A stretch of DNA of 64,000 bases, from NCBI GenBank assembly GCA_018223185.1, contig JAAEYW010000021.1, positions 1 through 64,000 of the forward strand, given 5' to 3'. Source of the DNA: Oceanospirillales bacterium. GTDB lineage: Bacteria > Pseudomonadota > Gammaproteobacteria > Pseudomonadales > Balneatricaceae. Position numbers and translations under genes: made by a program. Below, one piece after another: positions 1-64,000 of this stretch; position 1 is the stretch's first letter; every line of letters begins with the position of its first letter. Below the pieces are notes generated by a model, which searched no databases, had not been told where the DNA came from, and was given only the letters and a program-made list of their open reading frames with translations.

Positions 1-224
1 GGCTTACTTCTTCTTGAAGATTAAGGATGCCTTTCCCGGTAAAGCGCGATGAACCTTTTTTTAGACCTCCGCCAGTTGGTTTTGGCGCGGGGTCCTGCAA
101 CGATAGGGTATCCCCAATGAAAGATTGCTCTGCAGGGTTCTTGCCTGGAGAGCTCGCCAAACGGGCTTAACAATGAAGATATCGATGTTTCTATATCCTT
201 CCCCATAACCCGCGAAGAACCATA
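1..224. other. Unassigned region; possible insertion-sequence end or structured RNA
   Basis: No convincing protein is seen here. A 94-codon reading frame on the minus strand has no recognisable motif and no good ribosome site. Read on the minus strand from 224, the segment begins GGTTCTTCGCGGGTTATGGG, which looks like the terminal repeat of an insertion sequence (ISL3-like by impression). No matching inverted repeat is visible to the left, so any partner lies outside the window. Short internal hairpins (for example CGCCA...TGGCG near 68-92) would also fit a structured RNA. Identity is open. Confidence 0.25.
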
Positions 225-255
225 AAAAAGGGGTCTGTGAAAGAGGCCCCTTTTT
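225..255 (-). terminator. Bidirectional rho-independent terminator after folE
   Basis: AAAAAGGGG pairs with CCCCTTTTT around a 13-base loop. The hairpin has U-runs in both directions and lies about 75 bases past the folE stop on the minus strand. Confidence 0.75.
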
Positions 256-330
256 GATTGATTCTGAGTTGTGGCAGCAGATCCAACGATATGAGCCTCG
301 TCCACAGATAAATCTGATCTCAGGCTCTGA

Positions 331-870
331 TCAGTTGATCAGCGAAAGGAACTCGCCGCGGGTTGACTGGCTCTTGCGGAAGGAGCCCAGCATCATTGAG
401 GTTTTCATGCTGCTATTCTGTTTTTCAACACCGCGCATCATCATACACATATGCTGCGCTTCGATAACCACACCAACACCGTCAGCACCGGTTGCCAGCA
501 TGATCGCATCAGCGATCTGTTTGGTCATATTTTCCTGAATCTGCAGGCGACGGGCAAACATATCCACTATCCGTGCAATCTTAGACAGTCCGATAACCTG
601 ACCTTTAGGAATGTAGCCTACATGGCATTTACCAATGAATGGCAGCATGTGGTGCTCACACATTGAGTACAGCTCGATATCCTTTACGATGACCATTTCG
701 CTGTTTTCAGTAGGGAAGAGTGCACCATTGATCACCTCTTCCAGGTTTTGCTCATAGCCACGGGTGAGAAACTGCATCGCTTTCGCTGCGCGTTTAGGAG
801 TATCGACCAGTCCTTCACGGGTGAGATCTTCACCCAGCTGTTCGATTATGCTGGCAAATTCTTTTTCCAT
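331..870 (-). CDS. folE: GTP cyclohydrolase I (FolE, type I)
   Basis: FolE opens GTP to 7,8-dihydroneopterin triphosphate, the first step of tetrahydrofolate synthesis, as a cytoplasmic toroidal homomultimer. The 179-residue protein is the usual size for short bacterial forms. The zinc ligands are visible as Cys71 and His74 in MCEHHMLP and Cys142 in QHMCMMMRG. The [11 protein letters not shown] and GLSKIARIV core segments are typical. The zinc Cys/His set marks the zinc-dependent FolE rather than FolE2. The gene is followed by the terminator at 225-255 and is preceded by a 173-base gap after smrB on the same strand that presumably carries its promoter. folC of the same pathway lies at 28314. 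Confidence 0.97.
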
Positions 871-1043
871 TACAGTGTGTAATCCTGTTTTGGCCTGTCA
901 GATCCTCTGTCAGAGATAGAACCGGGAATCGTTTCGCACGCTCAGCTTTGTGACAGGGCCGTTAAAAAATCGTGCTAACTTACGTGATTAGCACTCAGAG
1001 GTAAAGTATACAGGCAAAGATTTAAGCGTTTAATCTGCGATTA

Positions 1044-1640
1044 CTATCTGGCCCGTTTCAGCAACACATAAAGCGCGCCTGTCCCGCCATCTTTCGGTTG
1101 TGCTGAGGAGAAAGCGATTACCGGATCCATCTGCCTCAGCCAGTCATTTACATAAGACTTCATCAGTGCGTGCTGGCTTTCTACGTTGTTTGACTTACCG
1201 TGGATCACCATCACACAGCGTAGCTGTTGCTTGCTGCATTCGCGAATAAAGCTGCTGAGCTCCGTGCGGGCATCATCAATGATATAACCGTGCAGATCGA
1301 GACCTGCGTCCCAGGGGATGTGTCCCTGCTTCAGGCGCTTCATCAATTTTAACTGAACCCCTGGAGTGGCGTAGATCAGCTCATCCTCGGTTTCGACCAG
1401 GTTGATAACCTCTGAATTTAGGCCGTCAACGATGCTCTCTTCGTCCTGAACCGCCATCTGCCGTTTATAGCGGGTGGTTTCATCATTGGCCAGTTTAAGT
1501 TTTTTCGGTTGTCCGCGCAGGTCTGCCCGGTCATTTCTGATTCGGGTAACCCCTGTCATTGCGGCGGCAAAATCAATTTCAGTATTATCAGTGTGTTCAG
1601 TATCAGGCAGATCGTTATCAGACATAGCGTTCGCAAACAT
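1044..1640 (-). CDS. smrB: Smr-domain endonuclease SmrB
   Basis: SmrB is a ribosome-collision-sensing endonuclease that cleaves mRNA between stacked ribosomes; that function is known from E. coli. The 198-residue protein has a charged N-terminal part and a C-terminal Smr domain. The domain shows LDLHG near residue 114, the VIHGKS segment, and the GGTGALYVLLKR ending typical of SmrB (formerly YfcN). The start could also be the ATG at 1625 (MSDNDL); neither start has a clear ribosome site. The gene is divergent from prmB with 64 bases between, the same smrB/prmB/aroC association as in E. coli. Confidence 0.92.
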   Translation of the reverse strand: MFANAMSDNDLPDTEHTDNTEIDFAAAMTGVTRIRNDRADLRGQPKKLKLANDETTRYKRQMAVQDEESIVDGLNSEVINLVETEDELIYATPGVQLKLMKRLKQGHIPWDAGLDLHGYIIDDARTELSSFIRECSKQQLRCVMVIHGKSNNVESQHALMKSYVNDWLRQMDPVIAFSSAQPKDGGTGALYVLLKRAR

Positions 1641-1704
1641 TATTCATTAACATACACGGCCTGCAATAAAGCAGGCACCAACTCGACGAATTATCCATCC
1701 AGAC

Positions 1705-2622
1705 ATGACCATCAATCAAGCACAGACCCTGAAAGAGCTGCATACGATACGTGATTTTATCCGTTTCAGCATGAGCTGCTTTTACAAACACGACCTCTAT
1801 TTTGGCCACGGAACCGATAATCCATGGGATGAGGCGGTTCAGCTGGTGCTGGGTGCACTGCACCTGCCCTGGAACAGTAACCCTGAACTCCTTGATGCCC
1901 GGCTTACCGGTGACGAGAAGGTTCGGGTGCTGGATTTTCTCGAGCAACGGGTGATACAGCGTCGGCCATTGCCCTATATTATAGGGGAAGCCTGGTATGC
2001 TGGTATGCCTTTCTACGTCGATGAGCGGGTGTTGATTCCCCGTTCACCGATTCAGGAACTGATAGAGATGCACTTCAGCCCCTGGCTGAGAGAGGGGCCG
2101 GTGGAGCGGATTCTGGATCTCTGTACCGGTAGCGGTTGTATCGGCATTGTCTGCGCCTATGCGTTTGAGGAGGCCGAGGTCGATCTGGCGGATATCTCGG
2201 CGGATGCTCTGGACGTCGCCCGTCGTAATATTACCCGCCATGAACTTGATGACCGGGTGACGGCTATTGAAAGTGATCTGTTTAGCAATCTGAATGGTCG
2301 CCGCTATGATCTGATTGTCAGTAACCCTCCGTATGTAGATAATGCGGACCTTGCCGGTATGCCGCAGGAATATCAGCATGAGCCTGATCTGGCGCTGGGG
2401 TCAGGGTCCGACGGCCTTGATATTACCAAACAGATTCTGCGCCAGGCGCAGCAGTATCTGACCGATGATGGCCTGCTGGTTATTGAGGTCGGTAATAGCG
2501 AAGTCCATTTGCAACAACAGTATCCTCAGATACCGTTTACCTGGCTGGAGCTGGCGGAGGGAGGAAACGGAGTGTTCCTGCTGACTGCTGCAGAGGTCCG
2601 ACAGTATTGCGGCGATATCTGA
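1705..2622 (+). CDS. prmB: Ribosomal protein L3 glutamine N5-methyltransferase PrmB
   Basis: PrmB methylates the glutamine side chain of ribosomal protein L3 with S-adenosylmethionine. The 305-residue protein has an N-terminal helical domain containing YFGHGTDNPWDEA, a feature of PrmB rather than the release-factor enzyme PrmC. A Rossmann methyltransferase fold follows: the SAM motif DLCTGSGCIG is near residue 135 and the catalytic NPPY is in VSNPPYVD near residue 212. The gene lies 52 bases ahead of aroC on the same strand, as in E. coli, so the pair may be co-transcribed. Confidence 0.96.
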   Translation: MTINQAQTLKELHTIRDFIRFSMSCFYKHDLYFGHGTDNPWDEAVQLVLGALHLPWNSNPELLDARLTGDEKVRVLDFLEQRVIQRRPLPYIIGEAWYAGMPFYVDERVLIPRSPIQELIEMHFSPWLREGPVERILDLCTGSGCIGIVCAYAFEEAEVDLADISADALDVARRNITRHELDDRVTAIESDLFSNLNGRRYDLIVSNPPYVDNADLAGMPQEYQHEPDLALGSGSDGLDITKQILRQAQQYLTDDGLLVIEVGNSEVHLQQQYPQIPFTWLELAEGGNGVFLLTAAEVRQYCGDI

Positions 2623-2674
2623 ACGACTAGGGTATAATCGACTAAATTTTTGGCTTTAAAATCGGGAACAAACG

Positions 2675-3763
2675 ATGTCAGGAAACACCTACGGTAAGCT
2701 ATTTACTGTCACCACTTTCGGCGAAAGCCATGGTCCGGCTTTGGGCTGTATTATCGATGGTTGTCCTCCGGGCATTGAACTGACAGAAGCGGATTTGCAA
2801 CGCGATCTCGATCGCCGTAAGCCGGGGACCTCCCGACACACCACTCAGAGACGCGAAGCCGATGAGGTGAAAATTCTCTCCGGCGTGTTTGAAGGCAAGA
2901 CAACCGGAACACCCATTGGCCTGCTGATTGAAAATACCGATCAGCGTTCCAAGGACTATTCCAATATTGCCGAAACGTTCCGCCCGGCACATGCTGACTA
3001 CGTATACACTCATAAGTATGGTTTCCGTGATTATCGTGGTGGTGGTCGTTCATCAGCCCGGGAAACGGCAATGCGGGTGGCTGCTGGCGCGGTGGCGAAA
3101 AAGTACCTGGCGCAGAAAGGCGTTGAAGTGCGGGGTTATCTTTCTCAGCTCGGCCCGATCAAAATCGAAGGGTTTGACTGGGATCAGGTCGATCAGAATC
3201 CGTTTTTCTGTCCTGATGCCGGTAAAGTGGCAGAGATGGAAACCTATATGGATGCCCTGCGCAAAGAGGGTAACTCGATTGGTGCAAAAATTTCTGTTTC
3301 TGCGACAGGTGTGCCGGTAGGGCTGGGTGAGCCGATATTTGATCGGCTGGATGCGGATCTGGCTCATGCGCTGATGAGCATTAACGCCGTTAAGGGCGTG
3401 GAGATCGGTGATGGTTTCGCCTGTGTTGAGCAGAAAGGGACCGAACATCGGGATGAGATGACGCCTGAAGGCTTTCTCTCCAATCATTCCGGCGGCATTC
3501 TTGGTGGTATCTCTACCGGACAGGAGATCACCGCACATATCGCCTTAAAGCCAACCTCCAGTCTGCGCCTGTCAGGGCGGAGTATCAATAGCCGGGGAGA
3601 AGCGATTGAAGTGGTCACACAGGGGCGTCATGATCCGTGTGTGGGTATTCGCGCGACTCCAATTGCGGAAGCAATGATGGCGATTGTACTGATGGATCAC
3701 CTGTTGCGTCATCGCGCGCAAAATGCCGATGTAGTCTGTGAAACTCCGGTGTTAAAAGGTTAA
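2675..3763 (+). CDS. aroC: Chorismate synthase
   Basis: AroC removes phosphate from 5-enolpyruvylshikimate-3-phosphate to give chorismate, the last step of the shikimate pathway, using reduced FMN. At 362 residues the length is normal. Visible signatures are [12 protein letters not shown] at the N terminus, the [12 protein letters not shown] flavin/phosphate segment near residue 125, and GRHDPCVG near residue 325. The gene feeds the trpFBA genes found later in the window. It follows prmB by 52 bases and ends at a strong terminator. Confidence 0.98.
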
Positions 3764-3782
3764 AATTACGCGATAGCTTGAG

Positions 3783-3822
3783 TAACCCCTTGTTGCAAAT
3801 CTGTAACTAAGGGGTTTTTATT
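3783..3822 (+). terminator. Terminator after aroC
   Basis: AACCCCTT (3784-3791) pairs with AAGGGGTT (3809-3816), followed by a T-rich run. Confidence 0.8.
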
Positions 3823-3882
3823 TTTGGTTACTATTTTTTTAACGACGGCGCAAAACGTGCCTTTAGTTTTGGTGGATTAACT

Positions 3883-4734
3883 ATGACAGTCTATAAAGAG
3901 ACTCTTTACGACGGATACGGTCAGGCATTTGATGTGGAAGAGGTGCTGTTCGAGCAGCAGACAGATTCCTGGCATCTGATCATTTTCCGTAACCCTAAAT
4001 TCGGAACTGTTATGGCGCTGGATGGCATTATTCAGACCACTGAAAAAGATGAGTTTATCTATCATGAGATGCTGACTCATGTGCCACTGATGGCCCACGG
4101 CAGTGCTAAAAAAGTACTGATTATCGGCGGTGGTGATGGCGGAATGCTGCGAGAAGTCCTGAAGCATCAGTCTGTTGAAAGTGTCACTCAGGTTGAAATC
4201 GATCAGGCGGTTATTGATATGTGTGTCGAATATCTGCCGAACCATTCTCAGGGTGCATATGACAACCCGCGTGCCAATATCGTTATCGGTGATGGTATTG
4301 ATTATGTGTGTCAGACCGATGAAAAGTACGATGTGATTATCTCCGACTGTACCGATCCGGTCGGCCCGGGTGAGGTATTGTTCAGCAGCCGTTTCTACGA
4401 AGGCTGCAAGCGCTGTCTCAATGAAGGCGGTGTCTTCGTTGCTCAGAACGGTGTGGTCTATATGCAGCCTGAAGAGGTGGTCACCACCCGTCAGCGTCTT
4501 AGCCCATACTTTAAAGATCAGACTTTTTATACGGCTGCGGTGCCAACCTATATTGGCGGTGCAATGACTTTCGCCTGGGGCTGCGATAACCCGGCTACCC
4601 GGTTGCAGAGCGCAGAGCAGATCGTTGAACGCTTTAAAGCCAGTGGTATTAAAACCCGCTACTACAACCCGCAGATTCATGTGGGTAGTTTTGCCTTGCC
4701 GCAATATATTCTGGAGAAGTTAGGCGACGCCTGA
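3883..4734 (+). CDS. speE: Spermidine synthase (polyamine aminopropyltransferase)
   Basis: SpeE transfers the aminopropyl group of decarboxylated SAM to putrescine to make spermidine. The 283-residue protein matches the E. coli enzyme in size. The nucleotide motif GGGDGG is at residues 82-87 and the catalytic aspartates sit in [11 protein letters not shown] (Asp155 and Asp158). Its partner speD, which makes the decarboxylated SAM, is at 11863-12684, so the two genes of the step are split by about 7 kb instead of forming the E. coli speED operon. A GGTGG ribosome site precedes the ATG. Confidence 0.97.
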
Positions 4735-4784
4735 TTTCTGATCCAGTCAGCGTCGGTGCAGCCGGCCGTAGCTGAAACCCTGAT

Positions 4785-4816
4785 AATCCACCGGTTGAAT
4801 AAACCGGTGGATTTTT
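4785..4816 (+). terminator. Terminator after speE
   Basis: AATCCACCGGTTT-type arms (AATCCACCGG and CCGGTGGATT) form a near-perfect hairpin with a short loop, followed by TTTTG. Confidence 0.85.
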
Positions 4817-4884
4817 GTTTTCTGTAACCCGGTGCTTTTCTGGCACAGTCTGACCGTTCCGCACAGGAGTTAAAACGAGTCCCG

Positions 4885-6042
4885 ATGAAACTGAATACTT
4901 ACAGCCGTCTGTCGGGCTTCTATTTTTTCTACTTCTCGCTGCTGGGGGCTTTGGTTCCCTACTGGAGTCTCTATCTCAAGTCGTTTGATTTTAATGCGCA
5001 AACGATTGGCAGTCTGATGGCTATTCTAATGGCTTCGCGTATTGTTGCGCCCAATATCTGGGGTTGGCTGGCAGATCGCACTGGTCAGCGACTGCGTATT
5101 GTGCGCTATGGGGCATTTCTCACCTGTCTTATTTTTGTGCTGATCTTCTGGCAGGAAAGTGCTCTGGGTATTGCGCTGGTGATGACCGGGTTTAGTTTTT
5201 TCTGGAACGCAGTTCTGCCTCAGTTTGAAGTGTTGACGCTGACGCACCTGAAAGGGCGTGAGCATCTCTATAGCCGAATCCGTCTCTGGGGCTCTGTGGG
5301 TTTTATTCTTGCGGTAATGGGAATTGGCTGGCTGCTGGATTTGGTCAGTATCCGCTGGCTGCCCTGGGCGATGCTGGGGTTGATGGTGATGATCTGGTTA
5401 TCATCACTGTTTGTTGAGGGGAAAGCGCCGGTCCGCAGTAGTGAAGAAAGTCGATTTGTGCAGCAATTGTTGCGGCCTCAGGTGTTGGTGTTTTTTCTGG
5501 TCTGTTTGCTGATACAGTTCAGTCACGGTCCCTATTACACGTTTTACTCAGTGTTGATGGATAGTCTGGGGTACAGTCGTACCGAAATCGGTCTGCTGTG
5601 GTCGGTCGGGGTTGTTGCAGAAGTACTGATTTTTATACTCATGCCGAAACTGATTGGCGGGCTGGGATTGCGTAAACTGATGATCAGCAGTCTTCTGTTG
5701 TGCGTATTACGCTGGTTGCTGATCGGGCTGATACCGGAAAGCCTGCCACTTATGTTGTTTGCCCAGACGCTTCATGCGGTGAGTTTTGGTGTGTTGCATG
5801 CGGTCGGTATCGCGCTGGTGCACCATTATTTTTCCCCTTCCAATCATGGTCAGGGGCAGGCGATGTTCAGTAGCTTTGGGTTTGGTGTGGGCGGCGCACT
5901 GGGTGCGTTGTGCAGTGGAATGATGTGGGAATCGCTGGGTGCAGCCGCAACATTCAGCGTTGCTGCCGTGGCGGTTTTTATTGCTGCTATCTGCGCAACT
6001 ATTTGGATAAAACCGGAAAATTGTGCAGAAACGAATCGGTAA
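4885..6042 (+). CDS. MFS transporter, MFS_1-like (PPP/HcaT type)
   Basis: This is an inner-membrane secondary transporter of 385 residues with about 12 hydrophobic segments. Two six-helix halves are joined by a charged loop near residues 180-195. The loop-2 motif appears as GWLADRTGQRLR near residues 60-71. The short N terminus (YSRLSGFYFFYFSLLGALVPYW) and overall form resemble the MFS_1-like family that includes E. coli HcaT and sugar/nucleoside symporters. The substrate cannot be told from sequence. It stands alone between the speE terminator and a promoter region ahead of the DUF6489-type gene. Confidence 0.85.
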   Translation: MKLNTYSRLSGFYFFYFSLLGALVPYWSLYLKSFDFNAQTIGSLMAILMASRIVAPNIWGWLADRTGQRLRIVRYGAFLTCLIFVLIFWQESALGIALVMTGFSFFWNAVLPQFEVLTLTHLKGREHLYSRIRLWGSVGFILAVMGIGWLLDLVSIRWLPWAMLGLMVMIWLSSLFVEGKAPVRSSEESRFVQQLLRPQVLVFFLVCLLIQFSHGPYYTFYSVLMDSLGYSRTEIGLLWSVGVVAEVLIFILMPKLIGGLGLRKLMISSLLLCVLRWLLIGLIPESLPLMLFAQTLHAVSFGVLHAVGIALVHHYFSPSNHGQGQAMFSSFGFGVGGALGALCSGMMWESLGAAATFSVAAVAVFIAAICATIWIKPENCAETNR

Positions 6043-6184
6043 ATTTGTTTTGCACCGCAGTTGGTATAGTATTAGATTAACAGCAGTTAAGTAATTGAAT
6101 CGCTATTGTACAGTTTTACGCAGATGTCATTCTGACAGGTATAGTTTCTGACGGATTAACCGGTCCGCCTGATGAGAGGTGCTG

Positions 6185-6448
6185 ATGAATTTCAAAGTTG
6201 ATGTTGAAATGACACCCGAAGAGCTCCGCAAGGTGCTGGGGTTACCCGATGTTGAATCGTTTCAGAAAGAGATGATGAGTAAAATTCAGGAGCGAATGGA
6301 TGCCGGTGTTGATGGTTATGATCCACTGACACTCTTTCAGCCCTATATGGCCAGTGGCCTTGGTTCGATGGATGCAATTCAGAAAATGCTGTTGAATATG
6401 ATGAGTACATATACCAACAGCAGTAAAAGCTCAGATAAAAACAAATAA
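6185..6448 (+). CDS. DUF6489-like small acidic protein next to phaR
   Basis: This 87-residue protein begins MNFKVDVEMTPEELRKVLGL and continues with a short helical, Met-rich region ending in a Ser/Lys tail. It resembles the DUF6489 family, which I know only as uncharacterised and often found beside polyhydroxyalkanoate genes. The ATG at 6185 is preceded by GAGAGGTG; the TTG six bases earlier overlaps that site and is less likely. It lies 66 bases upstream of phaR on the same strand, so a granule-associated role is possible but is inference. Confidence 0.7.
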   Translation: MNFKVDVEMTPEELRKVLGLPDVESFQKEMMSKIQERMDAGVDGYDPLTLFQPYMASGLGSMDAIQKMLLNMMSTYTNSSKSSDKNK

Positions 6449-6514
6449 TACTGTCTCCCGTCACACTGCAGCAGAGTGCGGGCGCAGGAGCAAAACAGGT
6501 AGAGAGAGACTATT

Positions 6515-7000
6515 TTGAGAATTCTCAGAAAATATACAAACCGACGTCTGTACGATACATCCCGTAGCTGTTACATCACCCTGGAAGATGTAAAACAGCT
6601 GGTACTTAATCAGGAAAACTTTCAGGTTCAGGATTCCAAAACCGGGGCGGATCTGACCCGCAATATATTGCTGCAGATTATCAGCGAACAGGAAGCGCTG
6701 GGACATGGAACGCTGCTGACCAATCAGGTGCTGCAACAGCTGATTCGCTTCTATGGTGACAGTATGCAGGGGATGATGAGTCAGTATCTGGAACAGAGTA
6801 TCGCGACCTTTATCGATCAGCAGGAGCGTATTCGTGAACAGATGCAGAATATGATCGGTGCCGCCAATCCGCTGAATATGATGAACAAAATCGCTGATCA
6901 GAATATGGCGATGTGGAATATATTCACCCCGCCAGGGGGTGAAAAATCAACTGACAATCCGGCCAGTAATGATGCCGGTCCATCGAAAGAAGATAAGTAG
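6515..7000 (+). CDS. phaR: Polyhydroxyalkanoate synthesis repressor PhaR (TTG start)
   Basis: PhaR binds DNA and PHA granules and represses phasin and PHA synthesis genes until polymer accumulates. The 161-residue protein has the N-terminal DNA-binding domain (RILRKYTNRRLYDT at the start, VQDSKTGADLTRNILLQII near residues 40-58). The PHB accumulation regulatory region follows, with a Met/Gln-rich segment near residues 85-130. The start codon is TTG at 6515, preceded by AGAGAGA; no ATG lies near the conserved N terminus. Its likely targets, the phaEC genes, are 6.8 kb away at 12800-14806. Confidence 0.93.
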   Translation: MRILRKYTNRRLYDTSRSCYITLEDVKQLVLNQENFQVQDSKTGADLTRNILLQIISEQEALGHGTLLTNQVLQQLIRFYGDSMQGMMSQYLEQSIATFIDQQERIREQMQNMIGAANPLNMMNKIADQNMAMWNIFTPPGGEKSTDNPASNDAGPSKEDK

Positions 7001-7018
7001 CCTGCGCTGATTGAATAA

Positions 7019-7055
7019 GCCCGCTAATGATGTCAAAAATCTTAGCGGGTTTTTT
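7019..7055 (+). terminator. Terminator between phaR and the RHH gene
   Basis: CCCGCTAA pairs with TTAGCGGG, followed by a T run. It sits between convergent genes and probably serves phaR. Confidence 0.8.
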
Positions 7056-7404
7056 AGTGCCTTTTTTGAATCTCATTCGCCAGGATAGCATCCGCATCCA
7101 GCGTACTGATTGCGATCTCAGTATTCATCGGGATCTCTCCCGTCAGTTGTAGCGCCAGATAGCGCATGCAGCAGACCCGCAGGAACGAGGTAAAGTTCCC
7201 CAGATCATGTCCTGCATCGATCGATTCATGGTAGAGACGGGTCAGCATCTGAGGGATATTCATATGATCCCGTGCTGCGATCTCTTCCAGAGTGTGCCAG
7301 AAATAATTTTCCAGACGTACGCTGGTGACCATCCCGTCAATACGCAAAGAGCGTGTACTACTTTTCCAGTGTACAGAATCACTATTGATAAACAGTTTGC
7401 ACAT
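7054..7404 (-). CDS. Ribbon-helix-helix (RHH_4-type) protein
   Basis: This 116-residue protein carries an RHH_4-type domain: GMVTSVRLENYFWHTLEEIA near residues 24-43, then a helix with IPQMLTRLYHE. In this family the beta strand contacts DNA, so a small transcriptional regulator is likely; targets are unknown. The C-terminal part has a Cys-Cys pair (RVCCMRYLALQ). It is convergent with phaR and stands alone. The start at 7404 fits the family, which usually has 15-25 residues before the RHH strand. Confidence 0.75.
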   Translation of the reverse strand: MCKLFINSDSVHWKSSTRSLRIDGMVTSVRLENYFWHTLEEIAARDHMNIPQMLTRLYHESIDAGHDLGNFTSFLRVCCMRYLALQLTGEIPMNTEIAISTLDADAILANEIQKRH

Positions 7405-7453
7405 GCCCGGTCCCTGTCTGTATCTGAATATAGAGCTGCCAACCTCTGCAACA

Positions 7454-7480
7454 AAACGGCTATCTTTTCAGATAGCCGTT
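7454..7480 (-). terminator. Weak terminator-like hairpin after the DJ-1 gene
   Basis: AACGGCTATC and GATAGCCGTT form a ten-base-pair stem. Read on the minus strand it is followed by TTGTTG, which is a poor U tract. Confidence 0.5.
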
Positions 7481-7535
7481 GCAGATCGTTGTTACAGGTT
7501 AGCTGTTGCTTGTCATGTTGACCATGTCAGAAACG

Positions 7536-8102
7536 TTATTTCAGCAGCTCTAAAAACTGTGATAGCCATGCGGGATGGGCTGGCCAGGCGGGAGCTGTAA
7601 CTAAATTTCCATCGGTAATCGCCGCATCGATAGCAATCTCAGTGAAGATCCCTCCGGACTGATTGATCTCAGGCATGCAGGCTGGATAGGCAGAACACTT
7701 TTTATCTTTCAATACCCCTGCGGCAGAGAGAATCTGAGCGCCATGGCAGACCGCAGCTACGGGTTTATTGGTGGTAAAGAAATGTTGCACCATCGACAAC
7801 ACGGCAGGATTGAGGCGCAGGTATTCCGGTGCGCGACCGCCGGGAATAATCAGTGCGTCGTAATCGGCGGGGTCGATGTCGGCAAAAGTGGCATTCAGTG
7901 TGAAGTTATGGCCGCGTTTTTCTGTATAGGTCTGATCGCCCTCAAAATCATGGATCGCGGTGGCAACAGAATCGCCACTGACCTTATCAGGGCAGACCGC
8001 ATCCACACGGTGACCCACCGTCAGAAGGGTCTGAAAGGGCACCATAGTTTCATAGTCTTCGGTGAAGTCGCCGGTGATCATCAGGATCTTTTTGCTGCTC
8101 AT
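7536..8102 (-). CDS. DJ-1/PfpI family protein
   Basis: This 188-residue member of the DJ-1/PfpI (class I glutamine amidotransferase-like) superfamily begins [15 protein letters not shown]. The nucleophile elbow is AVCHGAQ with its Cys near residue 119, preceded by [13 protein letters not shown]. Relatives are deglycases, stress chaperones or intracellular peptidases; the exact activity cannot be read here. The glutamate of TEDYE fits the conserved acidic residue beside the nucleophile. It sits between the RHH gene and arsenite oxidase on the same strand. Confidence 0.85.
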
Positions 8103-8459
8103 AATAAACTCCTACAGGTGTGACTGATTGTTTTTATATTTAGGGTGGTAGCAGCTACAAGGTAGCAGTCCAGCAGCAGGATTGGGTATTAGATGAATAC
8201 TACAATTCAACATAGCGGTAGTGTAGGCGGCACAAAATAGCCGATCAGCGGTTGGCCGATTATGCCCAGTGCCTGAATACCACGTTGGCTGCAGGGGGTG
8301 GTGCAGCATGATGCAAACCCATAGCCTGTGAGAAGGTGGCTGAAAACCGGCTGTATGCATTCCCGGTTGTGGTTCTGTCTTTCGTTAGTATTCATCAAAA
8401 GCCGGCCCGCGAGGGGTCGGCTTAAGCTCTGGAACCTGATTATGATTATGTCTCAGGTG
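8103..8459. other. 357-base intergenic region between aioA and the DJ-1 gene
   Basis: No gene is supported. Reading frames here lack family features. A GC-rich hairpin near 8399-8423 (AAGCCGGCCC with GGGTCGGCTT) follows the aioA stop on the minus strand and is the best candidate terminator, with only TTTT after it. The remainder should carry the DJ-1 promoter near 8110-8160, but no clear -35/-10 pair stands out. Confidence 0.5.
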
Positions 8460-10919
8460 TCAGATATAGCGGCGACGTTTGAAGGACACGCTCTCTTTGT
8501 AGTCCTTCATCGAGCTGACCTTGCGGATATCTGCCCAGGTTCCTTTGTAATAGGGGATGTAGTTCCGATCGGTCCAGCTGGTGACGACATCTCCCACGTT
8601 ACCATTGAAATATCCGAACATCATGAAGGTGTGGCCACGCTTCATGTCCGGTTCCAGGTAGGCCATGGCAAAGGTGGCACCGAAGTCGTTGAAGACTTCA
8701 ACCACATCGCCTGACTCAATGCCCAGCTGTTTGGCATCTTCCGGGTTGATTTCAATTGGCGCCATGGGGTAACGCTTAGTACGGAAGTCGATGCGCTGGT
8801 CATGGTAGGCGGTTTGCCAGATATGGTTGGTACGGCCGTTGTTAATCCAGAACCTGTATTTTTTTCGCTGGGACTCAACCATAGCCGGCAGGCCGGTCCA
8901 CTCCGCAGGCAGAAAGTGTGCCTTCCCGTCAGAGGTGCTGAACTTATAATCGGAGTAGATCATCTCGGTTCCGATCAGCTGACCTTCTCTGTACTCTCTG
9001 ACGGGTAATTGTACCCCGTTGTTACCTTGCGTACGCAGCCGCTCATAGGTGACAAGATGTCCGGTGTCCCCGCCCTGGCTGTCGATGCCTTCGGGTTTGC
9101 GGAACCCATCGTTGAAGGAATCTTCTTCGGTCTTCCAGTCGAAGCCCGAGAAGCGTCCGGCCATCTTCTTGTTGCCCTCCTTCTCGTACATTGCTTTGAG
9201 GGTGTTGGCAATTTTCGCCGCTATCAGGCAGTCCGGCATGGCTTCTCCGGGAGGGTCCATGAATTTATCCGACAGACGCATACGGCGCTCACCGTTCATT
9301 GAAGTGAGGTTCATCTCCCCGGGGTGGGCGGCTGGCAACATCAGATGAGATGCCTGGGCAAACTTGGTCGGGTATAAATCGATGGTGGTAATGAATAAGC
9401 CGCCGTGATTAGTAACTGCATCAAAGATAGCATCGACCATGCTTTCCACGCCGCCACCGCGTACCTGCGCCAGGGCATCACGGACAATATTTGCACGACG
9501 ATAAAGCGTCTGACGATATTGCTGAGCATTCAGAGTAGACTGGAACGCGTTGCAGGCCCACACGGTAAGCATCTTGCCATTACCCCGGATGATTTCCTGG
9601 TCGATGTAGATCGGCTGCTTACCGGGATAAGGTGGACGTGCGTAGCCCTCCTGGTGGCCACCGAGACGACAGACTCCGGTGCCGCGACGACCGACATTGT
9701 GGGTGGCCAGCACCAGATCAACCAGTGCGGACTGAATACGGTAGTTGTCGTTGCCCCAGATGATGCCCTTTTCATACAGATGTGCGGTGCGTGGGCGATG
9801 GCCGGATTTCTTAGGTTTATAAGCCCAGTCGGCTGCTTTCTCCAGGTCTGCCACTGAGATGCCGGTAATTCTGGAGCAATTATCCAGGCTCATATGGTTG
9901 GCCTTCAGAGCCTTATCGAAGCCTGTTGTATGTTGATCAATGAAGTCCTGATCGTGCCAGCCCTTGTCTGCCACGTAAGTCAGCAGGCCGTCGAACAGTG
10001 CCGTATCGGTGCCAGGGTTGATCTGCAGGTGCAGCACATTATCCTTAGCGTTATTCTGACAGATCGCCGTGGTCAGGGTGCGGCGCGGATCGACCAGAAT
10101 GAAGCGTCCATTTTCGACTGTTTCGTCTTTGAACCACGCTTTTTTCTTAGCTATAGTGGTGCCGGTCAGGTTGGGCAGGGCGTGAGCGAGGAAGTAGTTG
10201 GTCTGGGTCTCGTAGGCGTTCGCGCCAATGAACATGATAGTGTCAGCCAGCTCGCTGTCCTCGTAGCTATTGTTCAGCTCACCGATGCCCATGTCGCGGG
10301 TGGCATGGCACTCTGAATTGTAGGCCGGGCGGTTATGGATACGCACCATCCGGGTCTTGAGTGCAGAGAACATTAATTTACCGCTGCCCCAGGTGTTTTC
10401 AAAGCCGCCCCCGGCACCGCCATGATCAAAGGCGTTGAACATAATAGAATCGGGACCAAAGGTGTCCAGCATCCGTTTGGTCACGCCTGCATAGACTGCC
10501 ATGGCCTCGTCCCAGCTTACATCCACCCAGTCATCCCCGGTAAACAGACGCGGGTACTTGAGACGGTCACGGGAGATACCCTCGGCGTTGTACATAATTG
10601 TGGCCATCTGCCCGCCGCGGGTCGAAGTCAGGCCCTGATTAACCACGCATTCCTTGTCCGACTGGATCATGATGTTAAATTTTTTGCCGTTGTCTTCAAC
10701 CACGTTGACCATGGCTGGCGTCATGCTGCCGGATAGCGGCGGTTGCTGTTTGCGAAAGTCCTTACCTAAAGCATTCTCGTTCGGCGCACGGCCGCCCTCG
10801 GTGCCATGGGGCCATTTGTAAACATGGTAGCCGCAACCGACGATACAGAAGTGGCAGGTCATATTGGTTTTCTGAGCACCCACAGGGGGCAGTGGTACAC
10901 GATCTTTGTTATGTGACAT
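8460..10919 (-). CDS. aioA: Arsenite oxidase, molybdopterin large subunit AioA
   Basis: AioA oxidises As(III) to As(V) in the periplasm with a bis-molybdopterin guanine dinucleotide molybdenum centre and a [3Fe-4S] cluster, and passes electrons to AioB. At 819 residues it matches known AioA proteins. The cluster ligands are Cys22, Cys25 and Cys29 in [17 protein letters not shown] serine replaces the fourth cysteine in GLTSTRGG, as in characterised AioA. The substrate-site segments [11 protein letters not shown] and RLGGHQEGY are present, as is the [16 protein letters not shown] stretch. There is no signal peptide, which is normal because AioA is exported with AioB. It follows aioB by 17 bases with a GGAGGG ribosome site. 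Confidence 0.96.
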
Positions 10920-10936
10920 TATACTTACCCTCCCGG

Positions 10937-11455
10937 TTATAGAATGTTGGCCTGGCGGCCGAAGATCAGGCCATCAATACCAACGGCAGTAACTGAATCG
11001 CTGCCGGCGTCGTATTCAAGGCGAATTTTAGGCAGGTTTTCGGTTGCCTGTCCCGTGACCATCTGGCCCATTTTCTCGCTGTCGAAGACACTAAAGTGAC
11101 AGGGGCATTTGAAGTCACGTGAATCCGGGTCATAACTCACCGGACAACCCATATGGGTGCACAGGGTGCTGTAGGCAACAATATCCATGTCAGGCCCAAC
11201 GCCGCCGGGTACGGGTTGGCCCATGCGAATGACTGTGCAGGGAGAGCTTTCATCGGGATAGTTGAAATGTACCGCCTTGTTCTTTGGCAGGGATTTTGCC
11301 TTGGCAATATCCATTTGCGGATAGGGAAGTGTGGTCGCTCCCGGGTTGTATGATTCTGGCTTCGCCAGTGCGCTGGCAGGCGTCAGCGACGTTACCCCTG
11401 CAGCAACACCCGCTCCGCTCAGTTTGATAAAACTGCGTCGACTGAGTTGACTCAT
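10937..11455 (-). CDS. aioB: Arsenite oxidase, Rieske small subunit AioB
   Basis: AioB carries a [2Fe-2S] Rieske cluster that accepts electrons from AioA. The 172-residue precursor begins with a twin-arginine signal ([12 protein letters not shown], then a hydrophobic stretch ending ASALA near residue 31), which exports the folded AB pair. Rieske ligands are Cys99 and His101 in CTHMGC and Cys117 and His120 in CPCH. Cys104 and Cys119 can form the disulfide that some AioB proteins keep and others have lost. It is the first gene of a two-gene operon, with AGGAGAGG before its ATG. No aioX, aioS, aioR, cytochrome c or molybdenum-cofactor gene adjoins it. Confidence 0.95.
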
Positions 11456-11489
11456 GATTATCCTCTCCTCAGATGGTTATCAGTTGCTT

Positions 11490-11505
11490 ATCTATTAGCA
11501 TGCCA
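11490..11505 (-). promoter_or_regulatory. Possible sigma-54-like promoter for aioBA
   Basis: Read on the minus strand the site is TGGCATGCTAATAGAT. It matches the -24 element (TGGCACG) at six of seven positions but the -12 element (TTGCW) only weakly, with A in place of the usual C. Spacing is correct and a start point near 11480 would leave a 25-base leader. Arsenite oxidase operons in other proteobacteria are known to use sigma-54. Confidence 0.35.
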
Positions 11506-11808
11506 CCTCATCTCACATAGCCTGAGCTTATTCAGTATAGGTAAGAATCATAAAGGCCCTATTAATTATAAGTGAATAGGCTATAAAGAGATGCGTGACT
11601 GAAAAGTCACAATCGCGTTGGAAATTACCCGGATCAGAAGGGGAAATGTCTGCTAAAGGGCGTCGGGGGAAGGGCAGTAGTGGGCTGCCGTTTGGTTCAG
11701 TCGTGTGTCAATTGAAGTGCTACTTAATCAATCGAAAGGAGAAGCGGTTATTCAGGGGTGATGAAACGACGCTCGATATTTGCAGGCGCACAGACCGTTG
11801 CGAAAAGA

Positions 11809-11832
11809 AAAAGCCCGCATTGCGGGCTTTAG
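11809..11832 (-). terminator. Terminator after speD
   Basis: AAAGCCCGCA and TGCGGGCTTT form a tight hairpin followed on the minus strand by a T-rich run (TTTTTCTTTTC). Confidence 0.85.
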
Positions 11833-11862
11833 AATAGGGCATCCTGATTGTCAGACAGGGAG

Positions 11863-12684
11863 TTACTTGTCTTTCATATCCGGAATGTTACGGCCGTAAA
11901 AGATCTCGTTCATCTCCTGGTACAGTCGCTCGGTAATCTCTTCGATTTCGCGGCCGGTCAGGTCGGCGGTGGTGGTGCCGAACAGATAGGTGTTGAGGTC
12001 GACATCGTTGAGCATCATCTTGGTGTGGAAGATGTTTTCCTGATAGACGTTTACATCGACCAGTTGGTACTGGTCGCGGATATCCTGACTGATAAAATTC
12101 TGAATCGAGTTTATGTTATGGTCGATGTAGTGTTTTACACCGTTTACATCACGGGTAAAACCGCGCACGCGGTAGTCGACAGTTACGATATCGGAATCCA
12201 GTTTATGGATGAGGTAGTTCAGCGCTTTCAGTGGCGAAATAATGCCACAGGTAGAGACTTCAATATCTGCGCGGAAAGTACAGATGCCATCATCCGGGTG
12301 TGCTTCAGGGTAGGTGTGCACGCAGATATGGCTCTTATCGAGATGGGCAACCACAGAGTCGGGCAGAGGTCCGGGTTTTTCAGTGGTATCGACGTTAGCA
12401 GAGTCTTTCAGTGGCTCTTCTGCCACCAGTATTGTAACGCTGGCCCCCTGAGGGTCATAGTCCTGCCGGGCAACGTTGAGTACGGTGGCACCAATAATAT
12501 CGCAGGCTTCTGTCAGGATCTCTGTCAGACGGTCAGCGTTATACTGCTCATCAATATACTCGATGTATTCAGCTTTTTGCTGTTTGGTCTTGGCATAGCA
12601 TACATCGTAAATGCAGAAGCTAAGACTTTTAGTCAGGTTGTTAAAACCCTGCAGTTTGATTTTTCCGTTGGATGGCAACTTCAT
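11863..12684 (-). CDS. speD: S-adenosylmethionine decarboxylase proenzyme SpeD (long, E. coli type)
   Basis: SpeD decarboxylates SAM to provide the aminopropyl donor used by SpeE. The 273-residue protein is the long enterobacterial form. It is made as a proenzyme; self-cleavage should fall between Lys117 and Ser118 in [13 protein letters not shown], leaving a pyruvoyl group on Ser118. The [19 protein letters not shown] segment is typical of this group. It is transcribed alone, with its own terminator and a 115-base gap after phaC that must hold its promoter. speE is at 3883-4734. Confidence 0.96.
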
Positions 12685-12799
12685 AAACTCCGGCTAAAAA
12701 CCAAACGGTTTTTGGTTGACGACAAATAAAGGGCGGATTTTAGATGAGAAACCCGGTGGAAAAAAGTAAATTTTTTAATAATCCGTTTTTTATTCAGGG

Positions 12800-13873
12800 C
12801 TATTCATTCTGTTTTAGCCAGTCAGCGATGGCTGGGGCGACTTCGGTTTGCGATTTTGCCGAAACGAATACACCGATATGTCCCGAAGCAACCTCATACT
12901 CTGAATATTCTCGGCTGCTGGTCAGCCCTGTTAGCGCCCTGGATGCTGAAGGGGGAACCAGGTGGTCTGAGCGACCATAAACGTTAAGCACGGGTTGTGT
13001 GATCGCTTTTAGGTCAACAGAACGACCGCCAATGGTGACTGAATGGTTGATAAAGCCGTTCTCTTTAAAAAAAGTGGTGAGAAACTGACGGAACATTTCA
13101 CCGGCCTGATCCGGGCTGTCGTAGATCCACTTCTCCATGCGCAGAAAGTGCAGCGCTGAGGCCGGGTCTTTAAGGTGTCGGGGGGTGTTGAGGTTTTTCT
13201 GCAGTCCGAGACGCATCGGCATCAGGGCGTTGTAGGCATCATTGAGCATCGCACCCGGAATATTGCCGTAGGTTTCAACCGCCAGATCGATATCGATCTG
13301 CTGGGCCAGATGGCTGAGCATGTTATCCGGGGTTTTAAAATCTACCGGGGTGACCATGGTGACCAGGTTTTTGACTTTGTCCGGGTTCAGTGCGGTATAA
13401 CAGAGACTCAGAGTGCCTCCCTGGCAGATGCCCAGAAGGTTGAGCTGATCGTGGCCGGAATGCTGTAACACCTGATCAGCGCAGTGGCTGATATAGTCGT
13501 TGATGTAATCATCCATATCAAGATATCGGTCAGCGGCGTCGGGATAGCCCCAGTCGATCAGGTAGATATCCAGCCCCAACTCCAGCAGTCGTTTTACAAA
13601 AGAGCGTTCCTGATCAAGGTCGACCATATAGGGGCGGTTAACCAGTGCGTAGCAGATCAGAAGTGGGGTTTTGCAGCGTTTCCTGCCGGGTGTTTTCTCG
13701 CTTTGGTAGCGAAACAGCTGAAGTTTATCTTCGCGATAGATGACCTCTTTTGGCGTCAGGCCAACGTGGACTTCATCGAGCTGCTGCAGGGTGTTGAAGC
13801 TCTGCAGCAGTTGTTCATTGAACTGGCCCAGTTCGGAGGCGATTTTTTCCGGACTGAATTTGAATCTGCTCAT
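12800..13873 (-). CDS. phaC: Class III polyhydroxyalkanoate synthase, catalytic subunit PhaC
   Basis: PhaC polymerises 3-hydroxyacyl-CoA (usually short-chain) into PHA storage granules together with PhaE. At 357 residues it is class III, much shorter than class I or II synthases. The alpha/beta-hydrolase core shows the lipase-like box GICQGG with nucleophile Cys150, Asp303 in GRSDHLVP and His332 in SGHIGVF. These fall within one residue of the triad positions known for Allochromatium vinosum PhaC. It lies 6 bases after phaE, so the two are co-transcribed and probably translationally coupled. Confidence 0.96.
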   Translation of the reverse strand: MSRFKFSPEKIASELGQFNEQLLQSFNTLQQLDEVHVGLTPKEVIYREDKLQLFRYQSEKTPGRKRCKTPLLICYALVNRPYMVDLDQERSFVKRLLELGLDIYLIDWGYPDAADRYLDMDDYINDYISHCADQVLQHSGHDQLNLLGICQGGTLSLCYTALNPDKVKNLVTMVTPVDFKTPDNMLSHLAQQIDIDLAVETYGNIPGAMLNDAYNALMPMRLGLQKNLNTPRHLKDPASALHFLRMEKWIYDSPDQAGEMFRQFLTTFFKENGFINHSVTIGGRSVDLKAITQPVLNVYGRSDHLVPPSASRALTGLTSSREYSEYEVASGHIGVFVSAKSQTEVAPAIADWLKQNE

Positions 13874-13879
13874 GCAGTG

Positions 13880-14806
13880 TTACCCCCTGCTGTTGCGTTC
13901 TGGGCTGTTCTGTTGCGCCTGGGCAGCTGTAATTATCGCCCGTAACTCTTCAATCTCCTGTTGCTGCCTACGCAGCTGTTTGCGTAGCTGATGCTGTTGA
14001 CGGATGGTGCTGTCCAGCTCTTCACGGGTGACCAGGCCAAGCTCTTTAAGTTTTTTGTCGCGGCTTTCGAATGCCAGTTTGCGAACCCGGTTAAGGCTGT
14101 TGCTGATGCGTCCGTGACTGGCCTGGTACTGGTCGGTGAAGACAGTATCGCGGTAGGCTTTTTCATAACACTCGATCCAGAGATTCTGTAGCATTTTAAC
14201 GCTGTCGATATCGGCAGTCTGTTGCTCCAGCAGTTGTTTCATGTCCACGCCGGTCTGGTTGAAAATCTGCTCGTACTGTTGCAGGTAGTCTGCCAGAGCG
14301 TCCTGATAATCGATGACCGCCCGTGCAAGAGAGCGGACCTGTGACGGACTGTAGGGACCGGTGCCGATCTCCGGGGATTTGGCCAGTTGCTCCAACAGCT
14401 CCCGTAAAGGAGTTTGGGAGAGTGAATCAGGCTTCAGCAGGGAGTCTCTCATCAGTGCGGCAAAAGGCTCCGGCAAATTCCATTGCTGGCTGAGCAGTTC
14501 GTTGCATTGCTGCTGCATATAGCTTTGCATCTGTTCAACCAGAGTATCGGTACTAAGGGTGTCGCCGTTTTTATCGCGCAATGATTCGGCGAAATGACTG
14601 AACTGTTGAGTCTGAGATTTTACCAGTTTCAGCAGGTTGGCCTGCTGATCGCTGAAGTCGGTTACCGGCCCGCACTGAAAACTGTCGAGAAACTGCTGCA
14701 GCTGTTCAGATTTACTCTGCGTGAGTTGTTCCGCCATCTCCTGCCAGCGTTGCAGCTGTTCCTGGAGCCAGTTGTCAGTTCCGCTAGCAGAGCTTTGAGT
14801 CATCAT
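13880..14806 (-). CDS. phaE: Class III PHA synthase subunit PhaE
   Basis: PhaE is the non-catalytic partner that PhaC needs for activity in class III synthases. The 308-residue protein is rich in Gln and Leu and largely helical. It has the PhaE-type middle (GTGPYSPSQVRSLARAVIDY, then YQASHGRISNSLNRVRKLAFE) and a C-terminal coiled coil near residues 262-298. The start is ATG 14806 or the next ATG at 14803, with AGGGA upstream. It precedes phaC. No phaA or phaB monomer-supply gene is in the window. Confidence 0.92.
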   Translation of the reverse strand: MMTQSSASGTDNWLQEQLQRWQEMAEQLTQSKSEQLQQFLDSFQCGPVTDFSDQQANLLKLVKSQTQQFSHFAESLRDKNGDTLSTDTLVEQMQSYMQQQCNELLSQQWNLPEPFAALMRDSLLKPDSLSQTPLRELLEQLAKSPEIGTGPYSPSQVRSLARAVIDYQDALADYLQQYEQIFNQTGVDMKQLLEQQTADIDSVKMLQNLWIECYEKAYRDTVFTDQYQASHGRISNSLNRVRKLAFESRDKKLKELGLVTREELDSTIRQQHQLRKQLRRQQQEIEELRAIITAAQAQQNSPERNSRG

Positions 14807-14855
14807 CAGTCCCTAAAGGTTGTCTGTCTTATCATATTAATAAAGCGGGTGAAGA

Positions 14856-15737
14856 TTATGAACCCTTTTCTGCGGCCTGCTCCAAAAGGTGTATAAAGTG
14901 ACGGGCAGCATTGCTCAGTGTGCGCTCCTTATGGGTGATATATCCCAGTTCGCGGGTAACCGGCGGGACATCGACATTCAGAATGCTGAGGCTGTTTTCG
15001 GTCATGGTGTCCGGTAACAGCGACCAGCCAAGTCCTATCTGCACCATCATTCTGATAGTGTCCAGATAGTTTGTGGACATCGTCGTATCCGGTTGGAGTC
15101 CCAATTGTGAAAATTGCAGATTGGCCAACTGGCGGGTAAATGTGGCACTGCCGGAGAGTATTGCCGGATAATTGCACAGCTGTTCCAGTGTGACCTGTTC
15201 AAGCGCGGCCAGTGGATGATCGGTTGCCACAACATAGTTGAGTTTGTCTCTCCAGATCGCCTTAGAGTGAATGCTCGGGGCTGGGTGGGGAGCAAGTGTG
15301 ATCAGGGCAATCTCAATATTACCTTTGAGGACGTTATCGTAAGCGATCTCCGATTCATCAAAGCGAAGGTCCAGTTTTACCTGCGGAAACTCGCGGATAT
15401 ATTGACGCAGAACGGGTGGCAGGCGGTGGAGGCTTATGTGGTGGCTGGCCGCTACTGAGAGTGTGCCGTTAACCTCTCCGCTGAGATTGCTCAGAGAGCG
15501 GCGGGCATCTTCGAGTTCCAATAGTATACGGTTCGCCCGGGGCAGCAGTTCGCGGCCTGCTTCTGTCAGGCCGACTGTACGGCCGATGCGGTCGAACAGG
15601 CGACTGTTCAGTTGTTGTTCCAGTATCAGAATGCGTTTGCTCATAGCCGACTGAGTGAGGAAAAGTTTCTCTGCCGCCCGCGAAAAGGAGCCTGTTTCTG
15701 CAACCGCTACAAAAGCCTGTAGTGCGTTAGTATCCAT
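14856..15737 (-). CDS. LysR-family regulator divergent from leuC
   Basis: This LysR-type regulator has 293 residues when started at MDTNALQAF (ATG 15737, with AGGACAG upstream); a longer reading frame adds 18 residues that no relative needs. The N-terminal winged helix-turn-helix (AFVAVAETGSFSRAAEKLF, SQSAMSKRI-like) is clear and the rest is the ligand-binding domain. Its place divergent from leuC matches Pseudomonas, where a LysR gene also flanks leuC. A role in controlling leuCDB is likely, but the ligand is unknown. The shared 166-base interval contains a T-N11-A palindrome. Confidence 0.9.
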   Translation of the reverse strand: MDTNALQAFVAVAETGSFSRAAEKLFLTQSAMSKRILILEQQLNSRLFDRIGRTVGLTEAGRELLPRANRILLELEDARRSLSNLSGEVNGTLSVAASHHISLHRLPPVLRQYIREFPQVKLDLRFDESEIAYDNVLKGNIEIALITLAPHPAPSIHSKAIWRDKLNYVVATDHPLAALEQVTLEQLCNYPAILSGSATFTRQLANLQFSQLGLQPDTTMSTNYLDTIRMMVQIGLGWSLLPDTMTENSLSILNVDVPPVTRELGYITHKERTLSNAARHFIHLLEQAAEKGS

Positions 15738-15772
15738 AGGATCTGTCCTGTTTCTGTTGCGACAGTTTATAT

Positions 15773-15787
15773 ATTCCAATCTGGAAT
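15773..15787. promoter_or_regulatory. LysR-type operator palindrome
   Basis: ATTCC-N5-GGAAT is a perfect palindrome of T-N11-A form. It is placed 36 bases from the lysR start and 116 from leuC, as expected for the LysR recognition site. Confidence 0.6.
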
Positions 15788-15903
15788 GCAAAGCATAAAA
15801 AATATGAATTTGTTTTCTGGTATTGAGTGCACTAGGATTGCAGCATATAAAATGGCTGGCAGACAGTGGCGCCGGTTAAGAAGATACAGTGAGGTAATAG
15901 CCC

Positions 15904-17319
15904 ATGGCTGGAAAAACGTTATACGACAAACTGTTTGATTCGCATCTGGTGCGGACCAATGAAGATGGTAGTTCTCTGATCTATATCGATCGTCAGGTGC
16001 TGCATGAGGTTACCTCGCCTCAGGCTTTTGAAGGGCTGCGACTGGCGGGTCGTAAGCCATGGCGCGTTGATGCCAATATCGCTACGCCGGACCACAACGT
16101 ACCCACAACAGAACGCTCCGGCGGAGTAGACCTGATCGTTGATCCGGTGTCTAAAATTCAGGTTAAGACTCTGGATGCCAACTGTGATGAGTTTGGTATT
16201 CTGGAATTTAAGATGAATGATCACCGCCAGGGTATCGTGCACGTTATGGCACCTGAGCAGGGCGCTATCCTGCCGGGCAGTACTGCTGTCTGTGGTGATT
16301 CTCATACCGCGACTCTTGGGGCGCTGGGTGCGCTGGCTCATGGTATCGGCACCTCAGAAGTTGAGCATGTACTGGCGACTCAGTGTCTGATTACCAAAAA
16401 GATGCAGAACATGCTGGTGCGAGTGGATGGTGAGCTGGGTATCGGTGTGACACCAAAAGATGTGGTGCTGCATGTAATCGGTGTAATCGGCACTGCCGGT
16501 GGTACTGGCTATGCCATTGAGTTCGGTGGTGATGTATTCCGCAACATGTCGATGGAAGGTCGTATGACCGTCTGTAACATGGCGATTGAAGCGGGTGCGC
16601 GGGTTGGCCTGGTGGCGGTTGATCAGACCACTATCGATTACTTTGAAGGTCGTCCGTTCGCACCCAAAGGCGAGCATTGGGATGCTGCTGTCGCTGAATG
16701 GCGCGGTCTGACGTCTGATACAGATGCAGAGTTTGACGCCGTGGTAGAGATTCATGCTGAAGATATCGAACCGCAGGTGACCTGGGGAACCTCTCCGGAG
16801 ATGGTTGTTGGGGTATCGGGACAGGTGCCGAATCCGGATAAAGAGAAAGATCCGGTTAAAGTTGATGGTATTAACCGCGCTCTGAAATACATGGGGCTGG
16901 TGGCAGATCAGAAGATTACCGATATTAAACTGGACCGGATATTTATTGGCTCCTGCACTAACTCCCGTATTGAAGATCTGCGTGATGCTGCGAAAGTGGT
17001 TAAAGGCCGTAAAGTGGCGGCTAATATCATTCAGGCACTGGTGGTGCCGGGTTCTGGTCTGGTAAAAGCTCAGGCGGAGCAGGAAGGACTGGACAAGATC
17101 TTTATTGAAGCAGGGCTTGAATGGCGTGAGCCGGGTTGTTCAATGTGCCTGGCGATGAATCCGGATAAGCTGGGCAATGGTGAACATTGCGCATCAACCT
17201 CTAACCGTAACTTCGAGGGCCGTCAGGGTTTTGGTGGTCGTACTCATCTGGTGAGTCCGGCAATGGCTGCTGCGGCGGCTGTGACCGGCCACTTCATCGA
17301 TGTGCGTGAGTTGATTTAA
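15904..17319 (+). CDS. leuC: 3-isopropylmalate dehydratase large subunit
   Basis: LeuC with LeuD isomerises 2-isopropylmalate to 3-isopropylmalate in leucine synthesis. At 471 residues it is standard. The [4Fe-4S] ligands lie in [13 protein letters not shown] and GCSMCLAMN, and [13 protein letters not shown] and the GAR substrate segments are present. It heads leuC-leuD-leuB: leuD follows by 20 bases and leuB by a further 75. The operon has no leuA, as in Pseudomonas where leuA is elsewhere. Confidence 0.98.
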
Positions 17320-17339
17320 TAAGGTATCGGGAGAGCGAG

Positions 17340-17987
17340 ATGAATAAGTTTACATTGCACACAGGTATCGCTGCACCGTTGGATCGGGCGAATGTCGATA
17401 CCGATATGATCATTCCAAAACAGTTTCTGAAGTCGATCAAACGCTCTGGGTTTGGTAAAAACCTGTTTGATGAGCTGCGTTATCTGGATGAGGGACAGCC
17501 GGATCAGTCCTGTGAAGGACGCCCGTTGAATACAGAATTTGTGCTGAATCAGTCCCGCTATCAGGGTGCAAGCGTTCTGCTGGCGCGGGAAAATTTTGGT
17601 TGTGGTTCGAGTCGTGAGCATGCGCCCTGGGCGCTGGATGATTACGGATTTCGTTGTGTCATCGCTCCAAGTTTTGCTGAGATCTTCTACAATAACTGCT
17701 TCAAGAACGGTTTACTGCCGATAGTATTGCGCGATGAGCAGGTTGACCAGTTGTTCAGAGAGGTGGCTGAAACTGAGGGATATCAGTTGAGTATCGATCT
17801 GGAACGGCAACTGGTGATCACTCCGTCCGGTGAGGAGATGACTTTCAGTATTGATGGCTTTCGTAAGCACTGTCTGATGAATGGTCTGGATGATATTGGT
17901 ATCACTTTGCAGAATGAAGCGGATATCCGCGCCTATGAAGAGCGCCGACGTCAGCAGGCTCCGTGGTTGTTCGGCGCCATAAAATAA
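17340..17987 (+). CDS. leuD: 3-isopropylmalate dehydratase small subunit
   Basis: LeuD is the swivel-domain partner of LeuC. The 215-residue protein shows the [16 protein letters not shown] start and [18 protein letters not shown], the conserved substrate loop, near residues 82-99. It is 20 bases downstream of leuC with GGGAGAGCG as ribosome site. Length and context are as expected. Confidence 0.98.
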
Positions 17988-18062
17988 GACTTTATCAGCA
18001 TAAACTGAATGAATTTAAGGCTGCGGGGCAGGCTCTGCAGCCGGGATTAAGGAAAGAGAATA

Positions 18063-19145
18063 ATGTCTAAAAATGTACTGATTTTGCCCGGTGATGGTAT
18101 TGGTCCTGAGATCGTCGCGCAAGCGCGTCGCGTGCTGGAGCTGGTTAATCAGCAGGATAATCTGGATCTGCAGCTCAGTGAGGCGCTGGTTGGTGGCGCA
18201 GCAATAGACGCCCATGGGGTGCCTCTGCCGGAAGAAACGCTTGATGCTGCCCGTGCGGCTGATGCGATTCTGCTGGGTGCTGTCGGTGGTCCGAAGTGGG
18301 ACACTAACCCTGATTTTCAGATCCGCCCGGAAAAAGGTCTGCTGGGTATCCGTTCAGGTCTGGGGTTGTTCGGTAATCTGCGTCCGGCGATTTTGTATCC
18401 GCAACTGGCGCATGCTTCAACACTGAAACCTGAAGTTGTATCGGGTCTGGATATTCTGATTGTTCGCGAACTCACTGGCGGTATCTACTTTGGTCAGCCT
18501 CGCGGCGTGCGCCTGAAAGAGGGTAATATCCGTGAGGGATATAACACCTATGTTTACGATGAGAATGAGATCCGTCGTATTGGTCGTGTGGCTTTTGAAG
18601 CGGCCCGTGCCCGTGATAAGCGCTTGTGTTCTGTCGATAAGGCTAACGTACTGGAAGTAACGGTGCTGTGGCGTGAAATTATGGAGGAGCTGTCAAAAGA
18701 GTATCCTGATGTCGAACTCAGCCATATGTATGTCGATAACGCTGCGATGCAGCTGGTGCGTGCGCCGAAGCAGTTTGATGTAATGGTTACCGGTAATATG
18801 TTCGGTGATATTCTGTCTGATGCTGCGGCCATGCTGACCGGTTCGATCGGGATGCTGCCATCTGCGTCGCTGGATGTTGATGGCAAGGGTATGTATGAGC
18901 CTTGTCATGGCTCGGCGCCTGATATCGCAGGACAGAATCTGGCAAACCCGCTGGCGACCATTCTGTCGGTTGCCATGATGCTGAGATATTCGCTCAATGC
19001 TGGCGCTGCAGCAGACCGTATTGAGGCGGCTGTCAGCCAGGTTCTGGATCAGAATCTGCGCACCGGCGATATCTGGTCTGATGGAATGCAGAAGGTGTCT
19101 ACCACAGAGATGGGTGATGCTGTTATTGCTGCATTGCAGGCGTAA
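18063..19145 (+). CDS. leuB: 3-isopropylmalate dehydrogenase
   Basis: LeuB oxidatively decarboxylates 3-isopropylmalate to 2-oxoisocaproate with NAD. The 360-residue protein has the N-terminal [11 protein letters not shown], the [10 protein letters not shown] segment near residues 137-146, and [12 protein letters not shown] near residue 280, which are hallmarks of the family. AAGGAAAG precedes the ATG. It closes the leu operon, which ends at the hairpin at 19255-19285. Confidence 0.98.
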
Positions 19146-19254
19146 AGACGCATTTTATGGCGCTGGCTGGTCATAAAATGCACTGATTCAGATAGTCTAT
19201 GTGACTAAATTGTTGCATAATTGAACGGCTTCGGAGTGTCCGGAGTCATAGCGG

Positions 19255-19285
19255 GCTGCCACGGTATCTTGTGGCAGCTTTGTTG
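19255..19285 (+). terminator. Terminator after leuB
   Basis: GCTGCCAC pairs with GTGGCAGC, followed by TTTGTTGTATTT. Confidence 0.7.
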
Positions 19286-19336
19286 TATTTATTCTCAGGG
19301 ATCTGTTAGCAGGTTCGAATAGTTTTGGTGGAACAG

Positions 19337-20452
19337 ATGAAGCGTGTAGGTTTTGTTGGTTGGCGCGGAATGGTTGGTTCCGTGCTGATGCAGCGCATGA
19401 TAGAAGAGGGTGATTTCGACCATATCGAAGAGCCGGTCTTTTTTACAACGTCCCAGGCAGGTCAGCCAGGTCCGGATATTGGTAAAGATATTCCGGCACT
19501 GAAAGATGCAACATCCATTGATGAGCTTAAGCAGATGGATGCCATTATTTCCTGTCAGGGCGGTGACTACACGAAACAGGTTTATGGCGCCCTGCGTGAT
19601 GCTGGCTGGAATGGCTACTGGATTGATGCGGCATCCTCTCTGCGTATGGAAGACGATGCTATTATTGTTCTTGATCCTGTGAATATGAATGTGATCAAGG
19701 ACGGGTTGGCAAAAGGTGTAAAAACCTATGTTGGCGGCAACTGTACTGTCTCTCTGATGCTGATGGGGCTGGGCGGTCTGTTCAGCGCGGGTCTGATCGA
19801 ATGGATGACCTCCATGACTTATCAGGCGGCATCTGGTGGTGGTGCACGGCATATGCGTGAGCTGATCTCGCAGATGGGTATTATCAAAGATTCTGTTGCT
19901 ACTGATCTGGCTAATCCTGCCAGTGCTATTCTGGATATCGATCGTCGTGTTGCTGAGATTATCCGTTCAGACGCTATGCCAACAGACAACTTTGGTGTAC
20001 CACTGGCGGGCTCTCTGATTCCGTGGATTGATACCCGTCTGGACAACGGTCAGAGCCGGGAAGAGTGGAAAGCTTACGCTGAAACCAACAAGATTCTTGG
20101 GTTGAGCGATAATCCGGTACCGATCGATGGAACCTGCGTACGCATCGGTGCGATGCGCTGTCACAGTCAGGCATTTACCATCAAGCTGAAGCAGAATGTG
20201 CCGATGGACGAGATCGAGTCGATGATTGCAGAAGCGAACGACTGGGTCAGTGTTGTGCCTAACGAACGTGATATCACCGCCCGTGACCTGACTCCGGCTA
20301 AGGTGACAGGCACCCTGAGCGTCCCGGTTGGTCGACTGCGCAAGATGAATCTGGGCGATGAATTCCTCAATGCATTCAGCGTGGGTGATCAGTTGCTGTG
20401 GGGTGCGGCAGAGCCATTGCGCCGTATGTTGCGGATTCTGCTGCAGGGCTGA
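19337..20452 (+). CDS. asd: Aspartate-semialdehyde dehydrogenase
   Basis: Asd reduces aspartyl phosphate to aspartate semialdehyde, the branch point to Lys/DAP, Met and Thr. The start is ATG 19337 ([17 protein letters not shown]); the frame also opens at TTG 19325, but that overlaps the GGTGGA ribosome site. At 371 residues it is the Gram-negative type. The catalytic Cys136 is in GGNCTVSL, close to Cys135 of E. coli, and [19 protein letters not shown] is the usual inner segment. It has its own promoter space and terminator, in the conserved place between leuB and fimV. Confidence 0.97.
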
Positions 20453-20472
20453 TTCCTGCTTTTGAAAAAGAT

Positions 20473-20500
20473 AACCGGCTGATAAGGCCGGTTTTTTTGT
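20473..20500 (+). terminator. Terminator after asd
   Basis: AACCGGC pairs with GCCGGTT, then a seven-base T run. Confidence 0.85.
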
Positions 20501-20886
20501 ATTTGCGGGTGTGATGCAGGTCAACAAATCCGATATAAAAATTATCAAGTAGAGCGATATCAGACAGTCACCAACTTAGGTAGTGCAAATTCGACTCCGG
20601 AGTTTGTTTGTGTGTATATTCAGCCAGATTCGAATATAATCACTTAAATATTTGAATTATAAGTATTTGTTGGTTTTTATTGTTTGATGTTTTTCGTGTG
20701 GGATAGCAGCTTTTCTGTAAAAGACTGTTTTAAATACTGAAGTTTAGCCATTTATGGCTAATCTGGGTTGTTGATTAAACGTGGGTTTTAATGAATACTT
20801 TGGCCATTAAAACTGGATACGTAACTTTCTGAATATTGACGATTTTTGTCGTATTCAGGACCCGGGGAAATTAAGGAAGCGAAAAT
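20501..20886 (+). promoter_or_regulatory. AT-rich leader and promoter region of fimV
   Basis: About 385 bases without a gene lie ahead of fimV. The stretch is clearly more AT-rich than its surroundings and holds the palindrome ACTCCGGAGT at 20594-20603. No single -35/-10 pair is compelling. A long leader is plausible; the ribosome site AAGGAAG is just before the ATG at 20887. Confidence 0.5.
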
Positions 20887-23556
20887 ATGCTGCGCAAATT
20901 AGCCCTAAGTTTGGCAATTGCAGGTGCACTAGGAACCTCAAATGCAAATGCGCTTGGTCTCGGTGAAATCAGAATAACATCAGCGTTGAACGAGCCACTG
21001 CAAGCAGAGATACAACTCTTGGAGATGCGGTCCGTTGATCCGCAACAGATTCAGCCAAGAATGGCCAATGTCGATGAGTTCGCTCTGGCTGGAATAGAGA
21101 AGTTACGCTTCCTCTCCGATGTTAAATTTGAGGTGAAACCAGGGCCGTCAGGCCGTGGTACTATCATTCTGCGTTCATCGGCTCCTGTGAAAGAACCGTT
21201 TCTCAACTTTCTGGTAGAGGTAAACTGGCCCAGCGGTCGTCTGGTTCGTGAATATACCGTGTTGCTGGATCCACCCATTTATGATCCTGCGCCAGCACCT
21301 GCTGTCGTCCAGCCTGCGCGTTCATCTGCTGCCAATGCTCCGGCATCTGTAGAAGTAAAGCCGATAGCGCCGCAGAAGCCGGTCAGTAATATTCGTACCC
21401 GCATGACTGATGGTCAGGTCTATGTGGATGTTAACGACACCTTGTGGGATATCGCTAAACAGCATAAGCCTGCGTCTACTGTTTCTGAAGCTCAGATGAT
21501 GCTGGCGTTACAGCGTAAAAATCCTGAAGCATTTCGCAATAACAACGTAAACCAGTTGAAAGCCGGTGTTGTTATGGATCTTCCTTCGCTTGAAGAGGTT
21601 CAGTCTCTCAGTCGTAAGCAGGCAAATGAAGAGTTCTGGCGGCAAACTCAGATGTGGAAACAGGGTGTAACGCCCGCTGCTAAGGCAGAAGCGATGGATA
21701 GCTCTGGTGGCTCTGATAAACCGGCGGCTTCTGAAAAAAAGGGTGAGGAGGTTGCAGCCAGTTCGGCCCAGGGGCAACTGAAGATTGTCTCTCCTGATAC
21801 TAAGGCTGAAGCTAGCACAGTATCAGACCAGGCGGCCGAAACTGATATAAGTCAGGCAGATTCAGCGTTGCTGGAAAAAAACAAGCAGCTGGAAACTGAT
21901 CTGGCTTCTGCCCTGGAAAGTGTCGATCAGATTCAGCGTGAGAATGCGGAGCTTTCCGGCAGGGTTGATGCCCTTGCGCAGCAGATGGAAAGTCTGCAGC
22001 GGTTGCTGGAACTAAAAGATCAGCAGTTAGCGGATCTTCAGGCGGAGCTGGAATCGGCTAAGAAACAGCCGGTTGTCAGTCAGGTAGTTCCGGCTGCAGA
22101 GCCTCAGGCTAAGCCGAAAAGTTTGCTGGAAGAGTTTGGGTTGTATATAGGTGCTGCTGGTGGCGCCATCATCGCTTTCCTGCTGGCGTTGTTGTTTATG
22201 CGTCGGGGTAAGAAAGAAAGTTCGCCAGAGCCGGTTGTCCCGGGACAGGCGGTAGCCGCTGATAAGCCAGAAACGGCTGCCAGTGTTTCTGGTGGGGATG
22301 CTGCCCTGATTGCGGCAGCAGCAGTGGCGTCGCACGAGGTGGTCGCTGAAGAGACCGACCTGGATGAGCTGGATCTTGACCTTGATCTGGATCTGGATAT
22401 GGATCTCGATAAAGTTGAAACGGTGGCGTCTGATGAGGTTGATGAGCAGGAGTTCGATCTTGGCTTTGATGAGGACTTTGGCGAGCCTCCGGCTCCTGAG
22501 GCAATAGATGATGGGGAGGACGTTGATGATGCCCTTGATTCGATCCTGGGCGAGGATAGTGAATCGTTTGATCTTGATGATCTGACCGGGCAGTCTGCTG
22601 CAGATGATCTGGCTGACCTTGTGGAGATGCCAGAGGAGCCGGAAGCGGATAGTCTTGAAGAGCTCTTTGCAGTGGATAATGTGTCGGAAGTAGCTGAAGA
22701 GCATGATACGGATCTGGAGTTTGACGTACAGCCAATCGCCAGTGTTGCTGATGAGGCAGATCTTGTCGATGAGCTGGATGACGATATGGATCTGGACTTC
22801 AATCTTGATGTTGCTGATGTTGCAAGCGCTGATGAGGCAGATGAGCTCAATCTGGTTGGGGAAGACGAAGAAGAACTCGATCTGATCAGTGAAGGTGAAG
22901 ATGAAGATGAGCTCGATCTGGCCGGGGAAGCGGAAGATGCACTTGATCTGATAGAAGAAGATGAAGATACAAACATCCTGATCGAAGCTGACGATGAGGC
23001 TGTTGCTGTTGAGGAGGAGTTTGAAGATCTTGATGCTCTGTTGGCTGAGGTTGAGAGCGATGCAGTCGCTGAAGATGTTTCAGATGCTGAGCTTGATGAG
23101 TTGCTTGCCGGAGTCGGGGACGCTGACATTGAAGAGCTTGATGTTGCGGATAGCGACTCGGATCTGGATGATGATCTTCAGGCACTTCTCGATGGTGCTG
23201 TAGATGATGAGATTTTGCTGGATGAAGAGGAGTTTGCTGCACCACTTGCAGGTAATGACTCAACTCTCAGCCATGATCTTGATGCAGAACTGGATTCTGA
23301 ACTGGAGATGCTCCTGAATGATGCTGGCAGTGATGAACTCAGTCTTGATATGACCGACGATAATGACGATGGCTCATTGGAAGGGCTGAACCTTCTTGAA
23401 GGTGCAGACGAGGTTGAGACCAAGCTCGATCTGGCGCGGGCTTACATGGATATGGAAGATCTTGATGGTGCTAAAGATATCCTTGAGGAGATTGTTCGTG
23501 AGGGTTCTGAGGCGCAGCGTTCAGAAGCCAATAGCCTGTTAAGTTCTATTAGCTGA
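20887..23556 (+). CDS. fimV: FimV/HubP polar hub protein
   Basis: FimV/HubP organises the cell pole, with roles in type IV pilus assembly and cyclic-AMP signalling (Pseudomonas) or chromosome, flagellum and chemotaxis placement (Vibrio). The 889-residue protein has a signal peptide (residues 1-22, NANA), the FimV N-terminal region (GLGEIRITSALNEPL), a LysM peptidoglycan domain near 178-230, and a coiled coil near 325-390. One membrane helix lies near 418-440. A very acidic cytoplasmic region of about 400 residues follows, with Leu-Asp repeats (LDLDLDLDLDMDLD). The C-terminal FimV motif is TKLDLARAYMDMEDLDGAKDIL-like near 845-866. It is flanked by asd and truA as in Pseudomonas. Confidence 0.95.
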   Translation: MLRKLALSLAIAGALGTSNANALGLGEIRITSALNEPLQAEIQLLEMRSVDPQQIQPRMANVDEFALAGIEKLRFLSDVKFEVKPGPSGRGTIILRSSAPVKEPFLNFLVEVNWPSGRLVREYTVLLDPPIYDPAPAPAVVQPARSSAANAPASVEVKPIAPQKPVSNIRTRMTDGQVYVDVNDTLWDIAKQHKPASTVSEAQMMLALQRKNPEAFRNNNVNQLKAGVVMDLPSLEEVQSLSRKQANEEFWRQTQMWKQGVTPAAKAEAMDSSGGSDKPAASEKKGEEVAASSAQGQLKIVSPDTKAEASTVSDQAAETDISQADSALLEKNKQLETDLASALESVDQIQRENAELSGRVDALAQQMESLQRLLELKDQQLADLQAELESAKKQPVVSQVVPAAEPQAKPKSLLEEFGLYIGAAGGAIIAFLLALLFMRRGKKESSPEPVVPGQAVAADKPETAASVSGGDAALIAAAAVASHEVVAEETDLDELDLDLDLDLDMDLDKVETVASDEVDEQEFDLGFDEDFGEPPAPEAIDDGEDVDDALDSILGEDSESFDLDDLTGQSAADDLADLVEMPEEPEADSLEELFAVDNVSEVAEEHDTDLEFDVQPIASVADEADLVDELDDDMDLDFNLDVADVASADEADELNLVGEDEEELDLISEGEDEDELDLAGEAEDALDLIEEDEDTNILIEADDEAVAVEEEFEDLDALLAEVESDAVAEDVSDAELDELLAGVGDADIEELDVADSDSDLDDDLQALLDGAVDDEILLDEEEFAAPLAGNDSTLSHDLDAELDSELEMLLNDAGSDELSLDMTDDNDDGSLEGLNLLEGADEVETKLDLARAYMDMEDLDGAKDILEEIVREGSEAQRSEANSLLSSIS

Positions 23557-23641
23557 TACCTTATGGTCTGGTGTATGTCTTGCGTGGGTGCTCTGCAGGG
23601 CTGTCAGGCCGGTTTCGATTAACTTTGAGATAAGATGTAAT

Positions 23642-24598
23642 ATGCCGCGGGATAGATCCCAGTTTGAGCATCAGCAAGGGGCGACTTCGGTCGCCCTTTC
23701 TTGTGATGCGACCCCAGTTGTTTCTGAGTCAGCAAGCTCTGAGTCCGTTGGCTCTGAGCTAAAAGATTCACGGCAGCCTGAGTCAGATACTCCCAAAACT
23801 AAGCGCTATGCGCTCTGCGTTGAGTATGCGGGAGCAGCCTATCGTGGCTGGCAAACGCAGAAAGAGAAAGATGTTCCATCGATTCAGGAAACTGTAGAGC
23901 AGGCGCTGTCAAAGATAGCCAATGAGTCGGTAAAAGTGATTTGTGCTGGTCGAACCGATGCCTGTGTCAGCGGTACCTATCAGATTATTCACTTTGACAC
24001 CTTAGCTCAGCGTCCGGACCAGGCCTGGGTGATGGGAACTAACACTAAGCTTCCTGATGATATTGCGATCCGCTGGGCTAAGTGTGTCGATGATAGCTTC
24101 CATGCCAGGTTTTCTGCTCTTGAGCGGCGCTACCGCTATCTTATCTATTCGGCGCCGGTTAAGCCGGGCCTGTTGAGTCGTGGGGTGACATGGACCCATA
24201 AGCAGCTGAATATGTCTCGAATGCAGGCAGCAGCCGACTATCTTATTGGTGAGCATGATTTTACCTCCTATCGTGCGATCGGCTGTCAGGCGAAAAGCCC
24301 GGTGCGAGATGTCAGGGCGATGGATATTTACCGGGCAGGGGAGCTTATTGTGATTGATGTGCGGGCAAATGCCTTTCTGCATCATATGATTCGTAATTTT
24401 GCCGGGGTGTTGATGAAAATTGGTGCCGGAGAAGCTGAGCCTGTCTGGGCTAAGGAGGTGCTTGAGGCCCGGGATCGCACTCAGGGAGGGGTTACTGCGC
24501 CGCCATACGGGCTTTATTTTGTGGATGTGAAATATCCGGAACGCTATGCGTTGCCAAAATCAGAACTGGGGCCTTATTTCCTGATGCAAAACGGTTAA
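23642..24598 (+). CDS. truA: tRNA pseudouridine(38-40) synthase TruA with N-terminal extension
   Basis: TruA converts uridines 38-40 of the tRNA anticodon stem to pseudouridine. The catalytic Asp106 lies in GRTDACVSGTYQ. That loop is usually GRTDAGVHATGQ, so four normally conserved positions differ while the Asp stays. The conserved core starts only near residue 55 (RYALCVEYAGAAYRGW). The 53 residues before it are Ser/Glu-rich low complexity. No ATG, GTG or TTG occurs in frame between 23642 and the core, so the extension seems real. A strong UUCG-loop hairpin lies inside it at 23676-23699. RNAFLHHMIRN-type segments near the C terminus are intact. Confidence 0.93.
   Translation: MPRDRSQFEHQQGATSVALSCDATPVVSESASSESVGSELKDSRQPESDTPKTKRYALCVEYAGAAYRGWQTQKEKDVPSIQETVEQALSKIANESVKVICAGRTDACVSGTYQIIHFDTLAQRPDQAWVMGTNTKLPDDIAIRWAKCVDDSFHARFSALERRYRYLIYSAPVKPGLLSRGVTWTHKQLNMSRMQAAADYLIGEHDFTSYRAIGCQAKSPVRDVRAMDIYRAGELIVIDVRANAFLHHMIRNFAGVLMKIGAGEAEPVWAKEVLEARDRTQGGVTAPPYGLYFVDVKYPERYALPKSELGPYFLMQNG
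23676..23699 (+). terminator. UUCG-loop hairpin inside the truA coding start (possible fimV terminator/attenuator)
   Basis: AAGGGGCGAC and GTCGCCCTTT form a ten-base-pair stem capped by TTCG. A T-rich stretch (TTTCTTGT) follows. It lies 120 bases after the fimV stop but 34 bases inside truA, so termination here would cut truA transcripts. Confidence 0.55.
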
Positions 24599-24655
24599 CC
24601 TCAGGCCCTGCTATCTGTTACTATTGGTCTCTTTCTGAATAGTCTGATCCAAGTG

Positions 24656-25276
24656 ATGCGAACCCGCGTAAAAATCTGTGGAATTACCCGGCTGGAAGAT
24701 GCTCTTGCGGCAGTAAGTGCGGGCGCTGATGCGCTCGGTTTTGTATTTTATCCGGCCAGCCCAAGGTATGTTGATCCTGCTGTTGCAGGGCTCATCATCC
24801 GGCAGTTGCCGCCATTTGTGACCAGTGTAGCGCTGTTCGTGAATGAATCTGCAGAGCAGATATGTGCGGTTATGGATCAGACGGAGGTTGATCTGTTGCA
24901 GTTTCACGGTGATGAATCGCCTGAGTTCTGCACTCAGTTCAACCGGCCCTATTTTAAGGCGCTGCGGATGTCTCCGGATATCGATGTAGTAGCTGAAACT
25001 GAACGCTTTGCCTCATCTCGCGCGATCCTGCTGGATGCATACCGTCCTGGAGTCCCGGGGGGTACAGGTGAAGCGTTTGACTGGGAGCGCATCCCATCTG
25101 ATATCGATAAGCCGCTGATTCTTGCTGGCGGACTCGATCAGAGCAATGTGGCAAAGGCCATAAGTCAGGTGAAACCCTATGCCGTTGATGTCAGCGGTGG
25201 GGTGGAAGCGGCTAAAGGTCTTAAAGATTGTTCAAAAATAACATCCTTTATGAATGAGGTAGCTCGTGCCAACTAA
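24656..25276 (+). CDS. trpF: Phosphoribosylanthranilate isomerase
   Basis: TrpF isomerises N-(5'-phosphoribosyl)anthranilate in tryptophan synthesis. The free-standing 206-residue TIM barrel begins [16 protein letters not shown], with catalytic Cys in [25 protein letters not shown] near residues 124-142 contains the catalytic Asp, and AGGLDQSNV and DVSGGVE bind phosphate. A GTG just before (24653) could also start translation. It overlaps trpB by 11 bases, so trpF-trpB-trpA form one unit. Confidence 0.97.
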
Positions 25277-26489
25277 AGAAGATCTCGCGATCGCAAAGCA
25301 GATGCCCGATGCAGGTGGTCATTTCGGCCAATTTGGGGGCCGTTATGTGTCTGAAACCCTGATGGCTGCTCTCCAGCAGCTTGAACAGACCTACGAAAAG
25401 CTTTGGCGGGATCCACAGTTTCAGGCAGAGTTTGACTATGATCTTGCCCACTATGTAGGCCGTCCTTCACCCCTGTACCATGCGGAGCGTCTCTCCCGTG
25501 AACTGGGGGGTGCGCAGATCTACCTGAAACGTGAAGACCTTAATCATACCGGTGCTCATAAGGTGAATAACACCATTGGTCAGGCATTGCTGGCTAAGTT
25601 TACCGGTAAACCACGCGTTAGCGCTGAAACCGGAGCAGGTCAGCACGGTGTTGCGACGGCAACCGTTGCTGCCCGGCTGGGTCTTGAATGTACTGTCTAT
25701 ATGGGCGAAGACGATATTCGTCGTCAGGCGTTGAACGTTTACCGGATGAAACTACTGGGTGCTGAAGTTGTTTCTGTTACGTCGGGTACCCGCACGCTTA
25801 AAGATGCGATGAACGAAGCGATGCGTGACTGGGTTACTAATGTTGATAATACCTTTTATATTATTGGTACTGCTGCCGGTCCTCACCCGTACCCTAAGCT
25901 GGTGCGTGACTTTCAGTCCATTATTGGTCGTGAGGCGCGTCAGCAGTGTCTGGCGCAGACGGGCAAACTCCCGGATGCACTGGTTGCCTGTGTTGGTGGT
26001 GGCTCTAATGCCATCGGTCTGTTCCATCCCTTCATTGAAGATGCGGATGTGCGCATGATAGGCGTGGAAGCGGGGGGCTATGGCATCGAAACAGGACAGC
26101 ATGCGGCACCGTTGAGTTCGCATTGCAAACCAGGTGTGTTGCATGGTAACCGTACCTGTCTGATGTCGGATGAAGGCGGTCAGGTTATTGGCACTCATTC
26201 TGTTTCAGCAGGTCTGGACTATCCAGGCGTAGGGCCTGAACATTCTTACCTGCAAGAGATCGGCAGAGCAGAATATACGGCCATTAACGATGATGAAGCA
26301 TTGCATGCTTTCCGTCATCTGACGCTGACAGAAGGTATTATGCCGGCACTGGAATCCAGTCATGCTGTCGCTGAGGCGATGAAAATGGCGCCAACAATGG
26401 ACAAGGATCAGATTATTCTGGTTAACCTGTCAGGACGGGGCGACAAGGATATCCATACCGTTGCCGGGATTGATGGTATTAACTTTTAA
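25266..26489 (+). CDS. trpB: Tryptophan synthase beta chain
   Basis: TrpB condenses indole with serine using pyridoxal phosphate. The 407-residue chain is standard length. The PLP lysine is Lys99 in HTGAHKVNN and the phosphate-binding GGGSNA is near residue 241. GTG is the start codon, with GAGGTAG upstream, inside the end of trpF. trpBA lie between trpF and accD, whereas in Pseudomonas aeruginosa trpBA are elsewhere and trpF is next to accD. Confidence 0.98.
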
Positions 26490-26512
26490 GCCCTGACTGA
26501 GTGAAGATTAAT

Positions 26513-27316
26513 ATGAGTCGTATTACAGAGTGTTTTAATAATCTGAAAAGCCAGGGCCGTAAAGCGCTGATTCCTTATGTGACAGCAGGTGACCCTGATC
26601 CCAAAATAACCCTTCCGCTGATGCATGCGCTGGTCGAATCCGGAGCAGATATTATTGAGCTGGGCATCCCGTTCTCTGATCCGATGGCGGATGGTCCTGT
26701 TATTCAGCTAGCGTGTGAGCGTGCATTGTTGCACGGCACTCGCCTGGTTGATGTGCTGGATATGGTGGCTGAATTCCGTAAAACCAATCAGACCACTCCG
26801 GTGGTACTTATGGGGTATCTCAATCCGATTGAGATTATGGGCTACTCTGCGTTTGCGGATAAAGCCAAAGCGGTTGGTCTGGATGGTGTTCTGACGGTTG
26901 ATCTGCCGCCTGAAGAGGCGGGAGAGTTTAACCGTTTGATGAAGGCGTCTGATATTGATGTGATCTACCTGCTTGCGCCGACAACGGAGGAAGCGCGGGT
27001 ACAGAAGATCTGTGCTGCAGGTAGTGGTTATGTTTACTACGTGTCAGTTAAAGGTGTAACCGGATCCGCATCACTGAATGTCGCTGAAGTAGCAGAAAAG
27101 CTGAAGATGATCCGCAAATATACTGAGATGCCTGTCGGTGTAGGCTTTGGTATCCGTGATGATGCTTCAGCCCGGGCGGTGTCGGAAGTGGCTGATGGTG
27201 TAATCGTCGGCAGCGTGCTGGTTAATAAGATTGCCGAGCTTACTGGTAATCAGGAACAGATCCCTGAGGCGGTTGCAGCAATTACTGCAAGTATGCGTCA
27301 GGCAATGGATAAATAA
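26513..27316 (+). CDS. trpA: Tryptophan synthase alpha chain
   Basis: TrpA cleaves indole-3-glycerol phosphate and channels indole to TrpB. Starting at ATG 26513 ([11 protein letters not shown]) it has 267 residues, the usual length; a GTG four codons earlier is possible. Catalytic Glu49 and Asp60 lie in [16 protein letters not shown] at the same positions as in the enterobacterial enzyme. [10 protein letters not shown] and [10 protein letters not shown] form the phosphate site. It follows trpB by 23 bases, with accD 29 bases downstream. Confidence 0.98.
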
Positions 27317-27345
27317 GGCTGCCACAGGCAGAAGCTGGAGTAATA

Positions 27346-28242
27346 ATGAGTAACTGGCTGGATAAAATTGTTCCTTCTCTGGTTCGTTCCGAGAAGAAGC
27401 GAACCAATATTCCTGAAGGACTTTGGAAAAAGTGTCCAAAGTGCGAGTCTGTATTGTATCGTCCGGAGCTGGAAAAAAACCTGAATGTCTGTCCCAAGTG
27501 TGATCATCACATGCGCCTGACAGCACGGGTTCGTCTGAACGCTTTCCTTGATGAAGGTACAACCCGTGAAATCGGTGCTGAAGTTGAACCGGTTGATCAT
27601 CTGAAGTTCCGTGATACCAAGAAGTATAAAGACCGTCTTGTTGCTGCTCAGAAGGAAACGGGCGAGAAGGATGCCCTGATTGCCATGCGTGGTGAGGTGA
27701 AGGGGCTTCCTGTTGTTGCGGTCGCTTATGAGTTCAAATTCATGGGCGGCTCTATGGGGGCTGTAGTCGGTGAGCGTTTTGTTCGTGCCGCTAATATTGC
27801 GCTGGAGGAGGGGATCCCGATGATCTGTTTCTCTGCCAGCGGTGGTGCGCGGATGCAGGAAGCGCTGTTCTCGCTGATGCAGATGGCCAAAACCAGTGCT
27901 GCACTGGAGCGTCTGAAACAGGCAGGTGTGCCTTATATCTCTGTACTGACTGATCCTGTGTATGGTGGTGTTTCCGCTTCACTGGCGATGCTGGGTGACC
28001 TGAATATCGGTGAGCCGGGTGCGCTGGTTGGTTTTGCCGGTCCCCGGGTTATAGAGCAGACAGTGCGTGAGAAACTGCCGGAAGGGTTTCAGCGCAGCGA
28101 GTTTTTGCTCGAACATGGTCAGATCGATATGATCATCTCCCGGGGAGAGCTGAGGGATCGTCTTGCCTCTATGCTGCGAATGATGCAGGGGTTGCCTGCG
28201 ATTTCCGGTACGGACTCTGATTCGATAGCCGCTTCCATCTGA
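27346..28242 (+). CDS. accD: Acetyl-CoA carboxylase carboxyltransferase subunit beta
   Basis: AccD with AccA transfers carboxyl from carboxybiotin to acetyl-CoA, giving malonyl-CoA for fatty acid synthesis. The 298-residue protein has the N-terminal zinc ribbon with Cys30, Cys33, Cys49 and Cys52. A crotonase-like carboxyltransferase core follows, with [12 protein letters not shown] and [14 protein letters not shown]. It is in the trp transcription unit by spacing but has a terminator of its own before folC. Confidence 0.98.
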
Positions 28243-28257
28243 TCACAAACCTTTGAT

Positions 28258-28290
28258 AAGGCCGCGGTAATTACTTTAGCGGCCTTTTTA
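28258..28290 (+). terminator. Terminator after accD
   Basis: AAGGCCGC pairs with GCGGCCTT and is followed by TTTTT. folC starts only 24 bases later. Confidence 0.8.
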
Positions 28291-28313
28291 TTGTCTGGGA
28301 TAAACTGACCATT

Positions 28314-29612
28314 ATGTCCGATACACACTTTGATACCCTGCCTCAGTGGCTCGAATGGATTGAAAGCAACCATCCTGTCGATCAGATAGAACTCGGCCTG
28401 GATCGCCTGCGTAAAGTATATCAGCGGATGGATCTGGATCTGAGTGCCAGTCGCAAGGTTATTGTTGGTGGGACTAACGGCAAGGGGTCGACCATCGCTA
28501 TGCTCGATCAGGTGCTTCGTGATCAGGGCAAGACGGTTGGCTGTTTTACGTCGCCTCATTTTCTGCGTTATAACGAGAGGATTAAGCTTGCCGGAGTGCC
28601 GGTCAGTGATGCTCTGATTGTGCGCGCATTTGAGGCGATCGAGCGGGCCCGGGGGGACGTCAGTCTGACCTATTTTGAGTACAATACTCTGGCTGCGCTG
28701 CACTTGTTTGCGACCGAAAAACCTGATGTTATGTTGCTTGAGGTAGGGCTGGGTGGTCGTCTTGACGCCATCAATATTGTTGATGCAGATATTTCCGTCG
28801 TTACAACGGTTTCAGTTGATCATGTCGACTGGCTGGGTGATGACCGGGAACAGATAGGATATGAGAAGGCGGGTATATACCGTGCCGGGTGTCCTGCCGT
28901 ATGTGGTGATCCAAATCCGCCTCAGAAATTACTTAGTTATGCTGACCAGATAGGTGCCCGTCTTTTTTGTCGGGGTCGTGACTTCAACTGGTCGCAGACC
29001 GATCAGAAGGGCTGGCAATGGCAGGGTGGGCAGACAGATGGCAGCAGGGTGACGATCTCTGGCTTACCAGAAATCTCTCTGCCTAAATCCAATGCAGCAA
29101 CGGTTATACAGGTTCTCAGTTTGCTGGGTATGATACCTGAATCTCAACGGCTCAGGGAGAGTCTGGCTAAGGCGTCACTGACTGGAAGAATGCAGCAGCT
29201 TACCGTTGATGGTATCGACTATACTCTCGATGTTGCCCACAATCCGGAAGCCGCGGAGTATCTCTCTGGTCGGCTTCGTAATCGGCCAGTTGAGGGCCGG
29301 ACCCTTATGGTATTGGGGATGCTGGCGGATAAGGATATTGACCAGGTGCTGGCTGAGCTTAAGTCTGTGGTTGATCAGTGGTATCTGGTTAGTCTTAAAG
29401 GTGCCCGGGGGCAATCAGCGCAGGTGTTGTCTGAAAAGCTGACCGCCCTTGGCGTGGCGGTTACCCGGCAGGTGGCTTGTGATACTGTTGCTGCTGCCCT
29501 GCGTGGGGTAGCGAGGGACGCTGCGCCGGGAGATCGGGTGATCGTTGCGGGCTCTTTCCTGACTGTGAGCGATGCATTAATCGCACTGAATATGGATGGT
29601 AAATTACAGTGA
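28314..29612 (+). CDS. folC: Dihydrofolate synthase / folylpolyglutamate synthase
   Basis: FolC adds glutamate to dihydropteroate and then extends the glutamate chain of folates. The 432-residue Mur-ligase-type protein has the P-loop GGTNGKGST near residues 52-60. TSPHFLRYNERI, the EVGLGGRLDAIN segment and SVDHVDWLGDD are also present, and the C-terminal domain contains DVAHNPEA. It overlaps dedD by 4 bases (GTGA), suggesting translational coupling. Gene order accD-folC-dedD-cvpA-purF is the usual gammaproteobacterial one. Confidence 0.97.
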   Translation: MSDTHFDTLPQWLEWIESNHPVDQIELGLDRLRKVYQRMDLDLSASRKVIVGGTNGKGSTIAMLDQVLRDQGKTVGCFTSPHFLRYNERIKLAGVPVSDALIVRAFEAIERARGDVSLTYFEYNTLAALHLFATEKPDVMLLEVGLGGRLDAINIVDADISVVTTVSVDHVDWLGDDREQIGYEKAGIYRAGCPAVCGDPNPPQKLLSYADQIGARLFCRGRDFNWSQTDQKGWQWQGGQTDGSRVTISGLPEISLPKSNAATVIQVLSLLGMIPESQRLRESLAKASLTGRMQQLTVDGIDYTLDVAHNPEAAEYLSGRLRNRPVEGRTLMVLGMLADKDIDQVLAELKSVVDQWYLVSLKGARGQSAQVLSEKLTALGVAVTRQVACDTVAAALRGVARDAAPGDRVIVAGSFLTVSDALIALNMDGKLQ

Positions 29613-30160
29613 ATGATGGCTTTAAGCAGCGACTGGCTGGTGGTGCAATTCTGATTGTGGCGGCAGCAATACTGCTGCCAATCTTTTTTGATGGTGCTGG
29701 TTATCGTGAGCGCCAGCTTGAAAGCGCGATTCCGCCGCCGCCAATTGAGCCGCAGCTTGTGGTCATTGCACCCGAGAATAACCCCTTGCCCGATACATCG
29801 ACACCTGCAGCTCCGGCCGCGCCGGTAACTGTTGCTGTAATGCCGCAACAGGTTGCCGAGGCGGTAGCAAAGCAGAAACCGGTCATTCAGGAACGTGAAG
29901 ATCCACCTGCGCTGGACCAGGAAGGCGTTCCAGTTGCCTGGAGTCTGCAGCTGGCAAGCTTTAAGGATGAAGATAATGCTAAAGGACTGCGTACCAAACT
30001 GATCAAGGCCGGTTATAAAGTCTATATTCGTAAGACGGGCGATCTGGTGAAAGTGTTTGTCGGGCCGGATATCCAGAAAACCCGGTTGACGGCTTTGCAG
30101 GGAGATATTCAGAAAGAGTTCGGTCTGGACGGTATTATAGTCCGTTTCACGACACGATAA
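29609..30160 (+). CDS. dedD: SPOR-domain cell-division protein DedD-like (GTG start)
   Basis: DedD-type proteins bind denuded septal peptidoglycan through a SPOR domain and help constriction. The 183-residue protein has a short cytoplasmic start, one membrane helix (residues 8-27, LAGGAILIVAAAILLPIFF), and a Pro/Ala-rich periplasmic linker. The C-terminal SPOR domain runs from near 107 to the end (AWSLQLASFKDEDNAKGL, VKVFVGPDIQK). GTG is the start, overlapping the folC stop. Confidence 0.92.
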   Translation: MNDGFKQRLAGGAILIVAAAILLPIFFDGAGYRERQLESAIPPPPIEPQLVVIAPENNPLPDTSTPAAPAAPVTVAVMPQQVAEAVAKQKPVIQEREDPPALDQEGVPVAWSLQLASFKDEDNAKGLRTKLIKAGYKVYIRKTGDLVKVFVGPDIQKTRLTALQGDIQKEFGLDGIIVRFTTR

Positions 30161-30228
30161 ACGTTGGGTTCAGCTGACAGCTCTGGTAGAATTCGCCCCT
30201 TATTCTGATCCTGACGTAGACATTTAGT

Positions 30229-30738
30229 ATGACACTCAACTGGGCCGATTGGGCAATTATCGGCATCATAACAATTTCCGGGTTATACAGCCTGCGTGGC
30301 GGCTTTATGAAAGAAGCGCTGTCGCTGCTGACCTGGGTAGCTGCATTTATTGTAGCCCGACTGTTTGCCCCCTCATTGAGTACCCTGCTGGAAGATCTTT
30401 TGCAGACGCCTTCGCTACGTATAGGCGCAGCCTTTATACTACTTTTTGTCGCCACCCTGATGGTGGGTGCGGTTATCAATAACCTTATTAATATGCTGGT
30501 TCAGGCTACCGGCCTGAGCAGTACTGACCGGATTCTTGGAATCGGTTTCGGGGTCGTCAGAGGCGGTCTGATTGTCATTGTTATTACTGCGTTACTGGTG
30601 CGGTCACCTGTAACTGAAGATAGCTGGTGGGCAGAATCAACACTGATTCCCCATTTTTTGCTGATGGAATCCTGGACACGGGACACAGCTGCTGATATTG
30701 GCCAGATGATCTGGAATATCAGTGGCCGGAATAGTTAA
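30229..30738 (+). CDS. cvpA: CvpA family membrane protein
   Basis: CvpA is an inner-membrane protein first linked to colicin V production and later to envelope stress and bile resistance; its biochemical role is unclear. The 169-residue protein has four hydrophobic segments (near residues 8-20, 26-46, 65-85 and 105-125) and the family start LNWADWAIIGIITISGLYSLRGGF. It lies between dedD and purF as in most gammaproteobacteria. Confidence 0.95.
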   Translation: MTLNWADWAIIGIITISGLYSLRGGFMKEALSLLTWVAAFIVARLFAPSLSTLLEDLLQTPSLRIGAAFILLFVATLMVGAVINNLINMLVQATGLSSTDRILGIGFGVVRGGLIVIVITALLVRSPVTEDSWWAESTLIPHFLLMESWTRDTAADIGQMIWNISGRNS

Positions 30739-30792
30739 ACCAATTTTTCATTTATACTTGCTGTAACTAACTTAATACCTGAGGTAGCCTGA

Positions 30793-32310
30793 ATGTGCGG
30801 TATAGTTGGCATCGTAGCCAAAAGTAATGTGAATCAGACGATTTTTGATGCATTGACAGTGCTACAACACCGTGGCCAGGATGCCGCCGGTATGGTGACT
30901 TGTGAAGCCGACCGATTCTTTATGCGTAAAGATAATGGTCTGGTAAATGAAGTGTTTCGTACCCGTCATATGAAACGCTTAATGGGTAATGTGGGTATTG
31001 GTCATGTACGGTACCCGACTGCAGGCAGCTCCAGCTCCGCTGAAGCGCAACCATTCTATGTCAACGCGCCTTATGGTATTGCGCTGGCACATAATGGTAA
31101 TCTGACCAATACAGCAGATCTGCGCGAACAGATGCGTAAAGAGAATCTGCGTCATATCAACACTACCTCTGATTCAGAGGTGTTGCTGAACATCATGGCT
31201 CATGAATTACAGCAGATTGGCAAACTGATTCCTGCCGCTGATGATATTTTTGCAGCGATAAAAGCGGTGCATAAACGGGTTCGGGGCGGCTATGCAGTTG
31301 TCTCTGTGATCACCGGTTACGGCATTGTTGCATTTCGTGACCCCCACGGTATTCGTCCACTGGTATACGGTCTGCGTGAAACCGCTGAAGGCACTGAATA
31401 TATGGTGGCTTCGGAATCGGTTGCGCTGGATATTTCCGGTTTTACCCTGATTCGTGATGTTGCGCCTGGCGAAGCGATCTTTATTACCCAGGATGGCGAG
31501 GTTCACGCGATGCAGTGTGCGGAGAACCCTCAGTTGCATCCCTGTCTGTTTGAATATGTCTATCTCGCGCGTCCGGACTCAATCATTGACGAAGTGAATG
31601 TTTATAAGTCCCGTATGCGAATGGGTGTGAAGCTGGCAGAGAAAGTGATGCGTGAGCGGCCGGATCATGATATCGACGTGATTATTCCCATACCAGATAC
31701 CAGCCGGACGGCAGCACTCGAAATGGCTCACCATCTGGATGTTAAGTTCCGCGAAGGTTTTATTAAAAACCGTTATATCGGCCGGACATTTATTATGCCG
31801 GGTCAGACCCAGCGGACTAAATCGGTTCGCCGTAAACTCAACCCGATTGAGCTTGAATTTAAAGACCGGGTGGTGATGCTGGTGGATGATTCTATTGTGC
31901 GTGGTACTACGTCACAGCAGATTGTTCAGATGGCCCGTGAGATGGGTGCTAAAAAAGTCTACTTTGCGTCTGCTGCGCCAGCGGTTCGCTACCCTAATGT
32001 GTATGGTATCGATATGCCTTCAGCTTCCGAGTTGATAGCGCATGGTCGTACCGATGATGAAGTGGGTGAAGAGATTGGTGCTGACTGGATGCTGTATCAG
32101 GATCTGGATGATCTGAAAGATTGCCTGTTGGCAGGTAACGGCTCAGTCACTGGTTTTGATGCTTCAGTATTCGATGGTAAATATATTACCGGTGATATTG
32201 ATGAAGCGTATCTCAACCGTATCGACGCCGAGCGTAACGATATGGCGAAAGGCGGCGATAAGAAATCAACTACCAATCAGAATGCAGATATGCATGCGAC
32301 GATAAGCTGA
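30793..32310 (+). CDS. purF: Amidophosphoribosyltransferase
   Basis: PurF makes 5-phosphoribosylamine from PRPP and glutamine, the first committed step of purine synthesis. The 505-residue protein starts MCGIVGIVA, with Cys2 as the glutaminase nucleophile after removal of Met1. The phosphoribosyltransferase motif [17 protein letters not shown] is near residues 360-376. It is the Gram-negative type without an iron-sulfur propeptide. It follows cvpA by 54 bases with GAGGTAG upstream. Confidence 0.98.
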
Positions 32311-32389
32311 CCAAGTGAGGGTGTATTTTGGTAACTGTCGCAAATCAAGTAAGTACTGAACAGGTACTATTAAGTAGGAACGATGGCTG

Positions 32390-33607
32390 ATGTCCAAATC
32401 CAGTTTTGAGCGTCCAGAACGGATTCAGTTTGAGGATGCTGACTACGAGTTCAGCACCCTGGCAATTCGCGCTGGGCAACACCGGAGTGATGAGGGAGAG
32501 CATAATGATGCGATCTACCCGACCTCCAGCTTTGTCTACTCCAGTGCCAGAGAGGCGGCTGCCCGCTTTGGTGGTGAAGAAGAGGGAAACATCTATTCCC
32601 GCTTTACCAACCCGACCGTCAATGCTTTCGAGCGGCGAATGGCTGCTCTTGAAGGGGCTGAGCGTGCTGTTGCTACATCGTCTGGTATGGCGGCAATTCT
32701 CAGCACCTGCCTGTCACTGTTAAAGCAGGGCGATCATGTCGTCTGTTCACGCAGTGTATTTGGCTCCATTGTTTCACTGTTTGATAAGTATCTCAGTCGT
32801 ACCGGTATCAGTGTTACCTATGTCGATCCTACTGACATAAACGCCTGGTCAGCGGCGGTTACCCCTGCAACCCGGATGTTTTTTCTGGAAACGCCTTCCA
32901 ATCCGCTGGCGGAACTGGGAGATATTGCCGCGGTTGCTCATCTGGCACATCAAAATGATGCTTTGTTAGTGGTGGACAACTGTTTTTGTACTCCTTCGCT
33001 GCAGCAGCCGCTGAAGCAGGGGGCTGATATCGTTGTGCATTCAGCAACCAAATACCTTGATGGTCAGGGGCGCTGTGTTGGCGGTGTTGTTGTTGGTCGT
33101 GATAAAGAGATGGAAGAGGTCTACGGTTTTATCCGTACCGGTGGTGCTTGTCTCAGCCCGTTTAATGCCTGGGTCTTTATGAAGGGCTTAGAAACGCTGG
33201 AGCTGCGCATGATGGCTCACAGTGCTAATGCGATGGCAATTGCGCTCTGGCTGCAGCAGCAACCGGGTATTGATAAGGTCTATTACTCGGGTCTTGAAGA
33301 GCATCCTCAGCATCAACTGGCGAAACAGCAGCAGCGTGCGTTTGGTGGTGTGCTGGCGTTTGAGGTGAGCGGTGATAAAGAGGCCGCATGGCGCTTTATA
33401 GATGCGACTCAGATGATATCCATTACCGGTAATCTGGGTGATGTGAAAAGCACCATTACCCATCCGGGCACCACTACACATGGGCGGATGAGTGCTGAAG
33501 CGAAGGCAACGGCGGGCATAAAAGATAATCTGATCCGCCTCTCTGTGGGACTTGAATCGATCGAAGATATCAAGCGTGATCTGCAACTGGGTCTGGCAGC
33601 TATCTGA
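32390..33607 (+). CDS. metZ: O-succinylhomoserine sulfhydrylase
   Basis: MetZ makes homocysteine directly from O-succinylhomoserine and sulfide, a transsulfuration bypass known in Pseudomonas. The 405-residue Cys/Met-metabolism PLP enzyme has the cofactor lysine Lys221 in HSATKYLDGQGRC and NIYSRFTNPT near residue 67. Placement after purF matches Pseudomonas metZ and favours MetZ over MetB or MetY, although these families are close. It is followed by a strong bidirectional terminator. Confidence 0.93.
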   Translation: MSKSSFERPERIQFEDADYEFSTLAIRAGQHRSDEGEHNDAIYPTSSFVYSSAREAAARFGGEEEGNIYSRFTNPTVNAFERRMAALEGAERAVATSSGMAAILSTCLSLLKQGDHVVCSRSVFGSIVSLFDKYLSRTGISVTYVDPTDINAWSAAVTPATRMFFLETPSNPLAELGDIAAVAHLAHQNDALLVVDNCFCTPSLQQPLKQGADIVVHSATKYLDGQGRCVGGVVVGRDKEMEEVYGFIRTGGACLSPFNAWVFMKGLETLELRMMAHSANAMAIALWLQQQPGIDKVYYSGLEEHPQHQLAKQQQRAFGGVLAFEVSGDKEAAWRFIDATQMISITGNLGDVKSTITHPGTTTHGRMSAEAKATAGIKDNLIRLSVGLESIEDIKRDLQLGLAAI

Positions 33608-33625
33608 TTGGTTCGGCTAGCAGGG

Positions 33626-33661
33626 ATGCCCGCCCGGTCATGACCGGAGCGGGCATTTTTA
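33626..33661. terminator. Bidirectional terminator between metZ and thpR
   Basis: ATGCCCGC pairs with GCGGGCAT around an inner CCGGTCATGACCGG hairpin. A T run follows on the plus strand. Confidence 0.85.
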
Positions 33662-33663
33662 TG

Positions 33664-34185
33664 TCACTCCAGAGACCACTCATCCAGGGTGGTATGCACT
33701 GCTCCGGTAGAATGAAGTTTACTTTTTTTCAGCAAGACAGAGGATAAAGTGAAGTTGAATTCTTTGTCATAAAAAGCCTCGCTGAAACGCCTTACCTGAG
33801 TCTGAGTCAGCGGTTTATGACTGCGTGCGAGCGTCAGATGGGGATGGAACGTATGCTGTTCAAACTGGACTCCCTGCCGCTGCAGAGCGGTACTGAGGTG
33901 CTGCTGAAGCTGTTGTAGCGGTTCCGGTGAATCGACCCCGAGCCAGATCACGCCAGAGCGAAACTGACCAATACCGTGCAGACATATTTTAAACGGTTCC
34001 TGAGTCAGCTCCCCGAAGACTCTGTTAACCGAATTACGGATAGTATGTGGTTGTTTTCCGAGAAACAACAGGGTCAGATGGAGCTGTTCGGCAGTCATCA
34101 GGCGCAGGTCTTTAAGCTGCGGGCAGCAGCGGCGGATCGAATGACGCACTGCTGCCGGAGGGTCAATTGAAATGAACGTACGCAT
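33664..34185 (-). CDS. thpR: RNA 2',3'-cyclic phosphodiesterase ThpR
   Basis: ThpR belongs to the 2H phosphoesterase family and opens 2',3'-cyclic phosphates (and ligates tRNA halves in vitro). The 173-residue protein has both H-x-T motifs: His36 in HLTLLFLG and His116 in PHLTLAR. Family start RTFISIDPPAAVR is clear. It is divergent from dusC with 26 bases between the start codons, so the two promoters overlap the genes. Confidence 0.93.
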   Translation of the reverse strand: MRTFISIDPPAAVRHSIRRCCPQLKDLRLMTAEQLHLTLLFLGKQPHTIRNSVNRVFGELTQEPFKICLHGIGQFRSGVIWLGVDSPEPLQQLQQHLSTALQRQGVQFEQHTFHPHLTLARSHKPLTQTQVRRFSEAFYDKEFNFTLSSVLLKKSKLHSTGAVHTTLDEWSLE

Positions 34186-34211
34186 AACTGAATATTAGGC
34201 TGGAAACAGGA

Positions 34212-35174
34212 TTGAAGATAGTACTTGCTCCGATGGAGGGTGTTGTTGATGCGCCGATGCGGGAAATGCTCACCCGTATTGGTGGAATTGACCAGTGCGT
34301 AACGGAGTTTGTCCGTGTATCAGAGCGGGTGCTGCCGGCGAAAGTGTTTCGTAAAATCAGCCCCGAACTGTTTAATGAGAGTTGTACAAGTTCAGGCACT
34401 CCGGTGATATTGCAGCTGCTGGGCAGTGATCCTCAGATTGTTGCGGGGAATGCCCGTAAGGCGGTCAGCATCGGCGCCCGAGGGATAGACCTGAATTTTG
34501 GTTGTCCTGCGAAAACGGTTAATAAAAGCAGGGGCGGTGCGATTCTTCTGAATGAGCCCGAGCTGGTGCATAAGATCGTCTGGTGGGTTCGTCAGGCGGT
34601 GCCAGATCATATTCCGGTCACGGCAAAGATGCGTCTGGGCTACCATGACAAATCCCTTGCTCTGGATAATGCCGCTGCAATTACAGATGCGGGAGCCTGT
34701 GGTCTGACAGTTCATGCCCGAACCAAAGAGGAGGGTTACCGCCCACCGGCACACTGGGAATGGATTGCACGCATCAGAGAGCATGTGTCCATACCGGTCA
34801 CCGCGAATGGTGAGGTGTGGAACTGGCAGGATTATCAGCGTTGTCGCGAGGTGAGTGGCTGTGACGATGTGATGATCGGCCGGGGGCTGGTGGCCGCACC
34901 GGATCTGGGATTACGGATTAAAGCCCTGCAGCGGGGTGATGATCCTGATCATCTGAGCTGGCCTGAGATGCTGGTGCTTCTGCAGCAGTTTCTGGAGATG
35001 GTAGAACAGCAGCTGGCGCCCAAATATGTTCATGGCCGGGTGAAGCAGTGGCTGAAGATGATGTCACGGGAATATGCCGAGGCGATGCCGATGTTGCAGC
35101 AGATGCGGACACTTAAACAGGTGGCTGAAGTCCGGGAGTTTCTGCATCAGTATTCAGCACAGTTCAGAGTCTGA
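34212..35174 (+). CDS. dusC: tRNA-dihydrouridine(16) synthase DusC (TTG start)
   Basis: DusC reduces uridine 16 in the tRNA D-loop with FMN and NADPH. The 320-residue protein begins LAPMEGVVDAPMR and carries the catalytic Cys in NFGCPAKTVNKSRGGA near residues 95-110. KMRLGYHD and TVHARTKEEGYRPPA follow. The C-terminal recognition domain and the DAPMR start place it in the DusC group. The start is TTG 34212, after AACAGGA; the first in-frame ATG falls inside the conserved core. Confidence 0.92.
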   Translation: MKIVLAPMEGVVDAPMREMLTRIGGIDQCVTEFVRVSERVLPAKVFRKISPELFNESCTSSGTPVILQLLGSDPQIVAGNARKAVSIGARGIDLNFGCPAKTVNKSRGGAILLNEPELVHKIVWWVRQAVPDHIPVTAKMRLGYHDKSLALDNAAAITDAGACGLTVHARTKEEGYRPPAHWEWIARIREHVSIPVTANGEVWNWQDYQRCREVSGCDDVMIGRGLVAAPDLGLRIKALQRGDDPDHLSWPEMLVLLQQFLEMVEQQLAPKYVHGRVKQWLKMMSREYAEAMPMLQQMRTLKQVAEVREFLHQYSAQFRV

Positions 35175-35227
35175 ATGCCTGAACTCAAGAACTCCAGTAC
35201 ATTGTTTTCGCGGTAACGGACTTAACC

Positions 35228-36319
35228 TCATCTGACAGGCTGCCACCGGGCTCCCCAGCTTCCGGGTTGGGCCTTAAACCGTCCGGCCAGGGGCGTTTTG
35301 CAGTTTGTGCAGCAACCGCGCTCATCAAGGTTCCATTCACCCATTTCATACTGACAGCGTTCAATCAGCAAATTACCACAGTGGCTGCAATAGGTTGGGC
35401 CGCATCTCTGATGCGCCAACGTTACCGGTGTAAACATGTTTCAGGCCGTAACTGAACGTAATCTGACGGGCTTTTTCGAGTGTTGCTTGCGGCGTGGGCT
35501 GTTGGTCCAGCATCTTATAATCCGGATGGAAAGCAGTGAAGAGCAGGGGGGGCGAATGGCCCCAGCTTACCCATAATCCATTCACACATCGCCTGTAACT
35601 CTGCCGGATCATCATTTTCCCCGGGAATGATCAGATTGGTTATCTCTACCCAGTAATCGGTTTCATTTAGCAGATAGATCAGGGTATCCAGTGCCGGCTG
35701 TAGATGGCCGCTACAGAATGTGTGATAAAAGTTCTCATTTAAGCCTTTCAGGTCGATATTGGCTGCGTCCATATGACTGAAGAACTCTGTTCTGGGTTCT
35801 GCAAGGATATAACCGGCAGAGACTGCAACAGAGTTGATATTCTGTTCCCGGCAGGCCTTAGCAGCGTCGATCGCATACTCCATAAATATCACCGGGTCAT
35901 TATAGGTATATGCAATTGAGCGGCAGCAAGTTTTTACGCAGGTATCGGCGTGTATCTGCGGAGTGGCCTGGCTGGCAAGGGTGTCCATCTGTCTTGATTT
36001 GCTTATGTCCCGGATCTGACAAAGCTTGCAGCTAAGATAGCAGCCATTTTGTACCAAATGAGGGTGCCGGTGTGCCGGGTAGAAAATGATTAAGTGGTTT
36101 CTTTTCAATTGGATCGATGCAAAAGTCGCTGGAGCGGCCGTAACTGTAAAGAACTATTCCGCTGCCTTCATCACAGCCTCTGACATAACAGAGCCCCCTC
36201 CGACCCTCTTTCAGTTTGCGCTGATGGGGCAGATGTCACACTGAACCCGGTCATCCGCAGTGAGGTGCCAGTATCGGGGGGATGATTTGGATTGACTGAT
36301 CTCACTGTATTGATGGCCT
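35228..36319 (-). pseudogene. Degraded AmmeMemoRadiSam radical SAM enzyme gene
   Basis: Pieces of one radical SAM protein lie in successive minus-strand frames. From the N terminus: RYWHLTADDRVQCDICP (36276-36226), then HQRKLKEGRRGLCYVRG...PIEKKPLNHFLPGTP in a second frame to about 36050. A third frame (to 35515) has NGCYLSCKLCQIRDISKSR and most of the barrel. A fourth has FTAFHPDYKMLD...YTGNV, and a fifth (35437-35228) has PTYCSHCGNLLI. I count at least four frame changes. Two sit in C runs (near 36227 and 35548); those near 36049 and 35420 do not. No start codon is evident. The CxxxCxxC cluster motif survives. It is divergent from the intact Memo gene. Confidence 0.88.
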
Positions 36320-36363
36320 ATACTTAATGTGTTGTTATTTTCGTTATTTAAGGATCAGTCTAT

Positions 36364-37143
36364 ATGAGAATTAAGCAATCTGCTGTGGCAGGTATGTTTT
36401 ATCCGGATAATGCTGATGAGCTAGCTTTTATTGTCAGCAAGTTGCTGGCGGATAATCCGCAGCAGGGCTGTATGCCTGTTGCGCTTCAGGTTCCTCATGC
36501 GGGTCTGATCTATTCTGGTGGCGTTGCTGCCAGGGCGTATAACAGGATTCGCCCTTATCTGAATTCTATCAGCCGGATCATCCTTTTAGGACCGGCCCAC
36601 AGAGTTCCGCTGCAGGGAATGGCAGTGATGGATGCTGGTCTTTGGCAAACGCCACTGGGGCAGATTCAGATAGACAGCGTACTGAGTGATGCGCTGGTCA
36701 GCGAAGGGTTGGTTGTTGTGAACGATCAGGCTCATGCGCAGGAGCACTGTCTGGAGGTCCAGCTGCCATTTTTACAGGTTCTGGATGGTGAATATCGTAT
36801 TGTACCGGTGCTTGTTGGCCAGACTCCGTTAGCCTGGGTGTCTGCTTTGATCGCTCGGGTGTTAAAAGCGCCGGGGACCCTGGTGGTTATCAGCAGTGAT
36901 CTGAGTCATTTTCATACTTATAGTGAAGCTAACCTGATAGACCGGGCAACACTTCGGCAGATAAATCAGCTGAATACTGATATTACAGGGCAGCAGGCGT
37001 GTGGCTGTTATGCTCTCAACGGTTTATTGGCTTATGCATCGGATAATGGGTTGAAAGCAGAAAATCTCGGATACTGTAATTCAGGTGATACGGCGGGCGA
37101 TAAGAGCAGGGTTGTGGGGTATTCATCCTATGCATTCTATTGA
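36364..37143 (+). CDS. amrB: AmmeMemoRadiSam system protein B (Memo-like)
   Basis: Memo-family proteins have an aromatic-dioxygenase-like fold; their bacterial role with AMMECR1 and a radical SAM protein is unsettled. The 259-residue protein shows the hallmarks VAGMFYPDNADEL at the start and VPHAGLIYSGGVAARAY near residues 43-59. LLGPAHRV, EHCLEVQLPFLQ and ISSDLSHFHTY near residues 179-189 supply His and Asp/Cys metal-site positions. It overlaps the AMMECR1 gene by 14 bases. The divergent radical SAM partner is broken. Confidence 0.93.
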   Translation: MRIKQSAVAGMFYPDNADELAFIVSKLLADNPQQGCMPVALQVPHAGLIYSGGVAARAYNRIRPYLNSISRIILLGPAHRVPLQGMAVMDAGLWQTPLGQIQIDSVLSDALVSEGLVVVNDQAHAQEHCLEVQLPFLQVLDGEYRIVPVLVGQTPLAWVSALIARVLKAPGTLVVISSDLSHFHTYSEANLIDRATLRQINQLNTDITGQQACGCYALNGLLAYASDNGLKAENLGYCNSGDTAGDKSRVVGYSSYAFY

Positions 37144-37720
37144 GCATTACAGTGAGGCTGAGCAGCAGGTGTTGCTCAATCTGGCCCGGGATACGGTTGC
37201 CCGGGGAGTGCGGGGGCTTAAACCAGAGCGTCCCGCCAGTGAATTAATTCCCGCCGCTCTTGAAAAATCCCGGGCTTGCTTTGTTACGCTTAAAATCGAT
37301 GGACATCTGCGGGGGTGTATCGGCAATCTTGAAGCGGTCAGCTCGCTGGCAGATGCGGTTCTGCGCAACAGCTATCTGGCGGCATTCAGTGATGAGCGCT
37401 TTGAGCCGGTGAGTAAGGCTGAGCTGGAAAAACTGCAATATGAGATCTCGGTGCTGACGCCGATGGTGCCACTGCCTGTCGGCAGTGAGTCAGATCTGCT
37501 GACAAAAATCCGTCCCTTCGTTGATGGTCTGGTATTTGAGGCGGAAGGACGGCGAGCTACATTTTTACCCTCGGTATGGGAGCAGCTCAGGCAGCCGGAG
37601 CTGTTTCTGCGGCAGTTGCGTCTGAAAGCGGGTCTGGCACCGGATTACTGGAGTGATGCAGTGCAGTGCTGGACTTATCAGGCGGTTAAAATCGGGGAAA
37701 CAGTCAGTGATCCGGGTTGA
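37130..37720 (+). CDS. amrA: AmmeMemoRadiSam system protein A (AMMECR1 domain)
   Basis: This 196-residue AMMECR1-domain protein starts at ATG 37130 ([13 protein letters not shown]) with GGGG upstream; the longer frame to 37085 would overlap memo by 59 bases. AMMECR1 features are [20 protein letters not shown] (near residues 45-64, with the conserved LRGCIG), [10 protein letters not shown] and LPSVWEQL near the C terminus. No catalytic activity is established for the family. It overlaps memo before it by 14 bases and the macro-domain gene after it by 14 bases. Confidence 0.93.
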
Positions 37721-38204
37721 AACGGGTGATATTACCAGGCTTAAGGTCGATGCGATTGTGAATGCTGCTAATAACTCTCTGCTTGGTGGGGGTGGGGTTG
37801 ATGGTGCAATCCACCGGGCTGCCGGTCCCGGGTTGCTGGCAGAGTGCCGTACGATGAATGGTTGCCCAACCGGTGAGGCACGAATTACACCGGGATATAA
37901 TTTGCCTGCCAGCTATGTGATTCATACAGTGGGGCCTGTCTGGCAGGGCGGTGGAAAAGGGGAGTCCCGCTTGCTGGAGTCCTGTTATCGGGAATGTTTG
38001 AAGCTTTGTCCGGGTAAGGGAATAACGCGCCTCGCTTTTCCTGCAATCAGCTGTGGTGTTTATGGATATCCGAAACCGGAGGCCGTTGCCATAGCAGTCA
38101 ACACCGTTTCAGCTCTGTATAAGGCTTATGGATTGGACGAAGTAATCTTCTGCTGCTTTGATGAGGCGATGACTGCTCTCTATCGGGCTGCGATCAGTCT
38201 TTAA
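37707..38204 (+). CDS. Macro-domain protein (YmdB-like ADP-ribose hydrolase)
   Basis: Macro domains of this type remove ADP-ribose from proteins, RNA or O-acetyl-ADP-ribose. The best start is GTG 37707 ([18 protein letters not shown]), with GGGGA 9 bases upstream, giving 165 residues. The ligand loops are [22 protein letters not shown] and ISCGVYGYP in one stretch each, with GVDGAIH typical of MacroD/YmdB. The overlap with the AMMECR1 gene means the three genes memo, amrA and macro are one translationally linked unit. Confidence 0.92.
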
Positions 38205-38239
38205 ACATTGCGCCTGATCTGCATTCGTCTTATTAAAAT

Positions 38240-38268
38240 AAAAACAGGGAACGATTCGCTCCCTGTTC
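38240..38268 (-). terminator. Terminator after the small heat-shock gene
   Basis: AACAGGGA pairs with TCCCTGTT; on the minus strand it is followed by TTTATTTT. Confidence 0.75.
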
Positions 38269-38305
38269 TCAGCTTTAAACGGCTGTAGTGCAGTCGTTAA
38301 TCTTT

Positions 38306-38725
38306 TTAGTTGATCGTGATAATGCGGGGTTTCATTGCTTCAGGAATTTCCTGTACCAGGTCGATGTGTAGCAAGCCATTTTCCATTGTTGCATCCGTAA
38401 CGCGTACATGGTCTGCCAGCTGGAATTTACGCTCAAATCCTCTGGCTGCGATTCCCTGATGCAGGTACCGGCGTTCGGTTTCATCGGCTTTTTTACTACC
38501 GGTAACGGTTAGCATACCCTGCTCAGTATTGATTGATACTTCAGACTTATCAAAACCTGCAATCGCCATCGTGATGCGATAGGCGTGCTCACTTATCAGT
38601 TCAATGTTGTAAGGTGGATAACCATTCTGGGTCTGTTCATTACGGGTGGCGTTGTCGATCATGGAGGCCAGACGGTCAAAGCCGATAGCGGAACGGTAGA
38701 GTGGAGCCAGGTCAAATTGACGCAT
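38306..38725 (-). CDS. ibpA: Small heat-shock protein (IbpA/Hsp20 family)
   Basis: IbpA-type proteins bind aggregating proteins as ATP-independent holdases. The start is ATG 38725 (MRQFDLAPLYRSAIGFDRL) with GAGGATA upstream, giving 139 residues. The IbpA start is followed by the alpha-crystallin domain near residues 35-125 (YPPYNIELISEHAYRI, GIAARGFERKFQLADHV, NGLLHIDLVQEIPE). The frame extending to 38812 crosses the leader and is not coding. A sigma-32-like promoter and a ROSE-like thermometer lie upstream. Confidence 0.95.
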   Translation of the reverse strand: MRQFDLAPLYRSAIGFDRLASMIDNATRNEQTQNGYPPYNIELISEHAYRITMAIAGFDKSEVSINTEQGMLTVTGSKKADETERRYLHQGIAARGFERKFQLADHVRVTDATMENGLLHIDLVQEIPEAMKPRIITIN

Positions 38726-38810
38726 AATAATATCCTCATAGAGCAATATGTTTAAGGTGCCTATCACACTGATCAGGCGGTTAACGAATCTCTTCAGAGC
38801 CTCCGTTAAC
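38726..38810 (-). ncRNA. ROSE-like RNA thermometer in the ibpA leader
   Basis: The leader of about 85 bases ends TTGCTC-TAT-GAGGAT-ATTATT-ATG. TTGCTC can fold onto the ribosome site GAGGAT: three outer pairs C-G, U-A, C-G close a UAU loop, a G opposite G comes next, then U-A. That G-G opposition within a UYGCU anti-Shine-Dalgarno is the known signature of ROSE elements controlling small heat-shock genes. Confidence 0.7.
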
Positions 38811-38813
38811 AAC

Positions 38814-38842
38814 TTTATAAGGACAAAAAAAAGCCTTTCAAG
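38814..38842 (-). promoter_or_regulatory. Sigma-32-like heat-shock promoter of ibpA
   Basis: On the minus strand CTTGAAA (38842-38836) is followed after 13 bases by CCTTATAAA (38822-38814). The -35 matches the sigma-32 consensus fully, the -10 (CCCCATNTA) about half, with good spacing. The -35 lies inside the terminator hairpin of the gene upstream. Confidence 0.6.
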
Positions 38843-38853
38843 GGAAAGGCTTT
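38822..38853 (-). terminator. Terminator after the DUF2185 gene, overlapping the ibpA promoter
   Basis: AAAGCCTTT and AAAGGCTTT pair around a six-base loop. On the minus strand an eight-base T run follows. Confidence 0.85.
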
Positions 38854-38893
38854 ATATTTATTAAGTAAATTTCAGCAATGACTCACCCACGGG

Positions 38894-39301
38894 TTAGTGT
38901 TTAAACTCGTCCACATCGTTGGTAATTTCTACTTCCACTCTGTCTGCGGGAATCTTATAGTCATAAACCCGCTCCCATCCTTCAGACTCCGGAGCCCGCT
39001 CCCACACGGTGCCTGCGTTGTATTCCACCAGTTCAGCAAGGGACGGGTCCAGTCTGGTCATCTTTTCGACCTCTACCGGCAAAAGGTTGGTCACCTCGTC
39101 CTCAAGAAACTCAGGTGTTTCATAGCCGGTAAACATCCGCCATCCGGTATCGTTCAGGTGGGCTGGAACCGTTTTATACATAAAGCGTACCGGTAGTTTG
39201 TCCTCAAAGACCAGTTTTGATACCAGCGCCAGAAAGCCATTTTTAGTCTGGGCAGTTTCATCTTCTTTACTTAAAGGTTTATCGATATCTTCGAGACTCA
39301 T
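38894..39301 (-). CDS. DUF2185 domain protein (Imm33-like)
   Basis: This 135-residue acidic protein matches the DUF2185 pattern: LALVSKLVFEDKLPVRFMYK followed by LNDTGWRMFTGYETPEFLED near residues 48-67. Some family members act as immunity proteins, but most are stand-alone with no known role, and no toxin gene is adjacent. It begins MSLEDIDKPLSKEDET and is transcribed toward ibpA, with its own strong terminator. Function is unassigned. Confidence 0.75.
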   Translation of the reverse strand: MSLEDIDKPLSKEDETAQTKNGFLALVSKLVFEDKLPVRFMYKTVPAHLNDTGWRMFTGYETPEFLEDEVTNLLPVEVEKMTRLDPSLAELVEYNAGTVWERAPESEGWERVYDYKIPADRVEVEITNDVDEFKH

Positions 39302-39490
39302 AACAGCTCCGGCCTGATGGTTTTAAAGGTGCCATTTTACGCTGTTTTGTCGGGGAAGTTTAGAGCTAAGGCATGATCGTTGGCTGGCAGATGAGAGTCA
39401 GAATCTCTTTCTCTCAGGAGATGTTATTGCCAGCTGAATCGGTGCTGGCAATAACGGTGTTATAAAACAGTGAAAAGTCCGACTTAGTGC

Positions 39491-40435
39491 TCAGCCGAGT
39501 TTTTCGATAAGTGTTTTAAGGCTGTTTTTAAGTTGTTCCGGCTGGCCAGCAGGGAGTTGTGAAAGGAGCGCAGACTCTTCTTCGATTGCCAGTGCTCTCA
39601 GTTTTGCAGCGATATCAGCCCCTTTAGTTGTCACTTTCAGGGTCTCATTGTCAGCATACTCAACTAAGCCTTTCTCCATCATCCAGTCTGCTGTTTGACG
39701 CAGGGCAATTTCAGGTTGCATCACCATACCTGAAAGGTCCTTGATGCTGATGGCGGGGCAACTGACCATGCGCGCCAGAATGCGCCACTCTTCAGGAGTC
39801 ACAGCGCATTCGCTTTGTAATTTAGGGTAGAGCTGCGAACTGAGACCCTGATAAACCGTACGCAGCAGGTAAAGCAGGTAGTCGCCAACGAAATCGCCAT
39901 CCTGAGGGCCGTTATCGCACGGTGCAGATGATTTGACCATCTCCGGATGTTGTGCAGAAACCGCGTAGCTGCCACGGGCAAATACCAGTGGCTCGATGCT
40001 GTCGTTATAACGGTACTTAAGAACTTCACCGACCAGAATAAGGTGGTCACCACCCTCATAAACAGCCCAGGTTTTGCACTCGAACTGTGCGGCAAACTCG
40101 TTAAGCAGAGGCGCGTTACCTAAGCCTTTACTGTATTCAATGTTGGCAAATTTATCCTGGCCCCGACTGGCAAAGTTGTTCGAGGTGGCAACCTGATCAC
40201 GCCCGAGAATATTGACAGCAAAATGCTCTGCCTTTTCGAATGCTGTCAGGCTATGGGCACCTTTGTCTATGCTCCATAAAACCAGAGTCGGGTCGAGAGA
40301 CACTGAGTTGAAACTGCTGGCTGTAACTCCGACCGGGTTGCCCTCAGCATCATTAGTGGTGATCACCGTTACGCCGGTTGGAAACTGCGAGAGCGCGCGC
40401 CGAAAGTCTTTTGGATCGAATTCTGTCTGAGACAT
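39491..40435 (-). CDS. 4-hydroxyphenylacetate 3-hydroxylase reductase component (C1 type)
   Basis: This 314-residue flavin reductase supplies reduced FMN to the oxygenase encoded at 41974. The N-terminal flavin-reductase domain (residues 1-165) has FRRALSQFPTGVTVITT, GVTASSFNSVSLDPTLVLWS and GGDHLILVGEV. The C-terminal half (about 180-310) is a MarR-like winged helix. That two-domain form is known from the C1 protein of Acinetobacter baumannii, where the extra domain senses 4-hydroxyphenylacetate and speeds flavin reduction. Short HpaC-type reductases lack it. It lies downstream of the AraC-type regulator on the same strand but has its own 222-base promoter interval. Confidence 0.93.
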   Translation of the reverse strand: MSQTEFDPKDFRRALSQFPTGVTVITTNDAEGNPVGVTASSFNSVSLDPTLVLWSIDKGAHSLTAFEKAEHFAVNILGRDQVATSNNFASRGQDKFANIEYSKGLGNAPLLNEFAAQFECKTWAVYEGGDHLILVGEVLKYRYNDSIEPLVFARGSYAVSAQHPEMVKSSAPCDNGPQDGDFVGDYLLYLLRTVYQGLSSQLYPKLQSECAVTPEEWRILARMVSCPAISIKDLSGMVMQPEIALRQTADWMMEKGLVEYADNETLKVTTKGADIAAKLRALAIEEESALLSQLPAGQPEQLKNSLKTLIEKLG

Positions 40436-40576
40436 GGAGGGTCACCTTTAATCAATAGAGTAGCGATGTCGTTATTATTGTGTCTGCCGATAATGCCTGG
40501 GGCAGGACGAAGCTTAATATGTTAATTAATTATAATGGAAGATCAGTCGGTTAACATATAATTTTCATTGCTTTAA

Positions 40577-40589
40577 TTGTACTTTTCAT
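40577..40589 (-). promoter_or_regulatory. Motif shared by both hydroxylase promoters (reductase copy)
   Basis: On the minus strand ATGAAAAGTACAA lies about 142 bases upstream of the reductase start. It differs at one base from the copy 150 bases upstream of the oxygenase gene (41812-41824). ATATGTTAAC also occurs near both copies. Confidence 0.5.
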
Positions 40590-40657
40590 AGCCATTATGA
40601 AATGTGGTTGTGAGTATTTAATATTATAAAATATCTTTAAGTAATTGAAATAATATA

Positions 40658-41584
40658 CTAATTCTTTCTGTCTCTGTATTGGCTTGCTGTTATGCCTGCA
40701 TTTCTACGAAAAAAACGTGCAAAATAAGCCGGGTCTTTGAAACCGAGTTGATAACTTATCTCTGTGATTGGTGACGAGGAGTATGTCAGCAGGCGCCGGG
40801 CTTCCTGCATGAGCCGTTCCATAATAAGACGTTTGGAAGGCAGGCCCGCCAGTCGTCTGCAGATTTCATTCAGTCGGGCTTCAGTGACGCTAATCATCTC
40901 TGAATACCTTGCCAGAGATAAATGTTCATGAAAGTGGGTTTCAATCAGTTCATTGAAGCGGTGGAATATGCGCACATCCTCTTTGCGAATTTTTTGTTTC
41001 TGCTGCGTCTGATCTGATAGTCTGGCGATATCGATCAGTACTAACTGAAGCAGTGCTTTGAGTGCCAGCGAGTGTTCCATGCTGTTGTGGTCGTTTTCAT
41101 CAGCCATCAGGCTTAGCAGGTAGAGCATCCGTTTAGCTGTAGTGTCACACTCCGGTGACAGGGCGACACAGAGTGGACTATTCATAATCCCATTGTTGCC
41201 CCAGCGGGTCGGCCCCATTCCCCCCATCAGTTCCCAGACAAGCTGTTGTCTTGCTGTAATAACGTGGCCGGTAGCATCATTATCGGTGACAAAAGCATGG
41301 GGGATTGTTGGTGGTGTCAGGAAGAACATAGGGCCGTCGACAGTGTAGCTTGTTTCATCGAGGTGTACCCGGACCGTGCCGCTGAGAATGACATGAATCT
41401 GATAAAAACGATCGTGGTGATGAACCGGCATATTGCGGCCAAAGAAATCCGCCAGCTTTTCCAGTTGCTCATAATGTATCTCTGCATCAACGTAGTGCTG
41501 GTCGTAAGCTTTACCGATATCTATATTAGGAATATCAGCTGACGGATTGTTGTTTTGGGCGAGCGGGGTAGAGTTGCTGCTCAT
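40658..41584 (-). CDS. hpaA: AraC-family regulator of 4-hydroxyphenylacetate degradation (HpaA-like)
   Basis: This 308-residue AraC/XylS regulator has an N-terminal cupin sensor (HHHDRFYQIHVILSGTVRVH near residues 55-74, TPPTIPHAFVTDN). The C-terminal double helix-turn-helix spans residues 208-305 (SLARYSEMISVTEARLNEIC and ITEISYQLGFKDPAYFARFF). It resembles HpaA, the activator of the E. coli hpaBC genes. It sits between the reductase gene and the divergent oxygenase gene, so it very likely controls both in response to the aromatic substrate. Confidence 0.9.
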   Translation of the reverse strand: MSSNSTPLAQNNNPSADIPNIDIGKAYDQHYVDAEIHYEQLEKLADFFGRNMPVHHHDRFYQIHVILSGTVRVHLDETSYTVDGPMFFLTPPTIPHAFVTDNDATGHVITARQQLVWELMGGMGPTRWGNNGIMNSPLCVALSPECDTTAKRMLYLLSLMADENDHNSMEHSLALKALLQLVLIDIARLSDQTQQKQKIRKEDVRIFHRFNELIETHFHEHLSLARYSEMISVTEARLNEICRRLAGLPSKRLIMERLMQEARRLLTYSSSPITEISYQLGFKDPAYFARFFRRNAGITASQYRDRKN

Positions 41585-41973
41585 CTGATCTCTTCTCTCG
41601 TGTCTGTTACGGTCACCATGCCAGAGCTTTACCTGATTATAGTTGCTGAAAGTGAATTGGTTGGAATGACGTTAATGCTGGTGTATTTGTACAAGTTTAA
41701 TGTTTCTTCATTGAGTGTCATCATGTTTGATTTCATTATGATTCCCATTCTATAGGCTTTTGGCCATTATTTAAGGCTAAGTATAGTATAAATATACTTC
41801 ATATGTTAACAATGAAAAGTGCAAGTTAGCCTGTGAAAGATCCATTTTATTCTGCCTCTGTGTCATCAATAATGTATTCATGCATCTGACAGATGGTTAT
41901 GAGCTAAAGGTGCACGTAAATACGGTTCAGAAAAACATCTGTCGTAAAACAATAATGAGAAAGGTAATGAGTG
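41585..41973. promoter_or_regulatory. Divergent control region between hpaA and the oxygenase gene
   Basis: This AT-rich interval of 389 bases carries no gene. It contains an inverted repeat AAGTATA-N7-TATACTT at 41779-41799, ATATGTTAAC at 41801-41810 and the shared motif at 41812-41824. An AAAGGTAATG-type ribosome region precedes the oxygenase start. Confidence 0.6.
41812..41824 (+). promoter_or_regulatory. Motif shared by both hydroxylase promoters (oxygenase copy)
   Basis: ATGAAAAGTGCAA lies 150 bases upstream of the oxygenase ATG. Twelve of thirteen bases match the copy upstream of the reductase. It is a candidate AraC-type half-site. Confidence 0.5.
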
Positions 41974-43149
41974 ATGGAAAGACCAAATCCAATGCTGGAT
42001 GAACTCAGAAAAATTCTACCGGCTATCGCGGCTAATGCTGTTCAGGCAGAGAAAGAGCGCAAAGTGCCAGATGAAAATATTCGTCTGTTGAAATCAATCA
42101 ACTTGCACAGAGCATTGCAGCCTAAGGCGTATGGTGGTTTAGAGTTGTCACTACCGGAGGTAACGGATTGTGTTGCAGCCCTTGCGGGTGCCTGTGGTGG
42201 TACTGCCTGGGCTTTCAGTCTGCTTATTACCCACAGTCATCAGATGGCGATGTTCTCAAAACAGGCTCAGGATGAGTTCTGGGGGGAAGATCCGGATGCC
42301 GTCGCAAGCAGCTCCATTGCACCTTTTGGTAAAACCGAAGAATGTGAAGGTGGCGTTATCTTTAATGGAGATATGCGCTGGAGTTCTGGTTGCGATCATG
42401 CTCAGTGGGCCATTCTGGGTTTCCTGCGTGATAATAAAGAGACCGGTGAAAAAGACTACTGTTTCGGCGTTGTTCCTTCCACTGATTATGAGATTGAAGA
42501 TGACTGGTATTCTGCAGGCATGAAGCCTTCAGGCACAAAAACCCTGAAGATCAAACCGAATACCTTTATTCCTGAGCATCGTATTGAGCGTGCTAAGGCA
42601 ATGATGACCGGTCAGTCCAGCGGTTTTGGGCTTTATCCTGACAGCAAGATCTATTACACCCCGTATCGTCCCTACTTTGCCTGTGGCTTTGCGGCGATGG
42701 CGCTGGGTATCGCGGAGCGAATGCTGACTGTCTATACTGAGATGACGAAAAACCGTACCCGTGCGTATACTCTGGCCAGCAGCGGTAAGGAAATTCCACC
42801 GCTGATGCGTCTGGCGGAGTCTACTCATCAGGTTGCTGCAGCCCGTGCATTTATGGAAAAAACATGGGATGAGCATAAGGAGTACGGTGAGCAGAAACGC
42901 TATCCAACCGATGCCGAGCTGGCTTTCTGGCGTACTAATCAGGCTTATGCGATTAAGATGTGCTGTGAGGCTGTAAACCGCTTGTTTGAGGTGGCCGGTG
43001 GTTCTACCTGGATCCATGATAATGAAATTCAGCGTTTGTGGCGCGACTGTAATATGACTGCAGCACATGCCTATACAGATTACGATGTGTGTAAGCAGAT
43101 TCTCGGTCGTTCCCTGATGGGAATGGAGCCGGATCCAACCATGGTGTGA
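41974..43149 (+). CDS. 4-hydroxyphenylacetate 3-hydroxylase oxygenase component (C2 type)
   Basis: This 391-residue flavin-dependent monooxygenase with acyl-CoA-dehydrogenase fold hydroxylates 4-hydroxyphenylacetate to homoprotocatechuate using reduced flavin from C1. It follows the Acinetobacter C2 enzyme closely, with AFQPK-like ALQPKAYGGLELSLPE, GTAWAFSLLITHSHQMAMFS, SGCDHAQWAI, and the C-terminal LMGMEPDPTMV. It is shorter at the N terminus by about 40 residues. ATG 41974 is chosen over the adjacent GTG 41971. The ring-cleavage genes of the pathway are not in the window. Confidence 0.93.
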   Translation: MERPNPMLDELRKILPAIAANAVQAEKERKVPDENIRLLKSINLHRALQPKAYGGLELSLPEVTDCVAALAGACGGTAWAFSLLITHSHQMAMFSKQAQDEFWGEDPDAVASSSIAPFGKTEECEGGVIFNGDMRWSSGCDHAQWAILGFLRDNKETGEKDYCFGVVPSTDYEIEDDWYSAGMKPSGTKTLKIKPNTFIPEHRIERAKAMMTGQSSGFGLYPDSKIYYTPYRPYFACGFAAMALGIAERMLTVYTEMTKNRTRAYTLASSGKEIPPLMRLAESTHQVAAARAFMEKTWDEHKEYGEQKRYPTDAELAFWRTNQAYAIKMCCEAVNRLFEVAGGSTWIHDNEIQRLWRDCNMTAAHAYTDYDVCKQILGRSLMGMEPDPTMV

Positions 43150-43163
43150 TTTTCCACTTTTTT

Positions 43164-43193
43164 AAAAAACCCGCGAAATTCGCGGGTTTTTTT
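43164..43193 (+). terminator. Terminator after the oxygenase gene
   Basis: AAACCCGCGAA and TTCGCGGGTTT form a near-perfect stem with a T run. Confidence 0.85.
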
Positions 43194-43314
43194 GTCTGAT
43201 AATCATCAATATGGGGATCGGATACCGGCTAAAAAAAATTTTAAAAGTGTTAGTATTGCTAACTTAGTTTTGCCACTATCGGCTAAAAACAGGTTTTTTA
43301 TAATACAGGTATGC

Positions 43315-44169
43315 ATGAAAGCACCAAAATCTCTTCTGCCACTGATTGATGAAGGTTTGATCGAAGACGTTATTAGCCGGCTTATGAGCGGTAAAGAAGC
43401 TGATATTTATATCGTCAGCTGCTCCGGTCAGATTCGTTGCGCCAAGGTTTACAAAGACGCTGTTAAGCGAAGCTTCAAAAATGCCGCGCAATATCAGGAG
43501 GGGCGAAAAGTTCGCAGTGGACGGCGTGCCCGGGCGATGGAAAAAAACTCCGCGTATGGCCGTAAACAGCAGGAAGAGATATGGCAAAATGCTGAGGTAG
43601 ATGCGCTGGCCAGGCTGCATCGGGCAGGCGTGCGGGTGCCTGAAACCTTTGGTTGTATCGATGGCGTATTGTTGATGGAGCTGGTGGTTGATGATGTAGG
43701 TGATGTGGCTCCGCGTCTCGGTGATGTACTGCTGACTGAAGAGCAGGCTGTGGAGGATTATGCTCTGATGATGCACTACGTGAAGCTGATGCTTTGTGAA
43801 GGTATTGTGCATGGGGATCTGTCGGAATTTAATGTGCTCGTGGATGAGTACGGCCCCGTTATCATTGATCTGCCACAAGCGGTTGATGCTTCTGCTAATA
43901 ATAGTGCGAGGTCTATGCTGTTACGTGATGTCAATAATATGACCCGTTACTACTCCCAGTTTGCACCGGTGCTGAGTCTGTCCCGTTATGGTGAAGAGAT
44001 GTGGGCATTGTATGAAGAGGGTGAGCTGAAACCTGAAACGGAGTTGGCAGGCCTCTATGATGGCGATGCGGATGGTGCAGATGTGGATTCAGTGCTGGAG
44101 GAGATCAAAGCGGTCATGCAGGAAGAACGCGAGCGTCAGGAGCGACTTAAAGAGGCTGAGCAACTTTAA
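43315..44169 (+). CDS. RIO1-like serine protein kinase
   Basis: This 284-residue protein belongs to the bacterial RIO-type kinase group found in Pseudomonas. ATG 43315 (MKAPKSLLPLIDEGLIEDV) is chosen because the 41 residues added by the longer frame are unrelated and cross the terminator. Kinase features are SGKEADIYIV (nucleotide loop), CAKVYKD (lysine), HGDLSEFNVLV near residue 163 (catalytic Asp) and VIIDLPQAVD (metal Asp). The C terminus is a charged helix. Substrates are unknown. It is convergent with acnB. Confidence 0.88.
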   Translation: MKAPKSLLPLIDEGLIEDVISRLMSGKEADIYIVSCSGQIRCAKVYKDAVKRSFKNAAQYQEGRKVRSGRRARAMEKNSAYGRKQQEEIWQNAEVDALARLHRAGVRVPETFGCIDGVLLMELVVDDVGDVAPRLGDVLLTEEQAVEDYALMMHYVKLMLCEGIVHGDLSEFNVLVDEYGPVIIDLPQAVDASANNSARSMLLRDVNNMTRYYSQFAPVLSLSRYGEEMWALYEEGELKPETELAGLYDGDADGADVDSVLEEIKAVMQEERERQERLKEAEQL

Positions 44170-44220
44170 TTTGCGTTGAACTGTTTCTGAACATTGCTCT
44201 TTGCAGTCAGTTGCTGAAAT

Positions 44221-44249
44221 AAAAAACCCGCCTTATGGCGGGTTTTTTG
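44221..44249. terminator. Bidirectional terminator between the RIO kinase gene and acnB
   Basis: AAAAAACCCGCC pairs with GGCGGGTTTTTT. Confidence 0.9.
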
Positions 44250-44263
44250 TCAGGATCTTACGG

Positions 44264-46858
44264 TTACGCTGTTGCGATCACGTTAGATGCTTTGTCGATA
44301 TAAGAGTCGATCTGATCGAAGTTCAGGTAGCGGTATACATCGGCAGACATGCTGTCGATCTTAGTCGCGTAATCCATGTACTCCTCAACAGTCGGGATCT
44401 TACCAAGCAGAGCGGCTACCGCTGCCAGTTCAGCAGATGACAGGTAGACGTTAGCGCCGGTACCCAGGCGGTTAGGGAAGTTACGGGTAGATGTAGACAC
44501 TACGGTTGTATTGTCACCTACGCGTGCCTGGTTACCCATGCACAGAGAGCATCCTGGCATCTCTATACGAGCGCCCGCTTTACCAAAGATGTTGTAGTAA
44601 CCCTCTTCAGTCAGCTGAGCGGCATCCATCTTGGTTGGTGGTGCGATCCACATGCGGGTTGGGATAGATGCGCCAGAGGCTTCCAACAGTTTACCCGCAG
44701 CGCGGAAGTGGCCGATGTTGGTCATACAGGAGCCAATGAACACTTCATCAATGTGAGTGCCGGCAACTTCAGACAGCAGCTTAACGTCATCAGGATCGTT
44801 CGGGCATGCCAGAATCGGCTCTTTAACATCTGCCAGATCGATTTCGATAACGGCAGCATAATCAGCATCAGCATCGCCTTCCATCAGTTCCGGATTGGCC
44901 AGCCACTCTTCCATGCCCTTGATGCGGCGCTCGATAGTACGTGGGTCACCGTAGCCTTCAGCGATCATCCACTTCAGCATGGTGATGTTAGAGCTCAGGT
45001 ATTCTTTAATCGGTGCTTCATCCAGCTTGATGGAGCATGCTGCAGCAGAACGTTCGGCCGCAGAGTCAGACAGTTCGAATGCCTGCTCAACTTTCAGATC
45101 TGGCAGGCCTTCGATCTCAAGAATACGACCAGAGAAGATGTTCTTCTTACCCGCTTTGGCAACGGTCAGCAGACCCTGCTTGATCGCGTAGTAAGGAATT
45201 GCGTTAACCAGATCACGCAGGGTGATACCGGGCTGCAGCTGAGTGCCTTTGAAGCGAACCAGAACAGACTCAGGCATATCCAGAGGCATAACGCCGGTTG
45301 CAGCAGCGAACGCTACCAGGCCAGAACCCGCCGGGAATGAAATACCGATCGGGAAACGGGTGTGAGAGTCACCACCGGTACCCACGGTATCAGGTAGCAG
45401 CATACGGTTCAGCCAGGAGTGGATTACACCGTCACCAGGGCGCAGGGAAACACCGCCGCGGTTCATGATGAAATCTGGCAGGGTATGGTGAGTCTGCACG
45501 TCAACAGGCTTAGGGTACGCTGCTGTGTGACAGAATGACTGCATGGTCAGGTCGGCAGAGAAGCCCAGGCAAGCCAGGTCTTTCAGCTCGTCACGGGTCA
45601 TCGGGCCGGTAGTATCCTGAGAGCCAACAGTGGTCATCTTAGGTTCACAGTATGTACCAGGACGAACACCTTCTACGCCACAGGCTTTACCAACCATCTT
45701 CTGAGCCAGGGAGTAGCCTTTACCGGTATCAACAGGCTGATCAGGCTTGCGGAACAGATCAACAGGACCCAGACCCAGCGCCTCACGGGCACGATCAGTC
45801 AGGCCGCGGCCGATGATCAGAGGGATACGGCCGCCAGCACGAACTTCGTCCAGCAGAACCTGAGTTTTCAGACCGAATTCACAAAGTGTTTCGCCGGTTT
45901 CTGCGTTAACAGCCTTGCCTTCATATGGGTAGATGTCGACTACATCGCCCATGTTCATCTTGTCTACATCCATTTCGATCGGCAGGGCACCGGCATCTTC
46001 CATGGTATTGAAGAAGATAGGCGCAATCTTACCACCGAAGCAGTATCCGCCAGCACGCTTGTTTGGTACGTTCGGGATATCGTCGCCGAAGAACCACAGC
46101 ACTGAGTTGGTTGCAGACTTACGGGAAGAGCCCGTACCGACAACGTCACCAACATAAGCTACAGGGTAGCCTTTGGCTTTAACGTCTTCGATCTGTTTCA
46201 GTGGGCCAACTGAGCCTGGTTTAGACGGCTCAATCCCTTCACGCTCCATTTTCAGCATGGCGTTTGCGTGCAGCGGGATGTCCGGGCGGGTGAAAGCATC
46301 GGGAGCAGGAGACAGGTCGTCAGTGTTGGTCTCGCCGGGTACTTTGAATACAGTAACGGTGATCTTTTCTGGCAGTTCAGGTTTAGACGTAAACCACTCG
46401 CCAGCAGCCCATGATTCCAGAACCTGTGTGGCGAAAGCGTTACCTGCATCGGCTTTGTCTTTAACGTCATGGAATGCGTCAAACATCAGCAGTGTGTGAG
46501 ACAGTGCTTTTACTGCAGTCGGGGCCAGTTCATCTTCATCCAGCGCCGCGATCAGAGGCTGGATGTTGTAGCCACCCAGCATTGTTCCCAGCAGTTCAAC
46601 GGCTTTAACTTTGTCGATCAGTGGAGATTCTGCTTCACCTTTTGAAATGGCAGCCAGAAATCCAGCTTTAACATATGCCGCCTGGTCAACGCCGGCAGGT
46701 ACTCGGTTTTCCAACAGGTCCAGGATAAATGCTTCTTCGCCAGCAGGTGGGTTTTTAAGTAATTCAACCAGCGCTGCAGTCTGATCTGCATCCAGTGGTT
46801 TTGCTGGCACGCCTTCTTGGGCGCGTTCTTCTACATGTTTACGGTAAGCTTCAAGCAC
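44264..46858 (-). CDS. acnB: Aconitate hydratase B
   Basis: AcnB interconverts citrate and isocitrate in the TCA cycle; the apo form of E. coli AcnB also binds mRNA. The 864-residue protein has the N-terminal HEAT-like domain specific to AcnB ([20 protein letters not shown] start). The swivel domain follows, then the [4Fe-4S] domains with [17 protein letters not shown] and [14 protein letters not shown] holding the cluster cysteines. Its leader carries a 9-base-pair inverted repeat and a palindrome. Confidence 0.98.
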
Positions 46859-46881
46859 GATATACCCCTCATCTGTTATCT

Positions 46882-46916
46882 CTGTCAGACAATATTGGTA
46901 TGCGACGGTCTGACAG
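46882..46916 (-). promoter_or_regulatory. Inverted repeat in the acnB leader
   Basis: CTGTCAGAC (46882-46890) and GTCTGACAG (46908-46916) are perfect nine-base arms around a 17-base loop. They end about 15 bases ahead of the acnB ribosome site (GAGGGG). Confidence 0.55.
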
Positions 46917-46920
46917 TCGG

Positions 46921-46940
46921 TCGGTATATTTAAATACCGA
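46921..46940. promoter_or_regulatory. Palindrome upstream of acnB
   Basis: TCGGTAT-N6-ATACCGA has seven-base perfect arms and lies 62-82 bases upstream of the acnB start. It is a candidate operator; the regulator is unknown. Confidence 0.5.
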
Positions 46941-47086
46941 TCTTGAATTGGCGCGTGAATTTTAGCCTAAACGTACTCTAAAGTTAAGATTTCTAGGAGG
47001 TTTTACCGCTAATACTTTCGGTTTAGGTATAGTGGATAATTGGCTAAGTCAATGTATTCATAGTTAATTTAGTTGATTTGGTCTTT

Positions 47087-47100
47087 GTGATTCAGATCAA
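47087..47100. promoter_or_regulatory. FNR/ANR-like box
   Basis: GTGAT-TCAG-ATCAA matches TTGAT-N4-ATCAA at nine of ten defined positions. It is 184 bases ahead of the roadblock cluster and 229 ahead of acnB. Confidence 0.45.
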
Positions 47101-47283
47101 CGTTATCTCTTGAGACTAAGAAAAGCTTCAGTAATCTATGTATGATGTCGCATAAATCACTAAAATGTGTAGACAATTATTACCCAAACGCTTGTTTTTA
47201 TATTAACGTTAGTTACTGGTTGGTCCGGTTAGGTGAAATGCAGATACCGGATATGTTAAATCTGAGTAGTAGAGGGCGGACTT

Positions 47284-47736
47284 GTGAATTCACCAATCTG
47301 GGCTGCAGTTTCCGGCTGGGAGCTGAATGCTGAGCTTGAAGGGCTAAATGCGCTCAACATTGAAACTATTTTCACTGCGTTAGAAGGCAAAGAGCTTATC
47401 TATGACGGACCGCACAAATCTGTTCTGTTGCACCACTTCAACCGTTTAGTGGCCTCCCGTCCCAATAATCTGCGCAGTCAGGTGCAGAGGGTTTATCTCT
47501 CTATCTTATGTCATGACGAAGCGGAACTGACCGGTGCGCTACTCGATCTTTATCTGACGCTTGATGGGAAAGGTCTGGCGCTGCGTAAAAGGCTTTTGGA
47601 GCAAGGCGCTGATCTGATTAGAGAAGAGGATCTTCAAGTGTTTAAGGCAACGCTGGTGGATGGAGATAATCACAGACTGTTGCAGTTAAATAAACAGAAG
47701 TCAGTGTTGTGCAACGGTAACTTTGCACTGCATTAA
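47284..47736 (+). CDS. Unknown protein, first gene of the roadblock cluster
   Basis: I do not recognise this 150-residue protein. It is soluble and mostly helical, begins MNSPIWAAVSGWELNAELEG, and has one Cys in the middle (LSILCHDEAELTGALLDLYL) and one near the end. GTG 47284 is the start, with GAGGG nine bases upstream; the codon pattern is coding-like throughout. It lies 30 bases ahead of the receiver-like gene on the same strand. It may be a partner or adaptor of the cluster. Confidence 0.65.
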   Translation: MNSPIWAAVSGWELNAELEGLNALNIETIFTALEGKELIYDGPHKSVLLHHFNRLVASRPNNLRSQVQRVYLSILCHDEAELTGALLDLYLTLDGKGLALRKRLLEQGADLIREEDLQVFKATLVDGDNHRLLQLNKQKSVLCNGNFALH

Positions 47737-47766
47737 TCTGTATTTTAAATTTCTCACTATAACGGG

Positions 47767-49077
47767 GTGTACGTAGTCGTGGGAGTATCTCATATCAAAC
47801 TGAACAAGCGTGCTGCAAACAATGTCATTAAACTGGCAATAGTTGGCTTTGAGTTGCAATCTAAAACGGCGATGGATCTCTTCTTCATGCAGCATCAGGG
47901 TGTCTATGGTCTGGTGTCAACTGAACATGCTGATGTTCTTATCATTGATATGGAACACCCCGCCGTTAAACCGATTATTGAGCAGTATAGGCTTAGCCGG
48001 CCAATTGTAGCGGTTACAGCGACCGAGAATCAGTTCTCAGGGTTTCAAACCCTGCGTAAGCCTCTTGACGGTAAACGCCTGATAAAAGCAATTAATCAGG
48101 CGGCTGATAATTTTGTTCCCGAGGGGAGCAATAGTCAGAAGTCGGTTAACAGCGTCAGCACTGAAGGCGAAAAAGCGTTTCAGGAATATCAAAAGCGGCT
48201 GGCAACCGGTCGCCAGGCGATGGCCGACTACAAAACCATTACGTCAGATCGCGACCTGAATTCTTCTCAGGTACGTAAGCGTTTTCAGCTTGATCAGGAC
48301 ACGACTTCAGCTGCCCCGGCTGAGACAGGTTGCGATGACCCGGTTGCCAGCGTCGAAGCACCAGAAAACAATAGTGTTGCGTCACAACAGCCAGTCAGAC
48401 CCACTGTAGCCGAGCCAGTTGAGCGTAAAACTGCAGAAAAGAGGCCTCAGGACGTTAAAGCGAGGCTGTCCTATCAGATGGTCTATGAGTGCTGCGGTAA
48501 TGCCCCGGATGTTAATATGCATGAGCCGGATCAGCGCCGCAGAGTTTTCTTTAAAGAGGATTCAACCCTGCTGGCGCTTTTGCAGCAGGCGATAGTTGAA
48601 GGTGAGGCTCAAAACGTACCCATCGAGATAACCGGCCTGCCGGGCACGCTTGCTTATCTTAATGAGCATAAGAAGTTTCTGTTCGATTTTAGCGAAGACC
48701 TTTTAATTCCACTGGCGCTGACCCGGTTTGGCTATCAGGAGCTAACGCTTAAGGAACGACCAGACCTGGAGCTTGACCGTCCAAGTCTGACCGGATCAAC
48801 GGTCTCTCTTATTGAAAGTGATGAAATGATATGGAAGCTGGCGCTCTGGACGTCGAAGGGGCGTCTCAATCGAGATATCGATCCGGAGCAGCCTTATCGG
48901 CTGAACGCGCCTCTTGATTTTGAGCGGTTACTTGTAATACCACATGCGTCCACCATTAGCAGTTTGTGGGGGCGGCATAGCTTGTCAGCGCTGGAAGTGG
49001 TAAAAGTTCTGAAGATTCATCAGCGTTACGTGTTTTCATTCATGACTGCCGCCTATGCCCTTGGGGTATTCAGGTAA
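47767..49077 (+). CDS. Receiver-like protein with unknown C-terminal domain
   Basis: This 436-residue protein seems to have three parts. Residues 20-112 resemble a response-regulator receiver: IKLAIVGFEL, then VLIIDMEHPA with Asp61, IVAVTATE with Thr84 and LRKPLDGKRL with Lys98. The N-terminal acidic pair of true receivers is absent, so phosphorylation is doubtful. Residues 130-235 are a Gln/Pro/Glu-rich linker. Residues 240-436 form a globular domain I cannot name, with WKLALWTSKGRLNRDI and a final hydrophobic helix. The start is GTG 47767 or GTG 47779. Confidence 0.65.
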   Translation: MYVVVGVSHIKLNKRAANNVIKLAIVGFELQSKTAMDLFFMQHQGVYGLVSTEHADVLIIDMEHPAVKPIIEQYRLSRPIVAVTATENQFSGFQTLRKPLDGKRLIKAINQAADNFVPEGSNSQKSVNSVSTEGEKAFQEYQKRLATGRQAMADYKTITSDRDLNSSQVRKRFQLDQDTTSAAPAETGCDDPVASVEAPENNSVASQQPVRPTVAEPVERKTAEKRPQDVKARLSYQMVYECCGNAPDVNMHEPDQRRRVFFKEDSTLLALLQQAIVEGEAQNVPIEITGLPGTLAYLNEHKKFLFDFSEDLLIPLALTRFGYQELTLKERPDLELDRPSLTGSTVSLIESDEMIWKLALWTSKGRLNRDIDPEQPYRLNAPLDFERLLVIPHASTISSLWGRHSLSALEVVKVLKIHQRYVFSFMTAAYALGVFR

Positions 49078-49171
49078 CAGAAGGCAGTAGTTGACGACCC
49101 TTTATTTCTTCTGCAGTACCGTTGTAATAAGGGATTTTGTAACTTATAAAAATGTAGCCGGAGATATTTTG

Positions 49172-49807
49172 GTGGGAGATTACAATCAGGACTCCATTCG
49201 GTATATCGCTATCACCCCTAGCGGAGCCTATTTTGCCACATTGAATTCAGCCCCGGATGATGCGAGGGCAATGTTGTTGCAGTTGCTGTCAACAGATTTT
49301 CAACTGCTCTATTCACTGGAGCTGGTGTCTGAGCTGGCTGATCTTGACGAGACTCAGGCCATGGGGTTGTTTCAGCAACTACTTGATCGGGGGTTTGTGG
49401 CACTATCTGAATCGCCTGCAGAGATAAAGCGGGGGCCGCTAGAAGATATCCTGCCTGATCTGCTGAAGCAGATCTCTGATAGTGGTAAGGCATTGTTAGC
49501 CGATGATCAGGGTTTTTGTCTTTCCTCGACTGGTTATTCTGTCGAACAGTCCGAAACCCTGGCTGCCCTTGCAGCAGACCTGCTGTCCTTGCAAGAGCGT
49601 CATAAGCATATTTTAACCAGTGATCTGAGTGTGGCGGGAGACTCCTGGGGCATTATGAATGCTGCAGGGCAAAGTCAGCTTGGTTTTTGGGGGATCTATA
49701 TTGGTCATCAGCGTTTTACGCTGGTTATATCCGATATGCCTAAACTGAATCAGCAGGCCTTTGCTGAAATACTGGCGAGCCTTGCCCGTCGGTATCTCGA
49801 TTACTAA
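49172..49807 (+). CDS. Roadblock-like protein, long form
   Basis: This 211-residue soluble protein is placed by the GTG at 49172, with CGGAG upstream; the frame is open to 49091 but the added residues look non-coding. The N-terminal 95 residues are helical (LLQLLSTDFQLLYSLELVSEL). The C-terminal half (ALLADDQGFCLSSTGYSVEQ, then AALAADLLSLQERH and a final ILASLARRYL helix) has the strand-helix order of roadblock/LC7 domains. The assignment is by pattern only. It is between the receiver-like gene and a clear roadblock gene. Confidence 0.55.
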   Translation: MGDYNQDSIRYIAITPSGAYFATLNSAPDDARAMLLQLLSTDFQLLYSLELVSELADLDETQAMGLFQQLLDRGFVALSESPAEIKRGPLEDILPDLLKQISDSGKALLADDQGFCLSSTGYSVEQSETLAALAADLLSLQERHKHILTSDLSVAGDSWGIMNAAGQSQLGFWGIYIGHQRFTLVISDMPKLNQQAFAEILASLARRYLDY

Positions 49808-49860
49808 TTGATAGATTTAATGAACTCCCATACAGGGAAAAGAAATGGAAGGAGTGTTTT

Positions 49861-50223
49861 ATGCGTTCTGAGATGCTGACCTCAATATTGAGTGATCTCA
49901 ACGGCACATCTGCTGATATCGAAGCCTCTGCGGTTATTTCTACAGATGGTCTGATGATTGCGGCGCTGCTGCCATCAAGTATGGATGAAGACCGTGTTGG
50001 TGCAATGAGTGCTGCAATGTTGTCTCTGGGGGAGCGTACAGCAAAAGAGCTGGCCCGGGGTGAACTTGAGCAGGTACTGGTGAAAGGGGATGAGGGGTAT
50101 ATCCTGATGACCCATGCGAATCAGGACTCAGTTCTGACTGTTGTTGCTAAGCCGAATGCGCGTCTGGGTCTGATATTCCTGGACGTTAAGCGTGCGGCAG
50201 AAGCGATCGGTAAGATCCTTTAA
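49861..50223 (+). CDS. Roadblock/LC7 (MglB-like) protein
   Basis: Roadblock/LC7 proteins are small dimeric scaffolds, often regulators of Ras-like GTPases such as MglA. The 120-residue protein has the full pattern: a first helix (MLTSILSDLNGTSADI), ASAVISTDGLMIAALLP, the helix AAMLSLGERTAKELARG, then QVLVKGDEGYILMTHA and SVLTVVAKPNARLGLIFLDV. No MglA-like GTPase is encoded nearby. AAGGAG precedes the ATG by nine bases. Confidence 0.88.
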   Translation: MRSEMLTSILSDLNGTSADIEASAVISTDGLMIAALLPSSMDEDRVGAMSAAMLSLGERTAKELARGELEQVLVKGDEGYILMTHANQDSVLTVVAKPNARLGLIFLDVKRAAEAIGKIL

Positions 50224-50302
50224 TCGTTAACAACTGGCACTGATTCAGGATCGAACTGCTAGCAGGGATGGTTCGCGGTGCCTGAGCGAAGAAGGCGTAA
50301 GT

Positions 50303-50773
50303 ATGTCTGAGCAAGACACAGGAGAAGTGAGTACTGTTGAAATAACATATTTTGATGGTACAAAGCGCATGACAGATATCGTCGATCGGGAAGTTCCTTA
50401 TCCGGATGGCAAGCTGATCGTGTCCAGAACTGATCCGCAAGGCTTTATTACCCATGCGAATCAGGCATTTATAGATATGTCCGGTTACAGTGAAGATGAA
50501 CTGATCGGAACTAATCATTACATTTTGCGCCACCCCGATATGCCTGCAGTGGCCTTTAAAGGACTCTGGGATACTATCGAACAGGGTACAAAGTGGCATG
50601 GTTATGTAAAAAACCTGCGTAAAGATGGCGCATATTATTGGGTAAAGGCCACGGTTATACCAAATATCCGCAATGGTAAGCTGGTGGGTTATACGTCGGT
50701 TCGCCGTAAGCCTTCGCGTAGTAAAATTGAAGAGAGCGAAGCGCTGTATAAGACACTGATGGCTGAGGAGTGA
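50303..50773 (+). CDS. Free-standing Aer-type PAS protein
   Basis: This 156-residue protein is an Aer-like PAS domain without HAMP or receptor parts. From residue 40 it tracks the E. coli Aer sensor: FITHANQAFIDMSGYSEDEL, ILRHPDMPAVAF (Arg76, His77, Asp79), GLWDTIEQGTKWHGYVKNLR (Trp98) and YYWVKATVIP. In Aer the equivalent Arg, His, Asp and Trp bind FAD, so a redox flavin cofactor is likely here. It stops just before the substrate-binding-protein gene. Confidence 0.87.
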   Translation: MSEQDTGEVSTVEITYFDGTKRMTDIVDREVPYPDGKLIVSRTDPQGFITHANQAFIDMSGYSEDELIGTNHYILRHPDMPAVAFKGLWDTIEQGTKWHGYVKNLRKDGAYYWVKATVIPNIRNGKLVGYTSVRRKPSRSKIEESEALYKTLMAEE

Positions 50774-50778
50774 TAAAG

Positions 50779-51525
50779 ATGACATATAATCTCACGGTCA
50801 GCCCTGACTTTGCGCCAGACCATATTTCAGGATGGTATTTCTTTAACACATGGTTGCAGCGTAAGCTGGATGTTGGTATCCACCTTGAGCTGTATGATAA
50901 CTTTGATACGCAGCGTTCCGATATTCGTGCCGATAAGTTTGATCTGATTTATGCGAACCCATACGACGCCTCTATGCTGGTGCGCGAGATGGGATTTCAG
51001 GCGGTTGTAAGACCTGCCAGTAAATCTGATGAAACGGTTATTGCGGTCAATGCTGAGTCTCCTTTTCAGACAGTCGAAGATCTTAGTTCAGGATGCCGCG
51101 TGGCGACGACAGACGATCCGGATGTGCATACCATGGGTATGATTATGCTGGAGTCTGCAGACCTGGATAAAAACAATACTGCGATAAAGGAATATAGCAG
51201 CTATGTTGTCGTAGCTAAAAACCTGTTAAACGGCGATGCTGATGCAGGATTTTTTCTTAAAGACGCGTATGATGAGCTGTCTGAACTGATTCGTTCGAAA
51301 ATGCGGGTTCTGGTGAGTAGCCAGATCAGTGTTGTGCATCACAGCCTGCTGGTAGGCCCTAGAATGGCTGAACATATTCCTGCAATTCAGGCTGCTTTGC
51401 TGACCATGCAGGAGGATGAGAAAGGTAAGGGTGTGCTGGAAAGTATGGATATCGATAACTGGGAGCCTATGGACTCAGAGCAGACTGAGTTTATGATTGA
51501 CCTTATCGACACGCTTATCGATTAA
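50779..51525 (+). CDS. PhnD-like substrate-binding protein without signal peptide
   Basis: This 248-residue protein has the type of fold seen in phosphonate/phosphite-binding proteins (PhnD/SsuA group): SPDFAPDHISGWYFFNTWLQ, FDLIYANPYDASMLVREMG, VRPASKSDETVIAV and the hinge region TDDPDVHTMGM. The N terminus (MTYNLTVSPDFAP) has no signal peptide or lipobox, so it should stay in the cytoplasm. No ABC permease or ATPase gene is near. ATG 50779 follows GGAG and lies 5 bases after the PAS stop, so the two are coupled. Confidence 0.8.
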   Translation: MTYNLTVSPDFAPDHISGWYFFNTWLQRKLDVGIHLELYDNFDTQRSDIRADKFDLIYANPYDASMLVREMGFQAVVRPASKSDETVIAVNAESPFQTVEDLSSGCRVATTDDPDVHTMGMIMLESADLDKNNTAIKEYSSYVVVAKNLLNGDADAGFFLKDAYDELSELIRSKMRVLVSSQISVVHHSLLVGPRMAEHIPAIQAALLTMQEDEKGKGVLESMDIDNWEPMDSEQTEFMIDLIDTLID

Positions 51526-51545
51526 GCGGAATAATATTGGTCCAG

Positions 51546-51574
51546 AAAAAACGCCCCGGTTGGGGCGTTTTTTT
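51546..51574. terminator. Bidirectional terminator between the PhnD-like gene and the chemoreceptor gene
   Basis: AAAAACGCCCC pairs with GGGGCGTTTTT around GGTT-type loop bases. Confidence 0.9.
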
Positions 51575-51587
51575 ATACGTTGACTTA

Positions 51588-53222
51588 TTAGTGACCGACT
51601 TTGAAACGCTTCATTTTGCCATACAGTTCACTGGCGACCTGCTTAAATGAGATCGATATAGTCTGTGTATCATGGGTGAGACCACTGGAAACCCGATTCT
51701 GATCATTCAGTTGTGTCAGGTTTCGGTTGATTTCATCGGTAACCAGGCTTTGCTCTTCGGTCGCAGAGGCGATCTGAATCGCCATATCGTTCACCCGCGA
51801 TGCTGATGTCTCAATTTCATTCAGCAGTTCCTGAGTGCTTTCAACCAACTCGACAGAAGAGTTCACCTGTTCAGAGCCCTCGTGAATAGAGCTTACTGCC
51901 AGTCTTACTCCGGATTGCAGTTTCTCTATCATTGTTTGTATTTCTTCGGTTGAGGTCTGGGTTTTACTTGCCAGCGAACGAACCTCGTCGGAAACAACTG
52001 CAAAGCCCCGGCCATGATCACCGGCTCTGGCAGCTTCTATAGCGGCATTCAGGGCAAGCAGGTTGGTTTGATCAGCAATTCCGCGGATTACGTCAAGAAC
52101 TGATGCAATGTTTTCAGATTCTCTGGCCAGGTCTGTAATCACCTCTTCTGAGTGAGTAACGGAACGGGTCAGATTCTGAAATTTAATAACCGAGCTATTG
52201 ATTATCTCTTTCCCTTTGTTAGAGATATCAACTGTTTTAGCGGTTTCTGATGCTGTGTGCTGGGCGTTCTCAGCAACATCGCGAATAGCTGTACTAAATT
52301 CTTCTACGGCCGTTGCAATCATCTCCACGCCCTGGCTCTGCTCATTGACAATTTTCATGCTGCTGTCGGCAGATTGTTCCAGTTGAACTGAGTTGCTGTG
52401 CATTGACTCAGCCTGATGGCGGATGTCGGAGATCAGTGCTTCAAGATTGCTGACAAAGCCGTCGAAAGCGCTGGCCAGCTCTCCAAGTTCATCTTTTTGT
52501 CTGGAGTTTATTCGTAGCGTCAGATCACCATCACCCTGGCTTATATCGTTAATACTTCTGGTTAGGCTGCGAATGTTTGTGACCAGAATCTTAGGTGTAA
52601 GATAGGTCATTATGCCTGCAATGATCAGCACGACTAAGATGAAAATCCCCAATCCAAACGATACATCTGAGAGTTGTTGCGCGAGTTTGTCACGCTCACG
52701 AAGTGATTGCGCATCCAGTTCCTCACCTGCCAGATTGTACAAATCACGCAGCTGTTTAAATGCCGCATTGGCGTCTCCTTCGCTTAAAGCACGAGCTTCT
52801 TCAAGCTTCCCTGATTTGACCAATGCAAAAACTTTGTCAGCTTTCTTTTTCCAGTCGCTGAAGCGACTATCAAAGGAGTCGAGCTTTTTGACAATGTCCG
52901 GGTATTCCGACATCAGCTCTTTATACTGATTCATGCGATCAAACGCTTGCTGGGCATTCTCAGTAAAATTACTCAGCACTTTTTCGTTTGTTTTCCCCAA
53001 CAGATAATCAAGTTCGGCCTCTTTAGCCTGATACAGATCTCTGTCAGCGTTTAATATGGCAGAGATTGCGGGTAAATAATTCTTACCGAAGGTGTTTACA
53101 CCGGTTTTCAGGTTATCTGTAATAATTTTGCCTGACGTTGCAATTATCAATATAGCCATCGTTAACATGACCATGGTTATTGAAAGCTTGAAACGAATAC
53201 TTTGAAATGGGCTGGACTGCAT
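51588..53222 (-). CDS. Methyl-accepting chemotaxis protein with 4HB sensor
   Basis: This 544-residue chemoreceptor has a membrane helix at about 10-33 and a periplasmic four-helix-bundle type sensor at 34-188. A second membrane helix lies at 189-212 and a HAMP domain near 213-265. The cytoplasmic signalling domain has its conserved tip [20 protein letters not shown] and [14 protein letters not shown]. It lacks a C-terminal NWETF-type pentapeptide; it ends KMKRFKVGH. It converges on the PAS/roadblock cluster. No che genes are nearby, so it presumably joins a chemotaxis array encoded elsewhere. Confidence 0.94.
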
Positions 53223-53529
53223 TTTTATTCAACCTGTATCAGTGGTATTTTTTTATGTCTGCAGGTCATAATATCGTAGATTCGATTTTAGATAATGCTG
53301 ATACATCTCAGAATGACACGTCATACCGAATCTGACAGCTATGCCTGTCTGAGACCTGCGTTGTTTTTTTATATGCCCGCTTTGAAAAAAAACGATGGCT
53401 GTTTTTTGGCTGGGCGATGTGAAAGGAGAGTGGGTGGGGTGGGTTAAAAATGCCTCTGAACTCTGTATATCTGGGAAGTAGGTTCAGAGGCCGGGGGTGC
53501 GGGTGTTATTCCACAATTTTATCCGGTTA
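53223..53529. other. 307-base interval ahead of the chemoreceptor gene
   Basis: No gene is seen. It should hold the chemoreceptor promoter (near 53230-53330, AT-rich) and the end of the TRAP protein transcript. I see no convincing terminator hairpin after 53530. Confidence 0.5.
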
Positions 53530-54555
53530 TCAGGAAGGGCAGCTTGAGGCCAGTTCTTTTGCCCGATCGTATATATGTTTAGCCGGTAGTCCCTTTGCTT
53601 CCAGACCGTCAATATAGTTTTGTGATGATTTGTCCAGAAGTGGTTTCCACGCAGGGTTGTTTACGCCTCCCTCAATGGTGTAAATCTGATGGCCAGCATC
53701 TTCGGCCTGTTTCTTTCCTACAACGTCCAGAGCGTCAAATACTTCACCTGCCTTTTCAGCCCAGGTAAGTCCTGAGTTTTTATCGATGACAGCCTGCAGA
53801 TCCGCCGGAAGGTTATTGTAGGTGTTCTTATTCATTGTCACTATAAAGGATATTGTATAAAGGCCACCCACTTCTGTATGAGTATTGGCAAGCTCATTCA
53901 GGCGGAATGAGGCCATCGCTTCCCAGGGAAAAGCGACACCATCAATAACGCCACGCTGCATTGAGGTGTATGATCCTGGAGCGGGCATGCCTACAGGTTG
54001 TGCATTTAACTCCGTCAGGAGTTCTGCCACAACGGTGGTTGGACGGCGGATACGCAGGCCTGACAGGTCTGATGGTACTTTGATGAGTTTATCCCTGGTA
54101 TGTAAAAGGCCGGGACCGTGGGTATAAAGGAAAATGGGTTTAGTATCCTCGTACTCTTCAGCAATAAATTTCTCATCAAGAAGACTTTGCAGAATGCAGG
54201 AGCCATTGACAGCGTTTTTGGCGACGCCAGGCAGCTCCACGATCTGTGTCAGAGGGAAGCGGTTTGCGCTATACCCCTGAACCGTTGCTGTTGCATCCAT
54301 AATACCGCTTTTAACGGCATCATATTGAGCAGGAGGCTTGGCCAGGGTGCCTGAGGGGTAAATTTCAACTGATATCCGTCCGCCAGATTCGGCTTCTATC
54401 TTATCCGCCCAGGGTTGAATGAGATTTTTGTGCGGTCCAGCGACCGCAGGCCAGAGGTGACCTAGTCGAATAGTGAATTCTGCAGCCTGAGCAGTCGATA
54501 GCAGAGCTGCTGATACAAGACTAGCCGCAGTTAAACGGGCCAAAAATTTAGACAT
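53530..54555 (-). CDS. Orphan TRAP transporter substrate-binding protein (DctP family)
   Basis: This 341-residue periplasmic binding protein has a signal peptide (residues 1-24, ending STAQA). The DctP-type body includes FTIRLGHLWPA, IEAESGGRISVEIYPSG, the substrate-carboxylate arginine region LSGLRIRRPTTVV near residues 164-176, and DGVAFPWEAMASF. The ligand is probably a carboxylate, as in the family. No DctQ or DctM membrane subunit is present in the window, so it must pair with a distant transporter or act as a sensor. It is divergent from a GntR regulator. Confidence 0.93.
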   Translation of the reverse strand: MSKFLARLTAASLVSAALLSTAQAAEFTIRLGHLWPAVAGPHKNLIQPWADKIEAESGGRISVEIYPSGTLAKPPAQYDAVKSGIMDATATVQGYSANRFPLTQIVELPGVAKNAVNGSCILQSLLDEKFIAEEYEDTKPIFLYTHGPGLLHTRDKLIKVPSDLSGLRIRRPTTVVAELLTELNAQPVGMPAPGSYTSMQRGVIDGVAFPWEAMASFRLNELANTHTEVGGLYTISFIVTMNKNTYNNLPADLQAVIDKNSGLTWAEKAGEVFDALDVVGKKQAEDAGHQIYTIEGGVNNPAWKPLLDKSSQNYIDGLEAKGLPAKHIYDRAKELASSCPS

Positions 54556-55106
54556 TTTGTTCTCCTATACATCATTTTCATGATGCGCAGGCCTTTTCCG
54601 CTATCTCCGCTCGCTTCCTTTGTTCCTGTAGCGCCAACAGCAGGAAGTTGAACTGGGTATTGGGGTGCTGGTCTGCATCTGTTTATTGTTATTAGGAATT
54701 ATAGGTTTATTTACGTTTGTTATAATGTTTAAGCAGTGTTGCCGTGTGACCGGCTCGTGGGTTCCTGTGTCTGTTCGGATATTGATAATCGAGGTTGATG
54801 TTGCAAAAAGATGTTACTCTCAGCTGCTTATTGACCATCCGGGTTTTCACTGATTGCTCTGGCGCAGGCGGCCCTGAAAGTCGGGGATGTCAGTCATTCT
54901 TTAACGAATATAGATTATTGGATTCAAAAATGTAAAGTTTTTTTGTTTATGATATATTTTTCTTTATATTTTTTATTTTAATTGCTTAAAAAACAAAGAG
55001 ATATATGGTTATTTATTTTTGATTCCTGGTATAAGTTTTTGGTATTTGTATCCAAATATTCAGTATTGCCAGATTTCGGGTAAGTAGAAAATTATCGGGA
55101 GACTTC
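54556..55106. promoter_or_regulatory. 551-base AT-rich divergent region between the TRAP protein and GntR genes
   Basis: No gene is supported; a 62-codon frame near 54665 has no features. The half near gntR is strongly AT-rich. TTTGG-N9-CCAAA at 55038-55056 is a candidate operator, 50 bases ahead of gntR. Confidence 0.55.
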
Positions 55107-55832
55107 ATGAGTAAGCAGGGGCAGCGAGTTATTTTATCGCTACGTCAGATGATTGTTAACGGTGACCTTGCAGCAGGCGAACGGCTGCGGGAAGAGTCGC
55201 TTGCTGAAAGGCTGGGTGTTTCACGAACGCCTATCCGGGTTGCTCTGAAACTATTAGCGCAAGAAGGATTATTACAGACTGTTGGTGCACGGGGTTACGC
55301 TGTACGTGAGATCAGTACTGAAGAGATCAGAAATGCAGTTGATGTGCGCGGAGTTCTCGAGGGAATGGCAGCACGTTTGTTGGCTGAAGCTGGAATGACA
55401 GAGGCCGTTTGTAAAACCCTCAAGCAGTGTCTGGATGAGGGTGACAAGCTGTTTTCAAGTGGCGCTATAGATGAAGAGGATGTGGTATCGTTTCACGATC
55501 TCAACATGACTTTTCATAACACGATCATCGATAACTGTGGCAATGGTGCTGTTAAGAGCGCCATCATGCTGAACGACCATATACCTTTTGCATCGGTCAG
55601 CTCAATCGCCATTGATAGTTCAGCGATGGATCGGGAGTATTTACGGCTTACTTTCGCTAATGTTCAGCATCACTTAGTGTTTGATGCGCTGATAAACAGG
55701 CAGGGGACGCGGGCTGAAGCACTGATGCGCGAACATGCGAATGCTGCGCTGCGTTATGCTGACATCTTTGGCGTAGGTGGCGGTGATAATGGTGCGATCA
55801 AAATGTTGCGTACAGATCAGCTATCGGACTAA
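55107..55832 (+). CDS. GntR-family regulator with FCD domain
   Basis: This 241-residue regulator has the GntR winged helix at 1-70 (GERLREESLAERLGVSRTPI, then LLAQEGLLQTVGARGYAV). The helical FCD ligand domain spans 78-225, with metal-ligand positions in FHDLNMTFHNTI and REHANAALRY. FCD regulators usually sense organic acids. It is divergent from the TRAP binding protein gene and is the likely controller of it. The Asp/His pattern FHDLNMTFH is the common metal-binding version. Confidence 0.92.
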   Translation: MSKQGQRVILSLRQMIVNGDLAAGERLREESLAERLGVSRTPIRVALKLLAQEGLLQTVGARGYAVREISTEEIRNAVDVRGVLEGMAARLLAEAGMTEAVCKTLKQCLDEGDKLFSSGAIDEEDVVSFHDLNMTFHNTIIDNCGNGAVKSAIMLNDHIPFASVSSIAIDSSAMDREYLRLTFANVQHHLVFDALINRQGTRAEALMREHANAALRYADIFGVGGGDNGAIKMLRTDQLSD

Positions 55833-55895
55833 TTGCGGGGCGGTAAGCCTGCTGATCAGCTTCTTCTCTTGTCGCGCAGTTAACTGTTACACTGG

Positions 55896-58800
55896 TTATC
55901 TTTCCATTGTATAGATGATATCACCGCCGTTATGCTCTGTAGCGGTTTGGGTTTCCACGCTCCAGGCGCTATTCAGCCGATAGCGCATGAAGAAGGTATG
56001 GGTAGGTTCAAGCAGCCCAACGCCATATTTAACGTACAGGCGAGGCGAGAGGTATTTGCCAATATACAGGGAGGTGTCAGTTGCGGTATCTCCGCCGGCA
56101 ACGCCCAGTTCATCAATATTAAACGTTTCGGAAATCTGCTCTGCTATAGTATTACCCCCTTTCAGGGTTAGTGCAGACGCGGCCTTAAACAGTAGCTCCT
56201 GTTCAGACATTGAGCTGCCTCCAGCGCCAGGCGCGTGGCCGAACATCAGATAGGAGAGCTGACTGCTCTCTGGCATTGCAGGCTCAGAGAACAGCGATAG
56301 CCTGGGATTATTGAGGGTTCCCGACACTTTCGCTCCGGCGGTTACATCGTCTATTTGTCGTGAGATTCTCAGATCAAGTCCGGGATTGTCAACGGGACCT
56401 CCGCTATAGACCAGACTGCCGCGATCGATATTCAGATCTTGTCCATAGAGACGGTACTGGCCCGAAGCGACCTGCATTATACCGGTTGCTCGCGTTACCT
56501 GATGGCCATCATCCTCAATCAGAACGCTGCCCTGTAAGCGGCCTTCAAACCCGAGTGCATCCAGGCTGACTTTATCTCCCAGGGTAATTCTCACCTGAGT
56601 ATCCAGTATGCGTTTGCTGGTTGCTTCAGGCGGGCTCTGATTGTTTGGGTCGATAATCACCACATCTTCAGAAACCGGGAAGGTGGATTCAACATCAGGT
56701 GGTTTTATACTGGCTTCTGGTATTGTGATCTCGCCTCGTAACATGATTCGTTGAGGAGAGATACCCAGTTTAACTGAAGGCGATATCCAGGCCTGAATAT
56801 CCTCAGTTGCAACGGCCTTAAAACGATGGCCTTCCAGTGATATCTCACCAGTATCGGTCACTGGATTATACTGCCCGTTTAGTTGAACAGAGCCGTTGCC
56901 AGACTGCAGCCCGCCTTGAATCTGAAGGGCGTTGCTGCCGGGTTTGCCTGTCACTGATAGATTGATCTGTTCCAGTCTGATACCCAGTGCTGGCAGATCG
57001 GTGCTGGCATTGGTCAGCGTCAGTTGTCCGTCAACCAGGGGCTTGTCCAGTGTGCCGCTGAAAGAGATCTTCGAACTGGCCTGGCCGGTTATTGCCTGTA
57101 GTTCTGGTGTGAACAACGAAATGAATTTGAGGTCATTTACTGCCAGATTAAAATCGCCACTGAGTTGTTTGCTGTGGTAAGGATCATCGATCGTAATCTG
57201 TGCTGAAAGTTTTCCTGCTGGTTGCTGTAGTGGCAGGTCAATATCTGCTCTGAACTGATTGTCCTGTCCCTGAAGCAAAAGGGTAATGTCACCCGTGATG
57301 ATCTGCAGGTCATCCTCCTTAAGGAATAGTTCAGTTCCTTTGACAATTGCATGTCCTTTAACGACCGGCGGTAAACCCGGTGATTGTGAGAAAGTTACAT
57401 CAGACTCAAGGTAGCCTTTGAGTTGAGCCTGAGTGGAGATCCAGGGCTGCAGATGTGTCAAAGAGAGCTGCTGAGCCGAGATCGCCCCTTGTATTCCTTC
57501 TATTGAAGACCAGTTTGCGGTCAGACACACCGAACTGCTTTCGTTCACGGTTGATCCGAGACACAGACTGTTCAGTTGAGCTGCTGAGCTGTTAAGCTGT
57601 ACTGGTGCCGGGCGTTGTATCTGCCAGCGTCCTGACTCTTGTTGAATCAGGTCCAGCTTAGTCAGAATTCCACGCCATTGGGTATCTTTCCACTGCCCAC
57701 TGAGTGTCAGTTCAAGGTCCGCAGGTCCTTTTTCGGTTATCAATGTCAGCTGGTGCAGATCAGTTGTACCCTGTCCATTGAGTGTCAGCTTTTCCCACTG
57801 GTTGCCGGCAATATTGAGTTGCGAGACGGCCAGCTGAATATGCGATCCGGCATCCGGGGTGAGATCGACATTCAGGTCTGCGCTTAAGCGGGTGGTTTGA
57901 TAGGCATCAAATGCCAGATCCCGGCCTTCGATTCTGGCGATCAGATGGGGGGCTGTCCGGGTGCCTGTTAATGAGCCCGTTCCCTCTATGCTGCCTTTAA
58001 GGCCGGGTAATAGCTGATTCAGGTTGGGGGAATGGGCGGTCCAGGACAGGTTGAACTGTTCATCAATGGTGCCGCTGGTGTATATCTCGGTTGCCGCCAC
58101 ATTTAAACGCAGTTCTGGAATGGTGATGCGGCTGCCGCTGCCGCTCACTGTGATGTTGCCGTGGCCGCTCAGGGGCTCCGTACGTAGTACACCACTCAGT
58201 GATTCAATCAATAGTTCAAGCTTAAGCGGTTGTGCGGGTGACTGGCTACCGTTTACCGCTGCCTGAAAGTTCAGTTTTCCAGGCCACTCAGGCCAGAAAC
58301 TTCCGGGATTCAGCTGCTTGCCTGTTGTTTTAAAGTTCCAGTTCAGTTGAGGTTGCCACGCGACCTTGCCGCTCACCTCAATACTGCCTTCAAGTGTATT
58401 TCCTGTCAGCAGTAGTGAGTCTGCCTGATGATCGTTACCGTTGCCTGTCAGCGTCCACTGGCCCGGAGGTATCGAAGGGCCGGCGACTAAACTGGTGACT
58501 GTAAACTGATAGTGTTGCAGATCACCGCTGATCTCTAGTTGTCCTTTGGGGCTTAAATACGCTGCATCACCGGTCAGAGGGTAGCGCAGGTTGTCCCACT
58601 GTCCTTTTATATTAAAGCTGAGCGGGGTGCTGGCTATATTAACATCCCCTGTTAAGCGGATCCTGATGGCTTCGTGCGTGTTGCTCTGCGGTTGTCCGGT
58701 CTGCGTCAGGTCCAGCTGTTCTATGCGCAGTGTGTTTTGTGCAAAGTGAAGCTGGAGCGACAGTTGTGTGTCGCCGATTTCCGGCAAATTAACCTGCAAC

Positions 58801-59795
58801 TGGCTATTAAATCTGATCTGATCGGTGTTGCCTGCAGCGCTGGCCGATCCTGTCATTGTGCTGTCAGTCAGCTCAGGGGTTAGCTGCCCGAGGTCGGCTT
58901 TTATCGCGTTAAGATTTAGTTGCCCCTGAGGTTTTTCAAGCAGGTTCTGCAACGATATCGAAAGCGCTGTGTTGAATAATCCGCTGATGTTCTGTTGCAC
59001 CTGTAAGGCATTATTGCTGCCCTTGAGCGTCCCCTTTATCGTCCCTTGTCCTGAAAGTGGTTGTTGTTCAGGCAGGGTTATGCTCCATTGAGTGTCAAGC
59101 TCCACAGGAAACTGAGCGTGGGGCTTAAGCTGACCGCTGAGCTGCAGACTGTGCTGTGGGGTAACAACGCTCAGCTGATCAACAAACAGCGTATCAGCAT
59201 CGGTATGAAGACTGATTAAAATCGTTGGAATATTTGTGGCTGGCGCAGGCTCTCTGTTTGCTGTGGTCGTGTGGTTTATGAGACTAAGCTGACTGATGTT
59301 CAGGGCATCAATCTGTAACTGCAAAGGCAGCGAAATATCTTCCAGTGTCAGACTGCCGGATGGGTTGTCCGGAGCGCTTTCTGTCGGCGCTGTCTGGGTA
59401 AGAACCGGCTGCTCTATGTCCAGGCTTATAATGTGCAGTCTGCCAGCAATCAGTGCCTCTGGTCGCCAGTTCAGTGACAGACGGTTAACACTTAACTCTG
59501 TCCCCGGCTGTCGGTATGTTATTCCTCTGAGGTTCGGCCGGTTCAGTATTGAACCGTTAACCTGTTGTACTTCTAAACTGCCCGGCAACCATGGCTGGCT
59601 AAGAGTAATCAGTTGTCGCAGACCGCTGGTGGTGCCGACCAGATAGGAAAAAGTGACGGCTACTAATACAGCGGTAACGGTCAGCAGCGATACCGCGAGT
59701 CTGATCAGCCGCCGGGCTACAGGTCGGGGCGTGTGTTGATCAGATGAGGGTTTTGATCCCGGTTCAGGCATGGCAGGCTTTTCTGGTGTGCTCAC
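55896..59795 (-). CDS. tamB: TamB, translocation and assembly module inner-membrane protein
   Basis: TamB is an AsmA-like bridge protein spanning the periplasm that works with TamA and carries phospholipids toward the outer membrane. The 1299-residue protein has a Pro-rich cytoplasmic start and one membrane anchor near 28-51. A long beta-rich periplasmic region follows, and the C-terminal TamB domain (DUF490) runs from about 960 to the end, finishing with beta-strand sequences such as GGDIIYTMER. It overlaps tamA by 4 bases, which fits one operon. Confidence 0.95.
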   Translation of the reverse strand: MSTPEKPAMPEPGSKPSSDQHTPRPVARRLIRLAVSLLTVTAVLVAVTFSYLVGTTSGLRQLITLSQPWLPGSLEVQQVNGSILNRPNLRGITYRQPGTELSVNRLSLNWRPEALIAGRLHIISLDIEQPVLTQTAPTESAPDNPSGSLTLEDISLPLQLQIDALNISQLSLINHTTTANREPAPATNIPTILISLHTDADTLFVDQLSVVTPQHSLQLSGQLKPHAQFPVELDTQWSITLPEQQPLSGQGTIKGTLKGSNNALQVQQNISGLFNTALSISLQNLLEKPQGQLNLNAIKADLGQLTPELTDSTMTGSASAAGNTDQIRFNSQLQVNLPEIGDTQLSLQLHFAQNTLRIEQLDLTQTGQPQSNTHEAIRIRLTGDVNIASTPLSFNIKGQWDNLRYPLTGDAAYLSPKGQLEISGDLQHYQFTVTSLVAGPSIPPGQWTLTGNGNDHQADSLLLTGNTLEGSIEVSGKVAWQPQLNWNFKTTGKQLNPGSFWPEWPGKLNFQAAVNGSQSPAQPLKLELLIESLSGVLRTEPLSGHGNITVSGSGSRITIPELRLNVAATEIYTSGTIDEQFNLSWTAHSPNLNQLLPGLKGSIEGTGSLTGTRTAPHLIARIEGRDLAFDAYQTTRLSADLNVDLTPDAGSHIQLAVSQLNIAGNQWEKLTLNGQGTTDLHQLTLITEKGPADLELTLSGQWKDTQWRGILTKLDLIQQESGRWQIQRPAPVQLNSSAAQLNSLCLGSTVNESSSVCLTANWSSIEGIQGAISAQQLSLTHLQPWISTQAQLKGYLESDVTFSQSPGLPPVVKGHAIVKGTELFLKEDDLQIITGDITLLLQGQDNQFRADIDLPLQQPAGKLSAQITIDDPYHSKQLSGDFNLAVNDLKFISLFTPELQAITGQASSKISFSGTLDKPLVDGQLTLTNASTDLPALGIRLEQINLSVTGKPGSNALQIQGGLQSGNGSVQLNGQYNPVTDTGEISLEGHRFKAVATEDIQAWISPSVKLGISPQRIMLRGEITIPEASIKPPDVESTFPVSEDVVIIDPNNQSPPEATSKRILDTQVRITLGDKVSLDALGFEGRLQGSVLIEDDGHQVTRATGIMQVASGQYRLYGQDLNIDRGSLVYSGGPVDNPGLDLRISRQIDDVTAGAKVSGTLNNPRLSLFSEPAMPESSQLSYLMFGHAPGAGGSSMSEQELLFKAASALTLKGGNTIAEQISETFNIDELGVAGGDTATDTSLYIGKYLSPRLYVKYGVGLLEPTHTFFMRYRLNSAWSVETQTATEHNGGDIIYTMER

Positions 59796-61564
59796 AGATC
59801 AGCCCCCAGATTAAAGTGCAGGTGCAGGCTGTTGTTATCACCATCATCCTGAGGCACTGCGAGATCAAATCGCACTGGTCCTACCGGAGAGAACCAGCGC
59901 AGACCTATGCCAATGCCAGTATGCAGGCTGAACTCGGTATCATCGAAGGCGTTGCCGCTGTCGATAAATGCAGCCACTCCCCAGTTTTCTTTGAGGCGGT
60001 AATCGATCTCGATGCTGCCAACGAGCAGGTTACGTCCACCGACAACATCCCCGCTGTCATTGCGAGGCCCCAGGCTTTTGTAATCGTAGCCCCGGACACT
60101 GTTGTCACCACCGGCAAAGAATCGCAGGCTGGCTGGCAGGGCATCGAAGTTATCGACCCAGGTGGTTCCCGCTTCAGCCCGTCCCAGCAGGCGAGATTTG
60201 TTGCTTAAGCTATAGATCCCCTTAGCATTAAGGCGGGTCTGAATAAAGTCTTCAGTGGACACCAGTGTTTTACTGCTGCCGCGCAGTTGTAACGACAGGC
60301 TGTAGCCATTTTTCACATGCAGCCGGTCTTCAGTTGATATTGTGCTGTAGTTGATCTGAGGAATCAGGAAGTAGGAAGTGTCTGTCTCACCACTGAAGGT
60401 AGACTCTTCCTGCTGATAATTCAGAGCGATAACCTGTTGCAAGCTGCCGTATTGTTGTTGTCGGGTTATGCCAATAGAGTAATTGCGTGTCTCAACGCTG
60501 TCTGAGTTCTCATCCAGCAGGCTGAAGAGAAGGGAGTATCGGTCCTGGCGGGGTTTTTTACCCGGAATCGAATACTCTGCAGACAGGTTGGTGATGATCT
60601 CTGAAGTCAGTAACTGAGTATGGAACTGATGTCCCTGGCGATTTACCCAGCGCTTGGTCATACCTAATTTAGTGCGTGCTCCGGTATCGGTGCCATAGCC
60701 TAAACCAGCATGATATTTGGTTCGCTTGTTGGCTTCGAGATCGACATAGACCGGCACCTCAGTGTCGCTCATCTGGTTCCAGAGAGGGCGGACCTCTACT
60801 CTGTGAAAATAATCAGTGTCGATCAGCGCCGATTGCAGCTCAATCAGACTGCTGTTCTGCGCCGGATCGCCGGTTGTAAATGTGGCATATGACCTGAGAT
60901 AGTCATCTGCAAAAGGGTTAGGGGCGAAGGTGATTTCACCAATATTGAAACGGGGACCGCTATCAAAATAGAGCATCACTGTTGCGGTATACTCCGACAG
61001 ATTAACCTCGGCACGGTGGCGGGTCATCTCCGCCTGGTAGTAACCCCGTTCAACCGCAAGCGAGCGGAGCTGTTTTTTCAGTAGCTCATACTGGCTGTGA
61101 ATCAGCGGCTGCCCCTGGCGCAGAGAGGACTTTGTCAGTAGCTGTTGAAAGGTTTCGTCGTCGCTGGCGGCGCCGCTTATCTGTATATCAAGTTCAGATA
61201 TCAATAAAGGTTTACCGGGAGAAACCGTGTAGCGGGCACGCCAGTCCTGATCCGATTTGCTCAGTTCAGTTTTAATCTGAGGCCTGTAGAAGCCAAAAGG
61301 CTGCAACGCTGTTCTGATCTCGCTGTCAGCAAGGCTATGCAAATAGCGTAACCGGCTGGGGTTGGTGACTTCCTGATTATTCAGTTGTTCAATACTTAAA
61401 ACACTGCGGATGTTGAGTTCCTGCTCAGTGTTAACACCTTCAACTGTTATCGAAAGATTGCCTGCCAGAAGCTGTAATGAGGTGCTGCTGAGAAACAACA
61501 GGAGTATCAGGCGTATTAAAATCATAGTCCGTTTGCTGGCGCTGATATGAGGCATAGGGATCAA
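59792..61564 (-). CDS. tamA: TamA, outer-membrane translocation and assembly module
   Basis: TamA is a BamA-family outer-membrane barrel with three POTRA domains. The frame opens at TTG 61564; ATG 61555 (MPHISASKRT) or ATG 61528 (MILIRLILLLFLSS, just before the signal peptide) may be the real start, and no ribosome site decides. A signal peptide ends near LLAGN, POTRA domains follow to about 265, and the 16-strand barrel contains FFAGGDNSVRGYDYKSLGP, the family loop-6 RGY motif. The last residues (LHFNLGADL) form the insertion strand. Confidence 0.95.
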   Translation of the reverse strand: MIPMPHISASKRTMILIRLILLLFLSSTSLQLLAGNLSITVEGVNTEQELNIRSVLSIEQLNNQEVTNPSRLRYLHSLADSEIRTALQPFGFYRPQIKTELSKSDQDWRARYTVSPGKPLLISELDIQISGAASDDETFQQLLTKSSLRQGQPLIHSQYELLKKQLRSLAVERGYYQAEMTRHRAEVNLSEYTATVMLYFDSGPRFNIGEITFAPNPFADDYLRSYATFTTGDPAQNSSLIELQSALIDTDYFHRVEVRPLWNQMSDTEVPVYVDLEANKRTKYHAGLGYGTDTGARTKLGMTKRWVNRQGHQFHTQLLTSEIITNLSAEYSIPGKKPRQDRYSLLFSLLDENSDSVETRNYSIGITRQQQYGSLQQVIALNYQQEESTFSGETDTSYFLIPQINYSTISTEDRLHVKNGYSLSLQLRGSSKTLVSTEDFIQTRLNAKGIYSLSNKSRLLGRAEAGTTWVDNFDALPASLRFFAGGDNSVRGYDYKSLGPRNDSGDVVGGRNLLVGSIEIDYRLKENWGVAAFIDSGNAFDDTEFSLHTGIGIGLRWFSPVGPVRFDLAVPQDDGDNNSLHLHFNLGADL

Positions 61565-61924
61565 TTATACCGGGTAACGGTGTTATTCATACTGCAATTT
61601 ATCCATCAGAATGACGACAGCTTCTTTTATATGCGGGCTTATGTATGTGCTTGTCGGATAAGAGTAAAAACCTTTGAGCAGTATTTAGTTGACCGGTTGT
61701 GGCAGATAAAGTCTGATAGGGGGAATTGGTGATGCAGTGGTCAGTGTTTTTAACTGTTTTTTAACAAGTTTCGTCAGCTGACTATATGTTTGGTAAAGAA
61801 TGGTGTATATCGTCATCGGCAAAAACGTTAACACCCGGTCCGGCGTGTATTGAAGAGGCCTGACGATGTGATTTTGAGGCCTCAGGTCATACTGTGATTC
61901 ACAGTTTAGTAAGGAGACGTTATC
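61565..61924. promoter_or_regulatory. 360-base divergent region between tamA and the RimK-associated genes
   Basis: No gene is seen. It contains a perfect palindrome CTGTGA-T-TCACAG at 61892-61904, 20 bases ahead of the next start codon, and a GAGGCCT/AGGCCTC repeat pair near 61854-61883. AAGGAGA at 61911-61917 is the ribosome site of the next gene. Confidence 0.55.
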
Positions 61925-62377
61925 TTGAACAATGAGAATAAACCGGTTGTTGGCTGGCGTGAATGGGTGTCGCTGCCTGGTCTTGGAATTGAACATATCA
62001 AGGTTAAGGTGGATTCAGGCGCCCGCACCTCTGCGCTGCATGCCTTCAGAGTTGAGCCGTTTGAGAGAGATGGTCAGGACTGGGTAAGTTTTGATGTTCA
62101 TCCACATCAGTATGATCTTGACACTATTGTCACCTGTGAAGCTGTTGTCAAAGATATACGGACAGTCACCGACTCAGGAGGCCATCAGAGTCAGCGTTAT
62201 GTCATACTGACTGACATTTTAATCGGTGATCAGCAATACCCTATAGAGCTGACTCTGACTAACAGAGACACAATGCGGTTTCGGATGCTGTTGGGGCGAA
62301 CGGCCATGAACGGTCGTTTTCTGATAGACCCTGAAGGCTCATATTTAATTTCACCAATCAATCACCCGATTGATTAA
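61925..62377 (+). CDS. RimK-associated ATP-dependent zinc protease-like protein (TTG start)
   Basis: This 150-residue protein belongs to the putative ATP-dependent zinc protease family (PF05618) with a retropepsin-like fold. [14 protein letters not shown] is followed by [15 protein letters not shown], in which Asp30 is the likely active-site aspartate, and [12 protein letters not shown] closes the fold. TTG 61925 is the start: AAGGAGA is well placed and the nearby ATG is in another frame. It is 13 bases from rimK, the usual partner, so a role in removing or trimming glutamate additions is plausible. Confidence 0.88.
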
Positions 62378-62390
62378 TAAGGCTTTTATA

Positions 62391-63308
62391 ATGAAGATAG
62401 CAATTTTATCGCGTAACCCGTCTCTGTATTCCACGCGTCGTTTGATTGAAGCTGCAGAGGCGGCCGGTCACGAAGTCAGAGTTCTGGACGTTCTGCGATG
62501 TTATATGAATATTAACTCTGAAGAGCCGAGTATCCACTACAAAGGTGAGGATCTCGGCAGCTTCGATGCTGTTATTCCCCGTATCGGTGCTTCGGTTACC
62601 TTTTATGGTACGGCGGTTTTGCGTCAGCTTGAAATGATGGGTGTATACCCGCTTAATGAGTCTGTAGCGATCAGCCGTTCCAGAGATAAGCTGCGTTCAA
62701 TGCAGCTATTGTCACGTAAGAAAGTCGGCTTACCTATTACCGGATTTGCCAGTAAACCGAGCGATATTCCGGATCTTCTGGATATGGTGGGGGGTGCTCC
62801 TGTAGTGCTGAAGTTACTGGAGGGGACTCAGGGTATCGGTGTGGTGCTGGCTGAAACCAGAAAGGCGGCAGAGAGTGTGCTGGAAGCTTTTATGGGGCTT
62901 AAAACCAACATCATGGTTCAGGAGTTTATTAAAGAAGCCGGAGGTGCGGATATCCGTTGTCTGGTTATCGGCGATAAGGTTGTTGCAGCGATGAAGCGCC
63001 AGGGTAAAGAGGGTGAGTTTCGTTCTAACCTCCATCGTGGCGGATCCGCTTCACTGGTCAGAATCACACCACAAGAACGCGCGACAGCCGTTTTAGCCGC
63101 TAAAACGATGGGGCTGAATGTTGCCGGTGTTGATCTGTTACGTTCAGAACGCGGGCCTCTGGTGATGGAAGTAAACTCCAGTCCGGGTCTTGAGGGTGTT
63201 GAGCGCGCTACAGGTAAAGATGTGGCCGCAGGTATTATCCACTTTATTGAAAAAAGCGTTGCGGAAAAGAAAAAAGCTACCCGCACGCGTACGCGTGGAA
63301 AAGGATAA
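62391..63308 (+). CDS. rimK: RimK-type glutamate ligase
   Basis: RimK is an ATP-grasp ligase that adds glutamates to the C terminus of ribosomal protein S6 and can make poly-glutamate. The start is ATG 62391 ([18 protein letters not shown]) with TAAGG upstream, giving 305 residues. ATP-grasp features are [39 protein letters not shown], and the metal site [15 protein letters not shown] near residue 262. A basic tail ([13 protein letters not shown]) ends the protein. It is in one operon with the genes on both sides. Confidence 0.96.
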
Positions 63309-63314
63309 ATATTT

Positions 63315-64000
63315 ATGGCGCTACATAATCAGCCAATAGAGATTGCAGGTTGTATTGTTAAACCGGGCGAACGGAAAACCATCCATGTGGACCTGGCTCG
63401 TTTGTATACCAATACACATCTGGATCTGGATATTGAGGTGATCCATGGGCGCCGCGCTGGTCCGACACTGATGGTGTGTGCTGCCATCCACGGGGATGAA
63501 CTCAATGGTGTAGAGATCTGCCGTCAACTACTGAAATATAAGTCTCTGCACCGTATTGCCGGAACGCTGATTATTGTTCCGGTTGTCAATATTTTTGGAT
63601 TTATCCAGCAGAGCCGGTATCTGCCGGACAGGCGTGACCTTAATCGCTGCTTTCCCGGCAGCGAAAAGGGCTCGCTGGCCAGCCGAATCGCCTATATTTT
63701 CCGGACGCAGGTTCTCAGTCACTGTACCCATGTGCTGGATCTGCATACCGGGGCGATACACCGTAGTAATATGCCGCAGATCAGGGCGAACCTGGATAAC
63801 CTGGAGGCCAAAGAGATGGCTGACGCGTTTGGTGCTCCGGTGATTATCGATTCGAAATTGCGGGATGGTTCACTGCGACAGTGCGCTGATGAAGCCGGTA
63901 TATCCCTGATTCTGTATGAGGCGGGTGAAGCGCTCCGGTTTGATGACCGGGCAATCCGTGGCGGAATACGGGGTGTATTAAATGTTATCCGCCATCTGAA
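63315..64000 (+). CDS. Succinylglutamate desuccinylase/aspartoacylase family protein (partial at window end)
   Basis: The frame is open from ATG 63315 to the window end (228 codons), so the C terminus is missing. It is a zinc carboxypeptidase-like deacylase of the AstE/AspA family. Zinc ligands are His and Glu in CAAIHGDELNG and His in LDLHTGAIH. YLPDRRDLNRCFPGS is the substrate loop. It begins 6 bases after rimK. The set zinc-protease-like, rimK, deacylase suggests joint handling of glutamate-modified substrates. Confidence 0.9.
   Translation, partial: MALHNQPIEIAGCIVKPGERKTIHVDLARLYTNTHLDLDIEVIHGRRAGPTLMVCAAIHGDELNGVEICRQLLKYKSLHRIAGTLIIVPVVNIFGFIQQSRYLPDRRDLNRCFPGSEKGSLASRIAYIFRTQVLSHCTHVLDLHTGAIHRSNMPQIRANLDNLEAKEMADAFGAPVIIDSKLRDGSLRQCADEAGISLILYEAGEALRFDDRAIRGGIRGVLNVIRHL

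What the first reader, a model, noticed from the sequence alone, without database searches (positions are those of the whole stretch)
47284..51525. Six-gene cluster joining roadblock proteins, an Aer-type PAS domain, an odd receiver and a cytoplasmic binding protein
Six same-strand genes with short gaps encode: an unknown helical protein, an atypical receiver with an unknown C-terminal domain, a roadblock-like protein, a true roadblock/LC7 protein, a free Aer-like PAS, and a PhnD-like protein with no signal peptide. A chemoreceptor gene converges on them. Roadblock proteins normally scaffold small GTPases, yet none is here. My inference is a cytoplasmic redox or metabolite signalling module that may tune chemotaxis or polarity. 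I know of no characterised system with this set.
Basis: partly seen in the sequence, partly recalled or inferred. Interest (0 to 1): 0.75.

Follow-up and report, generated by a model that had tools for sequence, protein, structure and literature searches.

The report
Redox-linked roadblock operon missing its GTPase
Six neighbouring genes in a marine bacterium appear to be what remains of a widespread signalling operon that normally contains a Ras-like switch protein; here the switch gene is gone while its platform proteins and an oxygen/redox-type sensor are kept, which lets one ask what such platforms do without their switch.

Summary
In detail: six same-strand genes (47284-51525) encode a protein of unknown family, a pseudo-receiver protein, two roadblock proteins, a free Aer-type PAS protein and a PhnD-like protein without a visible signal peptide. 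In 96 distinct beta/gammaproteobacterial loci all genes found lie on one strand, and 66 have the full order. In 34 loci a Ras-like GTPase gene (MglA, 'Group 3' type) is present, between genes 2 and 3 where both are found. By parsimony it was lost in the Oceanospirillaceae clade (including this Amphritea-type genome) and at least once more. Roadblock gene 4 shows no relaxation. Gene 1 lacks its TPR tail in both of these lineages. Five of the 18 loci without the PAS gene carry a protoglobin. 41 of 62 cluster-bearing family genomes have an MglA elsewhere, in 39 within a frame long enough for the MglA-roadblock (Rag-like) fusion seen in the 18 examined; 21 have none found. Best reading: a redox/ligand-sensing roadblock module derived from a Group 3 mgl operon, now GTPase-free in cis. 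The neighbouring chemoreceptor is not a conserved part. Output unknown; type IV pili/polarity is an inference.

The parts
47284..47736 (+). gene 1: 150-aa protein, short form of a protein that elsewhere carries a C-terminal TPR tail
   Evidence: tail = TPR, some FimV-C/PilW-like
47767..49077 (+). gene 2: pseudo-receiver (18-118) + long helix (132-173) + confident C-terminal domain (236-436) of untested fold
49172..49807 (+). gene 3: roadblock domain with a winged-helix-like N-terminal part (likely start GTG 49172, not 49091)
49861..50223 (+). gene 4: roadblock/LC7 (MglB-type) protein, the most conserved of genes 3-6
50303..50773 (+). gene 5: free Aer-type PAS protein
50779..51525 (+). gene 6: PhnD-like binding protein without visible signal peptide (likely start ATG 50779; ORF opens at GTG 50770)
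51546..51573 (.). intrinsic-terminator-like hairpin AAAAAACGCCCC-GGTT-GGGGCGTTTTTT, works on paper in both directions
   Evidence: read
49078..49171 (+). junction at which GTPase-bearing loci have the MglA gene (290-679 nt between the frames there, 94 nt here)

Best explanation
The cluster descends from a Group 3-type mgl operon: TPR-tailed protein - pseudo-receiver protein - MglA GTPase - roadblock with winged-helix-like part - roadblock - sensor gene(s). Shown by sequence comparison: common descent and order; absence of the MglA gene from between genes 2 and 3 in the Oceanospirillaceae clade and, separately, in another family; absence of gene 1's TPR tail in both; continued strong constraint on roadblock gene 4; and alternative redox/gas-type sensors (Aer PAS, usually with the PhnD-like protein, or protoglobin). 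That these absences are losses is inferred by parsimony. Inferred mechanism: the PAS protein (FAD redox state) and the PhnD-like protein (a small cytoplasmic ligand) act on a roadblock dimer or heterodimer of genes 3 and 4. In the ancestral form this sets the GTP state of MglA, whose GTP form recruits gene 1's TPR tail and works with the pseudo-receiver protein, much as MglA, MglB, RomR and SgmX do in Myxococcus. In the window genome the switch in the operon is gone. The roadblock platform either serves the MglA-roadblock fusion encoded elsewhere, or, in the third of genomes with no MglA found, passes the signal straight to the pseudo-receiver protein and its C-terminal domain.
For: One strand in 96 of 96 distinct loci, 45 with 1-2-3-4-5-6 and 21 with 1-2-MglA-3-4-5-6. 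MglA in locus in 34 of 96. Tree of genes 2+3+4, 51 rows: starred branches force 3 changes of MglA presence; Oceanospirillaceae with L170/L171 as one clade is rejected, p 0.0009 (groups chosen after seeing the tree). Gene-1 tail in 30 of 30 loci with gene 1 and MglA (the profile was built from 22 MglA-bearing loci) and in 1 of 52 with gene 1 and no MglA; frame lengths agree. Gene 4: 61 of 69 columns conserved at 95% or more in 22 MglA-bearing loci stay so in 52 without; its relative rate is lower, not higher, without MglA. In 369 class genomes, gene 4 (E 1e-20) and MglA (E 1e-10): 39 with both, 7 and 27 with one, Fisher p 9e-28. In the family, 62 of 116 genomes have gene 4, 41 of 116 have MglA, all 41 inside the 62. 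Fused MglAs are one clade (100/99) beside in-locus MglAs. PAS or protoglobin, never both, in the 96 loci. All 16 gene-6 places above 230 bits in 369 genomes lie beside gene 4.
Against: No contact between any two of these proteins was tested; only single chains could be folded. FAD, heme or ligand binding was not tested. The Halothiobacillus locus L112 lacks MglA but keeps the TPR tail, and grouping it with the Oceanospirillaceae is not rejected (p 0.096). The nesting of the fused MglAs among in-locus ones has moderate support (82/87, 94/69). In 3 Oceanospirillaceae loci (L081, L091, L107) genes 5 and 6 are not found, so the sensors are dispensable. Four more gene-6 relatives at 137-209 bits (3 genomes) lie away from gene 4. 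Profile comparison did not link gene 3 with gene 4. Absence of MglA from the L112, L170 and L171 genomes rests, which scored only 9 candidates a genome. Pairs and losses are few and phylogenetically dependent.
Confidence: 0.6

Rival explanations
1. The cluster still works with a GTPase: the MglA-roadblock fusion encoded elsewhere is the displaced operon MglA, and genes 3/4 are its GAP/GEF platform, so little but gene position has changed.
For: 41 of 41 family genomes with MglA also have the cluster, 0 of 54 without it do (Fisher 9e-16). The fused MglAs are one clade attached beside in-locus MglAs. Own genome has one at G000:C8:77441-77974 in a 376-aa frame.
Against: 21 of 62 cluster-bearing family genomes have no MglA in a protein search and a profile search, including two single-contig genomes rated 100% complete (G021, G024); none was found in the genomes of L170, L171 and L112 either (9 candidates scored each).
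Confidence: 0.4
2. A transcription regulator: pseudo-receiver protein and the winged-helix-like roadblock bind DNA, and the PAS/PhnD pair controls this; no polarity or pilus role.
For: Gene 3's N-terminal part has a winged-helix-like order of elements; PMC4316618 (passages) predicts a winged-helix C-terminus in the Group 3 receiver-like protein and suggests gene regulation.
Against: No DNA-binding family matched gene 2's C-domain; for gene 3 only single members of 40 matched HTH- or RHH-type families, and the fold comparison did not reach this part. Winged helices also serve as protein contacts.
Confidence: 0.25
3. A chemotaxis accessory module working with the neighbouring receptor.
For: The receptor converges on the cluster; the PAS protein resembles Aer; L046 has another receptor next to the cluster.
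Against: Full-length orthologue of the receptor in only 2 of 20 representative loci; 21 receptors in the genome; hairpin between them.
Confidence: 0.07
4. Genes 3 and 4 are decaying relics after MglA loss.
For: MglA and the gene-1 tail are gone.
Against: Gene 4 is 83-100% identical to the window's in the Oceanospirillaceae loci, while matched parts of gene 2 fall to 27-35% in other genera; no relaxation.
Confidence: 0.02

Closest known systems
Group 3 MglA systems of beta/gammaproteobacteria (Wuichet and Sogaard-Andersen, PMC4316618, passages read)
   Same: Receiver-like protein with variable linker and a second conserved domain, plus one or two MglB/roadblock proteins; the in-locus GTPases of relatives have the DAR-type G5 that the paper gives for Groups 2 and 3, and the Neisseria locus, a genus the paper names, has the same gene types in pieces.
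   Different: No GTPase in the operon here; a TPR-derived gene 1, an Aer PAS gene and a PhnD-like gene belong to the set, none of which appears in the passages read. No tree with the paper's own Group 3 sequences was built.
Myxococcus xanthus polarity proteins MglA, MglB, RomR and the effector SgmX (PMC7519303, PMC9481161, passages read; MglC from the abstract listing of PMC12719032)
   Same: Roadblock proteins, a receiver-domain protein, and a TPR protein; SgmX binds MglA-GTP.
   Different: One operon with redox-type sensors built in; GTPase absent from the window's operon; no demonstrated polarity role.
Snodgrassella mgl locus (PMC11112851, passages read)
   Same: Group 3 mglA with coupled mglB genes; mutation reported to change pilus-type colony spreading and gut colonisation.
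   Different: Still has MglA; the mutation was in an orphan mglB; no PAS or PhnD-like gene mentioned in the passages.
Actinobacterial conservons CvnA-D (PMC4316618 passages; abstract of PMC13343842 in a search listing)
   Same: Operon of sensor, roadblock, unknown protein and MglA-type GTPase.
   Different: Input there is a histidine-kinase-like protein; here PAS, PhnD-like or globin proteins.
HGbRL globin-roadblock fusion of Methylacidiphilum (PMC4476040, passages read)
   Same: A heme domain coupled to a roadblock domain.
   Different: Covalent fusion, no operon of this kind; globin, not PAS.

Membership tests
Group 3 MglA system | Conserved protein with receiver-like N-terminus | tested here: met
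Group 3 MglA system | That protein's C-terminus like a winged helix-turn-helix | tested here: inconclusive
   Confident C-domain without a Pfam or PDB sequence relative; not folded alone
Group 3 MglA system | MglA GTPase encoded in the locus | tested here: not met
   94-nt gap between genes 2 and 3 in the window; met in 34 of 96 related loci
Group 3 MglA system | One or two MglB/roadblock proteins | tested here: met
   Gene 4 Pfam over cut-off; gene 3 by fold
Group 3 MglA system | Placement in the published Group 3 clades | not tested
   No tree with the paper's sequences
MglB (GTPase-activating roadblock) | Roadblock fold | tested here: met
MglB (GTPase-activating roadblock) | Acts on a cognate GTPase | not testable with these tools
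   Co-occurrence only
Aer-type FAD PAS | Sequence relation to the Aer PAS domain incl. RHPDMP | tested here: met
   motif in 75 of 78
Aer-type FAD PAS | Binds FAD | not testable with these tools
   -
ABC phosphonate substrate-binding protein | PF12974 domain | tested here: met
   147 bits
ABC phosphonate substrate-binding protein | Export signal and transporter genes beside it | tested here: not met
   Starts MTYNLTVSPD (by eye); the six-gene unit holds no ABC transporter gene
Chemosensory module | Conserved linkage to this chemoreceptor | tested here: not met
   Full length in 2 of 20 loci

The most novel reading that the evidence does not exclude
Roadblock proteins here work as a redox/ligand-gated signalling platform with no GTPase at all: after the MglA switch left the operon, the sensor (Aer PAS or protoglobin) drives the roadblock pair, which acts directly on a pseudo-receiver effector. 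In the same family the displaced MglA became a Rag-like GTPase-roadblock fusion that plugs into this platform, a bacterial counterpart of Rag-Ragulator.
Probability: 0.3. Interest if true: 0.8.

Novelty: new variant of a known kind. Interest (0 to 1): 0.62.

Why it matters
Roadblock proteins are known above all as partners of small GTPases, in all domains of life. Repeated removal of the GTPase gene while its roadblocks stay under strong constraint is a natural experiment on what roadblocks do by themselves. The sensor slot (Aer PAS, usually with a PhnD-like protein, or protoglobin) gives the Group 3 mgl systems a testable input, redox state or oxygen; the TPR tail missing together with MglA is a prediction of which protein is the MglA effector; and the MglA-roadblock fusion offers a simple bacterial model for the Rag GTPase layout.

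Tried and rejected
Rejected: chemoreceptor as part of the set; relic status; GTPase simply overlooked at the locus (gap of -115 to 171 nt in the Oceanospirillaceae loci, no P-loop frame found); a GTPase elsewhere in every genome (21 of 62 have none found).

Led nowhere or weak: hhalign of gene 3 with gene 4 and of the fused-MglA tail with gene 3 found nothing; the fold look at gene 2 filled with receivers, so the C-domain fold is untested rather than new, and its profile has no PDB or Pfam relative; promoter-like sites at chance level, while 11 terminator-like sites against 4.4 expected, all within or before the genes, stay unexplained. PilB over cut-off in 57 of 62 cluster genomes against 29 of 54 others (counted by hand; Fisher 4e-6) fits a pilus role but follows genome size, completeness and kinship. 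Searches of the paper library listed no paper on this set (one search listed 10 of 38 papers, 6 of 16). Gene 1 and the fused MglA were not folded (two structure jobs only).

Sampling limits: one search kept the best 80 of 258 loci, so Oceanospirillaceae are over-represented. Four duplicate loci were dropped; 10 of 96 loci without gene 2 or 3 were left out of the tree, and 35 of the 54 MglA-free rows were thinned out. Some of the 96 loci are cut by contig ends (L126, L127, L131, L172) or hold gene 4 with few partners (L173-L176); they count as 'no MglA seen', not as losses. In L122 and L128 overlong frames blur the order, judged there by frame ends.
Full report
Observation. The six genes are present as described. 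With the corrected starts 49172 and 50779 the gaps are 30, 94, 53, 79 and 5 nt; a hairpin with a T-run closes the unit at 51546-51573 (read). Gene 3 is a roadblock by fold with a winged-helix-like N-terminal part judged from element order only; 15 of 40 relatives reach Robl_LC7 at E 0.01. Gene 2 has a receiver fold whose acidic pair is replaced (G at position 27 in 40 of 47) and whose phosphorylation position is N in 23 and D in 22 of 47, so I call it a pseudo-receiver. Gene 5 is Aer-type.

Where it is found. The window genome is placed by the tool in one genus with genomes whose contigs match Amphritea records in length and position, family Oceanospirillaceae by the NCBI ranks shown. Genes 2 and 4 occur in the same 62 of 116 family genomes. 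Among 20 representative family loci 19 keep all six genes in order and one lacks genes 5 and 6. A wider scan gave 258 related loci, best 80 kept; with 20 loci from a class-wide sample and four duplicates removed there are 96 distinct loci, in all of which the genes found lie on one strand.

The GTPase. In more distant beta- and gammaproteobacteria (Sphaerotilus, Leptothrix, Leucothrix, Rhodocyclaceae and others) a Ras-like GTPase, 178-181 aa where measured, with motifs such as GPVGAGKTTA and GTPGQERF lies between genes 2 and 3. [quoted passage not shown] It is present in 34 of the 96 loci (30 + 4). In 369 genomes sampled across the class, 33 of 42 strong gene-4 places have MglA within 4 kb, 4 have it elsewhere (the window genome among them), and in 5 genomes none was found.

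Losses. On a tree of genes 2, 3 and 4 (51 rows: all 32 MglA-bearing rows and 19 of 54 MglA-free ones) three changes of MglA presence are forced by starred branches: the Oceanospirillaceae clade, L170/L171, and L112. Joining L170/L171 with the Oceanospirillaceae is rejected (p 0.0009), joining L112 is not (p 0.096). So at least two events are well supported; the direction (loss, not gain) rests on the spread of MglA through the rest of the tree and is an inference.

What went with it. Gene 1 of MglA-bearing loci is 216-266 aa where its start is plausible, with a C-terminal tail of TPR type: of 19 proteins scanned, 13 of them tailed, TPR_19 matches 9, FimV_Cterm 4 and PilW 4; the profile finds FimV 4mal at E 0.0039. 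The tail is present in 30 of 30 loci with gene 1 and MglA, 22 MglA-bearing loci having served to build the profile, and in 1 of 52 with gene 1 and no MglA, the exception being L112. Since SgmX, a TPR protein, is the MglA-GTP effector for type IV pili in Myxococcus (PMC7519303, passages), I infer that the tail is the MglA-binding part. This is two co-losses and one counter-example, not a large sample.

What stayed. Gene 4 is not relaxed: 61 of its 69 columns conserved at 95% in 22 MglA-bearing loci remain so in 52 MglA-free ones, where 91 columns are conserved (the latter are closer kin). Its divergence relative to gene 6 is 0.28 (median) without and 0.36 with MglA, and the ratios to genes 3 and 5 go the same way (pairs are not independent).

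MglA elsewhere. 41 of 116 family genomes have an MglA away from the cluster, and all 41 have the cluster; in 21 of 62 cluster genomes neither search found one. In 39 of the 41 at least one MglA lies in an open frame of 316 aa or more. In the 18 such proteins examined the extra C-terminal part matches roadblock chains as a profile (7f8m 8.4e-5, dynein roadblock 3.8e-4); singly only 2 of 18 match Robl_LC7. G domain plus roadblock is the layout of Rag GTPases (recalled; C-terminal parts of Rag chains appear). The 18 are one clade (100/99) beside in-locus MglAs.

Sensor slot. 78 of 96 loci have the PAS gene; RHPDMP is kept in 75 of 78. Five of the 18 loci without it have a protoglobin (Pfam 74-91 bits) between genes 3 and 4 or after gene 4; none was found in the 78. 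Three of these five are close kin (L115, L170, L171). L175 has a CZB protein after gene 4, and L170/L171 a GAF histidine kinase. A Thermus plasmid has DUF4388 - GTPase - roadblock - protoglobin, and a globin-roadblock fusion is described in Methylacidiphilum (PMC4476040, passages). Redox or gas sensors thus recur beside roadblocks. The gene-6 subfamily is tied to this operon: all 16 places above 230 bits in 369 genomes lie beside gene 4; four at 137-209 bits do not.

Mechanism and confidence. Descent from a Group 3-type mgl operon with loss of the GTPase: about 0.85. Redox/ligand input through genes 5 and 6 onto the roadblocks: about 0.6. Output: unknown; pili/polarity about 0.35, transcription about 0.25. 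By the membership test the window cluster is not itself a Group 3 MglA system because the GTPase is absent from the locus; it would work like, and derive from, one.

Literature. Passages of PMC4316618, PMC11112851, PMC7519303, PMC9481161, PMC11580455 and PMC4476040 were read; others were seen in search listings only. No paper on a roadblock operon with an Aer PAS and PhnD-like gene was listed; most subscription papers are not in that library.

Noticed in passing
G000:C8:77441-77974 (L149:7313-8413): MglA-type GTPase with a C-terminal part that matches roadblock domains as a family profile, the Rag layout, in the window's own genome; two copies side by side in some relatives (L154, L155, L160).
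   Followed up: partly
L189 (Thermus thermophilus plasmid) 2834-4963: DUF4388 protein - GTPase - roadblock - protoglobin operon: a second, distant case of a heme-type sensor beside a roadblock/GTPase pair.
   Followed up: partly
L170:5592-6932 and L171:6815-8230: GAF-HisKA-HATPase histidine kinase after gene 4 in operons without MglA that carry a protoglobin; the pseudo-receiver there has D at the phosphorylation position.
   Followed up: partly
L112:9219-9953: An extra PhnD-like protein (PF12974, 77.5 bits) between genes 3 and 4 in a Halothiobacillus MAG whose operon lacks MglA.
   Followed up: no
L154:8070-8423 and 9579-9908 (also L153, L155, L157, L159, L164, L165, L167): A same-strand frame of about 109-128 aa follows the MglA-roadblock fusion gene; the two scanned have no Pfam family, and their relatedness was not tested.
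   Followed up: no
L032 (NZ_CP119142.1): A 2.17-Mb Neisseria gonorrhoeae record filed as a plasmid looks like a chromosome by its size; its mgl-type operon reads as several overlapping fragments, so it may be decayed in that strain.
   Followed up: no
G000:C9:66060-66755: A second, weak relative (63 bits) of the PhnD-like gene 6 elsewhere in the window's genome, in a 274-aa frame.
   Followed up: no
window 44264-46858: Aconitase-like gene (acnB type, recalled) on the other strand upstream of the cluster; by eye a like-starting frame lies there in relatives of several genera.
   Followed up: no
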